Positions 1-45,236 of a stretch of 45,236 nucleotides of DNA are shown here, one piece after another. The stretch covers positions 1-45,236 of the forward strand of contig JASJCI010000012.1 of assembly GCA_030066085.1 (NCBI GenBank), given 5' to 3'. The stretch is from Gammaproteobacteria bacterium (GTDB taxonomy: Bacteria > Pseudomonadota > Gammaproteobacteria > GCA-001735895). Below the pieces are notes generated by a model. That model was not told where the DNA came from, did not search any database, and saw only the letters and a program-made list of their open reading frames with translations. Numbering within the stretch: the stretch's first letter is position 1; the number at the start of each line of letters is the position of its first letter. Position numbers and translations under genes: made by a program.

Positions 1-27
1 GGCGTTTCAACCAGGACCGCATATATG

Positions 28-60
28 AAAAAAACCGCCGGGCTGGGGTAACCCGGCGGT
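28..60 (-). terminator. Rho-independent terminator for the minus-strand operon at 164-1300
   Basis: A 9-bp perfect stem (34-42 with 52-60) closes a 9-nt loop. On the minus strand it is followed by seven T residues (complement of 28-34). It lies about 100 nt downstream of the stop codon at 164, so it would end the transcript of the His-rich and choice-of-anchor H genes. A smaller hairpin with a 6-bp stem and CGAA loop lies near 80-95. Confidence 0.85.
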
Positions 61-163
61 GAAGTGCCCTCCTCGGGGCGCGGTGGCGAACCACCGTTTC
101 GTTCTTACGGCAGGGGGATCGGCCGAACGGCCGCCGCAAAAACGGGATCGCAGCGCAGGGGCT

Positions 164-946
164 TCATGTTGTTTTTCTTCTGGTCGCGTTGATTTGCAGG
201 GGGGTTTGCGCGAGGAAACCCCTGGCTGCGATCACCACCTGGACGAGCAGTAACAGCAGCAGCAGGCCGCCGGCATCGCTGGCACCGCTGCCGCTGACCG
301 ACACGCTGTAGCTGTCGTAATACTCGTAGAGTTCGTCGCGGTAGTAGTCTTCGAGCGGCAGGTCACGACCGAGGTAGTGATAATCGAGCACTTCGCTGGC
401 CACCATGTACGCGTGATCGAGGCTGTAGATTTCGATCAGCACTTCATAGTAACCGGGCTCGTAGCCATCGATCAGCTCGGTTTCGACTTCGTAGGCATCA
501 CCCAGGTCATCGCCGTGAATGTGAAACAGGTCCGTGGTGAAATACTGGTACCAGGGCCCACCCTCGCGGCTCAGGTAAAGCTTGGCATACACCGTGGCGC
601 CGTCGTGGTTGACGTCGACGTCGAAGTACACGTTCAGCGCATGATGAAAGCCATCACCATCGAGATCCGACAGCAGGGCTACGTCGGCATCGTAAATCTC
701 GAACAGCTGGTCGTGTCGATTGGCGATTCCCGCCTGGCGCGCCGCGCCGGGCGAAACGGCATAGTTTTCGCCGTGGCCGGGTTTCGCCCGCGTCACCGGC
801 TCGGATTCCTCCCGCACCTGCTTCAGATCGATGCTGGTATCCGCCTGGAGCTTGCCAGCCGAACGGCTCGACAACATATCCTCGGCCGCAGCTGCCTGGG
901 TAATCCCGGACAAACCGATCAACAGCAGTATGGCGAACGCTTTCAT
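164..946 (-). CDS. Choice-of-anchor H family secreted protein
   Basis: This 260-residue protein has a signal peptide (residues 1-20, ending near AAAA). The central domain carries the pattern DLDGDGFHHAL ... YLSREGGPWYQYFTTDLFHIH ... GYYEVLIEIYS, followed by LPLEDYYRDE, which I recognise as the choice-of-anchor H family. The C-terminus has a Ser/Gly-rich linker, a GG-plus-hydrophobic run (GGLLLLLLLVQVV) and a basic tail. That resembles a GlyGly-CTERM-type sorting signal cut by a rhombosortase, although the tail is longer than usual. It begins 6 nt after the TAA of the His-rich gene, so the two are co-transcribed. The function of the family is unknown; surface attachment is inferred. Confidence 0.75.
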   Translation of the reverse strand: MKAFAILLLIGLSGITQAAAAEDMLSSRSAGKLQADTSIDLKQVREESEPVTRAKPGHGENYAVSPGAARQAGIANRHDQLFEIYDADVALLSDLDGDGFHHALNVYFDVDVNHDGATVYAKLYLSREGGPWYQYFTTDLFHIHGDDLGDAYEVETELIDGYEPGYYEVLIEIYSLDHAYMVASEVLDYHYLGRDLPLEDYYRDELYEYYDSYSVSVSGSGASDAGGLLLLLLLVQVVIAARGFLAQTPLQINATRRKTT

Positions 947-952
947 CGTTCT

Positions 953-1300
953 TTAACGGTGTTTGCGTGTACCGGGCTTGTGCCCGTGGCCGCCGCCGTG
1001 GCGGTAGGCGTGCTTGTGCCCGTGGCCGTGCCCGTGCACGCGGTAACCGCCGTAACCGTGGCTGTGACTGTGCCGACGGCGATGATGATGACGGTGATGC
1101 CGGTAATGCCGGTGATACGAGTAATGCCGGTAATGTCGATGATGGCTGTGATGCAACAGCGCACCAAGCGCGATGAAAGTCGCCACCGGGCCGATGATGT
1201 CATGCCCGTGATGCGCGCTGGCCGGTGCGCTGACCGATGCCAGCGTCAACAGGCTGGCGAGTGCCGCGAATCGCAGGCTTTTTCGATGGGTAACTCGCAT
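953..1300 (-). CDS. Small secreted histidine-rich protein
   Basis: The protein has 115 residues. I chose the ATG at 1300 because GGAGGT stands five bases upstream; an upstream frame extension to 1345 lacks such a site. Residues 1-29 form a signal peptide (ending PASA). The mature part is a short hydrophobic stretch followed by dense HH, HRHY and HGHGH repeats and a basic tail. Such a composition suggests binding of Zn, Ni or Cu, but no enzyme domain is visible. It is the first gene of a two-gene operon with the choice-of-anchor H protein. The low-complexity DNA gives long spurious open frames on both strands, which should be ignored. Confidence 0.7.
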   Translation of the reverse strand: MRVTHRKSLRFAALASLLTLASVSAPASAHHGHDIIGPVATFIALGALLHHSHHRHYRHYSYHRHYRHHRHHHRRRHSHSHGYGGYRVHGHGHGHKHAYRHGGGHGHKPGTRKHR

Positions 1301-1377
1301 GTCGAACCTCCGTTTCTTGCTCCAGGTTGACGGCAGGTTAACCACGAGTGACTGAATCCAGCCTGAACCGGACGAGT

Positions 1378-1405
1378 TTGGGCCGCAATTTTTTCGCTAT
1401 ATACT
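1378..1405 (+). promoter_or_regulatory. Candidate sigma70 promoter giving a leaderless FAH-hydrolase mRNA
   Basis: TTGGGC at 1378-1383 and TATACT at 1400-1405 are 16 bases apart. The -10 box ends only six bases before the ATG at 1412, so the transcript would begin at or next to the start codon. No Shine-Dalgarno sequence is present in the gap. Confidence 0.5.
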
Positions 1406-1411
1406 GTGAAC

Positions 1412-2029
1412 ATGAACCGCCTATCCCTCGACACCAGCCAGGTTACGCCCGCCAAGATAGTCTGCGTCGGTCGCAACTATCTCGAACACATACGCGAACT
1501 CGGTAACGCAACCCCGACCCAGATGGTCGTGTTCAACAAGCCGAACTCGGCGATCTCGGAGCGTTTGTATTCGCAGCGCGACGGCGAAAGCCTGCACTAC
1601 GAGGGCGAGATCTGTTTCCTGGTGCGCGATGGACAACTGCACGCGGTCGGCTTTGGCCTCGACCTGACCCGGCGCGAACTGCAATCGACTCTCAAGGCAG
1701 GGGGCCTGCCCTGGGAACGCGCCAAGGCCTTCGACGGCGCGGCCTGCTTCAGCAGTTTTACCGCGCTCGGCGATACCGCTATCGCCAGCCTGCGGCTCGA
1801 GCTGGAGATCAACGGCGAGCTGCGCCAGCAGGGTGGCTACGAACTGATGATGCACAAACCGGATGCGATCCTGGCGGATATCGCCGCCTTCATGACACTG
1901 CACGACGACGACGTGATCATGACCGGGACTCCGCAGGGTGTCGGCCAGGTCGCTGCCGGCGACCGCTTCGTCGGCCGCATCCTGTCCGGCGATCGCGAAC
2001 TCGTGAGCCAGGCCTGGGTGGCGGAATAA
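1412..2029 (+). CDS. Fumarylacetoacetate hydrolase (FAH) family protein
   Basis: This 205-residue protein covers a complete FAH fold. It shows the usual IVCVGRNYLEHI start, the metal-binding acidic set in HYEGEICFLV, and the C-terminal signature MTGTPQGVGQV. Size and sequence resemble YcgM/FAHD1-type proteins, which act as acylpyruvate hydrolases or oxaloacetate decarboxylases; the substrate here is not determined. A GTG two codons upstream (1406) is a possible alternative start, but it would lie against the -10 box. The gene stands alone, convergent with rpsT. Confidence 0.85.
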   Translation: MNRLSLDTSQVTPAKIVCVGRNYLEHIRELGNATPTQMVVFNKPNSAISERLYSQRDGESLHYEGEICFLVRDGQLHAVGFGLDLTRRELQSTLKAGGLPWERAKAFDGAACFSSFTALGDTAIASLRLELEINGELRQQGGYELMMHKPDAILADIAAFMTLHDDDVIMTGTPQGVGQVAAGDRFVGRILSGDRELVSQAWVAE

Positions 2030-2035
2030 CTTTAT

Positions 2036-2133
2036 CGTCATCCCCGCGCAAGCGGCGATCCGGCGTCCCGGGATCTCTCGATAATCCGGTTCGATCAAAT
2101 ATTCTGGAGATCCCCGCTTACGCGGGGATGACG
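2036..2133. repeat. Palindromic intergenic repeat, GTCATCCCCGC family (copy 1)
   Basis: The 98-bp element has 12-bp perfect inverted ends (CGTCATCCCCGC at 2036-2047, GCGGGGATGACG at 2122-2133), each forming its own sub-hairpin. Decayed partial copies containing GGGGATGACG continue to about 2210. Related copies are at 2729, 20799 (partial), 27731 and 29381 in this window. No open frame is present. Elements of this type are common REP/MITE-like repeats of Gammaproteobacteria. Confidence 0.8.
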
Positions 2134-2258
2134 ACGGGGTTTCGGTGGATAATGGGGAGTCCCGGGGATGACGATGGGGCCTCGGGAGATAGCGAGGGGG
2201 CCTCGGGTAATGACGGCGGGAGCTCGCGGTAACCTCGCCGCGGTTTGCGGGCAGGCAT

Positions 2259-2284
2259 AAAAAAGCCGGGCGGTGCCCGGCTTT
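2259..2284 (-). terminator. Rho-independent terminator of rpsT
   Basis: A 10-bp stem (2262-2271 with 2275-2284) closes a 3-nt loop, with a T run on the minus strand, 20 nt after the rpsT stop. Confidence 0.85.
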
Positions 2285-2304
2285 ATGGTTACGATCGGCG
2301 TGTT

Positions 2305-2565
2305 TTACAGCGCCTTGATCTGCGCGTTCAGGCGGCTCTTGTGGCGCGCGGCCTTGTTGGCGCTGATCAGGCCGTGCGTGGCGGCGCTGTCGAGCACCGG
2401 CACGACTTTCTTGAAGGCGGCCTCGGCGGCGGACTTGTCGGCGGATGCGATCGCGGCAACGGTGGCCTTGATATAGGTGCGCATCATCGAACGCCGGCTG
2501 GCGTTGCGCTGACGGCGTTTTTCGGCCTGGTTAGCGCGCTTGCGCGCGGACGCTGAGTTTGCCAA
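2305..2565 (-). CDS. rpsT: 30S ribosomal protein S20
   Basis: The protein has 86 residues, the usual size, with the typical start [29 protein letters not shown] and helical Lys/Arg-rich body of S20, which binds 16S rRNA helices during early 30S assembly. The start codon is TTG, preceded by AGGAGT five bases upstream. A UUG start is also used by E. coli rpsT, where it matters for autogenous control by S20, so the same control may operate here. It is monocistronic, with its own consensus-like promoter (2604-2632) and terminator (2259-2284), and is divergent from murJ as in many gammaproteobacteria. Confidence 0.97.
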
Positions 2566-2603
2566 GGTCGACTCCTGTAGACGGCGTAAAAAATGAGGCG
2601 CGC

Positions 2604-2632
2604 ATTATCTTCACTGCACACGGCGCTGTCAA
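2604..2632 (-). promoter_or_regulatory. Strong sigma70 promoter of rpsT
   Basis: On the minus strand TTGACA (2632-2627) and GATAAT (2609-2604) are separated by exactly 17 bases. This is the best consensus match in the window and lies about 40 bases upstream of the TTG start. Confidence 0.85.
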
Positions 2633-2728
2633 CCGTAATTACCTGCTATACAAGGGTTTAGGTGGTAGTATTCGCCGCTTTCACGGGACCATTAAACAGG
2701 GCATGTCGTGTGATGACCACGTCATCCC

Positions 2729-2815
2729 CGCGCAGGCGGGGATCTCCGTTCAACGAGCAACATCTTCTGGAGGTTCCCGCCGGGCCGCATTCGGCTTGCG
2801 CGGGAACGGCGGCTT
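2729..2815. repeat. Palindromic intergenic repeat, GTCATCCCCGC family (copy 2)
   Basis: The left end ACGTCATCCCCGCGCAGG and its GCGGGGATC partner are intact. The right half is a diverged hairpin (TTCCCGCC ... GCGCGGGAAC). It abuts the murJ start codon, so it sits in the murJ leader. Confidence 0.65.
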
Positions 2816-2819
2816 CTAA

Positions 2820-4370
2820 TTGAGTGCGCTGATCAAATCCACCGCCTCGGTCGGCTCGATGACGATGTTGTCGCGCCTGCTCGGTCTTGCGCGCGATATC
2901 GTCATCGCCCGGTTTTTTTCCTCAAGTGACGCCGCCGACGCGTTTTTCGTCGCGTTCAAGATTCCGAACTTCCTGCGCCGCCTGTTCGCCGAGGGCGCCT
3001 TTTCGCTCGCGTTCGTGCCGGTGCTGACCGAGTACCGCAACCAGTTCGGCGCGGCCGCCACGCGCGAGCTGATCGACCGGGTTGCCGGTACGCTCGGCCT
3101 GATCCTGCTGCTGCTGTCCGCGATCGGTGTCGCCGCATCGCCGCTGCTGATCGGGGTATTCGCCGCCGGCTTCCTCGACCAGCCGGAAAAATTCGCGCTG
3201 ACATCGGACATGCTGCGCCTGACCTTTCCCTACATCCTGCTGATCTCGATGACGGCGATGGCCGCCGGCATACTCAATACCTGGAAACGCTTCGCCGTCC
3301 CGGCTTTCACACCAGTGCTGCTCAACCTGAGCCTGATCGGCTGCGCGGTTTACCTGGCGCCGCAGCTCGACGTACCGATCACGGCGCTGGCCTGGGGCGT
3401 GCTGATCGCGGGTATCGTGCAGCTGCTGTTCCAGCTGCCGTTTCTCTACGCCGAGGGCTTGTTACCGCGGCCAAAGTGGGGCTGGCGCCATGCCGGGGTA
3501 CAGAAAATCGTCAAGCTCATGATCCCGGCGCTGTTCGGCTCGTCGGTGGCGCAGATCAACCTGCTGTTCGATACCTTCATCGCTTCCTTCCTGGTCAGCG
3601 GCAGCGTCGCCTGGCTGTACTACTCGGATCGACTGCTGGAGTTTCCGCTCGGCGTCTTCGGCATCGCGCTGGCAACCGTGGTTCTGCCGAACCTGTCCGA
3701 GGCGCACTACCAGCAGGGGGCCCAGCGATTCCGCGACATGCTGCACTGGGCGATCCGCCTGTCGTTGCTGATCGCGGTGCCGGCCTGCTTCGGCCTGTTC
3801 GTGCTGGCGCAGCCGATCCTCGCGACCCTGTTCGAGTACGGCGCGTTTACCGCGCGCGATTCGATGATGGCGGCCTTCAGCCTGATGGCCTACAGCCTCG
3901 GCCTGCCGGCCTTTATCCTGATCAAGATTCTCGCCAACGGATTTTATGCGCGCCAGGACACCCGGACCCCGGTACGTATCGGTATCCAGGCGATGGTACT
4001 CAACATGATCCTGAACGTGGTCCTGGTCGTATCCATGGTCGAGACCGGGTTCCTCGCCCCGCACGTCGGCCTCGCGCTCGCGACCGCGGCATCCGCGTAC
4101 TTCAACGCGTTTCGCCTCGCGCAAGGGCTGCGTCGCGACCAGGTGCTGAGCGATACCGGCGAGCTGGCCCCGGCACTGCTCAAGATCCTGTTCGGCTGTA
4201 TCGCGATGGGGGTCCTGCTGTACCTGATGCTGCCGCCGCTGGAACACTGGAGCGAGTGGCGCTGGCATCGGCGGCTGCTCGAACTGGCCTGGCTGATCGT
4301 GCCCGCGATCTTGTGCTACGGATTGTTGCTTTGGATAATGGGTTTTCGACGCCAGCACTTTATCGCCTGA
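2820..4370 (+). CDS. murJ: Lipid II flippase MurJ
   Basis: This 516-residue polytopic membrane protein of the MOP/MviN family has about 14 hydrophobic segments. The N-terminal SMTMLSRLLGLARDIVIARFF and the following FKIPNFLRRLFAEGAFSLAFVPVL are the family signature. MurJ moves the peptidoglycan precursor lipid II to the periplasmic face of the inner membrane. The start is taken as TTG at 2820; no ATG is available before the conserved N-terminus, and a repeat element lies immediately upstream. The gene heads the murJ-ribF-lspA-fkpB-ispH cluster. Confidence 0.95.
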   Translation: MSALIKSTASVGSMTMLSRLLGLARDIVIARFFSSSDAADAFFVAFKIPNFLRRLFAEGAFSLAFVPVLTEYRNQFGAAATRELIDRVAGTLGLILLLLSAIGVAASPLLIGVFAAGFLDQPEKFALTSDMLRLTFPYILLISMTAMAAGILNTWKRFAVPAFTPVLLNLSLIGCAVYLAPQLDVPITALAWGVLIAGIVQLLFQLPFLYAEGLLPRPKWGWRHAGVQKIVKLMIPALFGSSVAQINLLFDTFIASFLVSGSVAWLYYSDRLLEFPLGVFGIALATVVLPNLSEAHYQQGAQRFRDMLHWAIRLSLLIAVPACFGLFVLAQPILATLFEYGAFTARDSMMAAFSLMAYSLGLPAFILIKILANGFYARQDTRTPVRIGIQAMVLNMILNVVLVVSMVETGFLAPHVGLALATAASAYFNAFRLAQGLRRDQVLSDTGELAPALLKILFGCIAMGVLLYLMLPPLEHWSEWRWHRRLLELAWLIVPAILCYGLLLWIMGFRRQHFIA

Positions 4371-4392
4371 CTGGATCGCAGGGCTTCCTGGA

Positions 4393-5334
4393 ATGAGACT
4401 GATTCGCGGACTTTACAACCTGGCGCGCCCGCTGCCCGCGAGCGCGGTAACGATCGGTAACTTCGACGGTGTCCACCGCGGCCACCAGCTCGTCATCAGC
4501 CAGCTGAAGCGGGTTGCCGCCGCGGCCGGGCTGCCGACGGTCGTGATCATTTTCGAGCCGCAACCGATCGAGTACTTCGCTCCCGAACGCGCACCCAAGC
4601 GCCTGTCGCGCTTTCGCGAAAAAATTACCTTCCTCAAGAACCAGGGCATCGACTACCTGCTTTGCCTGCGCTTCGACGCCGCCCTGGCCGAGCAGAGCGC
4701 GGAGGACTTCGTTCAGCGGTTGCTGCTCGCCCAGCTCAACACGCGTCACCTCGTGATCGGCGACGACTTCCACTTCGGCAAGAATCGACAGGGCAATTTC
4801 GAATTTCTGCAGAGCCACTGCGAACGCTTCGGCTTCATCGTCGACGAGACCGAAACCCTGCTGGTCGACGGCGAGCGCGTCAGCAGCACGCGCATCCGCG
4901 GGTTGATCGAACGCGGCGATTTCGAGGCCGCCACCGAGCTGCTCGGCCGGCCCTACTCGCTCTCCGGCCGGGTTGCGCACGGACAGAAACTCGGCCGCCA
5001 GCTCGGCTACCCCACGATCAATATCAAGATGGGCGATAAGACCCTGATCGTAAAAGGAATATTTGCGGTCCGGGTCAAAGGCATAGATAATCGCTGGCTA
5101 GCGGGCGTTGCCAGCATCGGCACACGTCCCACGGTGAACGGCGTTGACACCATTCTCGAGGTTTACATCCTGGATTTCGACCGGGACGTCTACGGCTATA
5201 GCGTCGAGGTCGAGTTTTTGCACAAGATCCGCGACGAGCAAAAGTTCGACTCGCTGGAGGAACTGACGGTCCACATCGGGCGCGATACCGAACAGGCCAT
5301 CGCCTTTTTTGAACGGGAAGCAAGTATTGGCTGA
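4393..5334 (+). CDS. ribF: Bifunctional riboflavin kinase / FAD synthetase
   Basis: The 313-residue protein makes FMN from riboflavin and FAD from FMN. The N-terminal nucleotidyltransferase domain shows AVTIGNFDGVHRGHQ, then LVIGDDFHFGKNRQG and VSSTRIRGLIERGD. The C-terminal flavokinase domain shows GRVAHGQKLGRQLGYPTINI and VASIGTRPTVNG. Length and domain order are normal. It follows murJ by 22 bases, and its stop overlaps the start of the ileS relic by 8 bases, the usual ribF-ileS coupling. Confidence 0.97.
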   Translation: MRLIRGLYNLARPLPASAVTIGNFDGVHRGHQLVISQLKRVAAAAGLPTVVIIFEPQPIEYFAPERAPKRLSRFREKITFLKNQGIDYLLCLRFDAALAEQSAEDFVQRLLLAQLNTRHLVIGDDFHFGKNRQGNFEFLQSHCERFGFIVDETETLLVDGERVSSTRIRGLIERGDFEAATELLGRPYSLSGRVAHGQKLGRQLGYPTINIKMGDKTLIVKGIFAVRVKGIDNRWLAGVASIGTRPTVNGVDTILEVYILDFDRDVYGYSVEVEFLHKIRDEQKFDSLEELTVHIGRDTEQAIAFFEREASIG

Positions 5335-5512
5335 TTACAAAGCGACACTGGACCTGCCGGACACGGAATTTTCGCTGCCCGCAAAACCCGCAAGATGCGC
5401 GCGCTACCGGCGTCATCGCGCGGATGTCGGTCAGCCCGCCGAATATCCCGCAGCCTGCGGCCGCCGGGCCGAGCATGTCGATGGCGACGGAGAATCCCGC
5501 CACTTCGCCTGA
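5327..5512 (+). pseudogene. ileS: Relic of isoleucyl-tRNA synthetase: N-terminus fused to degenerate C-terminal zinc domain
   Basis: A 61-codon frame begins TTG-GCT-GAT-TAC (LADYKATLDLPDTEFSLPA), the standard IleRS N-terminus, then jumps directly to a 40-residue segment. That segment aligns without gaps to the IleRS C-terminal zinc domain: CARYRRHRADVG, then CGRRAEHVDGDGESRHFA and stop. About 870 internal residues, including the whole catalytic core, are missing. Two of the four zinc cysteines have been replaced (CxxC became CARY and CGRR), which points to decay after the deletion. The direct repeat CCCGCAA at 5378-5384 and 5387-5393 marks the join. The position between ribF and lspA is exactly where ileS belongs. 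A small translated product cannot be excluded, but it could not be a synthetase. Confidence 0.9.
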
Positions 5513-6017
5513 GTCGGGCGTAAACCCGACAGGAGCGCGGCTCAAGTGGCTGTGGCTCAGCCTGCTCGTGATCGTGCTCGACCAGGCAGCCAAGCAGACC
5601 GCCGAAGCGCTGCTTACGCCGCACCAGCCGGTTGCGGTGCTGCCGTTCTTCGACTGGTACCTGACCTACAACACCGGCGCCGCGTTCAGCCTGCTGGCCG
5701 ATGCCGGTGGCTGGCAGCGCTGGTTTTTTACCGCGATCGCGGTGGTCGTCAGCGTCGTCATCGTCCAGTGGCTGCGAAAACTCGCGCGCGACGAGTGGCT
5801 GACCGCGCTGTCGCTGAGCCTGATTCTCGGCGGCGCGATCGGCAACGTCATCGACCGCATCTATCTCGGCTACGTCATCGACTACATCCAGGTCTGGCTC
5901 GGCAGCTACCCGTTCCCGGCCTTCAACATCGCCGACTCCGCGATCAGCGTCGGCGCCGTGCTGCTGATTCTCAGCAGCTTCGTCGGCAACAAACCGTCCA
6001 GCGACGAAGCGGCATGA
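5481..6017 (+). CDS. lspA: Lipoprotein signal peptidase (signal peptidase II)
   Basis: LspA cleaves the signal peptide of prolipoproteins in the inner membrane. Four membrane segments are visible, with the conserved NTGAAFS, GGAIGNVIDRI and FNIADSAI motifs that carry the two catalytic aspartates. The start is uncertain. ATG 5481 (178 residues) lies inside the ileS relic; ATG 5475 and 5424 are in the same frame, and none has a convincing ribosome site. The overlap with the end of ileS explains why that end survived the deletion. The stop overlaps fkpB as ATGA. Confidence 0.93.
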   Translation: MATENPATSPESGVNPTGARLKWLWLSLLVIVLDQAAKQTAEALLTPHQPVAVLPFFDWYLTYNTGAAFSLLADAGGWQRWFFTAIAVVVSVVIVQWLRKLARDEWLTALSLSLILGGAIGNVIDRIYLGYVIDYIQVWLGSYPFPAFNIADSAISVGAVLLILSSFVGNKPSSDEAA

Positions 6018-6472
6018 GCCAGGTCGAACGTCACAGCCGGGTTACGCTGCACTATCGCCTCGGACTGACCGACGGCCAGGTGCTCGAGGACAACTTCGAC
6101 GACGAGCCGATGACGGTCCGGCTCGGCCGCGGTGAAATGGCGGAGGGACTGGAACTCGCGCTGCTCGGCCTGCGCACGGGCGACGAACAGACGATCGACA
6201 TCGGCCCCGACCTCGCTTTTGGCCACATCGACGAAACCCTGTTCCGCCGGCTCGCGCGCAACGAATTCGATCCATCGTTCGAGCTCGAGCGCGGCCTGAT
6301 CATCGAGTTCGCTACCGACGACGGGCAGACCCTGCCGGGCACGGTCATCGATTTCGATGAACAGATCGTGCATATCGACCTGAATCATCCGCTGGCTGGC
6401 CAAACCGTGCGCTACAGCGTTAAAATCCTCGACGTCGAAACCGACGAGACGGATTCCTCCACCCTGCACTGA
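6014..6472 (+). CDS. fkpB: FKBP-type peptidyl-prolyl cis-trans isomerase, SlpA/FkpB type
   Basis: The 152-residue protein has an FKBP fold interrupted by an insert-in-flap domain: [19 protein letters not shown], then [21 protein letters not shown], then [21 protein letters not shown]. This is typical of SlpA/SlyD-like proteins. It would catalyse proline isomerisation and act as a chaperone in the cytoplasm. It overlaps lspA (ATGA) and ispH (TGATG), the conserved lspA-fkpB-ispH order. Confidence 0.93.
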
Positions 6473-7416
6473 TGCAAGTTCTGCTCGCCAATCCACGCGG
6501 CTTCTGCGCCGGTGTCGATCGCGCGATCGAAATCGTCGAACGCGCGATCCAGCTGTTCGGCGCACCCATCTACGTGCGCCACGAAGTGGTTCACAACCGC
6601 TACGTGGTCGATGACCTGAGGCAAAAAGGCGCGGTATTCGTCGAAGAGCTCGACCAGGTTCCGGACGATGCCTACGTCATCTTCAGCGCCCACGGCGTAT
6701 CCAAAGCGGTCCAGCGCGAGGCGGAGCGCCGCGGTCTCAAGGTCTTCGACGCGACCTGCCCGCTGGTCACCAAGGTGCACATGGAAGTCAGCCGCTACAG
6801 CCGCAAGGGTATCGAAACTATCCTGATCGGTCATCGCGGTCACCCCGAGGTCGAGGGCACCATGGGCCAGTACGATCGCGCCGCCGGCGGCGAGATTTAC
6901 CTCGTCGAGTCGGTCGATGACGCGCGGCAGCTCGTGGTGCGCGATCCGTCCCAGCTGCGCTACGTCACCCAGACCACGCTGTCGAAAGACGACACCGCGC
7001 TCGTGATCGATGCGCTGCACGAAACTTTTCCCGAGATCCAGGGCCCGAAAAAGGAAGACATCTGTTACGCCACGCAGAACCGGCAGGACGCGGTCAAGCA
7101 GCTCGCCGCGCGCTGCGACCTGATCCTGGTGGTCGGCTCGCAGAACAGCTCGAATTCCAACCGCCTGCGCGAAATTGCCACCAACAACGGCATCGAGGGT
7201 CACCTGATCGACAGCGAAGCCGACATCGAGGATGCCTGGCTGGCGGGCAAAAACTGCGTCGGCGTGACCGCCGGGGCCTCGGCACCCGAACTGCTGGTGC
7301 AAAACGTGATCGACTACCTGCGCCGCAACGGCGCCAGCGATACCGCCTCGCTCGGTTTCACCGAGGACGTCTTCTTTGCCCTGCCCAGGGCGCTGCGCGA
7401 CGGGGCCGATGCCTGA
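6472..7416 (+). CDS. ispH: 4-hydroxy-3-methylbut-2-enyl diphosphate reductase
   Basis: IspH is the last enzyme of the MEP isoprenoid pathway, reducing HMBPP to IPP and DMAPP with a [4Fe-4S] cluster. The 314-residue protein has the three cluster cysteines: C12 ([13 protein letters not shown]), C96 (FDATCPLV) and C198 (EDICYAT). It also has the [14 protein letters not shown] and [11 protein letters not shown] motifs. Its start overlaps the fkpB stop. It ends the cluster; the next 117 bases hold no gene. Confidence 0.97.
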
Positions 7417-7533
7417 AACGAAGGGCAGGTACCGCGGAACCCGGCTGGCGCTGCACGGTCTCAATATCGATCCGGAAACGATCCCGGGACGTAATATACC
7501 TGGAACAGTTAACCAACTTCGCTGACCAACATC

Positions 7534-8391
7534 GTGATTGACACCAAGCGCCACGTCCGAATCCCGCTCCTCTGCCTGCTGGCGCTGACCCTTTCCGCCT
7601 GCAGCGCGCTCGACTGGGCTTACAACAACGCGCCGTCGTTCGTGGCCGACGAGATGGTCGACGCCTTCGACCTGGACGACGAACAGTCGGCCCTCCTCGA
7701 GACCCGGCTCGACCAGTTTTTCGCCTGGCATCGGCAGCAGGAGCTGACGCGTTACCAGGCGGTGCTCGAACGGGCCGCCAACAACGCCAGCGACGGTATC
7801 GTGGCCAGCGAGTTCCTGTGGCTGATGGACGAACTGCGCGACGCGCGTATGCGCTCGATGGCGCGCGCGCTGGACGACTTCGGCGATCTTGCCGCCAGGC
7901 TCAGCGACAGCCAGATCGATCGCTTCGCCGAGACCCTGCACGATCGCGCCGACGAAAGTCGCGATTATCTCGCCAAGTCGGCCCAGCAGCGTGAAATCTT
8001 TCGCGTCGAACGCAACCTTGATCGCCTGCAGGACTGGTTCGGAGATTTCGACTACCAGACCGAGCGCCGCGCGCGCGAACGCCTCGCCGACCTGCCGGAC
8101 CTTTACGAAGCCTGGTACACCTATCGCGATGCCCGCCAGGCCGAGATCATTGCCGCGTTGCGCGGCGGCGGTGACGGACCGGCGCTGAAAGCGCGCCTGA
8201 AGCGAGCCCTGCTGAACCCGGATACCGATTATGCCCGAGCTTTCGAACCCGCGCGCCAGGCTTACTGGCAGGAATTCGCCGTGGTGCTGGAAGATATCAG
8301 CGGCTGGCTGAGCCCGCGCCAGCATCGCGCCGCCGCCGAGCGTCTGCAACGCTACGAGCGCATCCTCGTAAGCTTACGCACCCCGGATTGA
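7534..8391 (+). CDS. DUF6279-type lipoprotein
   Basis: The 285-residue protein starts at GTG and has a lipoprotein signal with lipobox LSAC (Cys 23). The body is almost entirely helical and rich in Arg, Asp and Glu, with LDWAYNNAPSFVADEMVDAFDLDDEQ at the mature N-terminus, which I recognise as the DUF6279 family. Lack of Asp at +2 (it is Ser) suggests outer-membrane sorting. The function is unknown. A possible -10 (TAATAT near 7490) lies upstream. The gene ends 7 bases before the convergent hydrolase. Confidence 0.8.
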   Translation: MIDTKRHVRIPLLCLLALTLSACSALDWAYNNAPSFVADEMVDAFDLDDEQSALLETRLDQFFAWHRQQELTRYQAVLERAANNASDGIVASEFLWLMDELRDARMRSMARALDDFGDLAARLSDSQIDRFAETLHDRADESRDYLAKSAQQREIFRVERNLDRLQDWFGDFDYQTERRARERLADLPDLYEAWYTYRDARQAEIIAALRGGGDGPALKARLKRALLNPDTDYARAFEPARQAYWQEFAVVLEDISGWLSPRQHRAAAERLQRYERILVSLRTPD

Positions 8392-8398
8392 GCCTGCC

Positions 8399-9046
8399 TC
8401 AGTCGCGGCGAAATTCGCCGTGCGCGAGAAAATGAATGACCTGTTCGATGACGCGATCGTTGCGCATCATGAAGGGATGGGTGACTTCCATCTCTAGGTG
8501 ATCGCGCATCCCCTCGACGCGGGTACTTTCCACCGACACCTTGCCATCGTTCTTGCCTGGAATCATGGTCGACAGGAACAGGTTGATGCTGCGCGTACCG
8601 GCGATCACGCCAAGATCGAAATCGGCGCGCCCCAGCTGGTTGGGCACGCTGGTTTCACCCGTACCAAGCTGGAGCCCGGCGTCGCCGTGGTAGAAATGGA
8701 ACCCGGGGAAGTCACGCAGGTGATCGACCACCTCGCTGCCCTTGTTGGGCGGACCCAGCATCACGACCCGCCCGAGACCGGGAATATCGTGATCGCGCAG
8801 GTACTGGCGCACGAGGATACCGCCGAGCGAATGGGTCACGAAATGAATGCGCGCACCCGCGGGGCAGGTCGCGAGCGCGGGCACAATCGCCTTGGTCGCC
8901 AGCTTCTCGATCCTGTCGCGGGTCGATGCGTAACTGACGTTGACCGCATGGTAGCCGCGTTCGTTCAACACCTGCTCGAGTTTTTTCATCGAGCGGTCGG
9001 TGCGCGCAAGGCCGTGCAGCAGGATGACCGATTCGTTGGTCGCCAT
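8399..9046 (-). CDS. Alpha/beta-fold hydrolase, lipase-like
   Basis: The 215-residue protein begins MATNESVILLHGLARTDRSM. It has the nucleophile elbow THSLGG (Ser 73), a likely acid in KNDGKVSVES and the catalytic His in VTHPFMM, giving a complete triad. The oxyanion HG motif is at residues 11-12. This fits the PGAP1/DUF676-like esterase-lipase group. No signal peptide is visible, so it is probably cytoplasmic. The frame is open well upstream of 9046, but conservation starts at this Met. It follows the small membrane protein gene by 38 bases on the same strand. Confidence 0.85.
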   Translation of the reverse strand: MATNESVILLHGLARTDRSMKKLEQVLNERGYHAVNVSYASTRDRIEKLATKAIVPALATCPAGARIHFVTHSLGGILVRQYLRDHDIPGLGRVVMLGPPNKGSEVVDHLRDFPGFHFYHGDAGLQLGTGETSVPNQLGRADFDLGVIAGTRSINLFLSTMIPGKNDGKVSVESTRVEGMRDHLEMEVTHPFMMRNDRVIEQVIHFLAHGEFRRD

Positions 9047-9084
9047 GAATGGAAACGCGGTCGGTTGCAACTCCGACCAGCGGC

Positions 9085-9498
9085 CTAGCCCTCGATCTCG
9101 TCGGTATCGTACTGCCCGCTCAGCCGCCTGCGCACGTGCGACCACGACATGCCGACCGCCAGCACGCCGGATATCATGACCAGCACGATCCACTGGATGA
9201 CGACGCTGTCGTCGAGCGCAAACAGTCCCCATTCGACCAGCAGCCAGATGATGATGCCGAAGAATGCGGCCGCCAGCAGGGTACCGACGGGTCCGAGCGA
9301 GTTCCAGGTGGCGCGCAGGTACATGATCCAGCCAATCAACAGCACGATTCCGCCCGCGGCCTTGTACACCATGGCGACGTCGGTGCGTAACCAGTCGATC
9401 CAGGAATAGCCGGTCGGGTTGTAGGTCAGGAACACCAGCAGCACGGCAAACAAAAGCCGCAGCAAAAAGCTGCCGAAATCGAATTCCTTGCGTGCCAT
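9085..9498 (-). CDS. DUF6524-type small integral membrane protein
   Basis: The 137-residue protein has four predicted membrane helices (about residues 10-26, 43-60, 72-90 and 100-117) and a charged C-terminus. The start at 9498 is supported by GGGGGA upstream. The pattern FNPTGYSW-like (LTYNPTGYSWIDWL) and size match the family I know as DUF6524. Function unknown. The longer open frame upstream is not supported by a ribosome site. The 214 bases between this gene and the ene-reductase hold no gene. Confidence 0.75.
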   Translation of the reverse strand: MARKEFDFGSFLLRLLFAVLLVFLTYNPTGYSWIDWLRTDVAMVYKAAGGIVLLIGWIMYLRATWNSLGPVGTLLAAAFFGIIIWLLVEWGLFALDDSVVIQWIVLVMISGVLAVGMSWSHVRRRLSGQYDTDEIEG

Positions 9499-9712
9499 CT
9501 TCGTCCCCCGCTGCGACAACGGCGCTATGGTACCAGACTCGCCGGGACTGGCGACCGGTTTCTCGCAAGGAAGCCAGCAGCCGGGGTTGCTGGCGTCTCG
9601 ACCAGCCCGGGCGGAAACGAGTCGGCGCGAAAACCTCCGCGTTGCCCCGCGGCCCGTCGGACCGCGGCGAGAAAAATTACCGGCGTTCCCCGCCAGGATA
9701 CCCGCAGAAATG

Positions 9713-10885
9713 CTACTGGTTGAGGCGCTTGATCTGCGCGCGCCGATCCACCGCCCAGGCATACTGCTTCGGCCACATCCGGTAGTCGGGATCGACCCCC
9801 AGCGCTTCCGCCGCGTGTAGTGGCCAGAAAGGGTCGTACATGAGTTCGCGGCCGATAGCTACCAGGTCGGCGTCGCCGGCCTGCAGGATATCCTCGGCCT
9901 GCTGCGGATCGATGATGACACCGACGGCCATGGTGCCGACACCGGCCTCGGCGCGCAGCCGGCTCGCGAACGGAACCTGGAAACCCGGGGCCCGCGCCGA
10001 ATCGGCGCTCAGCGGCTTACCCGAATCGTCGCTGCGAAACCGTGGCGCGCCGCCGATACCGCCCGACGAACAATCGACCACGTCGACACCGACCTCGGCC
10101 AGGCGTGCCGCCAGCGTTACCGAATCCTCCAGCTGCCAGCCGCCCTCGCGACCGTCGATCGCCGAGATGCGCGCGAACAGCGGCAGTTGGTCGGGCATCG
10201 CGGCGCGTACCGCGGCCGCAACCTCGAGCGGAAAGCGCATGCGCCCCTCCAGGTCACCGCCCCAGGCATCCTCGCGCTGGTTGCCCAGCGGCGACAGGAA
10301 GCTGTGCAGCAGGTAGCCGTGCGCCATGTGCAGCTCGAGCACGCGGAAACCCACCGCGACCGCGCGCCGCGCGGCATCGACGAAAGCCTGCTTTACGGTT
10401 TCGAGGCCAGCCTCGTCGAGCGCCGCGGGCACGTGCCAGCCGTCGGTCACCGGCAGCGCCGATGGCGCGACCGTCAGCCAGGGTGCGCCGGCCTCGGCCG
10501 CGTCCTCCGCTGTCAGCGGGCTGGGGCCCTTCGGCACGAACGGCGCGCGCGTGGATCCCTTGCGCCCGGCATGCGCGAGCTGCATGCCCGGCACGCAGTC
10601 CTGCGACTCGATGAATTCGACGATCGGCCGCAGCGCCTCGGCCTGCTCGTCGGTCCAGATACCGAGGCAATCCGGCGTGATCCGCCCGCGTTCCTCGACC
10701 GCGGCGGCCTCGGTAAACACCAGCCCGGCCTTGCCGCGCGCAAAGGTGCTGAGATGGGCGAAGTGCCAGGGCACGGCGAGCCCGTCGACGGCGGAATACT
10801 GGCACAGCGGCGATACGACGATGCGGTTCGGCAGGGTCGTGCCGCGCAGGGTCAGGGGTTCGAACAGTTTGACGGATGCGGTCAT
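9713..10885 (-). CDS. NADH:flavin oxidoreductase, YqjM/NamA-type ene-reductase
   Basis: This 390-residue single-domain Old Yellow Enzyme binds FMN and reduces activated C=C bonds with NAD(P)H. Features of the YqjM class are Cys 28 in SPLCQYSA, the QLAHAGRK motif, HMAHGYLLHSFLSPLGNQR with the substrate-binding histidines, and CSSGG / IGRELMYDPFWP near the C-terminus. The start is ATG 10885, 12 bases from a perfect 9-bp inverted repeat that looks like an operator. It is downstream of and co-directional with the thiolase gene. Confidence 0.92.
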   Translation of the reverse strand: MTASVKLFEPLTLRGTTLPNRIVVSPLCQYSAVDGLAVPWHFAHLSTFARGKAGLVFTEAAAVEERGRITPDCLGIWTDEQAEALRPIVEFIESQDCVPGMQLAHAGRKGSTRAPFVPKGPSPLTAEDAAEAGAPWLTVAPSALPVTDGWHVPAALDEAGLETVKQAFVDAARRAVAVGFRVLELHMAHGYLLHSFLSPLGNQREDAWGGDLEGRMRFPLEVAAAVRAAMPDQLPLFARISAIDGREGGWQLEDSVTLAARLAEVGVDVVDCSSGGIGGAPRFRSDDSGKPLSADSARAPGFQVPFASRLRAEAGVGTMAVGVIIDPQQAEDILQAGDADLVAIGRELMYDPFWPLHAAEALGVDPDYRMWPKQYAWAVDRRAQIKRLNQ

Positions 10886-10896
10886 GTTATCTCGGC

Positions 10897-10930
10897 CACG
10901 AAACAAAAGGCGACATTATTCTGTTTCGTG
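10897..10930 (-). promoter_or_regulatory. Inverted-repeat operator candidate upstream of the ene-reductase
   Basis: CACGAAACA (10897-10905) and TGTTTCGTG (10922-10930) form a perfect 9-bp inverted repeat with a 16-base centre. On the minus strand the centre contains AATAAT, which could be a -10 box. Such placement would let a dimeric repressor of the TetR or MarR type block transcription. No regulator gene is adjacent. Confidence 0.5.
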
Positions 10931-10950
10931 CACCAAAGCGCAAAAGTTTC

Positions 10951-11019
10951 GGTACGGCCGGTCAGGTGCGGCCGGCCAGGTGTGGCCGGCGAGGTACGGC
11001 CGGCCAGATAAGCGGCCGG

Positions 11020-11022
<3 letters not shown>
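10951..11022. repeat. Four 14-bp tandem repeats around CGGCCGG
   Basis: Four successive 14-bp units (10951-10964, 10965-10978, 10979-10992, 10993-11006) follow the pattern GGTRYGGCCGGYCA, and a fifth diverged unit runs into the thiolase stop codon. The unit core CGGCCGG is self-complementary. Confidence 0.8.
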
Positions 11023-12225
<1,203 letters not shown>

Positions 12226-12315
12226 TCAGTCACCCCCGCGGGTATACCCGCTCGCTGCCACTCACTGGCACGAATGCTACCGCAAATCGCGCCGCGATAC
12301 GGCATTCGGCTGGCT

Positions 12316-13398
12316 TCAGGCGGAACGCGGCACCCGGTTGCGCCCGGCGAGTACCGGCGCAACACGCCCGGCGATTTCACGCAGCAGGGTCTCGGTAGTC
12401 TCCCAGTCGATGCAGGCATCGGTAACCGACACGCCATAGGTCATGCGGCTGCGATCCGCCTGCAGCGGCTGGTTACCGGCGCCGATGTTGCTTTCGATCA
12501 TCAGGCCGATGATCGAATCGTTGCCGGCGACGATCTGCTCGGCCACCTGGCGCGCCACCAGCGGCTGGCGACCGTGGTCCTTGTTCGAATTGGCGTGACT
12601 GCAGTCGACCATGATGTTGGGCGCGAGCCCGGCGCCGATCAGCGCGGTCTCGGCACTGGCGATGCTCTCGGCATCGTAATTCGGCCCGTTGCTGCCGCCG
12701 CGCAACACCAGGTGCGCATCCGGGTTGCCGCGCGTGTGCATCACCGCGACCTGGCCGGCCGCGTCCATGCCGAGGAAGCTGTGCGGACTGGCGACCGACT
12801 GCAGCGCATTCAGCGCCACGCCGAGGCCGCCGTCGGTGCCGTTCTTGAAGCCGACCGCGGAACTGAGCCCGGAGGCCATCTCGCGGTGCGTCTGCGATTC
12901 GGTCGTGCGCGCGCCGATTGCCGACCAGCTGATCAGGTCCTGCAGGTACTGCGGCGTGATCGGATCGAGCGCCTCGGTCGACAGCGGCAGACCCAGGTCC
13001 GCCAGCCGCAGCAGCAGCCGGCGGGCGATTTCGAGGCCCTCGCCGACCTCGAAACTGTCGTCAAGGTGCGGGTCGTTGATGAGGCCTTTCCAGCCCACCG
13101 TGGTGCGCGGCTTCTCGAAATAGCTGCGCATGACCAGCAACAGGCTGTCGTCGACCTCGCGCGCGAGCGACGCGAGTCGTTCGGCGTAATCGAACGCGGC
13201 GTCGACGTCGTGGATCGAACAGGGTCCGACCACCACCAGCAGGCGCGGATCCTCGCGCCGCAGGATGTTCTTGACCGCCTGGCGCGCGCGCGTAACCTTG
13301 CCGCGCAGCGCCGGGGTCACCGGTAATTTCTGTTTCAGCGCCTGCGGTGTAATCAGCAGTTGCTGTGCCCTGATGTTGATGTTTTCCAGTTCTGTCAT
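12316..13398 (-). CDS. aroG: 3-deoxy-7-phosphoheptulonate (DAHP) synthase, class I
   Basis: The 360-residue enzyme joins phosphoenolpyruvate and erythrose 4-phosphate, the first step of the shikimate pathway. AroAI-alpha motifs are clear: VVVGPCSIHD (metal/PEP), MRSYFEKPRTTVGWKGLINDP, GARTTESQTHREMASGLS, GFKNGTDGGLGVALNA and VDCSHANS. ATG 13398 gives the normal N-terminus. The isozyme type (Phe-, Tyr- or Trp-sensitive) cannot be assigned from sequence alone, so the symbol is a best guess. Expression appears to be controlled by the attenuator at 13429-13595, whose leader peptide carries paired Trp, Tyr and Phe codons. Confidence 0.95.
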   Translation of the reverse strand: MTELENINIRAQQLLITPQALKQKLPVTPALRGKVTRARQAVKNILRREDPRLLVVVGPCSIHDVDAAFDYAERLASLAREVDDSLLLVMRSYFEKPRTTVGWKGLINDPHLDDSFEVGEGLEIARRLLLRLADLGLPLSTEALDPITPQYLQDLISWSAIGARTTESQTHREMASGLSSAVGFKNGTDGGLGVALNALQSVASPHSFLGMDAAGQVAVMHTRGNPDAHLVLRGGSNGPNYDAESIASAETALIGAGLAPNIMVDCSHANSNKDHGRQPLVARQVAEQIVAGNDSIIGLMIESNIGAGNQPLQADRSRMTYGVSVTDACIDWETTETLLREIAGRVAPVLAGRNRVPRSA

Positions 13399-13428
13399 GT
13401 TGCACCTAGTATCTTTTGCCGGACGCAT

Positions 13429-13463
13429 AAAAAAACCCCGTTGGCGCTGCCTGACGGGGTTTT
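13429..13463 (-). terminator. Attenuator terminator in the aroG leader
   Basis: A 10-bp stem (AAAACCCCGT, 13463-13454 on the minus strand, with 13441-13432) closes a 12-nt loop and is followed by seven U residues (complement of 13429-13435). It ends about 30 bases before the aroG ATG and points into the gene, so it can only act as a premature terminator. Its loop contains AGGCAGCG, the 3' arm of the competing antiterminator. Confidence 0.9.
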
Positions 13464-13506
13464 ATTGCCGAAGGCAGCGAGCACTACCTTCGACCGGGGA
13501 AGGTAG
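13445..13506 (-). promoter_or_regulatory. Competing leader hairpins (antiterminator) of aroG
   Basis: Minus-strand order: segment 1 CTACCTTC (13506-13499), two bases after the leader stop; segment 2 GAAGGTAG (13491-13484), pairing with 1 over 8 bp; segment 3 CGCTGCCTTC (13479-13470); segment 4 AGGCAGCG (13452-13445), pairing with segment 3 over 8 bp and trapping the terminator 5' arm in its loop. GAAGG of segment 2 can instead pair with CCTTC of segment 3, releasing the terminator. A ribosome finishing at the stop would cover segment 1 and favour 2:3 plus termination. A ribosome stalled at the Trp codons would leave 1:2 and 3:4 and allow read-through. The pairings are read from the sequence; the switching model is inferred. 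Confidence 0.8.
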
Positions 13507-13508
13507 AG

Positions 13509-13595
13509 TCAATCAGCAAAAAAGTAATAGCCGGCCCACCAGCTGCGCGCATCTCGCGAGCTGCGGTTGACGGTTTTCGACGACGCGAAAATCAT
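13509..13595 (-). CDS. aroG leader peptide with Trp-Trp, Tyr-Tyr, Phe-Phe
   Basis: This is a 28-residue frame, ATG at 13595 to TGA at 13509. Residues 19-28 read WWAGYYFFAD: two Trp (TGG TGG), two Tyr (TAT TAC) and two Phe (TTT TTT) codons within eight positions, directly before the stop and the competing hairpins. All three end products of the pathway entered by the downstream enzyme are represented. A modest AGGGT lies upstream of the ATG. The peptide is expected to act only through its translation, by ribosome stalling when any of the three aminoacyl-tRNAs is scarce. Confidence 0.9.
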   Translation of the reverse strand: MIFASSKTVNRSSRDARSWWAGYYFFAD

Positions 13596-13641
13596 GGCTA
13601 TTACCCTGCTACCTTGCCTGTGGCATTCGTGTGAACGCTCG

Positions 13642-13669
13642 ATAGTAACAATTTCAGCCCGGAAAACAA
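13642..13669 (-). promoter_or_regulatory. Promoter of the aroG leader transcript
   Basis: On the minus strand TTGTTT (13669-13664) and TACTAT (13647-13642) are 16 bases apart. Transcription would start near 13635, about 40 bases before the leader ATG. The box lies just after the stop of the small Cys-containing gene. Confidence 0.6.
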
Positions 13670-13677
13670 GCCGCGGG

Positions 13678-13938
13678 CTAGACGGCCTTGCACTTTTTCA
13701 TCTCTTCCTGCAGTTCCTGCAGCTTGCCCTGGTTGAGCAGGCTCATCGACCGCGCGCAGGAAAAGACACACTGCATGCGCTGGATCTTGGCACAGTTTTG
13801 CGCGCGGATCTTGAGCCGCTTGAGCAGCTGTTCGCGCTTGGCCTCGGTATCGCTGGCCTGCACCGATGCAACCGGCGCGGCGGCCAGCGTGGCGAGCAGC
13901 AGCAGGATCGGCAGGCGGTATACAAGTTTCGCTTTCAT
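13678..13938 (-). CDS. Small secreted four-cysteine protein, unknown family
   Basis: The 86-residue protein has a signal peptide (about residues 1-29, ending VQASD). The mature part is about 57 residues, helical and Lys/Glu-rich, with four cysteines (NCAKIQ, MQCVFSC, KKCKAV). The C-x3-C and paired spacing suggest two disulfides, as in a helical hairpin, or a metal site. I do not recognise a family. It lies between the decarboxylase gene and aroG on the same strand, 42 bases after the decarboxylase stop. Confidence 0.65.
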   Translation of the reverse strand: MKAKLVYRLPILLLLATLAAAPVASVQASDTEAKREQLLKRLKIRAQNCAKIQRMQCVFSCARSMSLLNQGKLQELQEEMKKCKAV

Positions 13939-13979
13939 TGACAGTCCGGGTTCCCTGTAATCTGGTCAGACAGTCAATA

Positions 13980-15473
13980 TTATAGCTGCGTATCGGCATT
14001 CTGCCCGCCGTCGGACAACTCCGTTTCGAGCCCTGCGCCGATACGCAGGATGGCGTCGACCAGCCCTTCGACCTGTCCCTCGCCGGTGCGCGCGCCGAGG
14101 AAACAGGGCCTGAGCGCGAGCCGGCCGTCGACCCGGGTAGTGCTCGGCAGGTATTGGTTTTCCCGCACCAGGCGCCGGTGCAGCCGGCGGTTGAATTCGT
14201 CGAGGTCGTCGACGCCCGCCGGTCGATAGCGAAAACAGCACACCGACAGCGTCGGTTCGAGCAGCAGCTCGAGACGCTCGTGCGCGCGGCAGCGCGCGGC
14301 CAGCTCGCGCGCCATGTCGTTATGTCGCACGATCCGCTCGCGCATACCCTCGGCGCCGATTTCGCGCAGCATCGCCCACACCACGACCCCGCGGCACGGT
14401 GAGCTGAGTTCGAGCCCGTAGTTGAAATAGGGAATGCCGAAATCGTCCATCGAGTGTTCGATGCGAGGTTCGTCAGCGTCGGATTGCTCGAGCGTGCCCT
14501 CGAGATAATCCGACGCTTCCTGGGTGAACGCGCGCTCGAGAATATCGCGCTCGTGGACGAAGGTGGCGGCGATACCGACCGCCGCGCCGAGCCACTTGTG
14601 CGGGTCGGTAATCACCGAATCCGCCTGCTCGATCCCGCGATACAGTCCACGCACGCGCGGGTCTAGAATACCGGGTAACCCGTAAGCGCCATCGACGTGG
14701 TACCAGATACCGTGTGCGCGCGCGACTTCGCCGATCTCGGCGATCGGGTCGATCGCGCCGGTGTTGGTCGCGCCGGCATTGGCCACGATCGCCACCGGCA
14801 GAATGCCGTCGCGCAGGTCCGACTCGAGCGCCCGGCGCAGCGCATCGACGCGCATGCGTTTACCTTCGTCGCAGGCGATCAACGCCACCGAAGCCCGCCC
14901 GAGGCCGAGCACGCCGGCCGAGCGCTGGATGGTGTGATGACATTCCTCGCTGGCATAAATCCGTACCGCGCGATCGACCCCGTGCAGCGCCGGATCGCGG
15001 CCGATCTTCTCGAAGGCATGCTGACGCGCGGCACCCAGACCGACCAGGTTGGCTACCGAGCCGCCGCTGCTGTAGACACCCTTCATCGCGCCGAGACCGA
15101 GCAGTTCCGCCAGCCATTCCAGTGACAGTTCCTCCACCAGGTTGAACGCGGTCGGCAGGTAGCGCGCCGGCGAGGCAACGCTGGCGGCGGCGCTGGCGAG
15201 CACCGATGCAGTGACCGGGCCGGTCACGATGTAGCCGGTGAAACCGGGCTTGCTGATCGGCTGGCCGTTGGGGATCAGCGTCTCGACCAGTTCACGGGTA
15301 ACCGCATCGATACCCTCGCCGGTTCGCGGCAGCGGCTGCGCCAGCCGCGGCTGCCATGCAGCGCGATTGACGAACGCATCGGCGTGCTCGAACCTGAGAT
15401 ACTCGTCGAGCCCGGCGCCAACCTGCGCCAGCAGCGTTTGCAGGCGACCGAGTTCGGCTTTTTCAGTTGACAT
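13980..15473 (-). CDS. Group II pyridoxal-dependent decarboxylase
   Basis: The 497-residue protein belongs to the family of aromatic-L-amino-acid, glutamate and diaminobutyrate decarboxylases. It shows GVYSSGGSVANLVGLGAAR, the PLP-stacking His in YASEECHHTIQRSA, NAGATNTGAIDPI, the conserved Asp in YHVDGAYGLPG, and the Schiff-base lysine in TDPHKWLG. The start is ATG 15473. The substrate cannot be fixed: the general layout resembles tyrosine/tryptophan or 2,4-diaminobutyrate enzymes. Its place just upstream of an aromatic-pathway gene hints at an aromatic substrate, but that is only context. Confidence 0.88.
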   Translation of the reverse strand: MSTEKAELGRLQTLLAQVGAGLDEYLRFEHADAFVNRAAWQPRLAQPLPRTGEGIDAVTRELVETLIPNGQPISKPGFTGYIVTGPVTASVLASAAASVASPARYLPTAFNLVEELSLEWLAELLGLGAMKGVYSSGGSVANLVGLGAARQHAFEKIGRDPALHGVDRAVRIYASEECHHTIQRSAGVLGLGRASVALIACDEGKRMRVDALRRALESDLRDGILPVAIVANAGATNTGAIDPIAEIGEVARAHGIWYHVDGAYGLPGILDPRVRGLYRGIEQADSVITDPHKWLGAAVGIAATFVHERDILERAFTQEASDYLEGTLEQSDADEPRIEHSMDDFGIPYFNYGLELSSPCRGVVVWAMLREIGAEGMRERIVRHNDMARELAARCRAHERLELLLEPTLSVCCFRYRPAGVDDLDEFNRRLHRRLVRENQYLPSTTRVDGRLALRPCFLGARTGEGQVEGLVDAILRIGAGLETELSDGGQNADTQL

Positions 15474-15525
15474 GAAAAACTTCCGCCAGCTTGAGACCAG
15501 TCGCAACCTTAGCAGGAAATGCTTT

Positions 15526-17610
15526 TCATCCGGAAGTGTCTAGCGTCGGAAAAGACAGCTGGAACTCGACCCCCGGATCGCGGTTGACGACGTCGACCTC
15601 GGCGTGCATCGCGCTCGCCAGCTGCTGCACCAGCGCCAGGCCGATACCGGTACCGACCGTTTCGCGCGTCAGCTCGTTTTCCGCGCGGTAGAACAGGCGA
15701 AAGATTTTCTTCATTTGCCCGGCGGGGATACCCGGGCCGAAATCGCGCACCGCAAACCGGACCCGGTTATCGGCCAGTCGGCGGCAGGCCAGGTGGATCT
15801 CGCGCGTGTCGGCCGCGGCCGAAAACTTGACCGCGTTGTCGACCAGGTTGGTGAATATCTGCACGAAACCGTCGTGATCGATCCGGATGTGCGCCGCGTC
15901 GGCGTCCGCGTCGGTTTCCACCAGCAGGCGAAACCCGCTCGGATCGAGCTGGCTTTGCAGCCGCGGCCGCAGGTCGGCGAGCGCATCGGCGACGGTGGTT
16001 TCCGCCAGGCTCACGCCCTGTTCGTTGCGCGACACGCGCGCGAGCTGCAGCACGTTGTTGATCAGGCGGGTCAGGCGTTCGGCTTCGTGGAAGATGAAGT
16101 CGTAGTAGGTCTTGCGTCTGGCCTCGTCGGCCCAGCCCTCGCGCAGCATTTCGCCGTACATGCGAATCGACGTCAGCGGGGTCTTGAGTTCGTGGCTGAC
16201 CGCGGACACGAAGTCCTGTTGCTGGCGCGCCAGCGCAAGCTGCCGCAGGCCGAGCTGGTATAGCAGCACGAAACCGCCGACCAGTACCGCCGCCAGCACC
16301 AGCGCGGACCAGACGATGACCTTGCCGCCGGCTCCGAGCGGCAGGCTGGCGAGGGTAAATACCAGTTCGACATCGCCGAAGGGTGCAATCATGCGGCTCT
16401 GGTAGAGCAGCTCGTCGGCGTTGGTATCGGCAGCGGGCTGGTAACGCTGACCGTACTCCGGCTCGAGCTTGCGCAGGATGCCGCCGCGATAGGCAACGAT
16501 CAGGCGACTCATGGAGGCCAGCGTGGACTCGCGAAATGCCGGTTCGACCAGCGCATCGACAAACGGCCGCTGCTCGAACAGGATTCCCTGCACGTAACGC
16601 TCGTCCTGGTTCCAGACGCGCCGAAACAGCACGAAGTGACCGCTGTCGAGCAACGCGAAGGTCATCGGCTCGACTTCGCTTTCGAAAGTTTCGATACGCA
16701 GCGGCTGGCGCGGGGCGGAGGCATCATCGTCATCGGCGGCAAATTTGGAAAACTGCGCCGGGCCGTCCTCGAACGTCCGCGGCAGGTTGACCCTCTCCTT
16801 GCGCGAGCGTTTTTCGAGCTCCGGTGCCGCCTGTTCTTCTTCGAGCACCTCGAACTCGGCGACCCGGTAGGTGTCTTCCAGCTGCAGGTCCGATACCTGT
16901 TCGGCGGGTGCGCTGCTGCTCGCGGCAGGCGCCGCCGGTTCGCGCGCGATCAAGCGGTCGAAAGCGGACTGGCCGAGCTTGTTCGCTTCGCTATCGGCCC
17001 GCGGACCGGTGCCGCTGCCGGCGCCCGGTGACAGGCGCGGGCTTTCGGCTTCGAGCGCTGCCGGCGCATCCATTTCCGGCATTTGCCGATCGACGCTTGC
17101 AGCCTCCGACGCGAGGGCAACTTCCGCGCCGGCCGCGGCATCACCGCGAGCCACCAGCCGGTTGCGATCGAGGATACCGCGGATCCGCGCCTCGCGGGCG
17201 CGGCGCTGGTCCAGTTCACCGGCGCTTATACCGAAACCGGGCACGTCGCTATCGGGTAGCAGCGGGGTGCGCAGGCGGCCCGCGGTATCGACCTGGAAAT
17301 AACCGAGCACGCCGGGCATATCGGCCGTCGATGCCAGGTTGGACAGCGGCGAACGCTGCAGGAAAGCGTCGCTTTCCCCACCGGCGACGTTGAGAAATTC
17401 GTAGTCGCTGATCGGCCGCTGCTCCTCGCGCTCGCTCAGCTCGCGAAAGCCGGCATCGATCCGCTGCGCGAGATCGCGCGCGAGCCGCTGATGCTGGTAA
17501 AAGGCTTCCCACTTGAGCTGCCCGTAGGCCTGGTAGACCAGGATCGAGGACGGCAGCGCCAGCGCCAGGAAAAACAGCCCCAGTAGCGCCGCGAGGCGAT
17601 TACGGGTCAT
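15526..17610 (-). CDS. Sensor histidine kinase with large periplasmic domain
   Basis: The 694-residue protein has one N-terminal membrane helix (residues 7-27), about 400 residues outside the membrane, a second helix (about 433-453), then HisKA with His 473 in VSHELKTPLTS. The HATPase domain follows, with FTNLVDNAVKF (N box), DFGPGIP (G1), FRLFYRAENE (F) and GTGIGLALV (G2). The periplasmic part contains a long Ala/Ser/Glu-rich low-complexity middle (roughly 170-290) and no recognised sensor fold. It overlaps the response regulator stop by ATGA. Its partner system and target are inferred to be the divergent pspA operon. Confidence 0.9.
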   Translation of the reverse strand: MTRNRLAALLGLFFLALALPSSILVYQAYGQLKWEAFYQHQRLARDLAQRIDAGFRELSEREEQRPISDYEFLNVAGGESDAFLQRSPLSNLASTADMPGVLGYFQVDTAGRLRTPLLPDSDVPGFGISAGELDQRRAREARIRGILDRNRLVARGDAAAGAEVALASEAASVDRQMPEMDAPAALEAESPRLSPGAGSGTGPRADSEANKLGQSAFDRLIAREPAAPAASSSAPAEQVSDLQLEDTYRVAEFEVLEEEQAAPELEKRSRKERVNLPRTFEDGPAQFSKFAADDDDASAPRQPLRIETFESEVEPMTFALLDSGHFVLFRRVWNQDERYVQGILFEQRPFVDALVEPAFRESTLASMSRLIVAYRGGILRKLEPEYGQRYQPAADTNADELLYQSRMIAPFGDVELVFTLASLPLGAGGKVIVWSALVLAAVLVGGFVLLYQLGLRQLALARQQQDFVSAVSHELKTPLTSIRMYGEMLREGWADEARRKTYYDFIFHEAERLTRLINNVLQLARVSRNEQGVSLAETTVADALADLRPRLQSQLDPSGFRLLVETDADADAAHIRIDHDGFVQIFTNLVDNAVKFSAAADTREIHLACRRLADNRVRFAVRDFGPGIPAGQMKKIFRLFYRAENELTRETVGTGIGLALVQQLASAMHAEVDVVNRDPGVEFQLSFPTLDTSG

Positions 17611-18302
17611 GTATCGGCAACCAGCAGGCGATAACCCGCGCCGCGCACCGTAACCAGCGCGCTCGGTTCGGTCGGGTCGGCCTCGATCTTGCGCCGCAGC
17701 TTGGCGACGTGAATATCGACCGTGCGAGTCTCGATTTCGAGGTGATTGGCGTAACCCCAGACGCGCGCGAGTAATTCCTCGCGCGGCACCGGGCGATCGC
17801 TGTGCTGCGCGAGGTAAACCAGCAAGTCCATCTCGCGGCGGGTAAACGCGGTGTCGCCAGCGCACAGGTTCTCGGTATCCGCCACCACCCCGTTGGCGAG
17901 CCGGATCTCGCGCTCGGGTTTGTCTCCGATCCCGGCACGGCGCAACACCGCCTGCACGCGCAGCACCAGCTGGGTCACCGAGAAAGGCTTGGCGACGTAA
18001 TCGTCGGCGCCGAGCGTCAGGCCCTGCACGATGTCCTCGTCGGCGGATTTGGCGGTCAACATGATCACCGGCTGCTGCCGGTCCTGCTGCCGAATGCGGC
18101 TGCAGATCTCGAAACCGTCGATACCGGGCAGCATCACGTCGAGCAGGATCATGTCGTAGCGCCCGGACAGCGCCTTGTGCAGCCCGTCTTCGCCATGCTC
18201 GGCGGTATCGACCTCGTAGCCGTGGTAAACGAACACGTCGACGAGGCCGCTGCGAATCACGGCCTCGTCCTCGACGATCAGCAAGCGCGGCTTATGCGCC
18301 AT
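17607..18302 (-). CDS. Response regulator, OmpR/PhoB family
   Basis: The 231-residue protein has a receiver domain with acidic pair E11/D12, phospho-acceptor D55 (ILLDVMLPG), T83 and K105 (GADDYVAKPFS). A winged-helix DNA-binding domain follows (FTRREMDLLVYLAQHSDRPVPREELLARVWG ... TVDIHVAKLRRKIE ... TVRGAGYRL). ATG 18302 gives the standard N-terminus; longer frames upstream are not supported. It is transcribed away from pspA and followed by its kinase. Confidence 0.95.
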   Translation of the reverse strand: MAHKPRLLIVEDEAVIRSGLVDVFVYHGYEVDTAEHGEDGLHKALSGRYDMILLDVMLPGIDGFEICSRIRQQDRQQPVIMLTAKSADEDIVQGLTLGADDYVAKPFSVTQLVLRVQAVLRRAGIGDKPEREIRLANGVVADTENLCAGDTAFTRREMDLLVYLAQHSDRPVPREELLARVWGYANHLEIETRTVDIHVAKLRRKIEADPTEPSALVTVRGAGYRLLVADT

Positions 18303-18340
18303 GACAAGGGCTCGCGGTTGGACACGCTTCAATCCTAGCA

Positions 18341-18398
18341 CCGCGGTTTGGTCCCCAGGTAAATTTTTTGTAAACCGCGGACGGCGGGTTTTACCAAA
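18341..18398. promoter_or_regulatory. Palindrome cluster between the two-component genes and pspA
   Basis: CCGCGGTTT (18341-18349) and AAACCGCGG (18372-18380) form a perfect 9-bp inverted repeat. Between and beside the arms lie two GTAAA boxes ten bases apart (18360 and 18370). A further inverted pair, GGTAAA / TTTACC, lies at 18359-18364 and 18390-18395. The ten-base direct repeat is the spacing used by OmpR-family regulators, so this is the likely binding site for the adjacent regulator. Confidence 0.5.
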
Positions 18399-18466
18399 TG
18401 GGGCCTGTTGCCAGGCGATGCGAGGGACCAGAATCGGCTCATGTTTCACCACAGCGGAGTAGATCC

Positions 18467-19012
18467 ATGGCCCTGGTCAACCGATTGACCCGCCTGTTCC
18501 AGGCGGACTTCCACGCGGTCCTCGATCGTATCGAGGAGCCCGATCTGCAGCTCAGGCAGGCGGTACGCGAAATGCAGTTCGCGCTCGAGCAGGACCGGCA
18601 GCGCTGTCACCTGCTGGGTCACGAATCCGGTGAACTCGCGCGCCAGGCCAGCAACACCCGCGCCGCGCTCGACGCCTTCGACGAGGAACTGGATCTTTGC
18701 CTGGCGGCCAACAAGGAAGACCTCGCGCGCGACCTGGTGCGGCGCAAGCTCGTCGCCCAGCGGCAGCTCGAAGCCATCGAGCGGCAGACCGAACAGGTCG
18801 ACGCACAGATCAAAATCCTCGAGCAGCGCACCGAGGAACAGCAGCAACAGCTCGAAAGCATGAAGCAAAAGCTCGACTTGCTGGTGAACCGGGAAGACAT
18901 GGCTGGTGAGCCGCTGGTGCACGGCGGCGAGCCGATCCGCGGCGAGGAAATCGAAATCGCCCTGCTACGCGAGAAACAGCGACGCGCCAAACGCAAGCAG
19001 GCCAGCTCATGA
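18467..19012 (+). CDS. pspA: PspA/IM30 family protein
   Basis: The 181-residue protein is almost entirely coiled coil: NRLTRLFQADFHAVLDRIEEPDLQLRQAVREMQFALEQ, then long Gln/Glu-rich helices. PspA-type proteins bind the inner membrane under stress and are relatives of ESCRT-III. It is shorter than E. coli PspA (222 residues) and ends in a basic tail (EKQRRAKRKQ). GGAGT precedes ATG 18467. It is the first gene of a three-gene operon with a membrane protein and a vWA protein; no pspB, pspC or pspF is nearby. The divergent two-component system probably controls it. Confidence 0.8.
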   Translation: MALVNRLTRLFQADFHAVLDRIEEPDLQLRQAVREMQFALEQDRQRCHLLGHESGELARQASNTRAALDAFDEELDLCLAANKEDLARDLVRRKLVAQRQLEAIERQTEQVDAQIKILEQRTEEQQQQLESMKQKLDLLVNREDMAGEPLVHGGEPIRGEEIEIALLREKQRRAKRKQASS

Positions 19013-19575
19013 ACAGGCCCGGAATTTTCGACGGTCTCGTCGTTGCGCTGATGCTCGCGCTTGCGGCCGGCGCCGCCAGCCTGCTGTTCGGCGGCTTCAT
19101 CGCCCGGGCTTCGCTGGTCGGCATCATCCTGCACGCGGCGGTGCTGGCTTATCTCGTTTACCTGCTGCGGCGCGCGGGCGCCCGTGTCGGCAAGCTGGTG
19201 GTGGTCGCGGCCTGGGCCCTGCTGGCAGCCGTCAACTGGCTGCTGCCGGTGCCGCTGCTGGAACAGATCCTGCTGCTGGCGGCACTCGCCTGGCTGGTGC
19301 GCTCGCTTTACTTTCACGCCTCGCTGATCGGCGCCGCGCTCGACTTCGGGCTGGTATCGACCGGCCTCGCGGCCGCGGCCTGGGCCGTGATCAACACCGG
19401 CAGCCTCGCGGTAGCCCTGTGGAGTTTCTTCCTGCTGCAGGCGCTGTTCTGCCTGATACCGCATTCACCAGGACGGCAAGGCGCCGAGCGGGCCGCCGAG
19501 GATATCCACGCGGCGTCGTTCCAGGCGGCCCACCGGGTTGCTCTCGACGCGGTGCGCAAACTTTCAACACCCTGA
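19009..19575 (+). CDS. Multi-pass membrane protein of the pspA operon
   Basis: The 188-residue protein has about six predicted helices between residues 8 and 150, with few charges, and a soluble C-terminus of about 40 residues with several His and Arg. The start overlaps the pspA stop as ATGA, so translation is coupled. I do not recognise the family. A role as a membrane partner or anchor for the PspA-like protein is inferred only from coupling and topology. Confidence 0.75.
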   Translation: MNRPGIFDGLVVALMLALAAGAASLLFGGFIARASLVGIILHAAVLAYLVYLLRRAGARVGKLVVVAAWALLAAVNWLLPVPLLEQILLLAALAWLVRSLYFHASLIGAALDFGLVSTGLAAAAWAVINTGSLAVALWSFFLLQALFCLIPHSPGRQGAERAAEDIHAASFQAAHRVALDAVRKLSTP

Positions 19576-19590
19576 CCCAAGGAGTTTTCG

Positions 19591-20790
19591 ATGAAACGCA
19601 CAAGCTTCAACAGCAAAATCGTCGCGCTGGCACTGCTGGCCATCACCGCCGGCGGTATCGGGCTGTACCCGGCCTGGCAGAATGCCGGCGCAATTTCGAC
19701 GGGCCCGCTGCCCGCTGGTCAACAGCATCGTATCGAGGTGGTTTTTATCCTCGATACGACCAGCAGCATGAGCGGCCTGATCCAGGCCGCCAGGGACAAG
19801 ATCTGGTCGATTGCCAACAGCATGGCGTCGGCGCAGCAAAACCCCGACATCAAAATGGGACTGGTCGCATTCCGGGATCGCGGCGATGCTTACGTCACCC
19901 GCGTGTTCGACCTGTCCAGCGATCTCGACGCCATGTACGCGCAACTGATGGATTTTCGCGCCGAGGGTGGCGGCGATGCGCCGGAAAGCGTCAACCAGGC
20001 GCTGTACGACGCGATCCACAAGATCGGCTGGAGCCAGGACGACAGCGTCTACAAGGTCGCATTCCTGGTCGGCGACGCACCGCCGCACATGGACTATGCC
20101 GACGATGTCAGGTATCCGCTCACGCTCGCCTTGGCGGCCGAGCGGGGCATCATCGTCAACACCATCCAGAGCGGTCAGCACCAGCTCACGCGGCCCGCCT
20201 GGCGCAATATCGCCGCACTCGGCAGGGGCGAATATTTCCAGGTCGAGGACTCGGGCAACGCGGTCGCGATCGCGACGCCGTTCGACGCCGAACTGTCGAA
20301 CCTGTCGGCCCAACTCGAGGATACCCGCATGTACTTCGGTGATGCCGAGGTCCGCAGGGAACAGCAGGCCAGGCTCGACGCCGTCAAGAAGCTGCGCGAG
20401 GAACTGTCGGAAGAAGCCCTGGCGCGCCGCGCTACCTTCAACGCCAGCGCCAGCGGCAGGAAAAACTTTCTCGGCAAAAGCGAGCTGGTCGATGCCGTCA
20501 CCTCGGGCGAGATTCAACTCGACGAAATCGAGACCGAGGAACTGCCCGCCAGCCTGCAATCGATGGCGCCGGCGGAACAGATGCAGGTGATTACCGACAA
20601 AGCCCGCCAACGCGAGGATTTGCAGCAACGCATCCGCGCCCTGTCCGAGTCGCGTGACCGCTACCTCGAGGCCGAGGTGGAGGCCGCCGGTGGTGCGAGC
20701 GATTCGCTCGACGAAAAAATCTACCGCGCGGTCAGGGACCAGGCGGCAACGGTCGGCCTGACCTACGACGACGACAACGCAAAATACTGA
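19591..20790 (+). CDS. Secreted von Willebrand factor A domain protein
   Basis: The 399-residue protein has an N-terminal signal or anchor helix (residues 9-26) and a vWA domain from about 47 to 240. The MIDAS motif is FILDTTSSMSG (D55, T57, S59, so Thr replaces the first Ser), with AFRDRGD and LVGDAPPH as later metal-site loops. The C-terminal 150 residues are helical and charged (AEVRREQQARLDAVKKLREEL ...). It has an AAGG-type ribosome site 16 bases after the membrane gene. vWA proteins often bind other proteins through Mg2+; here it is probably the periplasmic arm of the pspA module. Confidence 0.85.
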   Translation: MKRTSFNSKIVALALLAITAGGIGLYPAWQNAGAISTGPLPAGQQHRIEVVFILDTTSSMSGLIQAARDKIWSIANSMASAQQNPDIKMGLVAFRDRGDAYVTRVFDLSSDLDAMYAQLMDFRAEGGGDAPESVNQALYDAIHKIGWSQDDSVYKVAFLVGDAPPHMDYADDVRYPLTLALAAERGIIVNTIQSGQHQLTRPAWRNIAALGRGEYFQVEDSGNAVAIATPFDAELSNLSAQLEDTRMYFGDAEVRREQQARLDAVKKLREELSEEALARRATFNASASGRKNFLGKSELVDAVTSGEIQLDEIETEELPASLQSMAPAEQMQVITDKARQREDLQQRIRALSESRDRYLEAEVEAAGGASDSLDEKIYRAVRDQAATVGLTYDDDNAKY

Positions 20791-20847
20791 GTTTCGACTG
20801 ATTCCCCGCGCAGGCGGGGATCGGAAACAACCCTGAGTCTCCTCTCC

Positions 20848-21234
20848 TCAAGGATTGGCCCGCGGCAGCTCCCGCGGGTCTTTTTTTGCCCGCGCATCGC
20901 GCAGCAGCAGGTAGAGCTCGTGCACGAGGCGCTCGTTGGACTGGATCTCGAGCCAGCGCTCCTTCGGCACGTGACGCTTGACCAGTTCACGCACCACCTT
21001 GAGGGTAAACGAATCGCTCTCGAGATTGGGATCATGCGTACCGGCGCTGATATTCTGGATCGTCCGGCTCAGGATAAAGGTCGTGGATTCATCGGCGTCC
21101 TGGTAGAGGCGGGTGCGAATGCGGTTCTCGGCAATCATTTCCTCGGTCGCAAGCCGCTGCTGGCGCACCTGCTGCAGCAGCAGGCCAAGGATAACCAGCG
21201 AGAACAGGGACACCAGGGTAGCCAGCATCGTCAT
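20848..21234 (-). CDS. Single-pass membrane protein, unknown function
   Basis: The 128-residue protein has an N-terminal helix (residues 3-22, MLATLVSLFSLVILGLLLQQV) followed by a charged, mostly helical domain ending in DARAKKDPRELPRANP. No family recognised. ATG 21234 was chosen; the Met two codons later (21228) is equally possible. Its last codons contain the terminator hairpin of the convergent vWA operon, so the C-terminal PRELPRANP is encoded by the hairpin itself. Confidence 0.6.
   Translation of the reverse strand: MTMLATLVSLFSLVILGLLLQQVRQQRLATEEMIAENRIRTRLYQDADESTTFILSRTIQNISAGTHDPNLESDSFTLKVVRELVKRHVPKERWLEIQSNERLVHELYLLLRDARAKKDPRELPRANP
20859..20887 (+). terminator. Terminator of the pspA-vWA operon, inside the end of the convergent gene
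   Basis: A 7-bp GC stem (CCCGCGG 20859-20865, CCGCGGG 20872-20878) is followed by TC and seven T residues on the plus strand. It lies 69 bases after the vWA stop and within the coding sequence of the minus-strand gene that ends at 20848. Confidence 0.85.
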
Positions 21235-21466
21235 GATCCGAAACTCTTTACTCGTTAGTTGTATCGACAGGGGCGAAGTGTAGCAGCTCACCGCGCGCGC
21301 CCGGCGCGATTGGGAACTAAGTCGCAAATCCGCTGGGAACTTTTCCTGCTTTGGCGCCGAACACGCCCACATCGGCGGTACCGATGCATCAATCTATCAC
21401 TATTGGAGGGTGGCAAACTTCGCCGGCTGTTTTTATAGTGGCGCCGAACCAGGAAGGAGATTACCC

Positions 21467-22492
21467 ATGACCCGGATCATCCTGTTGATCACGGCGCTGA
21501 TAACGCTCGCGCTGCCACTGGCCGCGTCCGCGGCCACCCCGGAACGCGGCAGCATCACGGGTGGCATCGCCCATGTAATGCCGGACTGGTTCAAGGAGAG
21601 CTTTCTCGAGATCGCCGAGGATGCCGCCGAGGCAGCCGAGGCCGACAAGCACGTGCTGCTGTTCTTTTCACTCAACGACTGCCCCTACTGCAGCCGCATG
21701 CTCGACGAATCCTTTCGCGCCGACCCCAACATGAGCCTGATTCGCACCCATTTCGATACGATTGCGATCAATGTCCGCGGCGATCGCGATATCGCGTTTA
21801 ACGACGAAATCGAGGTCACCGAGAAACAGCTGTCCGAGATCCTCGGTGTCTTTTCGACCCCGGCGATCCTGTTCCTCGACGCGGACAACAAGACCGTCGC
21901 GCGCGTCGACGGTTACCGCGCACCGGAGCGTTTTCGCGAGGTGCTCGCGTTCGTCTCGAGCAAGGCTTATCGCGACACGAGCCTGGCCGACTTCATGCAA
22001 CAGCGGCTCGACCAGGACGTCTATCGCCTGCGCGACAACCCGCTGTTCAGCGAGATCGACGACCTGTCGAGCGTGGCGGGACCGCTGATGGTAATTCTCG
22101 AGGACGGCAGCTGTTACGACTGCGAGGAATTCCACGATGGCGTCCTCGCCGATGCCGGCGTGCGCGCGGAGATGGAACCCTATACCGTCGTGCGCCTCGA
22201 CGCGCGCTCGACCGAGGCTATCGTCGACGTCGACGGCAGCAGCACGACCCCCGCGGCGCTGGCGCAAAAGCACACGATGATCTATCGCCCGGGGGTGCTG
22301 GTATTCGATCGCGGCGAACTGCTGCGACGTACCGACAGCCTGATCTACCCGCACCACTTCAAGGAAGGTTTGCGTTATATCTCCAGCGGCGCTTACCGCG
22401 CCGAAGACTACGAGACCTGGTCGACGCGGCGTACCGAGGAACTGCTCGAGGCCGGCGTCGAAATCTACCTCGGCCCGCCGAAAAAACCCTGA
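21467..22492 (+). CDS. Secreted protein with two thioredoxin-like domains
   Basis: The 341-residue protein has a signal peptide (residues 1-22). A first thioredoxin fold has the redox pair C72/C75 (NDCPYCSRM) and a cis-Pro region FSTPAILFLD. A second fold has C216/C219 (GSCYDCEEFH) and RPGVLVFDRG. The first domain resembles SoxW/thioredoxin_7-type periplasmic proteins. Two active CxxC pairs in one chain suggest an internal disulfide relay or reductase for periplasmic or c-type cytochrome thiols. The start has a strong AGGAAGGAGA site. It is monocistronic. Confidence 0.85.
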   Translation: MTRIILLITALITLALPLAASAATPERGSITGGIAHVMPDWFKESFLEIAEDAAEAAEADKHVLLFFSLNDCPYCSRMLDESFRADPNMSLIRTHFDTIAINVRGDRDIAFNDEIEVTEKQLSEILGVFSTPAILFLDADNKTVARVDGYRAPERFREVLAFVSSKAYRDTSLADFMQQRLDQDVYRLRDNPLFSEIDDLSSVAGPLMVILEDGSCYDCEEFHDGVLADAGVRAEMEPYTVVRLDARSTEAIVDVDGSSTTPAALAQKHTMIYRPGVLVFDRGELLRRTDSLIYPHHFKEGLRYISSGAYRAEDYETWSTRRTEELLEAGVEIYLGPPKKP

Positions 22493-22497
22493 CGCTC

Positions 22498-22603
22498 GCC
22501 GTCATTGCGAACGCCAGCAGAGCAATCTCCAGCTACTGCTAAACCGGCAGGAGAGTGCTTCGCCGAGCCTGCCCCGGCGCAAGCCGGCGCACGCAATGAC
22601 GGT
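22498..22603. repeat. Palindromic intergenic repeat, GTCATTGCGA family (copy 1)
   Basis: The left end CGTCATTGCG near 22499 is mirrored by CGCAATGACG near 22594, with AGCAATCTCC inside. It lies between the thioredoxin gene and ycaQ; no open frame. Confidence 0.7.
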
Positions 22604-22623
22604 GAATTCCGCCTCGCACCCGA

Positions 22624-22651
22624 TTTCAAAGCGGGACAGGTCGGGTAGAAT
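22624..22651 (+). promoter_or_regulatory. Candidate promoter for leaderless ycaQ
   Basis: TTTCAA (22624-22629) and TAGAAT (22646-22651) are 16 bases apart. The -10 box ends eight bases before the ATG, and no Shine-Dalgarno sequence lies between. Confidence 0.45.
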
Positions 22652-22659
22652 CGAGCAAC

Positions 22660-23841
22660 ATGTCGCTTGCCGCCAAACTCCGCCGAATCGCGCTGCATCA
22701 GCAGGGCCTGCTGCGCCCCGAGACCTTCGGTCGCGGCAAGGCGGCCACGCTGCGCGCGATCGAGCGTATCGGTTACGTGCAGATCGACACGATTTCAGTG
22801 GTCGAACGCGCGCATCATCACGTGTTACGCGCCCGGGTACCCAATTACCGGGCGGCCTTGCTCGACCGCCTGGTCGACGAACGCAAGGTATTCGAGTACT
22901 GGTTTCATGCCGCGGCCTGGCTGCCGATGCGCGACTATCGCTTCGCGCTGCCGCGCATGGCCGAAATCAACGGCGACCGCAACTGGTTCCCGCAACAGGA
23001 CCAGCGCCTGCGACGCGAAATCCTGCATCGAATCGAACACGAGGGCCCGCTGCGCACGCGCGATTTCGAGGACGAGCGCAGCGGCAGCACGGGCTGGTGG
23101 GACTGGAAACCCGCCAAGCAGGCGCTGGAGCAGCTGTTCATGCAGGGTGAGCTGATGGTCAGCGCGCGCGACGGATTTCAGAAGGTCTACGATCTGCCCG
23201 AGCGTGTTCTGCCGGACTGGGTCGATACCCGCAGCCCGGACATGCTCGAGTACGCGGGCTACCTGGTCGATACGACCCTGCGCGCGCATGGTTTCGCCAG
23301 CCAGAAATCGATGACTTACCTGCGCAAGGGCAAACCGCTGCGCGCGGCGGTGGTTGAAATCCTGGACCGGCGCATCGCCGACCGGCAACTGACCACGCTT
23401 GCGCTGCGCGACGGCAATACCGTTTACATCGATCCCGAGAAACTCGAGGCGCGCGCACCGCGCAGCGCGGGCCAGGTGCGTATCCTGTCGCCGTTCGACA
23501 ACAGCCTGATCCAGCGCGAGCGCGTCCGCGGCCTGTTCGACTTCGATTTCCAGATCGAGTGTTACCTGCCGCAACACAAGCGCCAGTTCGGCTATTTTTG
23601 CCTGCCGCTGCTCTACCGCGACCGTTTCGTCGGCCGCATCGACTGCAAGGCCCACCGGCGCGAGGGCCGGCTCGAACTGCGCGCGCTGCATCTCGAAGCC
23701 CGCGTCGACGACGAGTTCCATCGGCTGCTCGAGGCAGCGCTGGTGGATTTTGCCGCGTTCAACGGCTGCGACGACATCGATGACCGCGCGCTGCCGACCC
23801 GTAAAATCACCGACAGCCCGCCCGCACGGCGCGCGACATGA
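22660..23841 (+). CDS. ycaQ: YcaQ/AlkX-type DNA glycosylase, winged-helix protein
   Basis: The 393-residue protein of the HTH_42 family contains the catalytic QxD motif in IERIGYVQIDTISVVERAHHHVLRARV and the FEYWFHAAAWLPM segment. It also has the long conserved C-terminal half (RILSPFDNSLIQRERVRGLFDFDFQIECYLP). E. coli YcaQ unhooks interstrand DNA crosslinks and removes N7-alkylguanine. Length and motifs are normal, so activity is likely kept. No DNA-repair partner lies next to it. Confidence 0.92.
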   Translation: MSLAAKLRRIALHQQGLLRPETFGRGKAATLRAIERIGYVQIDTISVVERAHHHVLRARVPNYRAALLDRLVDERKVFEYWFHAAAWLPMRDYRFALPRMAEINGDRNWFPQQDQRLRREILHRIEHEGPLRTRDFEDERSGSTGWWDWKPAKQALEQLFMQGELMVSARDGFQKVYDLPERVLPDWVDTRSPDMLEYAGYLVDTTLRAHGFASQKSMTYLRKGKPLRAAVVEILDRRIADRQLTTLALRDGNTVYIDPEKLEARAPRSAGQVRILSPFDNSLIQRERVRGLFDFDFQIECYLPQHKRQFGYFCLPLLYRDRFVGRIDCKAHRREGRLELRALHLEARVDDEFHRLLEAALVDFAAFNGCDDIDDRALPTRKITDSPPARRAT

Positions 23842-23854
23842 GCCCCGAAAAACC

Positions 23855-23892
23855 GGGGACGTACCCCATTTTCCCGTTCGGGGACGTACCCC
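23855..23892. repeat. Two direct copies of GGGGACGTACCCC
   Basis: The near-palindromic 13-mer occurs at 23855-23867 and 23880-23892 (period 25), each followed by a TTTTC tract, just after the ycaQ stop. No transposase is nearby. Confidence 0.7.
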
Positions 23893-23969
23893 GTTTTCGG
23901 TCGTCGTTGCGCACCCGGGGGCTCGAGCACGCGGAGAGCCAATCTTGCCATCGCTGCGGGGTCTCGAGG

Positions 23970-24022
23970 GATTGCTTCTACCCGAAGGGCATAAAGGCCC
24001 TTAGCGCCTCGCAATGACGAGG
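23970..24022. repeat. Half copy of the GTCATTGCGA-family repeat
   Basis: The stretch from GATTGCTTCTACCCGAAGGG to CTCGCAATGACGAG is almost identical to the right half of the full element at 26979-27090; the left half is missing or diverged. It ends 5 bases before the bioF stop. Confidence 0.75.
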
Positions 24023-24027
24023 ACTTT

Positions 24028-25182
24028 CTAGTCGAGTAATCGCGCGAGAGTCTCGAGCAGGCCGTCGATTTGCGCGCTCTCGTGCGCGGCCGACAGCGTA
24101 ATGCGCAGTCGTGCACTGCCCGCGGGCACGGTCGGCGGCCGGATCGCGACGACGTGGTAACCGCAAGCGAACAGGTCGTCCGCAAGCCGCACCGCCTGTT
24201 CATTGTCGCCGATCACCAGCGGCTGGATCGCGGTTGTCGACGGCATCAGCACTATGCCGAGTGCAGCTGCGCGTTTGCGCAGGTACGTGATGTTGTCATG
24301 CAGCTTTTGCCGCCGCCAGGCCTCGGATTCGAGCAGCTCGAGCGCGGCCAGCGTGGCCGCGGCCAGTGCCGGCGGTGACGCGGTCGAGTAGACGTAAGGG
24401 CGCGCGTGCTGGACCAGGGTCTCGATCAACACCTCGCTGCCGGCGACGAAAGCCCCGGCGGTGCCGAGCGCCTTGCCCAGCGTCGCCACCAGGATCGGCA
24501 CCTGGTGCTGATCCATGCCGGCCTGCTCCACCAGGCCCGCGCCACGCTCACCGAGGACACCAAAGCCATGCGCGTCGTCGACCTGCAGCCAGGCATCGTG
24601 GCGCGCGGCCAGCCCGGCGAGCTGCTCCAGGTCGGCAACGTCACCGTCCATGCTGAACACGCCGTCGGTCACGACCAGGCGTCGCCGCGCATCGCCGGCG
24701 CGCCGCAACAGGTCCGCCAGGTGCCGGGGATCGTTGTGGCGATAGCGCAGCACGCGCGCGCGGCTCAGGCGCGCGCCGTCGATCAGCGATGCGTGGTTGA
24801 GGCGATCCTCGAACAGTTGATCGTGCCGCCCGAGCAGCGCGCTGGCGACTGACAGGTTGGCGGCGTAGCCGCTGCCGAACAGCAGTGCACGATCGCGCCC
24901 GCAAAACGCGGCCAGGCGCCGTTCGCACTCTTCGTGCAGCCGATGGTGACCGTTGACCAGGTGAGAGGCGCCGCTGCCGACCCCGTATTGCTCGATGGCC
25001 CCGGTGGCGGCGGAACGCAGCGCGGGATGCGCGGCCAGGCCGAGATAGTCGTTGCCGCAAAAGGAGACGACGCGGTGGCCGTCGACCACAGTAGCGACGC
25101 CCTGGGCCGATTCGAGCGTTCGCCGATGTCGATAAAGCCCGTCGGCGCGGCGCGCGGCGAGCTCGGCTTCGAGTTGCTTCAC
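24028..25182 (-). CDS. bioF: 8-amino-7-oxononanoate synthase
   Basis: The 384-residue PLP enzyme condenses pimeloyl-ACP or -CoA with alanine in biotin synthesis. Visible motifs are FCGNDYLGLAAHP, GSGASHLVNGHHRLHEE, FGSGYAANLS, the Asp/His pair in VDDAHGFGVLGERGAG, and the Schiff-base lysine in ATLGKALGTAGAFV. The start is GTG 25182, 12 bases after the bioB stop, with no clear ribosome site, so it is probably translationally coupled. bioH, bioC and bioD are not in the window. Confidence 0.95.
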   Translation of the reverse strand: MKQLEAELAARRADGLYRHRRTLESAQGVATVVDGHRVVSFCGNDYLGLAAHPALRSAATGAIEQYGVGSGASHLVNGHHRLHEECERRLAAFCGRDRALLFGSGYAANLSVASALLGRHDQLFEDRLNHASLIDGARLSRARVLRYRHNDPRHLADLLRRAGDARRRLVVTDGVFSMDGDVADLEQLAGLAARHDAWLQVDDAHGFGVLGERGAGLVEQAGMDQHQVPILVATLGKALGTAGAFVAGSEVLIETLVQHARPYVYSTASPPALAAATLAALELLESEAWRRQKLHDNITYLRKRAAALGIVLMPSTTAIQPLVIGDNEQAVRLADDLFACGYHVVAIRPPTVPAGSARLRITLSAAHESAQIDGLLETLARLLD

Positions 25183-25194
25183 CAGCGGCGCGGC

Positions 25195-26184
25195 TCAGGC
25201 CGCGGCGTGATCGTCTCGCGCCTGCTCGCCGTTGGCGACGATGCCGAGCCGCTCGAACAGCTGCTGATCGCGGTTCTGCTCCGGGTTCGGCGTAGTCAAC
25301 AGCGTATCGCCGTAGAAGATGGAGTTGGCGCCAGCGAGAAAACACAACGCCTGCAGTTCGTCGGTCATCGCGGTGCGCCCGGCCGACAGGCGCACGACCG
25401 ACCGCGGCATCAGGATACGCGCCACCGCGATCGTGCGCACGAACTCGATGCCATCGAGTTCCTCGGTGCCGTAGAGCGGCGTGTTCTCGACCTGCACCAG
25501 CAGGTTGATCGGCACGCTTTGCGGATGTTCCGGCAGGTTGGCCAGCTGCTGCAACAGCGCCGCGCGGTCGGTTTCGCTCTCGCCCATGCCGATGATTCCG
25601 CCGCAGCAGACGTTGATGTCTTCCTCGCGCAGGTTCTCCAGCGTATCGAGACGATCCTGGTAGGTCCGCGTGGTAATGATTTCGCGGTAATACTCGGGCG
25701 AGGTATCGAGGTTGTGATTGTAGTAGTCGAGCCCGGCTTGCTTGAGGCGCCGGGTCTGTTCGCGCGTCAGCATGCCGAGCGTCACGCAGGATTCCATGCC
25801 GAGTTCCTTGACTGCGCGAATCATGTCGATGACCTTGTCGAGGTTCTTGTCGGTCGGGTTGCGCCAGGCCGCCCCCATGCAGAAACGGGTTGCGCCGTTG
25901 TCGCGCGCGTTGCGCGCCGCTTCGCGCACTTCTTCCAGCGGCAGCAGGCGTTCGCGCTCGAGCCCGGTATCGTACCTGGCGCTTTGCGGGCAGTAGGCAC
26001 AGTCTTCCGGGCAGGCCCCGGTCTTGATGCTGAGCAGCGTGCTGACCTGGACCGCGTTGGGATCGAAATTTTCCCGGTGCAGGCGCTGCGCGTCGAACAG
26101 CAGGTCGTTGAAAGGCCGGTCGAAAAGCGCTTTAATCTCGGCAAGCGTCCAGTCGTGACGGATGCTGTCGTTGGAATCGGTCAT
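25195..26184 (-). CDS. bioB: Biotin synthase
   Basis: The 329-residue radical-SAM enzyme inserts sulfur into dethiobiotin. The 4Fe-4S motif is C58-x3-C62-x2-C65 ([13 protein letters not shown]). Further markers are [32 protein letters not shown] and [29 protein letters not shown] 26184 gives the family N-terminus. It is the first gene of bioB-bioF and divergent from comF, the usual arrangement in Gammaproteobacteria. Confidence 0.97.
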
Positions 26185-26224
26185 CGGATAGGGCCATGAT
26201 GGCCAGGTCAACAAGGAAGGCCAA

Positions 26225-26238
26225 GTCTATTGATAGAC
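26225..26238. promoter_or_regulatory. Palindrome GTCTAT-TG-ATAGAC between bioB and comF
   Basis: A perfect 6-bp inverted repeat with a 2-base centre sits in the 66-bp divergent region. It does not match the known BirA operator. It may be the operator for the bio genes or for comF. Confidence 0.35.
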
Positions 26239-26250
26239 AGGGAATAGTCA

Positions 26251-26967
26251 ATGTCGCTACCGCGCCTCGCCGCCGGCATCGAGCACCTGCTCGATCTGCT
26301 GCTCGCCCCCGGACTATGTCTTTACTGTGGCTGTGAACTGGCCGCGCCGGCAAGCCTGTGCCGTCCGTGCGCGGCCACGCTGCCGCGCGTGCCGCAGCCC
26401 TGCCGCAGCTGCGGCCAGCCGCTATCGACCGGCCAGGACACCTGCCCTGCCTGCCTGCTCGACCCGCCACGCTGGCAGGGTTTGCGCGCGCCGCTGGCTT
26501 ATCGTCCACCGGTGCGCGAGTGGCTGCGGCAGCTGAAGTTCGACGGCGCGCAACATTTCGCCCGGACCCTGTGCGAGGAAGTGACCCCGCTGTTGCGCGG
26601 CGAGCAGCCGCTGCCGCAGGTACTGTTGCCGGTACCGCTGCACCCATCGCGCCTGCGCGAGCGCGGGTTCAACCAGGCCCTGCTGATCGCGCAGCAGTTC
26701 GGTGGCGCGCTCGGCATACCGGTCGACAGCGATGCGCTGCGGCGCACGCGCGCGACCGCGAGCCAGTCCGGGCTCAGCGCGGCGCAGCGTATCGATAATC
26801 TGCGCGGTGCGTTTAGCTGGCAGCCGCAGCAACCCTATCGTCACGTCGCGCTGGTGGACGATATCGTGACCACCGGCGCTACCGCCGATGCAATCTGCCG
26901 GGTGCTGCATCGCGCAGGGATCGAATCGGTCCGGGTCTGGGCCATCGCGCGCACGATCCGCGACTGA
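26251..26967 (+). CDS. comF: ComF family amidophosphoribosyltransferase-like protein
   Basis: The 238-residue protein has an N-terminal zinc-ribbon region with eight cysteines (LCLYCGCEL, LCRPC, CRSCGQPL, CPAC), a linker (PLAYRPPVREWLRQLKF), and a phosphoribosyltransferase domain with LLPVPLHPSRLRERGFNQ and the PRPP loop VALVDDIVTTGATA. ComF proteins support DNA uptake in naturally transformable bacteria (GntX in E. coli). Divergent position next to bioB is conserved in this class. Confidence 0.93.
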   Translation: MSLPRLAAGIEHLLDLLLAPGLCLYCGCELAAPASLCRPCAATLPRVPQPCRSCGQPLSTGQDTCPACLLDPPRWQGLRAPLAYRPPVREWLRQLKFDGAQHFARTLCEEVTPLLRGEQPLPQVLLPVPLHPSRLRERGFNQALLIAQQFGGALGIPVDSDALRRTRATASQSGLSAAQRIDNLRGAFSWQPQQPYRHVALVDDIVTTGATADAICRVLHRAGIESVRVWAIARTIRD

Positions 26968-26978
26968 GTCGGACCGGC

Positions 26979-27090
26979 ACCGTCATTGCGAGACCCGCAG
27001 GGTCGAAGCAATCTCGGGACAATTGTGCAATAGCGGGAGATTGCTTCTACCCGAAGGGCATAAAGGGCCTTCGGCCCTCGCAATGACGGT
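26979..27090. repeat. Full-length palindromic repeat, GTCATTGCGA family (112 bp)
   Basis: ACCGTCATTGCGAG (26979-26992) and CTCGCAATGACGGT (27077-27090) are perfect 14-bp inverted ends, and the interior holds two copies of the GCAATCTC motif in opposite orientations. A T run follows at 27090-27096. It lies between the convergent comF and flavin reductase genes and could also end both transcripts. Confidence 0.85.
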
Positions 27091-27095
27091 TTTTT

Positions 27096-27713
27096 CTAGT
27101 CGGGGCGCCTGGCGAACATGACGTCGCCGAAGCTCGAGTATTCGCCCGCGCCGAGGCGCGACAGCGGCTGGACACGATCGGCGTGGACCTTGAGCCGGCC
27201 CTTGTCGTTGATTTCGGCACAGTCGTCGGCAATGTAGATTTCCCGCACCTCGGCAAACAGCAGCGACTGCTGGTTCTTGTTACCGAACACCTGGATGTCG
27301 TGGCGCGTGCAGAAAAACGCGACCTTGCAGTCGGCGAGGCGCGGCATGCGGAAGCCGTCGACCGCCGTCAGCGCGAGATCGTTGGCGGTCACCTCGGACT
27401 GGTTCGGCGGCAGCGTGGCCGAGGTCTGGTTCAGCGCCGGCAGCTGGTCACAGCTGGCGATATGAATGACGAACTCCTCGCGTTCACGCACGTTGCGGAT
27501 CGAATCCTTGTCGGAGCCGTCGTCCTGCTTGCCGACGGATACGATCAGCAGCGGCGGATCGCTGCAGACCGCGTTGAAATAGGAAAACGGCGCGAGGTTG
27601 TAACCGCCGTCGTCGTTTTCGCTGAGCAGCCACGCGATCGGCCGCGGCAGCACGGTCTGCGTCATCGTGAAGTACACCTGCGGCGTCGGCAGGTCATCGA
27701 GTTTTATCTGCAT
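27096..27713 (-). CDS. Flavin reductase family protein
   Basis: The 205-residue FMN-binding split-barrel protein contains TVLPRPIAWLLSENDDGGYNLAPFSYFNAVCSDPPLLIVSVG, the flavin-binding core, and EFVIHIAS. It belongs to the DIM6/NTAB-like group that reduces or simply binds FMN and may serve an unidentified monooxygenase. ATG 27713 is the family start; the open frame upstream runs through a repeat element and is not real. Confidence 0.88.
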   Translation of the reverse strand: MQIKLDDLPTPQVYFTMTQTVLPRPIAWLLSENDDGGYNLAPFSYFNAVCSDPPLLIVSVGKQDDGSDKDSIRNVREREEFVIHIASCDQLPALNQTSATLPPNQSEVTANDLALTAVDGFRMPRLADCKVAFFCTRHDIQVFGNKNQQSLLFAEVREIYIADDCAEINDKGRLKVHADRVQPLSRLGAGEYSSFGDVMFARRPD

Positions 27714-27730
27714 GTTGTTTCCTGGTGCTT

Positions 27731-27801
27731 CGTCATCCCCGCGCAAGCGGGGATCTAGGTCAATAAAGCCATCACGAGATCCCCGCCTTCGCGGGGATGA
27801 C
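27731..27801. repeat. Palindromic intergenic repeat, GTCATCCCCGC family (copy 3)
   Basis: GTCATCCCCGC (27732-27742) and GCGGGGATGAC (27791-27801) are 11-bp inverted ends; each end forms its own small hairpin. It sits between the fumarase stop and the flavin reductase start. Confidence 0.85.
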
Positions 27802-27817
27802 AAATCTGGTTTGGCTG

Positions 27818-29338
27818 TCAGTAGTCGAATTTGACGACCTGCTGGCTGATCTTCTCCGCCCAGATCTTCGGCCCGGTCTGGTGCACCGACTCGCCGGTGT
27901 GATCGACCGCGACCGTGACCGGCATGTCCTCGAGCTCGAATTCGTAAATCGCCTCCATGCCGAGCTCCGGAAACGCAATGACCTCGGCACCCTTGATCGC
28001 CTGCGCAACCAGGTAGGCCGCGCCGCCGACCGCCATCAGGTAAACCGATTCGAAATCGCGGATCGCGTCTATCGCTGCCGGGCCGCGTTCGGCCTTGCCG
28101 ATCATGCCGAGCAGACCGGTTTTTTCCAGCATCGTGCGGGTGAACTTGTCCATGCGCGTCGCCGTGGTCGGGCCGGCCGGGCCGACCACCTCGTCGCCGA
28201 TCGGATCGACCGGGCCGACGTAGTAGATGAAGCGTCCGTCCAGGTCCACCGGCAGTTCCTCGCCACTGGCGATCAGGTCGACCATCTTCTTGTGCGCGGC
28301 ATCGCGCCCGGTCAGCATCTTGCCGGACAACAAGAGGGTATCGCCGGGCTTCCAGGTCTTGACCTCTTCGCGCGTAACGCTGTCGAGATTGACGCGACGC
28401 ACGTTGTCACCGGTCTCGCGCGTGACCTCCGGCCAGTCCTCGAGCCCGGGCGGCTCCAGTTGCGCCGGGCCGCTGCCGTCGAGTTCGAAATGCGTGTGGC
28501 GCGTCGCGGCACAGTTCGGAATGATCGCCACCGCCTTGTTGGCCGCGTGCGACGGGTAGTCCAGCACCTTGACGTCCATCACCGTGGTCAGGCCGCCGAG
28601 CCCCTGCGCGCCGATGCCGAGCCGGTTGATCCTGTCGAACAGTTCGAGGCGCAACTCCTCGGCACGGGTTGCGGCGCCGCGCGCTTTCAGTTCCTGGATA
28701 TCGATCGGTTCCAGCAGCGCTTCCTTGGCCAGCACCATCGCCTTTTCCGCGGTGCCGCCGATACCGATGCCGAGCATGCCCGGCGGGCACCAGCCGGCGC
28801 CCATTTTCGGCACCATCTCGAGCACCCAGTCGACTACCGAATCCGACGGGTTCAGCATCGCGAACTTCGACTTGGCTTCCGAGCCGCCACCCTTGGCGGC
28901 GACATGTACCTCGACCGTATCGCCCGGCACGATCTCGTAGTGAATCACGCCCGGCGTGTTGTCGCCGGTGTTCTTGCGCGCACCGTCGGGATCGGCCAGG
29001 ATCGACGCGCGCAGCACGTTGTCCGGGTTCTGGTAGGCACGGCGAATACCCTCGTTGCACATGTCGGTCACCGACATGTCGGCCTCCCACTGCACGTTCA
29101 TGCCGACGCGTAAAAACACGGTAACGATGCCGGTGTCCTGGCAGATCGGACGGTGACCCAGCGCGCACATGCGCGAGTTGATCAGGATCTGCGCGATCGC
29201 ATCGCGCGCGGCCGGGTTCTGTTCACGCTGGTAGGCCTGGTCCATCGCCTGGATGAAATCCAGCGGGTGGTAGTACGAGATGTACTGCAGCGCATCGGCG
29301 ATGCTGTCGATCAGATCGGCTTGCTTGATGATGGTCAT
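27818..29338 (-). CDS. fumA: Fumarate hydratase class I (iron-sulfur)
   Basis: The 506-residue enzyme interconverts fumarate and malate in the TCA cycle using an oxygen-sensitive [4Fe-4S] cluster. Alpha- and beta-domain motifs are in one chain: GHRPICQDTGIVTVF, MGAGWCPPGMLGIGIGG and IPNCAATRHTHFELDG supply the cluster cysteines, and VGPAGPTTATRMDKF lies in the C-terminal part. The length is normal for FumA/B. ATG 29338 is preceded by a short intergenic region with repeat DNA. Monocistronic. Confidence 0.95.
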   Translation of the reverse strand: MTIIKQADLIDSIADALQYISYYHPLDFIQAMDQAYQREQNPAARDAIAQILINSRMCALGHRPICQDTGIVTVFLRVGMNVQWEADMSVTDMCNEGIRRAYQNPDNVLRASILADPDGARKNTGDNTPGVIHYEIVPGDTVEVHVAAKGGGSEAKSKFAMLNPSDSVVDWVLEMVPKMGAGWCPPGMLGIGIGGTAEKAMVLAKEALLEPIDIQELKARGAATRAEELRLELFDRINRLGIGAQGLGGLTTVMDVKVLDYPSHAANKAVAIIPNCAATRHTHFELDGSGPAQLEPPGLEDWPEVTRETGDNVRRVNLDSVTREEVKTWKPGDTLLLSGKMLTGRDAAHKKMVDLIASGEELPVDLDGRFIYYVGPVDPIGDEVVGPAGPTTATRMDKFTRTMLEKTGLLGMIGKAERGPAAIDAIRDFESVYLMAVGGAAYLVAQAIKGAEVIAFPELGMEAIYEFELEDMPVTVAVDHTGESVHQTGPKIWAEKISQQVVKFDY

Positions 29339-29380
29339 GGCTGGGATTTAGTGGTTCCTGGCGGCAAGGCAGAATAATAC

Positions 29381-29485
29381 CGTCATTCCCGCGCAAGCGG
29401 GAATCTTTTACCGATGGTAAAAGTCTGGAGATCCCCGCCGGGACCCGAAGGGCCTAAAGCCGCGCAGGCTTCCGCGGGGATGACG
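29381..29485. repeat. Diverged palindromic repeat, GTCATCCCCGC family (copy 4)
   Basis: The left end CGTCATTCCCGCGCAAGCGGGAAT is a variant and the right end is GCGGGGATGACG (to 29485). A further solitary GGGGATGACGTGG follows at about 29494-29506, before the SLC13 stop. Confidence 0.7.
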
Positions 29486-29514
29486 TGAAAAGTTCGGGGA
29501 TGACGTGGACAAGG

Positions 29515-31284
29515 TCAGAACGGCCAGACGACGAGGATCATCGGGATGGAAACGACGATTACGATGATCTCGAGCGGCAGCCCCATGCGCCAGTAATCGC
29601 CGAAACGATAGCCGCCGGGTCCCAGGATCAGCGTGTTGTTCTTGTGCCCGATCGGGGTCAGAAAGGCACAGGAAGCCGCGATTGCAACCGCCATCAGGAA
29701 CGGATCCGGGTTGACGCCGAGGCGGTTGGCAATATCGATCGCAATCGGCGCGGCAATAACGGTGGTAGCGGTATTATTGAGCACGTCGGACAGGGTCATG
29801 GTCACGATCATCAGCAGGGTCAGCACGATCACCGGCCCGTAACCCGCGGCAAAATCGATGATCTGCTGCGCGATCAGCGCGGTGCCGCCCGACGCTTCCA
29901 GCGCGGCCCCTATCGGAATCATCGATCCGAGCAGCACGATGACCGGCCATTCGATCGAGTTATAGAGCTCCTTCAGCGGCACGATATTGAAACCGACCAT
30001 GACCATGCACACCAGCGCCAGCGCCTCCGGCAGGTGTATCAGCCCCGCGGTTGCGGCGGCGATCGCCAGCGCAAAACTGCTGACCGCGATCCAGGCCTTG
30101 TGTCGCTGCACCACCAGCAGGTCACGCTGCTGCAGCGGCAGGCAACCGAGCCAGGTCACGACGTCGTCGATCCGATCGCTCGGTCCGAGCAGCAACAGCA
30201 CGTCACCGGTGCGGGTATCCAGTTTGCGCACGCGATCGCGAAAGGTTTTGCCTTTGCGCGACACGCCGAGCAGGGTCACTCCATGGCGATACAGCAGGCG
30301 CAGCGAAAAAGCGCTGCGACCCTCGATCCGGGCATTTTCCGGCACTACCGCTTCGACCAGCGTCAGGTCCTTGGAAGCATGACCGACGTACTTTTCACTA
30401 CCCACGTATTCGAGCTTGAGCGTGCCGACAAAACTGTCGATGTGTTCGGCGTCGGCTTCGATCACGAGAATATCGCCCTGCCGGATCTGTTCCATGCGCG
30501 CGCGGCCCGGCAGGCGTTTACCGTTACGCACGAGACCCAGGATGGCAACGTCGGCTTCGTCGGCCTCACCATCGAGATCGCGCACGCGCCGGTCGATGAC
30601 GCTGGCGCCCTCGCCCACCCGCACCTCGGCGACATAGTCTTCGTGCGGCGTTGCGACCGAATCCCGGGCATCTTCCTCGACCCGCGGGATCAGGCGCCAG
30701 CCGACCGCGACGATGAACAGCACGCCGGCGAGCGCGGTGACCGCGCCGACCGGAGAAAAATCGAACATGCCGAAGGGTTCGCCGACCGCCTGTTCGCGGA
30801 AACTGGCGATGATAATATTCGGCGGCGTGCCGATCAGCGTGATCATGCCGCCGAGAATCGACGCAAACGACAGCGGCATCAGCGTCGCGCGGACGCTGCG
30901 CCCGGCCTTTTTCGCCGCCTGCATGTCGATCGGCATCAGCAGCGCAAGCGCGGCAACATTGTTCATGATCGCCGACAGGATCGCCGATACGCCCGACATG
31001 ACGCTGATATGCACAACCAGCGACCGCCCGGCACCGACGATGTGGCGCGCGATCAGTTCGATCGCACCCGAATTGAACAGGCCGCGACTGACGATCAGCA
31101 CCAGCGCGATGATGACCGTCGCGTGGTGGCCGAAGCCGGCAAACGCCTCTTCCTGCGGCACCACGCCGATTACGATCGCGATGATCAGCGCGCTGAAGGC
31201 GACCAGGTCGTAGCGGATCCGGCCCCACACCAGCAGGCCGAATACAACGCCGAGCAGGAGAAACAGGATGAGTTGATCGTCCAC
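29515..31284 (-). CDS. SLC13 family permease with two TrkA-C domains
   Basis: The 589-residue protein has two blocks of membrane helices around a cytoplasmic insert of about 200 residues. The insert holds two TrkA-C (RCK-C) domains: GEGASVIDRRVRDLD ... QGDILVIEADAEHIDSF, and LTLVEAVVPENARIEG ... TGDVLLLLGPSDRID. Symporter signatures are MNNVAALALLMPI, GTPPNIII and a second NNTATTVIAAPIA. These proteins carry sulfate, dicarboxylates or other anions with Na+; the substrate is unknown. The start is GTG 31284, one base after the DMT gene stop. Confidence 0.88.
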   Translation of the reverse strand: MDDQLILFLLLGVVFGLLVWGRIRYDLVAFSALIIAIVIGVVPQEEAFAGFGHHATVIIALVLIVSRGLFNSGAIELIARHIVGAGRSLVVHISVMSGVSAILSAIMNNVAALALLMPIDMQAAKKAGRSVRATLMPLSFASILGGMITLIGTPPNIIIASFREQAVGEPFGMFDFSPVGAVTALAGVLFIVAVGWRLIPRVEEDARDSVATPHEDYVAEVRVGEGASVIDRRVRDLDGEADEADVAILGLVRNGKRLPGRARMEQIRQGDILVIEADAEHIDSFVGTLKLEYVGSEKYVGHASKDLTLVEAVVPENARIEGRSAFSLRLLYRHGVTLLGVSRKGKTFRDRVRKLDTRTGDVLLLLGPSDRIDDVVTWLGCLPLQQRDLLVVQRHKAWIAVSSFALAIAAATAGLIHLPEALALVCMVMVGFNIVPLKELYNSIEWPVIVLLGSMIPIGAALEASGGTALIAQQIIDFAAGYGPVIVLTLLMIVTMTLSDVLNNTATTVIAAPIAIDIANRLGVNPDPFLMAVAIAASCAFLTPIGHKNNTLILGPGGYRFGDYWRMGLPLEIIVIVVSIPMILVVWPF

Positions 31285-31285
31285 G

Positions 31286-32188
31286 TCAATGTCCCAGCGA
31301 CGGGCCCGCACTGCGTCCGGCGCGAGCCTCGCGCAACCCGATATAGATGCCCGCGGCAACCACGATCGCAACGCCGAGCAGGACAAGGGCATCCGGTACT
31401 TCGCCCCAGAACAGGAAGCCGGACAGTACCGCCCAGACGATCAGGAAGTAACGAAACGGCGCAACCACGACTACCTGTGCGTGGCGGAACGCCTCGACCA
31501 TGAAGTAATGTGCAATCACGAAACTGGTTGCGCTTAGCCCGAACCACAGGATATCCGCCTGGCGGATTTCGCGCCATCCCCCGAAGACGGTCATGCCGCC
31601 GGCCAGCGCTAGGATCACCGCGGTGGTGAAAATGATGCGGCGCGACGATTCGTCGCGCGTCAGCGTGCGCGTAATCAGATCGCGGAACGCGTCCGCCAGC
31701 GCCACCACCAGCGGCAGCAGCACGGCCCAGTGCATCGCCTCGGTGCCCGGACGCATCACCACCAGGATGCCGATGAAACCGACCACCACCGCGCCGAGAC
31801 GGTGAATACCGACATGTTCGCCGAGGAACAGCTTGCCGAACAGCGTCATGAACAGCGGGCCGGCAAACGCAATCGCGATGACCTCGGCCAGCGGCAGGTA
31901 GCGCAGCGCGTAGACGAAGGCAAAGGAACCCAGCGCATACATAGCGCCGCGGTAGAGGTGCGATCGCCAGCGCACGATCCGCAGGGGGTGTTCGCCGCGC
32001 AACCCCATCCAGGCCGCCACCAGCAGCGCGATCAGCGTGCCCTGGATGAACAGGATTTCGCCGACCGGGTAATGCGGCACCAGCCACTTGGTGATCGAAT
32101 CGTTGGCGGTCAGGAAAAAACCGGATACCAGCATGCAGGCGATGCCACGAAGGCTGCTGCCGGCCGCGAACGCACCCCCGGCGTTCAC
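31286..32188 (-). CDS. DMT family transporter (two EamA repeats)
   Basis: The 300-residue protein has ten predicted helices in two EamA halves: FLTANDSITKWLVPHYPVGEILFIQG, then ALRYLPLAEVIAIAFAGPLFMTLFGKLFLGEHVG, and the second half with FRYFLIVWAVLSGFLFWGEVPDAL. It is a drug/metabolite transporter of unknown substrate. GTG 32188 follows the ABC permease stop by four bases, so it is part of the same operon. Confidence 0.88.
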   Translation of the reverse strand: MNAGGAFAAGSSLRGIACMLVSGFFLTANDSITKWLVPHYPVGEILFIQGTLIALLVAAWMGLRGEHPLRIVRWRSHLYRGAMYALGSFAFVYALRYLPLAEVIAIAFAGPLFMTLFGKLFLGEHVGIHRLGAVVVGFIGILVVMRPGTEAMHWAVLLPLVVALADAFRDLITRTLTRDESSRRIIFTTAVILALAGGMTVFGGWREIRQADILWFGLSATSFVIAHYFMVEAFRHAQVVVVAPFRYFLIVWAVLSGFLFWGEVPDALVLLGVAIVVAAGIYIGLREARAGRSAGPSLGH

Positions 32189-32192
32189 CTGT

Positions 32193-33206
32193 TCATTCCC
32201 AGCGGAAGATGCGCGCGCCGATCGCCAGCAGCACGAGACTGGAAATACCGAGGATCAGCAGGTGATCGGCGACCTGCACGATACTGGCCCCGTCGATCAT
32301 GATTTCGCGCGCGGCGTCGGTCACGTGCGTCAGGGGCAGCAGTTGCGCGAAATTCTGCATCCACGGGTGCGCGCCCTCGAGCGAAAACCAGATACCGGAC
32401 AGGAACATCATCGGCCAGCTGAACAGGTTCAGCACGCCGTTGGCGACTTCCTCGCTGGATATCCGCGCGGCGACCACCAGCCCGCAACAGATCAGGTTGA
32501 TACAGCCGAGCAGGAACACCAGCAGCAGGCTGAAATAGGAACCGTGCATGCGAAAGTCGACGAACAGGTCCATGCCGACATAGATCACCAGGTTGACCAC
32601 CAGCAGCACCCACAGGCGCGACAGGATCTGCGCGCACAGGAACTCCATCGCCGTCACCGGGGTTGCGCTGATGCGCTTGAGAATGCCGAACTTGCGGTAG
32701 CGCACGATCACGTAGCCGATGCCGAACAGCGCACCCCACATGATGTTCATCGAGATCACGCCCGGGATGACCCAGTCGATGTAGCGGATTTCGTCACCCT
32801 CGACCAGGTTTTGCGCCGGGTTCTCGCTGGCGCCGCTGTAGGCCGCGATCAGCAGCTTTTCGACGATGTAACCGTTTGGCGACGTGCGGTTGATCCAGTA
32901 ACGCCGCGTGCCCGGCTCGAACAGCAGGTCGACCTGGTGGCGCTCGACCTTGACCCGGCCGGCCTCGACGTCGTCGAAATCGATGAAGTTGACGAAGCGC
33001 GTCGTGCCGAACCCGGCCGCCGGTCCCTCCGACGGCAGCTCGCCGACCACGCCGACCTTGTACTTTTCCGGGTTGTCTTCGTTGAACGCGTAGGCGAAGA
33101 CAAAAATCACCACGATCGGAAACAGGATATTCCAGCCCAGCGACGAGCGATCGCGGAAGAATTCGAGGTTGCGCGCGACGAACAGCGCGTAGATCCGGTT
33201 CCACAT
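32193..33206 (-). CDS. ABC-2 type transporter permease
   Basis: The 337-residue protein has one N-terminal helix (residues 24-42), a periplasmic domain of about 130 residues, then five helices ending at RIFRWE. The layout matches ABC2_membrane_3-type permeases (YhhJ/YbhR-like or exporter subunits). It overlaps the ATPase stop codon as TGATG. With the ATPase it forms a two-gene exporter, perhaps for a drug, lipid or polysaccharide. No membrane-fusion protein is adjacent. Confidence 0.88.
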   Translation of the reverse strand: MWNRIYALFVARNLEFFRDRSSLGWNILFPIVVIFVFAYAFNEDNPEKYKVGVVGELPSEGPAAGFGTTRFVNFIDFDDVEAGRVKVERHQVDLLFEPGTRRYWINRTSPNGYIVEKLLIAAYSGASENPAQNLVEGDEIRYIDWVIPGVISMNIMWGALFGIGYVIVRYRKFGILKRISATPVTAMEFLCAQILSRLWVLLVVNLVIYVGMDLFVDFRMHGSYFSLLLVFLLGCINLICCGLVVAARISSEEVANGVLNLFSWPMMFLSGIWFSLEGAHPWMQNFAQLLPLTHVTDAAREIMIDGASIVQVADHLLILGISSLVLLAIGARIFRWE

Positions 33207-34090
33207 CAGGCGCGCAGTTCCCGTCCGGTAAGCTCGAGAAACAGGTCCTCGAGGTTGCGTGCGCGAATCCGCAGGTGGTCCAGCGGAATATCGTGGTGCA
33301 GCAGTTGCTCGATCGTGGCGTTGACGTCGCCGGTAACGATATGCGCGGCGTCGTTGCGGTAGGTCGCCTCGAATTCGCGCTCGCCGATCTCGGGCGGCAT
33401 ATCGCTCTGGCGCAGCTGCACGACGACGTCGTTGAAGTGGGCCGCCAGCAGCGCGTCGGGCTTGTCGTGCGCGATCACGCGGCCGTGATCCATGATCGCG
33501 ATCTCGTCGCAAAGCTCGTAGGCTTCCTCCATGTAGTGCGTGGTCAGCAGGATGGTCGCGCCCTGCTCCTTGATGCGCTGCACCTCGTGCCACAGGTTGC
33601 GCCGCGACTGCGGATCGAGCCCGGTAGTGGGCTCGTCGAGAAACAGGATTTGCGGCCGGTTGATCAGCGCGATCGCGAGCAGCAGGCGCTGCTTCTGCCC
33701 ACCCGACAGGCGGCGCGTGTCCTGCCCGAGGAATTCGTGCAGCGCAAAGCGGTCGGCGAGGTCGTCGATGGGGTAGCTGTCGGGATAAAAGCGGCTGAAC
33801 TGCAGCAGGATCTCGCGCACGGTAACGAAGTCCTGCAGCGCGGTAGTCTGGAACATGATGCCGGCCTGGTTGCGGAACTCGCGATCCAGCGGCTGCCCGC
33901 GGTAGAGAATGCTGCCTTCGTCCGGCAGCTTGATACCCTCCATCATTTCGATCGTGGTGGTCTTGCCGGCGCCATTGGGGCCGAGCAGGCCGAAACAGCT
34001 GCCCTCATGGATATCGAAACTGACGCCGTCGACGGCGGTCAGCGAGCCGAATCGTTTGACCAGGTTGGCAACTTGCAGAATGACGGGCAT
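33206..34090 (-). CDS. ABC transporter ATP-binding protein
   Basis: The 294-residue protein has the Walker A motif GPNGAGKT (37-44), a Q-loop (IMFQTTALQDFVTV), signature LSGGQKQR, Walker B ILFLDEPTTGLD and the H-loop LTTHYMEEA. The C-terminal extension of about 70 residues is typical of ABC-2 (DrrA/NodI-like) ATPases. The start is ATG 34090. It heads a run of four transport genes (33206 to 29515) with gaps of at most four bases. Confidence 0.93.
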   Translation of the reverse strand: MPVILQVANLVKRFGSLTAVDGVSFDIHEGSCFGLLGPNGAGKTTTIEMMEGIKLPDEGSILYRGQPLDREFRNQAGIMFQTTALQDFVTVREILLQFSRFYPDSYPIDDLADRFALHEFLGQDTRRLSGGQKQRLLLAIALINRPQILFLDEPTTGLDPQSRRNLWHEVQRIKEQGATILLTTHYMEEAYELCDEIAIMDHGRVIAHDKPDALLAAHFNDVVVQLRQSDMPPEIGEREFEATYRNDAAHIVTGDVNATIEQLLHHDIPLDHLRIRARNLEDLFLELTGRELRA

Positions 34091-34157
34091 GGGTATCTCG
34101 CGAACGCGCGCCAAGTATATACACGGCGGCAGGGCAAGACTACCGCCCCGGGGGAGG

Positions 34158-34186
34158 TAGGCAGACGCCTGCGGGCGGCTTATACT
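34158..34186 (+). promoter_or_regulatory. Candidate promoter for a leaderless ligase mRNA
   Basis: TAGGCA (34158-34163) and TATACT (34181-34186) are 17 bases apart, and the -10 box ends seven bases before the ATG at 34194. GGAG next to the ATG is too close to act as a normal ribosome site. Confidence 0.45.
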
Positions 34187-34193
34187 GCGGAGC

Positions 34194-35621
34194 ATGGGCG
34201 AGGAAATCCAGCAGACACACTTCGAACAGGCCGACTACGACCGCTTCCAGCAGCGTCTCGAAGCCGAAACCGAGCATTTGCGCGGCCTGTTCGCGCAACA
34301 TGCGTTCGACAACGACAGCCGGATGCTGGGTTACGAGCTCGAACTGTGCCTGGCCGACGATGCCGGCAACCCCGCCTGCAACAACACCGAGGTAATCGCC
34401 GCAACCGGCAATCCGCTGTTCACCTCGGAACTGGCCAAGTTCAATCTCGAGATCAACGGCAATCCATTCCCCTTCGAGGGCGACGTCTTCGCCCGCGTCG
34501 CAACCGACCTGTACGACCTGTTCGACCAGGCCGAGAAGGCCGCCGATCGCTGCGGCGCCCGCGTCGCCATGTTCGGCGTGTTCCCGAGCGTCGGCCCCGA
34601 ACATCTCGAGCCCGAGGGCTTCATGACCGAGCTGCATCGCTACGACCAGCTCAACAACCAGCTGCTGTCGATGCGCGGGCAGCCGATCCAGCTGCATCTC
34701 GAAGGTGAAGACATCCTCGATATCGAGAAGAACGACGTCATGCTCGAGGCGCTCGCAACCTCGCTGCAAATCCACCTGCAGCTGCCTTACGACGAGATCG
34801 TGCCGGCCTACAACGCCGGCCTGTGGTCGAGCATGCTGGTGCTGGCGGCGACCGCCAACTCGCCACTGGTACTGGGCAAATGCTGCTGGCAGGAATCGCG
34901 CATCGGTATTTTCAAGCAGGCAGTGGACACGCGTAACCCGCAGGAAATCGCTGATCACATCATTCCGCGTGTACATCTCGGCAAGCGCTACATCGATTCC
35001 ATGCTCGACCTGTTCGAGGACAACTTTTATTACAGCCCGATCCTGCCCGAGGTACTCGAGGATCGACCGATCGAGGACCTGCACCACCTGCAGCTGCACA
35101 ACGGCACGATCTGGCGCTGGGTCCGGCCGATCGTCGCGCGCAACGGCGCCGGTGACTACCACCTGCGCCTCGAGCTGCGCGTGGCGCCGTCGGGACCGAC
35201 GCTGGCCGATACGCTGGCCAACATCGTGTTCTACGTCGGCCTGACCGAGGGTTTGAAACAATACGGCGACGACCTCAAGCGAGTCCCCTATCCCACGCTC
35301 GAAACCGACTTCTACCGCGCCGCGCGTCGCGGCCTCGGCGCCGAAGTCCACTGGATCGACGGCAGCGAACTGCCGTTGAAGCAGGCGCTGCTGGAACGCG
35401 CCATTCCGCTGGCACGCGATACTTTCGCCGCGGCCGGCATCGGCGGTACGGACCCCTGGCTGGATATCATCACCGAGCGGGTCGAGCGCGAAGCCACCGG
35501 TGCGCACTGGATTCGCAATCACTGGCATCGCTTCGGTGACGCGTCGCGCCTGGTGCGCGACTACCTCGCGCAGGCCGGCCGCAACGAGCCGGTCCACCTG
35601 TGGCGGGATCCCGGCGCATGA
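34194..35621 (+). CDS. Glutamate-cysteine ligase family (GCS2-type) carboxylate-amine ligase
   Basis: The 475-residue protein has the GCS2 core: GYELELCLADDAG, AKFNLEINGNPFPFEG, LSMRGQPIQLHLEG, LQIHLQLPYDEIVPAYNAG and HLRLELRVAPSGPTLADTLAN. Family members join an amino acid carboxylate to an amine with ATP. It is longer than YbdK (372 residues) and is probably not a true GshA. The stop overlaps the M14 gene as ATGA, a coupling that suggests ligase and deacylase act on the same compound class. Confidence 0.85.
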   Translation: MGEEIQQTHFEQADYDRFQQRLEAETEHLRGLFAQHAFDNDSRMLGYELELCLADDAGNPACNNTEVIAATGNPLFTSELAKFNLEINGNPFPFEGDVFARVATDLYDLFDQAEKAADRCGARVAMFGVFPSVGPEHLEPEGFMTELHRYDQLNNQLLSMRGQPIQLHLEGEDILDIEKNDVMLEALATSLQIHLQLPYDEIVPAYNAGLWSSMLVLAATANSPLVLGKCCWQESRIGIFKQAVDTRNPQEIADHIIPRVHLGKRYIDSMLDLFEDNFYYSPILPEVLEDRPIEDLHHLQLHNGTIWRWVRPIVARNGAGDYHLRLELRVAPSGPTLADTLANIVFYVGLTEGLKQYGDDLKRVPYPTLETDFYRAARRGLGAEVHWIDGSELPLKQALLERAIPLARDTFAAAGIGGTDPWLDIITERVEREATGAHWIRNHWHRFGDASRLVRDYLAQAGRNEPVHLWRDPGA

Positions 35622-36640
35622 TGGATTCGTTCGACCGGCTGCATGGCCTGCCGGACGGCTTCTTCGATATCAGCTGCGAGACCATTCGCAGCCTGTTTCC
35701 GAATCCTTCGCTGGTGCAAATCGACGGCGCCGACCGGCGCGTGCTGTTCGTGTCGATCCTGCTGCACGGCAACGAGTGCACCGGCCTGCAAGCCATGCAG
35801 CAGCTGCTGGCGAAGTACCGCGACGGCCTGCCACGCTCGCTGCTGCTGTTCGTCGGCAACGTGCGCGCGGCCGAGGCCAACCTGCGCTACCTGCCTGAAC
35901 AGGTCGACTACAACCGCTGCTGGCCCGGCACCCACCTGGAGTCGAGCCCGACTTCGCAGATGATGCAGCGCATTACCGAAATCGTGCACGGCCTGGAACC
36001 CTTCGCCGCGGTCGACATCCACAATAACACCGGCAAGAACCCGCACTATGCCTGCATCACCGACCCGGTGCCGGTCAACCAGAACCTCGCCGCGCGTTTC
36101 AACCGCGTGGCAATGGTGTTCCACCATCCCGGCGTCAGCACCATGGCCTTCGACGGCATTTGCCCGGCGATCACGCTCGAGTGCGGCCTGCCCGGCAGCC
36201 CGGCCGGTATTTCCCACGCGGTTCGCTTCGTCGACGACTTGCTGAATCTCGATCAATTGCCTGCGCGTGCGCCGACGCGCAACGAGCTGCACCTGGTCGA
36301 ATCGCACCTGAGCCTGATGGTGCGCGACGACATCAGCGTCGCTTTCGACCTCGAGGCCGACGCCGACCTGCGCTTCGTGCCCGACTTCGAAGATCGCAAC
36401 TTCACCCTGTTCGATCCGCACGAGGTGTTCGGCTACACTCGCGTCGCGCGCCCGCTGCTGATCACCGACAGCGACGATCACGACGTTACCGACGAAATCA
36501 TGCGGGTCGAGGACGGTCGGATCTTTCTCAATAACACGATGATGCCGGCGATGATCACGCGCGACCAGCTCGTGATCCGGCAGGATTGCCTGTGCCACCT
36601 GCTACAGGACTACCTGCCCTACCACGATACCGAGCTGTAA
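35618..36640 (+). CDS. M14 family zinc deacylase (succinylglutamate desuccinylase/aspartoacylase-like)
   Basis: The 340-residue protein has the zinc ligands H and E of LLHGNECTGL, a third His in AVDIHNNTGKNPHYAC, and the catalytic Glu in ITLECGLPGSP. This is the M14/AstE-aspartoacylase pattern for removing an acyl group from an amino acid. A C-terminal beta domain of about 100 residues follows. Two ATGs lie in tandem (35618, 35621); the first overlaps the ligase stop. The rest of an ast operon is absent, so the substrate need not be succinylglutamate. Confidence 0.85.
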   Translation: MMDSFDRLHGLPDGFFDISCETIRSLFPNPSLVQIDGADRRVLFVSILLHGNECTGLQAMQQLLAKYRDGLPRSLLLFVGNVRAAEANLRYLPEQVDYNRCWPGTHLESSPTSQMMQRITEIVHGLEPFAAVDIHNNTGKNPHYACITDPVPVNQNLAARFNRVAMVFHHPGVSTMAFDGICPAITLECGLPGSPAGISHAVRFVDDLLNLDQLPARAPTRNELHLVESHLSLMVRDDISVAFDLEADADLRFVPDFEDRNFTLFDPHEVFGYTRVARPLLITDSDDHDVTDEIMRVEDGRIFLNNTMMPAMITRDQLVIRQDCLCHLLQDYLPYHDTEL

Positions 36641-36653
36641 CCGGGCTCCGGCG

Positions 36654-37445
36654 TTAGCGCACGGAAAAGGTCAGGCTGGCCCAGAAACTTTCGAAATCGA
36701 CGTCCGCGCCCGGCGCCGCCGGCAGCAGCTTGACCGCGTTGACCAGCCAGGTTCCGGCACAGTCGAGCTCGATGGAGCCTCGCCCGTCGGCGTCGCTGCG
36801 CAAACGTTGCTGAACCTCCGGCCGCCGGGCGCAAAATGCCTTGATCAGCAGACCCTCGGCCGGTTCGCCCTCCCAGGTCAGGCGCAAATCCAGGCGATCG
36901 CCAACGGACTTTTCGTAGGGATCCTGCAGGCTGTGGAGCTCGATGCGGAAACCGTAGTCCTGCCGCCAGAGACCGGGTCCGGAATCGCCAGCCCGCACCA
37001 GCGCCTTGGCGTAACGGGTGTAGTGTTCGGCGATATCACGCGAACCCGGCGGCAGCGAGACCGGCATCAGCCCCTCTTCCTCGAGGTAGGCAATAAACTT
37101 GTCGCGCTCGAAGGGACCGAACTGGCGCACGCTCTGGTAACCGACGACGAAGGTTCCGGGCGGGGTTTCCTCGATGATACCGGCCGGGATGCGTCCCATT
37201 TCACCGGGCACGTCGACGCGGCCGCCGTCACGGGTGTAGCTAAATTCGGTGTAGCGCGCGAAAATATTGGGCATGGAATCACCGACCAGTTGCTGACCGA
37301 CGTGCAGGCTGATCTCGACGGCTTCATCGTCCGCGGCGATCCAGGGCTGCGCCTGCAGCCAGAATTCGTGCGCGTGCAGCGAGCTGCACACGCTCACCAG
37401 TAACGCGGCCGGGAGAGCGCGCATTGATTTTGCAAAGAACGGCAT
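36654..37445 (-). CDS. DUF4198 family periplasmic protein
   Basis: The 263-residue protein has a signal peptide ending SLHAHEFWLQ, and AHEFWLQ is the DUF4198 start. A Greek-key-like beta domain follows (LRLTWEGEPAEGLLIKAFC ... GSIELDCAGTWLVNAVKL). DUF4198 proteins are linked to Ni or Co uptake and often accompany HupE or CbiM-type permeases, as here. ATG 37445 is preceded by AGGAG at ideal distance; ATG 37424 is an internal alternative. With ATG 37445 the first codons overlap the first codons of the divergent HupE gene by 22 bases. Confidence 0.85.
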   Translation of the reverse strand: MPFFAKSMRALPAALLVSVCSSLHAHEFWLQAQPWIAADDEAVEISLHVGQQLVGDSMPNIFARYTEFSYTRDGGRVDVPGEMGRIPAGIIEETPPGTFVVGYQSVRQFGPFERDKFIAYLEEEGLMPVSLPPGSRDIAEHYTRYAKALVRAGDSGPGLWRQDYGFRIELHSLQDPYEKSVGDRLDLRLTWEGEPAEGLLIKAFCARRPEVQQRLRSDADGRGSIELDCAGTWLVNAVKLLPAAPGADVDFESFWASLTFSVR

Positions 37446-38563
37446 TTCGGCTCCTGTCCTGCCTGCTGTTGAGCGTCGCCTGCGCCGACCTCGCGGCGCA
37501 CGAACTGCGCCCGGCGATCGTCGACATTCACCTGCCAGAGCACGCGCAGGTCGAGCTGCGGCTGGAACTCAACCTGGAATCCGTGCTGGCCGGCATCGGC
37601 GCCGAGCATCGCGATACCGACGACGCGCCGAGCGCACAATTCTACCGCTCGCTGCGGGAACTGTCTGCAGCCGAGCTGGAGCAGCGGTTGCGCGACTTCG
37701 AACCCGGCCTGAGCGATCAGCTGACGCTCGAATTCGATAACGGGCCGGCAAGGCTCGAGCTGCTCAGGGTCGAGATACCAGCAGTCGGCGACACGCGCCT
37801 GTCGAGGACCAGCGGCATCGTCTACCGCGCCGCGGTTCCCGCCGGCGCAGAGCGACTGCGCTGGCGCTTCGCCGAAGCCCATGGCGACAGCCTCGTGCGC
37901 ATCCATCCGCCGGGAGGCGACGAAGCACGCGGTTACTGGCTAACAGCTGGACAGTCCAGCGACTGGATCGACCTGCGCGAGGTTACGCCGCCGCGCGGCG
38001 CGCTTGAGGTCAGCCTCGAGTACCTCGCGATCGGCTATCGCCACATCGTCCCGCTCGGTCTCGACCACGTGCTGTTCGTGCTCGGCCTGTTCCTGCTCAG
38101 CACCCGCTTGCGGCCGCTGATCTGGCAGGTCAGCGCGTTTACCGTTGCGCACACCATCACGCTGGCCCTGACGCTGTTCGGCGTGCTGTCGCTGTCGCCG
38201 GCCGTGGTCGAACCGCTGATTGCACTGTCGATCGTCTACGTCGGCATCGAAAATCTCTACAGCGATAAACCACGTCCATGGCGGGTGCTGGTGGTATTTG
38301 CATTCGGCCTGCTGCACGGCATGGGTTTTGCCGGCATCCTGACCTCTTTCGGCCTCGCGCCGGCGGAAACGGTCAATGCGCTGATCAGTTTCAACGTCGG
38401 CGTCGAGCTGGGCCAGCTCAGCGTGCTGGCGGTCGCCTGGCTGCTGTGCCTGCCGCTGCTGCGTGACCCGGCGCGGTTTCGCCAGCTGGTCAGCCGGCCG
38501 GGGTCGATCGCGATCGCGGCGGTCGGCGCCTGGTGGTTATGGGAGCGGATTTTCGGCGGCTGA
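37424..38563 (+). CDS. HupE/UreJ family membrane protein with periplasmic domain
   Basis: The 379-residue protein has a signal peptide (to about residue 26, AAHELRP), a periplasmic domain of about 170 residues, then six to seven helices with HupE/UreJ motifs: IVPLGLDHVLFVLGLFLLS, FTVAHTITLALTLFG, YVGIENLYSD and FGLLHGMGFAGIL. His residues in these helices are the usual metal path. The start is TTG 37424 with GGGAGAG upstream; TTG 37430 is an alternative. It is divergent from DUF4198 and probably part of a transition-metal import pair, metal unknown. Confidence 0.87.
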   Translation: MILQRTAFRLLSCLLLSVACADLAAHELRPAIVDIHLPEHAQVELRLELNLESVLAGIGAEHRDTDDAPSAQFYRSLRELSAAELEQRLRDFEPGLSDQLTLEFDNGPARLELLRVEIPAVGDTRLSRTSGIVYRAAVPAGAERLRWRFAEAHGDSLVRIHPPGGDEARGYWLTAGQSSDWIDLREVTPPRGALEVSLEYLAIGYRHIVPLGLDHVLFVLGLFLLSTRLRPLIWQVSAFTVAHTITLALTLFGVLSLSPAVVEPLIALSIVYVGIENLYSDKPRPWRVLVVFAFGLLHGMGFAGILTSFGLAPAETVNALISFNVGVELGQLSVLAVAWLLCLPLLRDPARFRQLVSRPGSIAIAAVGAWWLWERIFGG

Positions 38564-38701
38564 AGCGCCCGTCTTACCCGCAGCGAGCGAGACTGGTACG
38601 GGGTAGAAAGGTCGCGGCGCGGTAATCCAGGGCAGGATTGACGTTCGCCTTGCGGTCGATTCGAATGCTAAGCTCTGCCGCGCACTCAACGAGAACCCGA
38701 G

Positions 38702-40765
38702 ATGACCCGAGATCCGCGCTACGACATTCTCTTCGAACCGATGCCAATTGGCCCGGTCACGGCGAAGAACCGGTTTTACCAGGTGCCGCACTGCACCGGG
38801 CTCGGCTGGCTGCGGCCACGCATGGTAGCGGCGCTGCGCGGCATGAAGGCCGAAGGCGGCTGGGGCGTGGTGTGCACCGAGTACTGCTCGATTCATCCGG
38901 CTTCCGACGATCTGCCGCATCCCTACGCGTCACTGTGGGACGATGGCGACGTGCGTGCGCACGCGCTCATGACCGAGCAAGTGCATGAACACGGTGCGCT
39001 GGCCGGCGCCGAACTATGGGTCGGCGGTGCGCGTTCGGCCAACCTGTTTACCCGCGAGGTTGCAATGGATGTCGACCACCTGCCCAACTCGGTCGGCTTC
39101 CCGTACCAGGCACGCCGCATGGACCGCGCGGATATTCGCGAACTGCGGCGCTGGCACCGTAACGCCGCGCTGCGCGCGCGGCAGGCCGGCTTCGATATCG
39201 TCTACGTCTACGCCACGCATCACTACCTGCTGGCGCATTTCCTCGACGCGAAAACCAACACCCGCACCGACGAGTACGGCGGTTCGCTGGAAAACCGCGT
39301 GCGCCTGGTGCGCGAACTGATCGAGGAGACGAAGGACGCGGTCGGCGACACCTGCGCGGTCGCGCTGCGTTTTTCCGCCGACCAGCAGGGCAGCGACGAC
39401 GAGCCGATTATCGGCGAACAGCGCGACATGATCGAGATGCTCGCCGAACTGCCGGACCTGTGGGACGTCAACATCCAGGACTACTCGCGCGAAATGGGTG
39501 CCTCGCGCTTCATTCGCGAGGGTTCGCTGGAAGCCTACATGTCGTACGTCAAATCGGTCACCAGCAAACCCGTGGTCACCGTGGGGCGTTTCACCTCGCC
39601 TGATACCATGGTGTCGCAGATCAACCGCGGTATCGTCGATTTTATCGGCGCCGCGCGGCCATCGATCGCCGACCCCTTCCTGCCGCAAAAGATCGAGCAG
39701 GGCCGCATCGACGACATCCGCGAATGTATCGGCTGCAACATCTGTTACACCGGCGACAGTACGGCCACGCCGATCCGCTGCACGCAAAACCCGACCATGA
39801 GCGAGGAGTGGCGTCTCGGCTGGCACCCGGAAAAGATCGAGCCCAGGGCATCCGATTCATCGGTGCTGGTAGTCGGCGCCGGTCCCGCCGGTCTCGAGGC
39901 CACGCGCGCACTCGGCCTGCGCGGCTACCCGGTCATGCTGGCCGAGGCCGATACCACCCTGGGCGGGCGCGTTACGCTGGAATCTGAGCTGCCGGGGCTC
40001 GGCGAGTGGGCGCGCGTGCGCAATTACCGGGTGCAGCAGATCCAGTCGATGGCCAACGTGGAGGTTTACCCGGCCAACCGTCTCGGTGCCGAGGACGTGC
40101 TCGCGATGGAAGCCGATCACGTCGTGCTTGCAACCGGCGCCCGCTGGCTGGCGGATGGCCGCGGGTTGTACAACAAGACAGCTATCGCAAACTTCGGGCC
40201 AGGGGAGCGAATTTTCACGCCCGACGACATCATGCGCGGTCGCCTGCCGGCCGGCCCGACGCTGGTTTACGACGATGATCGCTACTACATGGCAAGCGTC
40301 ATCGCCGAGCTGCTGCGTCTCAGGGACGTGCCGGTCACCCTGGTTACCCCCGAAAACTACGTTTCGAGCTGGGGCGGCAAGACCGGCGAGCAGGCTCGCA
40401 TCCAGCGACGCATGATCGAACTGGGCGTGGATATCGTCACCGCGCACGGCCTGGTCGGCTACGATGGCGGCGAGGCGCAGCTCGAGTGCGCGTACAGCGG
40501 GGCGATTCAAAAGCGCGCGGCCGAAGCGGTGGTCACCGTGACGCTGCGCGTTCCCGACGACGCGCTGTACCACGAGGTCGAAGAGCTGCTCGAGGACTTC
40601 GACGGTCCGCGTCCGCGGTCAGTGACGCGCATCGGCGATTGCCTCGCACCGGCGATCATCGCCGGCGCGGTTTATGCCGGCCATCGTTACGCGCGCGAAC
40701 TCGATGCCGAGGTCGACCCCGACCATCGCATGAAGCATGACCGGGTGTTCTTCGACGATGTCTAG
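38702..40765 (+). CDS. TMADH-like flavoprotein dehydrogenase (Fe-S, FMN and ADP-binding domains)
   Basis: The 687-residue protein aligns along its length with trimethylamine dehydrogenase. An N-terminal TIM barrel has C31 in NRFYQVPHC (site of 6-S-cysteinyl FMN in TMADH) and the Tyr/His pair in VYVYATHHY. A [4Fe-4S] site follows at C342-x2-C345-x2-C348-x11-C360, then FAD/ADP-type Rossmann folds (VLVVGAGPAGLEATRALG). Of the substrate cage only the first Tyr (Y61) is kept. The TMADH Trp264 region is three residues shorter here, and the Trp355 position is Asp 352. The substrate is thus probably not trimethylamine. The electron acceptor would be an ETF, not encoded here. Confidence 0.85.
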   Translation: MTRDPRYDILFEPMPIGPVTAKNRFYQVPHCTGLGWLRPRMVAALRGMKAEGGWGVVCTEYCSIHPASDDLPHPYASLWDDGDVRAHALMTEQVHEHGALAGAELWVGGARSANLFTREVAMDVDHLPNSVGFPYQARRMDRADIRELRRWHRNAALRARQAGFDIVYVYATHHYLLAHFLDAKTNTRTDEYGGSLENRVRLVRELIEETKDAVGDTCAVALRFSADQQGSDDEPIIGEQRDMIEMLAELPDLWDVNIQDYSREMGASRFIREGSLEAYMSYVKSVTSKPVVTVGRFTSPDTMVSQINRGIVDFIGAARPSIADPFLPQKIEQGRIDDIRECIGCNICYTGDSTATPIRCTQNPTMSEEWRLGWHPEKIEPRASDSSVLVVGAGPAGLEATRALGLRGYPVMLAEADTTLGGRVTLESELPGLGEWARVRNYRVQQIQSMANVEVYPANRLGAEDVLAMEADHVVLATGARWLADGRGLYNKTAIANFGPGERIFTPDDIMRGRLPAGPTLVYDDDRYYMASVIAELLRLRDVPVTLVTPENYVSSWGGKTGEQARIQRRMIELGVDIVTAHGLVGYDGGEAQLECAYSGAIQKRAAEAVVTVTLRVPDDALYHEVEELLEDFDGPRPRSVTRIGDCLAPAIIAGAVYAGHRYARELDAEVDPDHRMKHDRVFFDDV

Positions 40766-40850
40766 TCAGACACGAGCCTGTACGCTGCGCAAGCAGCACG
40801 AGGTGCGCCAGCGACTGCAACAGCTGCGGCAACCCGGACAGCCCGCTTAG
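40758..40850 (+). CDS. Possible 30-residue basic peptide overlapping the dehydrogenase stop
   Basis: ATG 40758 overlaps the TAG of the dehydrogenase gene and opens a 30-codon frame (MSSQTRACTLRKQHEVRQRL...) ending at TAG 40848. The frame is rich in Arg and Gln with GC-rich third positions. There is no family, and chance is a fair explanation. Confidence 0.2.
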   Translation: MSSQTRACTLRKQHEVRQRLQQLRQPGQPA

Positions 40851-40890
40851 GCACGGGCTCGCAACCCTGACACCGCGAGGCCAGACAGCC

Positions 40891-41223
40891 ATGTTTCACA
40901 TGCTTTCCTGCTTCAATCTCAAGCCCGGTGAAGATATCGCGACCTTCGCGGCAGCTTACGCCAGCTTCGTCGACGAGATGCGGGCGCTCGACCTGGTCGC
41001 CAGCACCGGTCCGATCGGCCAGCGGCAAAACGACACGCCGATGGACACCGACGACGAACGCAACCATGCCTATTTCGTCGTCATGTCGTTTCGCGAGCGC
41101 GCCCAGGTCGACGCCGCCTATGCCCACATCGAGCAGCATTTCGGCCCGAGCAACGCGGCCCACGACAGGGTTCACGCGCGCGTGGTCGACCCGGTTTTCA
41201 TCTGCTGGCAGGACCTCCCCTGA
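40891..41223 (+). CDS. Small Dabb/ferredoxin-fold-like protein (DUF6614-like)
   Basis: The 110-residue protein has a beta-alpha-beta pattern repeated twice: FHMLSCFNLKPGEDIATFAAAYASFVDEMRAL, then HAYFVVMSFRERAQVDAAYAHIEQ. This fits a dimeric alpha/beta barrel, and I would place it near DUF6614 with moderate certainty. It lies 125 bases downstream of the TMADH-like gene on the same strand and could serve the same pathway. No clear ribosome site; function unknown. Confidence 0.65.
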   Translation: MFHMLSCFNLKPGEDIATFAAAYASFVDEMRALDLVASTGPIGQRQNDTPMDTDDERNHAYFVVMSFRERAQVDAAYAHIEQHFGPSNAAHDRVHARVVDPVFICWQDLP

Positions 41224-41456
41224 CATTTAATCAGAGACAGCCCCCGATTTGCGATATCCAGCTGCCGGAAGGATCCCGGCTGGACCTTGCCCATCATCGT
41301 GACGAACCCGAGTGGTGGTTTGGTCGGACTGTCCTCGAGATCCTGACGGCGTTGTTATCGGTTATCGCCTCGAGCCTGGTATACCTAGCTTTACTCGGCA
41401 GGTGGAAGCCAGGTGAGCGAGGAGTGGTGCAGGGAGATAAGAACGCGCCCATTTAA
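41223..41456 (+). other. Open frame without a normal start, encoding a membrane-like segment
   Basis: From the end of the previous gene a frame stays open to TAA 41454 and would encode LPEGSRLDLAHHRDEPEWWF, then a hydrophobic stretch (LEILTALLSVIASSLVYLALLG) and RWKPGERG. No ATG, GTG or TTG is available in frame; CTG 41220 is the only close candidate. It could be a gene remnant, a frameshifted extension of the small gene, or chance. It overlaps the end of the minus-strand SnoaL-like gene. Confidence 0.25.
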
Positions 41457-41849
41457 CTTGTGATAGGCAAACGTGTAATCGGCGCGGGTCGCATTGCCGT
41501 CCCCGTCAATGAACGTGTAGTGGCCCATGTCCTTGTACCCTAGTCCGCCCGCCTTCAGAATCGGACCGGCCGCACTCTGAAATTCCACCCGCTTCCAGCC
41601 ACGTTTGAGAAAACCGTGGTCATGGGGATAAGTCGGATCACCGCCGACGAAATAGGACCTTGTTCCCGCACGATCCAGCCTGATCACATCGGCCAGGGTA
41701 GGCTTGAACAGCAGCGGCTCGTCCGGTGTACCAAAATCGTAGAGATCCAGGAGTTGATCTATGTCCTGTTCGACGACACATTTTGCCCAGGCGCGTTGTG
41801 CGGCAATGACCTCGGCTTTTGTCATGGGCTCAAAAATGCGTTCGGTCAT
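41391..41849 (-). CDS. SnoaL/NTF2-like protein
   Basis: The 152-residue protein begins MTERIFEPMTKAEVIAAQRAWAKCVVEQD. It continues with LLFKPTLADVIRLDRAGTRSYFVGGDPTYPHDHGFLKRGWKRVEF and ends LISLHHSSLTWLP, a cone-shaped NTF2-like fold of the kind often mislabelled phosphoribosyl-AMP cyclohydrolase in databases. Such proteins bind small ligands or dimerise; activity unknown. The start at 41849 has AAGGAA close upstream. The gene begins the AT-richer stretch. Confidence 0.75.
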   Translation of the reverse strand: MTERIFEPMTKAEVIAAQRAWAKCVVEQDIDQLLDLYDFGTPDEPLLFKPTLADVIRLDRAGTRSYFVGGDPTYPHDHGFLKRGWKRVEFQSAAGPILKAGGLGYKDMGHYTFIDGDGNATRADYTFAYHKLNGRVLISLHHSSLTWLPPAE

Positions 41850-42210
41850 TTCCTTGTCTCCCCTATCGGTAATTCCCGACACAAGATGAGAGCTGACTGG
41901 AGCCGCAATCAGGGTTGATCCAATGCACGGCTGGTTTAGAGGGTGCGCCTCTGGCCAAATTAGTCTACTGGAATCTGGCCGCCTCACCAATCGGTTTTCT
42001 AACACCTCACCTTCTCGTATGGCGACATGTTCCCGTGCCCTCGCACCTTCAGGACACCTTACAGATTTGGTTCGTCTGGGCCGGTCAGGCCAGTTCGCGG
42101 AAAGTCGGTTAACTGCACAGTAGCCGCTGAAATTATTGATCCCAGATGCATGCCCTCACCCCGAGGAACAGCCAGGTGCTCCCACCGCCTGCGATCTCTA
42201 TACGTGAAAG
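41850..42210. other. 361-base stretch with no supported gene
   Basis: Two overlapping frames of about 65 codons exist on the plus strand (near 41915-42123), but neither has a ribosome site or a recognisable protein pattern. Base composition is lower in GC than the core genome. No RNA gene, repeat or hairpin terminator was found. Confidence 0.5.
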
Positions 42211-42714
42211 TCAGAATTGCCCCGGGGCTGCAACACCCTGGCGTTCCTTTACGGAAAATCCAACAAGATTGATATAAGGTTTATCTCGCTCGAATATAAA
42301 AAGGTAGTTCAGCATGGTGTTTTCGTGTTCTGCAATCTTGACAGAGTAAAGCAGGTCGAGCCCTTCGCTGGTACCACTGAAAAAACTCCATTGCATCTCC
42401 TTGTAGGCTGTTAGCTGACCGGCATTATTTACGACCTGTTTCATAAAAGCCTGAAACTCCTTCATCGTCAATTGCGCTTTCATCCGATCACTAAAATAAA
42501 TCCGATAGACATCCCGATACTTCGCTTGAGAAATGAGATGCATTATGTTGTTCGATGTGGTGAGAGCCGTTTCGTATTTCTTGACTGCCCCGGACAGCGG
42601 CTCCGCGACATAATCGTCATCGAGCGATCCCGATCTCACGCTTACGTTGCCGGAAAAATCGCAGCCCGAGACGGCAATCAGGAGACAAAGTACCGATAAC
42701 TTGATGGTTCTCAT
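42211..42714 (-). CDS. Lipoprotein of unknown function
   Basis: The 167-residue protein has a lipoprotein signal, lipobox VSGC (Cys 18). The domain beyond has a helix pair (VKKYETALTTSNNIMHLISQAKYRDVYRIYFSD) and a beta part (YSVKIAEHENTMLNYLFIFERDKPYINLVGFSV), possibly a small NTF2/DUF3887-like fold. The sequence uses many AT-ending codons and lies in a region of about 45 percent GC, unlike the core genes. Confidence 0.7.
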   Translation of the reverse strand: MRTIKLSVLCLLIAVSGCDFSGNVSVRSGSLDDDYVAEPLSGAVKKYETALTTSNNIMHLISQAKYRDVYRIYFSDRMKAQLTMKEFQAFMKQVVNNAGQLTAYKEMQWSFFSGTSEGLDLLYSVKIAEHENTMLNYLFIFERDKPYINLVGFSVKERQGVAAPGQF

Positions 42715-42942
42715 TGCTACCCTTGATTTCGCATTCAACGGTCAGGTGAATAACTCCTTGATCCTTCGATAGATCTTAGCAGGTAGTCCTGTAGTTGCCG
42801 GGTTAAAGGTCATCAGCAAACGCCCGGAAATGGCGGATTCCACCAGCCTTGCAGCTACTTTTTACATTTTATTCGTTCAGGCTCGTACACGACGCTTTAA
42901 AACTCGGCGCCAACTCGACCCCTGGCCCGGCAGCATTGCCTG

Positions 42943-43650
42943 TCAGCTATTCAGTACCCGCCCCCATGCCTTGACCAGCGTTTCGTTTACCTTTTCTTCA
43001 ATGTTTTCTCCATGCGCAATGATCACCCTTCTTGCATCCCAGCTTAGAATCCTGTCGAGGGCGACTTTAACTGATTTTTTATCGCCCCAGCCCATCTGGT
43101 ATTCCGGGGCCGGTTTCGGATTGTTCCACATTCGAAATATCGCCTTCCACCAGAACCGAAGCAAGAGCCCCGCCTCGTGCCCATAGTCATCTCCGATATT
43201 TTCGATTAAATCCACCAGGATTAGCGTCCCGGAGGGTCTATGGTAAAAGGCCACTTCCCACATCAGCCTTGTTCCCTGCACCAGGACCTGGTCGATTTCA
43301 CCTTCCCACCTGTGGTCCGGCCTGTTGCCAAGAATCCATTCGAATTTGATATCCGGCCGCTTTCTTTCCAGCCCCGGACAAACAAACGTTTCTGCATCCG
43401 GATATTTTTCCTGGAAGTCGGTAACGAACAAGTGATGATAAGAACCCGGCGCAACGATGTACCTGACCTTTCCGAGCTGGTCTATTTCTTCTTTTGTAGA
43501 GTCATCTATCCTGCACGGATCATGAACAATCAGGTCCCCGTTTTCTAATCGGATAATCGTCGTGCGTCCGAAGATATCCATGCCCGCAAACCTGACCGGA
43601 TATTCAAGCAGCCAGATTTGATCCTTTACATATTCATTCAGTTGCGCCAT
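42943..43650 (-). CDS. DUF4336 family protein (metallo-beta-lactamase-like fold)
   Basis: The 235-residue protein shows the DUF4336 pattern: DQIWLLEYPVRFAGMDIFGRTTIIRLENGDLIVHDP, VRYIVAPGSYHHLFVTDFQEKYPDAETFVCPGL and RVIIAHGENIEE. The fold is like metallo-beta-lactamases, but the canonical HxHxDH motif is replaced by APGSYHHLF, so metal chemistry is uncertain. It is of low GC with many AAA, ATT and TTT codons, and likely part of an acquired segment. The 228 bases upstream of the lipoprotein gene hold no gene. Confidence 0.82.
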   Translation of the reverse strand: MAQLNEYVKDQIWLLEYPVRFAGMDIFGRTTIIRLENGDLIVHDPCRIDDSTKEEIDQLGKVRYIVAPGSYHHLFVTDFQEKYPDAETFVCPGLERKRPDIKFEWILGNRPDHRWEGEIDQVLVQGTRLMWEVAFYHRPSGTLILVDLIENIGDDYGHEAGLLLRFWWKAIFRMWNNPKPAPEYQMGWGDKKSVKVALDRILSWDARRVIIAHGENIEEKVNETLVKAWGRVLNS

Positions 43651-43811
43651 TGGCCTGCTATCGAATGCCGAACGACCGGATTATAAGCTACCAGCCTCGA
43701 TCGCAACTTGTCGGGCCATCGCCGAGCATCTGCCTGCGGTTGAAGTACGACCCCTTGCCGCAGTATTAGCCTGTCCGTCTTCTGCCCGTAACGCGGAAAC
43801 CTGTTCGCAGT

Positions 43812-44414
43812 TTATTGTTCTACCGGCCGAACCATTAGGAGGGCATTACCCTCGCAGTGAATCAATGGATGCGGGACTATCGGGGCATGATCCACAACGG
43901 TATATCCTAACTTTTCATAGAGGTTTACCGCGCCCTTGTTTTGCTCAAACGCCACCAGTGACAAAACTGAATATCCATTATCTCTCGCCTGTTCGTTAGC
44001 CAGGTGCATCAATCGTGTTCCCAGTCCCTGGCCCCGATATTGCGGGTAAAGCGCGACTCCGCAAACATACCAGCTATCGGGCTCTTCGAGATATATGTAG
44101 GGTGCAAAGACGTTGTCATCACTGGCAGCGGGACGGTTAGCAGGATTTCGCGGTTCGGCTGCGGGCATTTCAAACGCCAGCAACATACCAGCTACTTCGC
44201 CACTGATTTCAACAATGGCGGCGTTATTAAACGAGTAATCTCCGTGGGGATTTTTGTAAGTGCGTTCCCCTATGTCGAGCGGATCACAATGTTGCCTGCC
44301 AGCCTCTTCGTACCACTCGATTTGGGCAACTCCGTCGGATGATATGGCAATGAGGCTGGCGATATCACGGGCATCGTCGCTGGTGGCGGACCGGATCCTG
44401 TATGCATCAGACAT
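43812..44414 (-). CDS. GNAT family N-acetyltransferase
   Basis: The 200-residue protein has the GNAT acetyl-CoA signature VCGVALYPQYRGQGLGTRLMHLANEQARDNGY (motif A) followed by LVAFEQNKGAVNLYEKLGYTVVD (motif B). The N-terminal YRIRSATSDDARDIASLI is typical. The acceptor substrate is unknown. It stands alone in the AT-richer stretch, 33 bases after the start of the DUF2237-side gap. Confidence 0.88.
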   Translation of the reverse strand: MSDAYRIRSATSDDARDIASLIAISSDGVAQIEWYEEAGRQHCDPLDIGERTYKNPHGDYSFNNAAIVEISGEVAGMLLAFEMPAAEPRNPANRPAASDDNVFAPYIYLEEPDSWYVCGVALYPQYRGQGLGTRLMHLANEQARDNGYSVLSLVAFEQNKGAVNLYEKLGYTVVDHAPIVPHPLIHCEGNALLMVRPVEQ

Positions 44415-44446
44415 TACTGAACTCCGATTGTCGTAACTCGCTCAGG

Positions 44447-44818
44447 TCAGGTCAGGTCAAGCGCATATTGTCTAAGAATATCGAGAGGCACGGTTTCGAG
44501 CGCAGCTTGATGCGTGCGTTTGAGATAGACACGCGGCGCTTTCCCGTCCTGGTGCGCCTCGAGCCAGCGCCCCGCACAAAGACACCAGCAATCGCCTGCC
44601 TTCAGTCCCGGGAAACCGAATTCAGGTCTTGCCGTGATGAGGTCGTTTCCCCGTCCAAGGGAGTATTGCAGGAACTCATCGGACAGGCTGGCGCAGACCG
44701 TGTGCGAGCCAAGGTCCTGCGGTCCCGTGTTGCAACAGCCATCACGATAAAAGCCCGTTACCGGGTCCTGTCCGCAAGGTTCGAGGGCCTCGCCGAAAAC
44801 GTTTTTTGCATCGTCCAT
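44447..44818 (-). CDS. DUF2237 family protein
   Basis: The 123-residue protein is close to the family consensus: NVFGEALEPCGQDPVTGFYRDGCCNTGPQDLGSHTVCASLSDEFLQYS, then ARPEFGFPGLKAGDCWCLCAGRWLEA. There are seven conserved cysteines. Function unknown; the Cys and His pattern suggests a metal or redox role. A (TCAGG)3 tract at 44442-44456 spans its stop codon. GC is back near the core level. Confidence 0.88.
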   Translation of the reverse strand: MDDAKNVFGEALEPCGQDPVTGFYRDGCCNTGPQDLGSHTVCASLSDEFLQYSLGRGNDLITARPEFGFPGLKAGDCWCLCAGRWLEAHQDGKAPRVYLKRTHQAALETVPLDILRQYALDLT

Positions 44819-44909
44819 GGCCGGATTCTACACCCGGCCGTCAACCACTTCGAGCCCGGCAAGCTCGCGGTTTGATTGAGTTAAACCGCAAGGATCTTCG
44901 CCTGAAACA

Positions 44910-45236
44910 TCACTGGCCGGACGCCGTGACCTTCCCCGAACGGGCTGGTTTGTGCACGACGAAACAGGCCCAGGTTATGTGACCCTGCGCAAGCGCCGCC
45001 TGCCATCGGCCAATGCTTTTTGCAATGGCGTCGCGCACATTCGCGTCCAGGTCGAGGTCGGGCCTGGCCAGTGCGGCAGCCAGCTTGTCGTAGTGCGTTC
45101 CTATGTCCGCCGCTCGCTCCTCGACCTGCGCGACCGTGAAACCGGCGGCACGCGCCATCTCCCGGTAATCAGCGATGGTCGCGCCAGCACTTGCACCGAG
45201 CCGGGCAAATGCCGCCTCGACCATGGCGAGGTCGGC
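44910..45236 (-). CDS. C-terminal part of a SAM-dependent methyltransferase (cut by window end)
   Basis: The visible 108 residues are ADLAMVEAAFARLGASAGATIADYREMARAAGFTVAQVEERAADIGTHYDKL ... HITWACFVVHKP. The frame remains open to the last base, so the N-terminal Rossmann part lies outside. The ending resembles methyltransferases of the type 11 / glycine-sarcosine-like group (REMARAAGF loop, final beta strand ITWACFVVHKP). The exact substrate is not determinable. Confidence 0.6.
   Translation of the reverse strand, partial: ADLAMVEAAFARLGASAGATIADYREMARAAGFTVAQVEERAADIGTHYDKLAAALARPDLDLDANVRDAIAKSIGRWQAALAQGHITWACFVVHKPARSGKVTASGQ

Follow-up and report, generated by a model that had tools for sequence, protein, structure and literature searches.

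Aromatic amino acid synthesis begins with DAHP synthase, whose textbook control consists of the TyrR and TrpR repressors together with feedback inhibition of separate isozymes. The gammaproteobacterial DNA analysed here (the window, 45,236 nucleotides in all) carries a DAHP synthase gene preceded by a short ORF that, read on the minus strand within 13595-13429, ends in ...SWWAGYYFFAD and a stop codon. This raises the question of whether expression of the gene could be set by a single leader that reads Trp, Tyr and Phe together. We consider it likely, with good confidence, that DAHP synthase transcription is controlled here by ribosome-mediated attenuation through such a leader, in which case one switch would probably sense when any of the three amino acids runs short.

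Leader and competing helices of the window RNA

The features are as follows, numbered on the window.

12316-13398, minus strand: class I (AroFGH-type) DAHP synthase gene (aroG), the gene proposed to be regulated; NCBIfam NF009395 538.6 bits, TIGR00034 500.2 bits
13429-13463, minus strand: intrinsic terminator AAAACCCCGU/ACGGGGUUUU with U7; the same terminator type stands before DAHP synthase in homologues
13445-13452, minus strand: segment a5 AGGCAGCG, in the terminator loop; a3:a5 is the predicted antiterminator
13467-13479, minus strand: segment a3, partner of a2 via GCUGCCUUCGGC or of a5 via CGCUGCCU
13483-13494, minus strand: segment a2, core GAAGGUAG at 13491-13484, partner of a1 (8 bp) or a3 (12 bp); a2:a3 shows covariation
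13499-13506, minus strand: segment a1 CUACCUUC, starting two bases past the stop codon; from the helix listing and masked folding
13518-13541, minus strand: control codons TGG TGG GCC GGC TAT TAC TTT TTT (WWAGYYFF); Trp, Tyr and Phe recur in 38 of 39 leaders
13595-13509, minus strand: leader peptide ORF of 28 codons, MIFASSKTVNRSSRDARSWWAGYYFFAD then stop; homologous leaders occur in relatives
13642-13669, minus strand: tentative promoter TTGTTT-16-TACTAT, a weak consensus match absent from a stricter scan

The closest solved relative of the encoded enzyme is 6agl, a Tyr-sensitive DAHP synthase. Transcription from the tentative promoter is predicted to begin some 40 nt ahead of the leader ATG. 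The parts expected of a leader attenuator are present, namely a short ORF, presumably translated, that is rich in codons for the pathway products (WWAGYYFF before DAHP synthase), and an intrinsic terminator between this leader and the structural gene.

Past the leader, the a1:a2 hairpin (CUACCUUC/GAAGGUAG) has 8 bp, the a2:a3 helix (GUCGAAGGUAGU/GCUGCCUUCGGC) 12 bp and the a3:a5 antiterminator (CGCUGCCU/AGGCAGCG) 8 bp, the last being mutually exclusive with both neighbouring helices. The terminator consists of 10 bp and seven T; the last T lies at 13429, and 30 nt separate it from the aroG ATG (13398). A sequence-only reading of this DNA had already described the leader, hairpin, antiterminator and terminator, and its coordinates and counts proved exact to the base in the sequence check and helix listing; the a2:a3 helix had only been implied there, as a 2:3 pairing. 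When all post-leader stems were listed, the top four by stacking energy were a2:a3, the terminator, a3:a5 and a1:a2. By overlap, a1:a2 excludes a2:a3, and a2:a3 excludes a3:a5; a3:a5 in turn encloses the 5' arm of the terminator and uses its loop, and hence excludes the terminator. None of 200 dinucleotide shuffles of the window RNA reached the total energy of a1:a2, a2:a3 and a3:a5. No Rfam family, including Trp_leader, Phe_leader and T-box, matched the window at its gathering threshold, and at a permissive threshold the best match was an unrelated sRNA family (18.3 bits against a threshold of 49.5).

Recurrence of the leader before DAHP synthase genes

A genome-collection search with the window DAHP synthase gave 80 named loci, and in 10 of them, all from metagenome-assembled Gammaproteobacteria, a short ORF with clustered aromatic residues near its stop and a terminator precede aroG. 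Among the same 80 loci, the copies of window-type aroG in Pseudomonas, Cellvibrionaceae and Halomonadaceae are without the leader. Since many close aroG homologues (Pseudomonas, Cellvibrionaceae) do without it, the leader is a lineage-specific or mobile regulatory choice. The homologue comparison proposed by the sequence-only reading is borne out in that leader and stems recur before DAHP synthase, with the Trp, Tyr and Phe codons kept in 38 of 39 leaders, the competing stems retained and compensatory changes in a2:a3, but not in the sense that every close homologue carries them.

A covariance model built from the leader-bearing loci was run on the order containing locus L034 and class-wide. 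In the former (294 genomes) 14 matches lie before DAHP synthase, each of them checked individually; in the latter (369 genomes) the model matched the window and, besides it, only two places without DAHP synthase downstream. As the model misses divergent members, these counts are lower bounds. Matches without DAHP synthase downstream (L140, L142, L162, L174, L176, L178, L179 and others) were taken as false positives. A second group of leaders stands before a different DAHP synthase paralogue and includes cultured Halomonas, Vreelandella, Billgrantia, Modicisalibacter and Salinicola (for example MRGYWFGYWFTTGVPVAMS in Halomonas faecis); a simple terminator search yielded a terminator for some but not all of the Halomonadaceae leaders.

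In total 39 leaders were collected, which are kin to one another and were partly found through their aromatic content. Trp, Tyr and Phe all fall within the last 20 residues in 38 of them, where roughly 26.5 of 39 would be expected from the aromatic count, the sequences being related; the leader of L047 is without Trp. A scan of 1.04 Mb on both strands for a short ORF with Trp, Tyr and Phe near its end followed by a strong terminator gave 7 occurrences, every one upstream of DAHP synthase.

The helices recur as well, the shared layout standing before DAHP synthase genes of unrelated genomes. A strict search recovered the a1:a2 / a2:a3 / a3:a5 architecture in 14 of 23 loci; for 13 of the 14, no more than 5 of 200 shuffles scored equally. 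Because whole-region MAFFT alignments misaligned the a2:a3 stem, covariation was assessed only in a small set of loci whose loops are equal. In these six loci the a2:a3 positions are 100% paired, 8 cells have changed on both sides where shuffles give 2.8, and sliding the helix out of register lowers pairing to 24-57%.

The position of a1 follows the aromatic codons. In most loci of the first group it begins at or just past the stop codon, 11-17 nt past the first nucleotide of the last aromatic codon. The exceptions are L047, in which the ORF ends in Phe, and L067, where an upstream partner was favoured by the search. In the second group a1 falls within the ORF right past the aromatic run, as codons for GVP or PGR. 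With the ribosome footprint taken as about 13 nt from the A-site, a1 in both groups would sit immediately downstream of the leading edge of a ribosome paused at the final aromatic codon.

Some relatives show variations on this layout. In L101 (2384-2464) two hairpins, each with a T-run, lie between leader and aroG, and the first may be an early terminator that replaces a2:a3. In L102 (2352-2448) a3 pairs directly with the 5' arm of the terminator (GCCTTCC/GGAAGGC), which is closer to the classical kind of antiterminator than a3:a5 is. Another short ORF, with W-R-F/Y codons and possibly a second leader, was also seen between the attenuator and DAHP synthase (e.g. MQHSASKSVSWWYAFGICWRFYRY, or one reading ...TGWRFISGWRY), at 1678-1752 in L138, at about 1623-1793 on the reverse strand in L161, and past the first terminator in L165.

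In most relatives the leader peptide is predicted to be encoded on a leaderless mRNA. An in-frame leader ATG lies 6-9 nt, mostly 7, past the best -10 box and thus at the predicted transcription start in 18 of the 23 non-Halomonadaceae loci (L033, L034, L047, L059, L064, L067, L072, L073, L102, L136, L138, L143, L147, L148, L160, L161, L163 and L164), and no out-of-frame ATG was found at the same distance in these 23. The predicted promoter of the leaderless loci is often of the type TTGCAA-N16-TATTAT. By predicted starts, the window, L101, L137, L139 and L165 do not have their ATG at the transcription start. Precedents for leaderless leader peptides come from S. meliloti trpL (PMC7298713) and from Streptomyces (PMC8079986).

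Ribosome position, the proposed switch and rival readings

The effect of ribosome position was modelled by masked folding, in which the ribosome-free RNA is folded at equilibrium at the point just before the 3' arm of the terminator is made. With the ribosome at the Trp, Tyr or Phe codons of the window, about 7-8 pairs are expected between a5 and upstream RNA, and with the ribosome at the Asp or stop codon 0.03. Antitermination is thus predicted for a stall at each of the six aromatic codons, and the window has, by prediction, an exclusive antiterminator that depends on ribosome position. During stalls at the Trp codons a5 is predicted to pair with upstream RNA other than a3, so that at equilibrium the switch is less clear-cut for Trp than for Tyr and Phe. 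Across the 23 loci, at least three pairs are lost in 13 when the ribosome moves from the last aromatic codon to the stop, where shuffles would give 2.8 such loci; the other 10 (e.g. L033, L064) show no clear switch in this test, some of them with all helices present.

In this model, a ribosome that stalls allows antitermination, and one that runs to the end of the leader enforces termination. If any one of the three charged tRNAs were scarce, the leading ribosome would wait at the matching codon, leaving a1 free, as it is predicted to be even during a wait at the last Phe codon; a1:a2 could then form and a3 could pair with a5, so that the terminator would be blocked and aroG transcribed. With all three charged tRNAs plentiful, the ribosome would reach the stop codon and cover a1, a2:a3 would form, a5 would stay unpaired and the terminator could form. 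The sequence-only reading had assigned 1:2 + 3:4 to read-through and 2:3 + terminator to the off state, which agrees with the masked folding. The leader would accordingly have to be translated, the terminator to act and each amino acid to elicit a response. Without translation the window RNA folds to the antiterminated form, so read-through would be the default state in this model. As the off state is the more stable at equilibrium in the window, the on state would rely on folding during transcription, and the kinetic outcome given here is inferred from equilibrium folding. This stop-proximal logic predicts that blocked leader translation gives higher, not lower, read-through, the opposite of trp.

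The general parts, a leader ORF with control codons, competing hairpins and a terminator, are common to the E. coli trp and pheA attenuators, and as in these, stalling at control codons would select between terminator and antiterminator. The E. coli systems read one amino acid each and have a 1-2-3-4 layout in which the control codons fall within segment 1; the stalled ribosome covers this segment, and 2:3 serves as antiterminator. The window differs in having five segments, a segment 1 past the aromatic codons and the opposite parity. Because the helix positions place segment 1 past the stop codon (or past the aromatic run) rather than under the control codons, and because a2:a3 contains no terminator arm and the terminator-blocking helix is a3:a5, the trp-type four-segment layout (segment 1 over the control codons, 2:3 with the 5' arm of the terminator) was rejected, and canonical trp-type attenuation is improbable here. 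It is also very improbable that the nascent aromatic peptide arrests the ribosome by sensing free amino acids instead of uncharged tRNA. Some residues past the aromatics are conserved (GVP, PGR), but they are encoded by a1 itself (e.g. GGTGTGCC for GVP), so RNA pairing explains their conservation and the arrest-peptide reading of them was dropped; moreover, the order and length of the aromatic run are not constant, which sets it apart from the arrest peptides known so far. That a constitutive terminator merely follows a chance ORF, with no regulation, is hardly credible. Short ORFs are many in bacterial genomes and the full-length fold of the window RNA stands out only modestly (z = -2.1), but the recurrence before the same gene, the a2:a3 covariation and the specificity scan all argue against it.

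A further alternative accepts the attenuator as real and holds that in practice it depends on just one or two of the amino acids, the other aromatic codons being passengers. Stalling strength varies with codon, tRNA supply and position, and the leader of L047 does without Trp. Codon content alone is also no proof of a response, because the C. glutamicum DAHP synthase leader has a Tyr codon and is reported to show no Tyr response (PMC11802643). Against this stand the retention of all three aromatics in 38 of 39 leaders, against a rough expectation of 26.5 for these related sequences, and the antitermination predicted for every aromatic codon of the window. We regard the passenger explanation as unlikely, though worth keeping in view, and prefer the leader that reads Trp, Tyr and Phe together. 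The wider proposal is that DAHP synthase attenuators of this class are widespread and horizontally mobile and act as an OR-gate for Trp/Tyr/Phe shortage, with a logic inverted relative to trp (a finishing ribosome masks segment 1 and an untranslated leader reads through by default) and with the leader mostly on leaderless mRNA. This remains tentative, and falls a little short of what we would call probable.

Known attenuators and the genomic setting of aroG

The E. coli ilvGMEDA leader reads several branched-chain amino acids, with the stalled ribosome masking segment 1. The ilv leaders resemble the window leader in that a single leader senses more than one end product of a branched pathway at a step they share, and differ in that the amino acids are branched-chain and segment 1 is masked by the stalled ribosome. 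The ilvL leader of S. lividans likewise reads several branched-chain amino acids (PMC8079986). The trpLE(G) attenuator of S. meliloti is similar in having its leader peptide at the 5' end of the mRNA (PMC7298713), as predicted for most relatives of the window leader; it reads Trp only, and the window member is predicted not to be leaderless. Closest in position is the aroR leader of the C. glutamicum aroF operon (Neshat et al. 2014), which also places a leader-peptide attenuator with aromatic control codons directly before DAHP synthase. It contains Phe-Tyr-Phe and is reported to respond to Phe, with no effect of Tyr (PMC4046766, PMC11802643). It lacks Trp and belongs to Actinobacteria, and the likeness is one of description. 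The 5' region of Shewanella aroF is tabulated as 'Attenuator sensing tyr-tRNA' (PMC2659441), again a proposed RNA-element control of a DAHP synthase gene; in the part of that paper considered, the table cites E. coli aroF-tyrA work, concerns Tyr only and is accompanied by no three-aromatic leader sequence.

A literature search that took in few subscription papers, and not the 2004 survey of attenuators in proteobacteria, found no published leader reading Trp, Tyr and Phe. The sequence-only reading had described trp, phe and his attenuators as carrying runs of one or mainly one amino acid, to which the ilv leaders add a known kind that reads several; its remark that a leader with all three aromatics seemed undescribed agrees with the search. 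Attenuation, multi-amino-acid leaders (ilv) and a Phe-Tyr-Phe leader of DAHP synthase were thus already known, and what appears new is the presence of all three aromatics in one leader. One self-contained RNA sensing any of the three products would be the aromatic counterpart of the ilv leader, with no regulatory protein needed, and this independence may explain why the leader travels with aroG. As cultured Halomonas, Vreelandella and Salinicola carry relatives of it, direct testing is possible.

In the window, the decarboxylase and OYE-family genes on either side of aroG are about 3 kb apart, and in three relatives about 54-112 nt. The segment at 10906-13980, which holds pcaF (3-oxoadipyl-CoA thiolase), aroG with its leader and a small ORF, lies between PLP decarboxylase and OYE-family genes that are neighbours in genus relatives. 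The contig flanks, 14-24 kb in parts, match all 29 of the other genus members searched, so the contig is native and a misbinned contig was ruled out, the aroG unit alone being inserted. On this comparison the unit of about 3 kb appears to be an insertion specific to the window genome. An 86-aa ORF upstream of the attenuator (13678-13938) has no NCBIfam match.

The leader was not found elsewhere in the window's own order among the genomes searched, nor before the second DAHP synthase of the window genome (contig C71). A leader general to the close genus was ruled out, the genus being mostly without aroG of this type. The simplest reading of these comparisons would be horizontal gain of aroG together with the switch; independent loss in relatives is a less simple alternative. 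In the protein tree, the window aroG groups with those of L102, L064 and L087 (support 96/88), two of which carry leaders.
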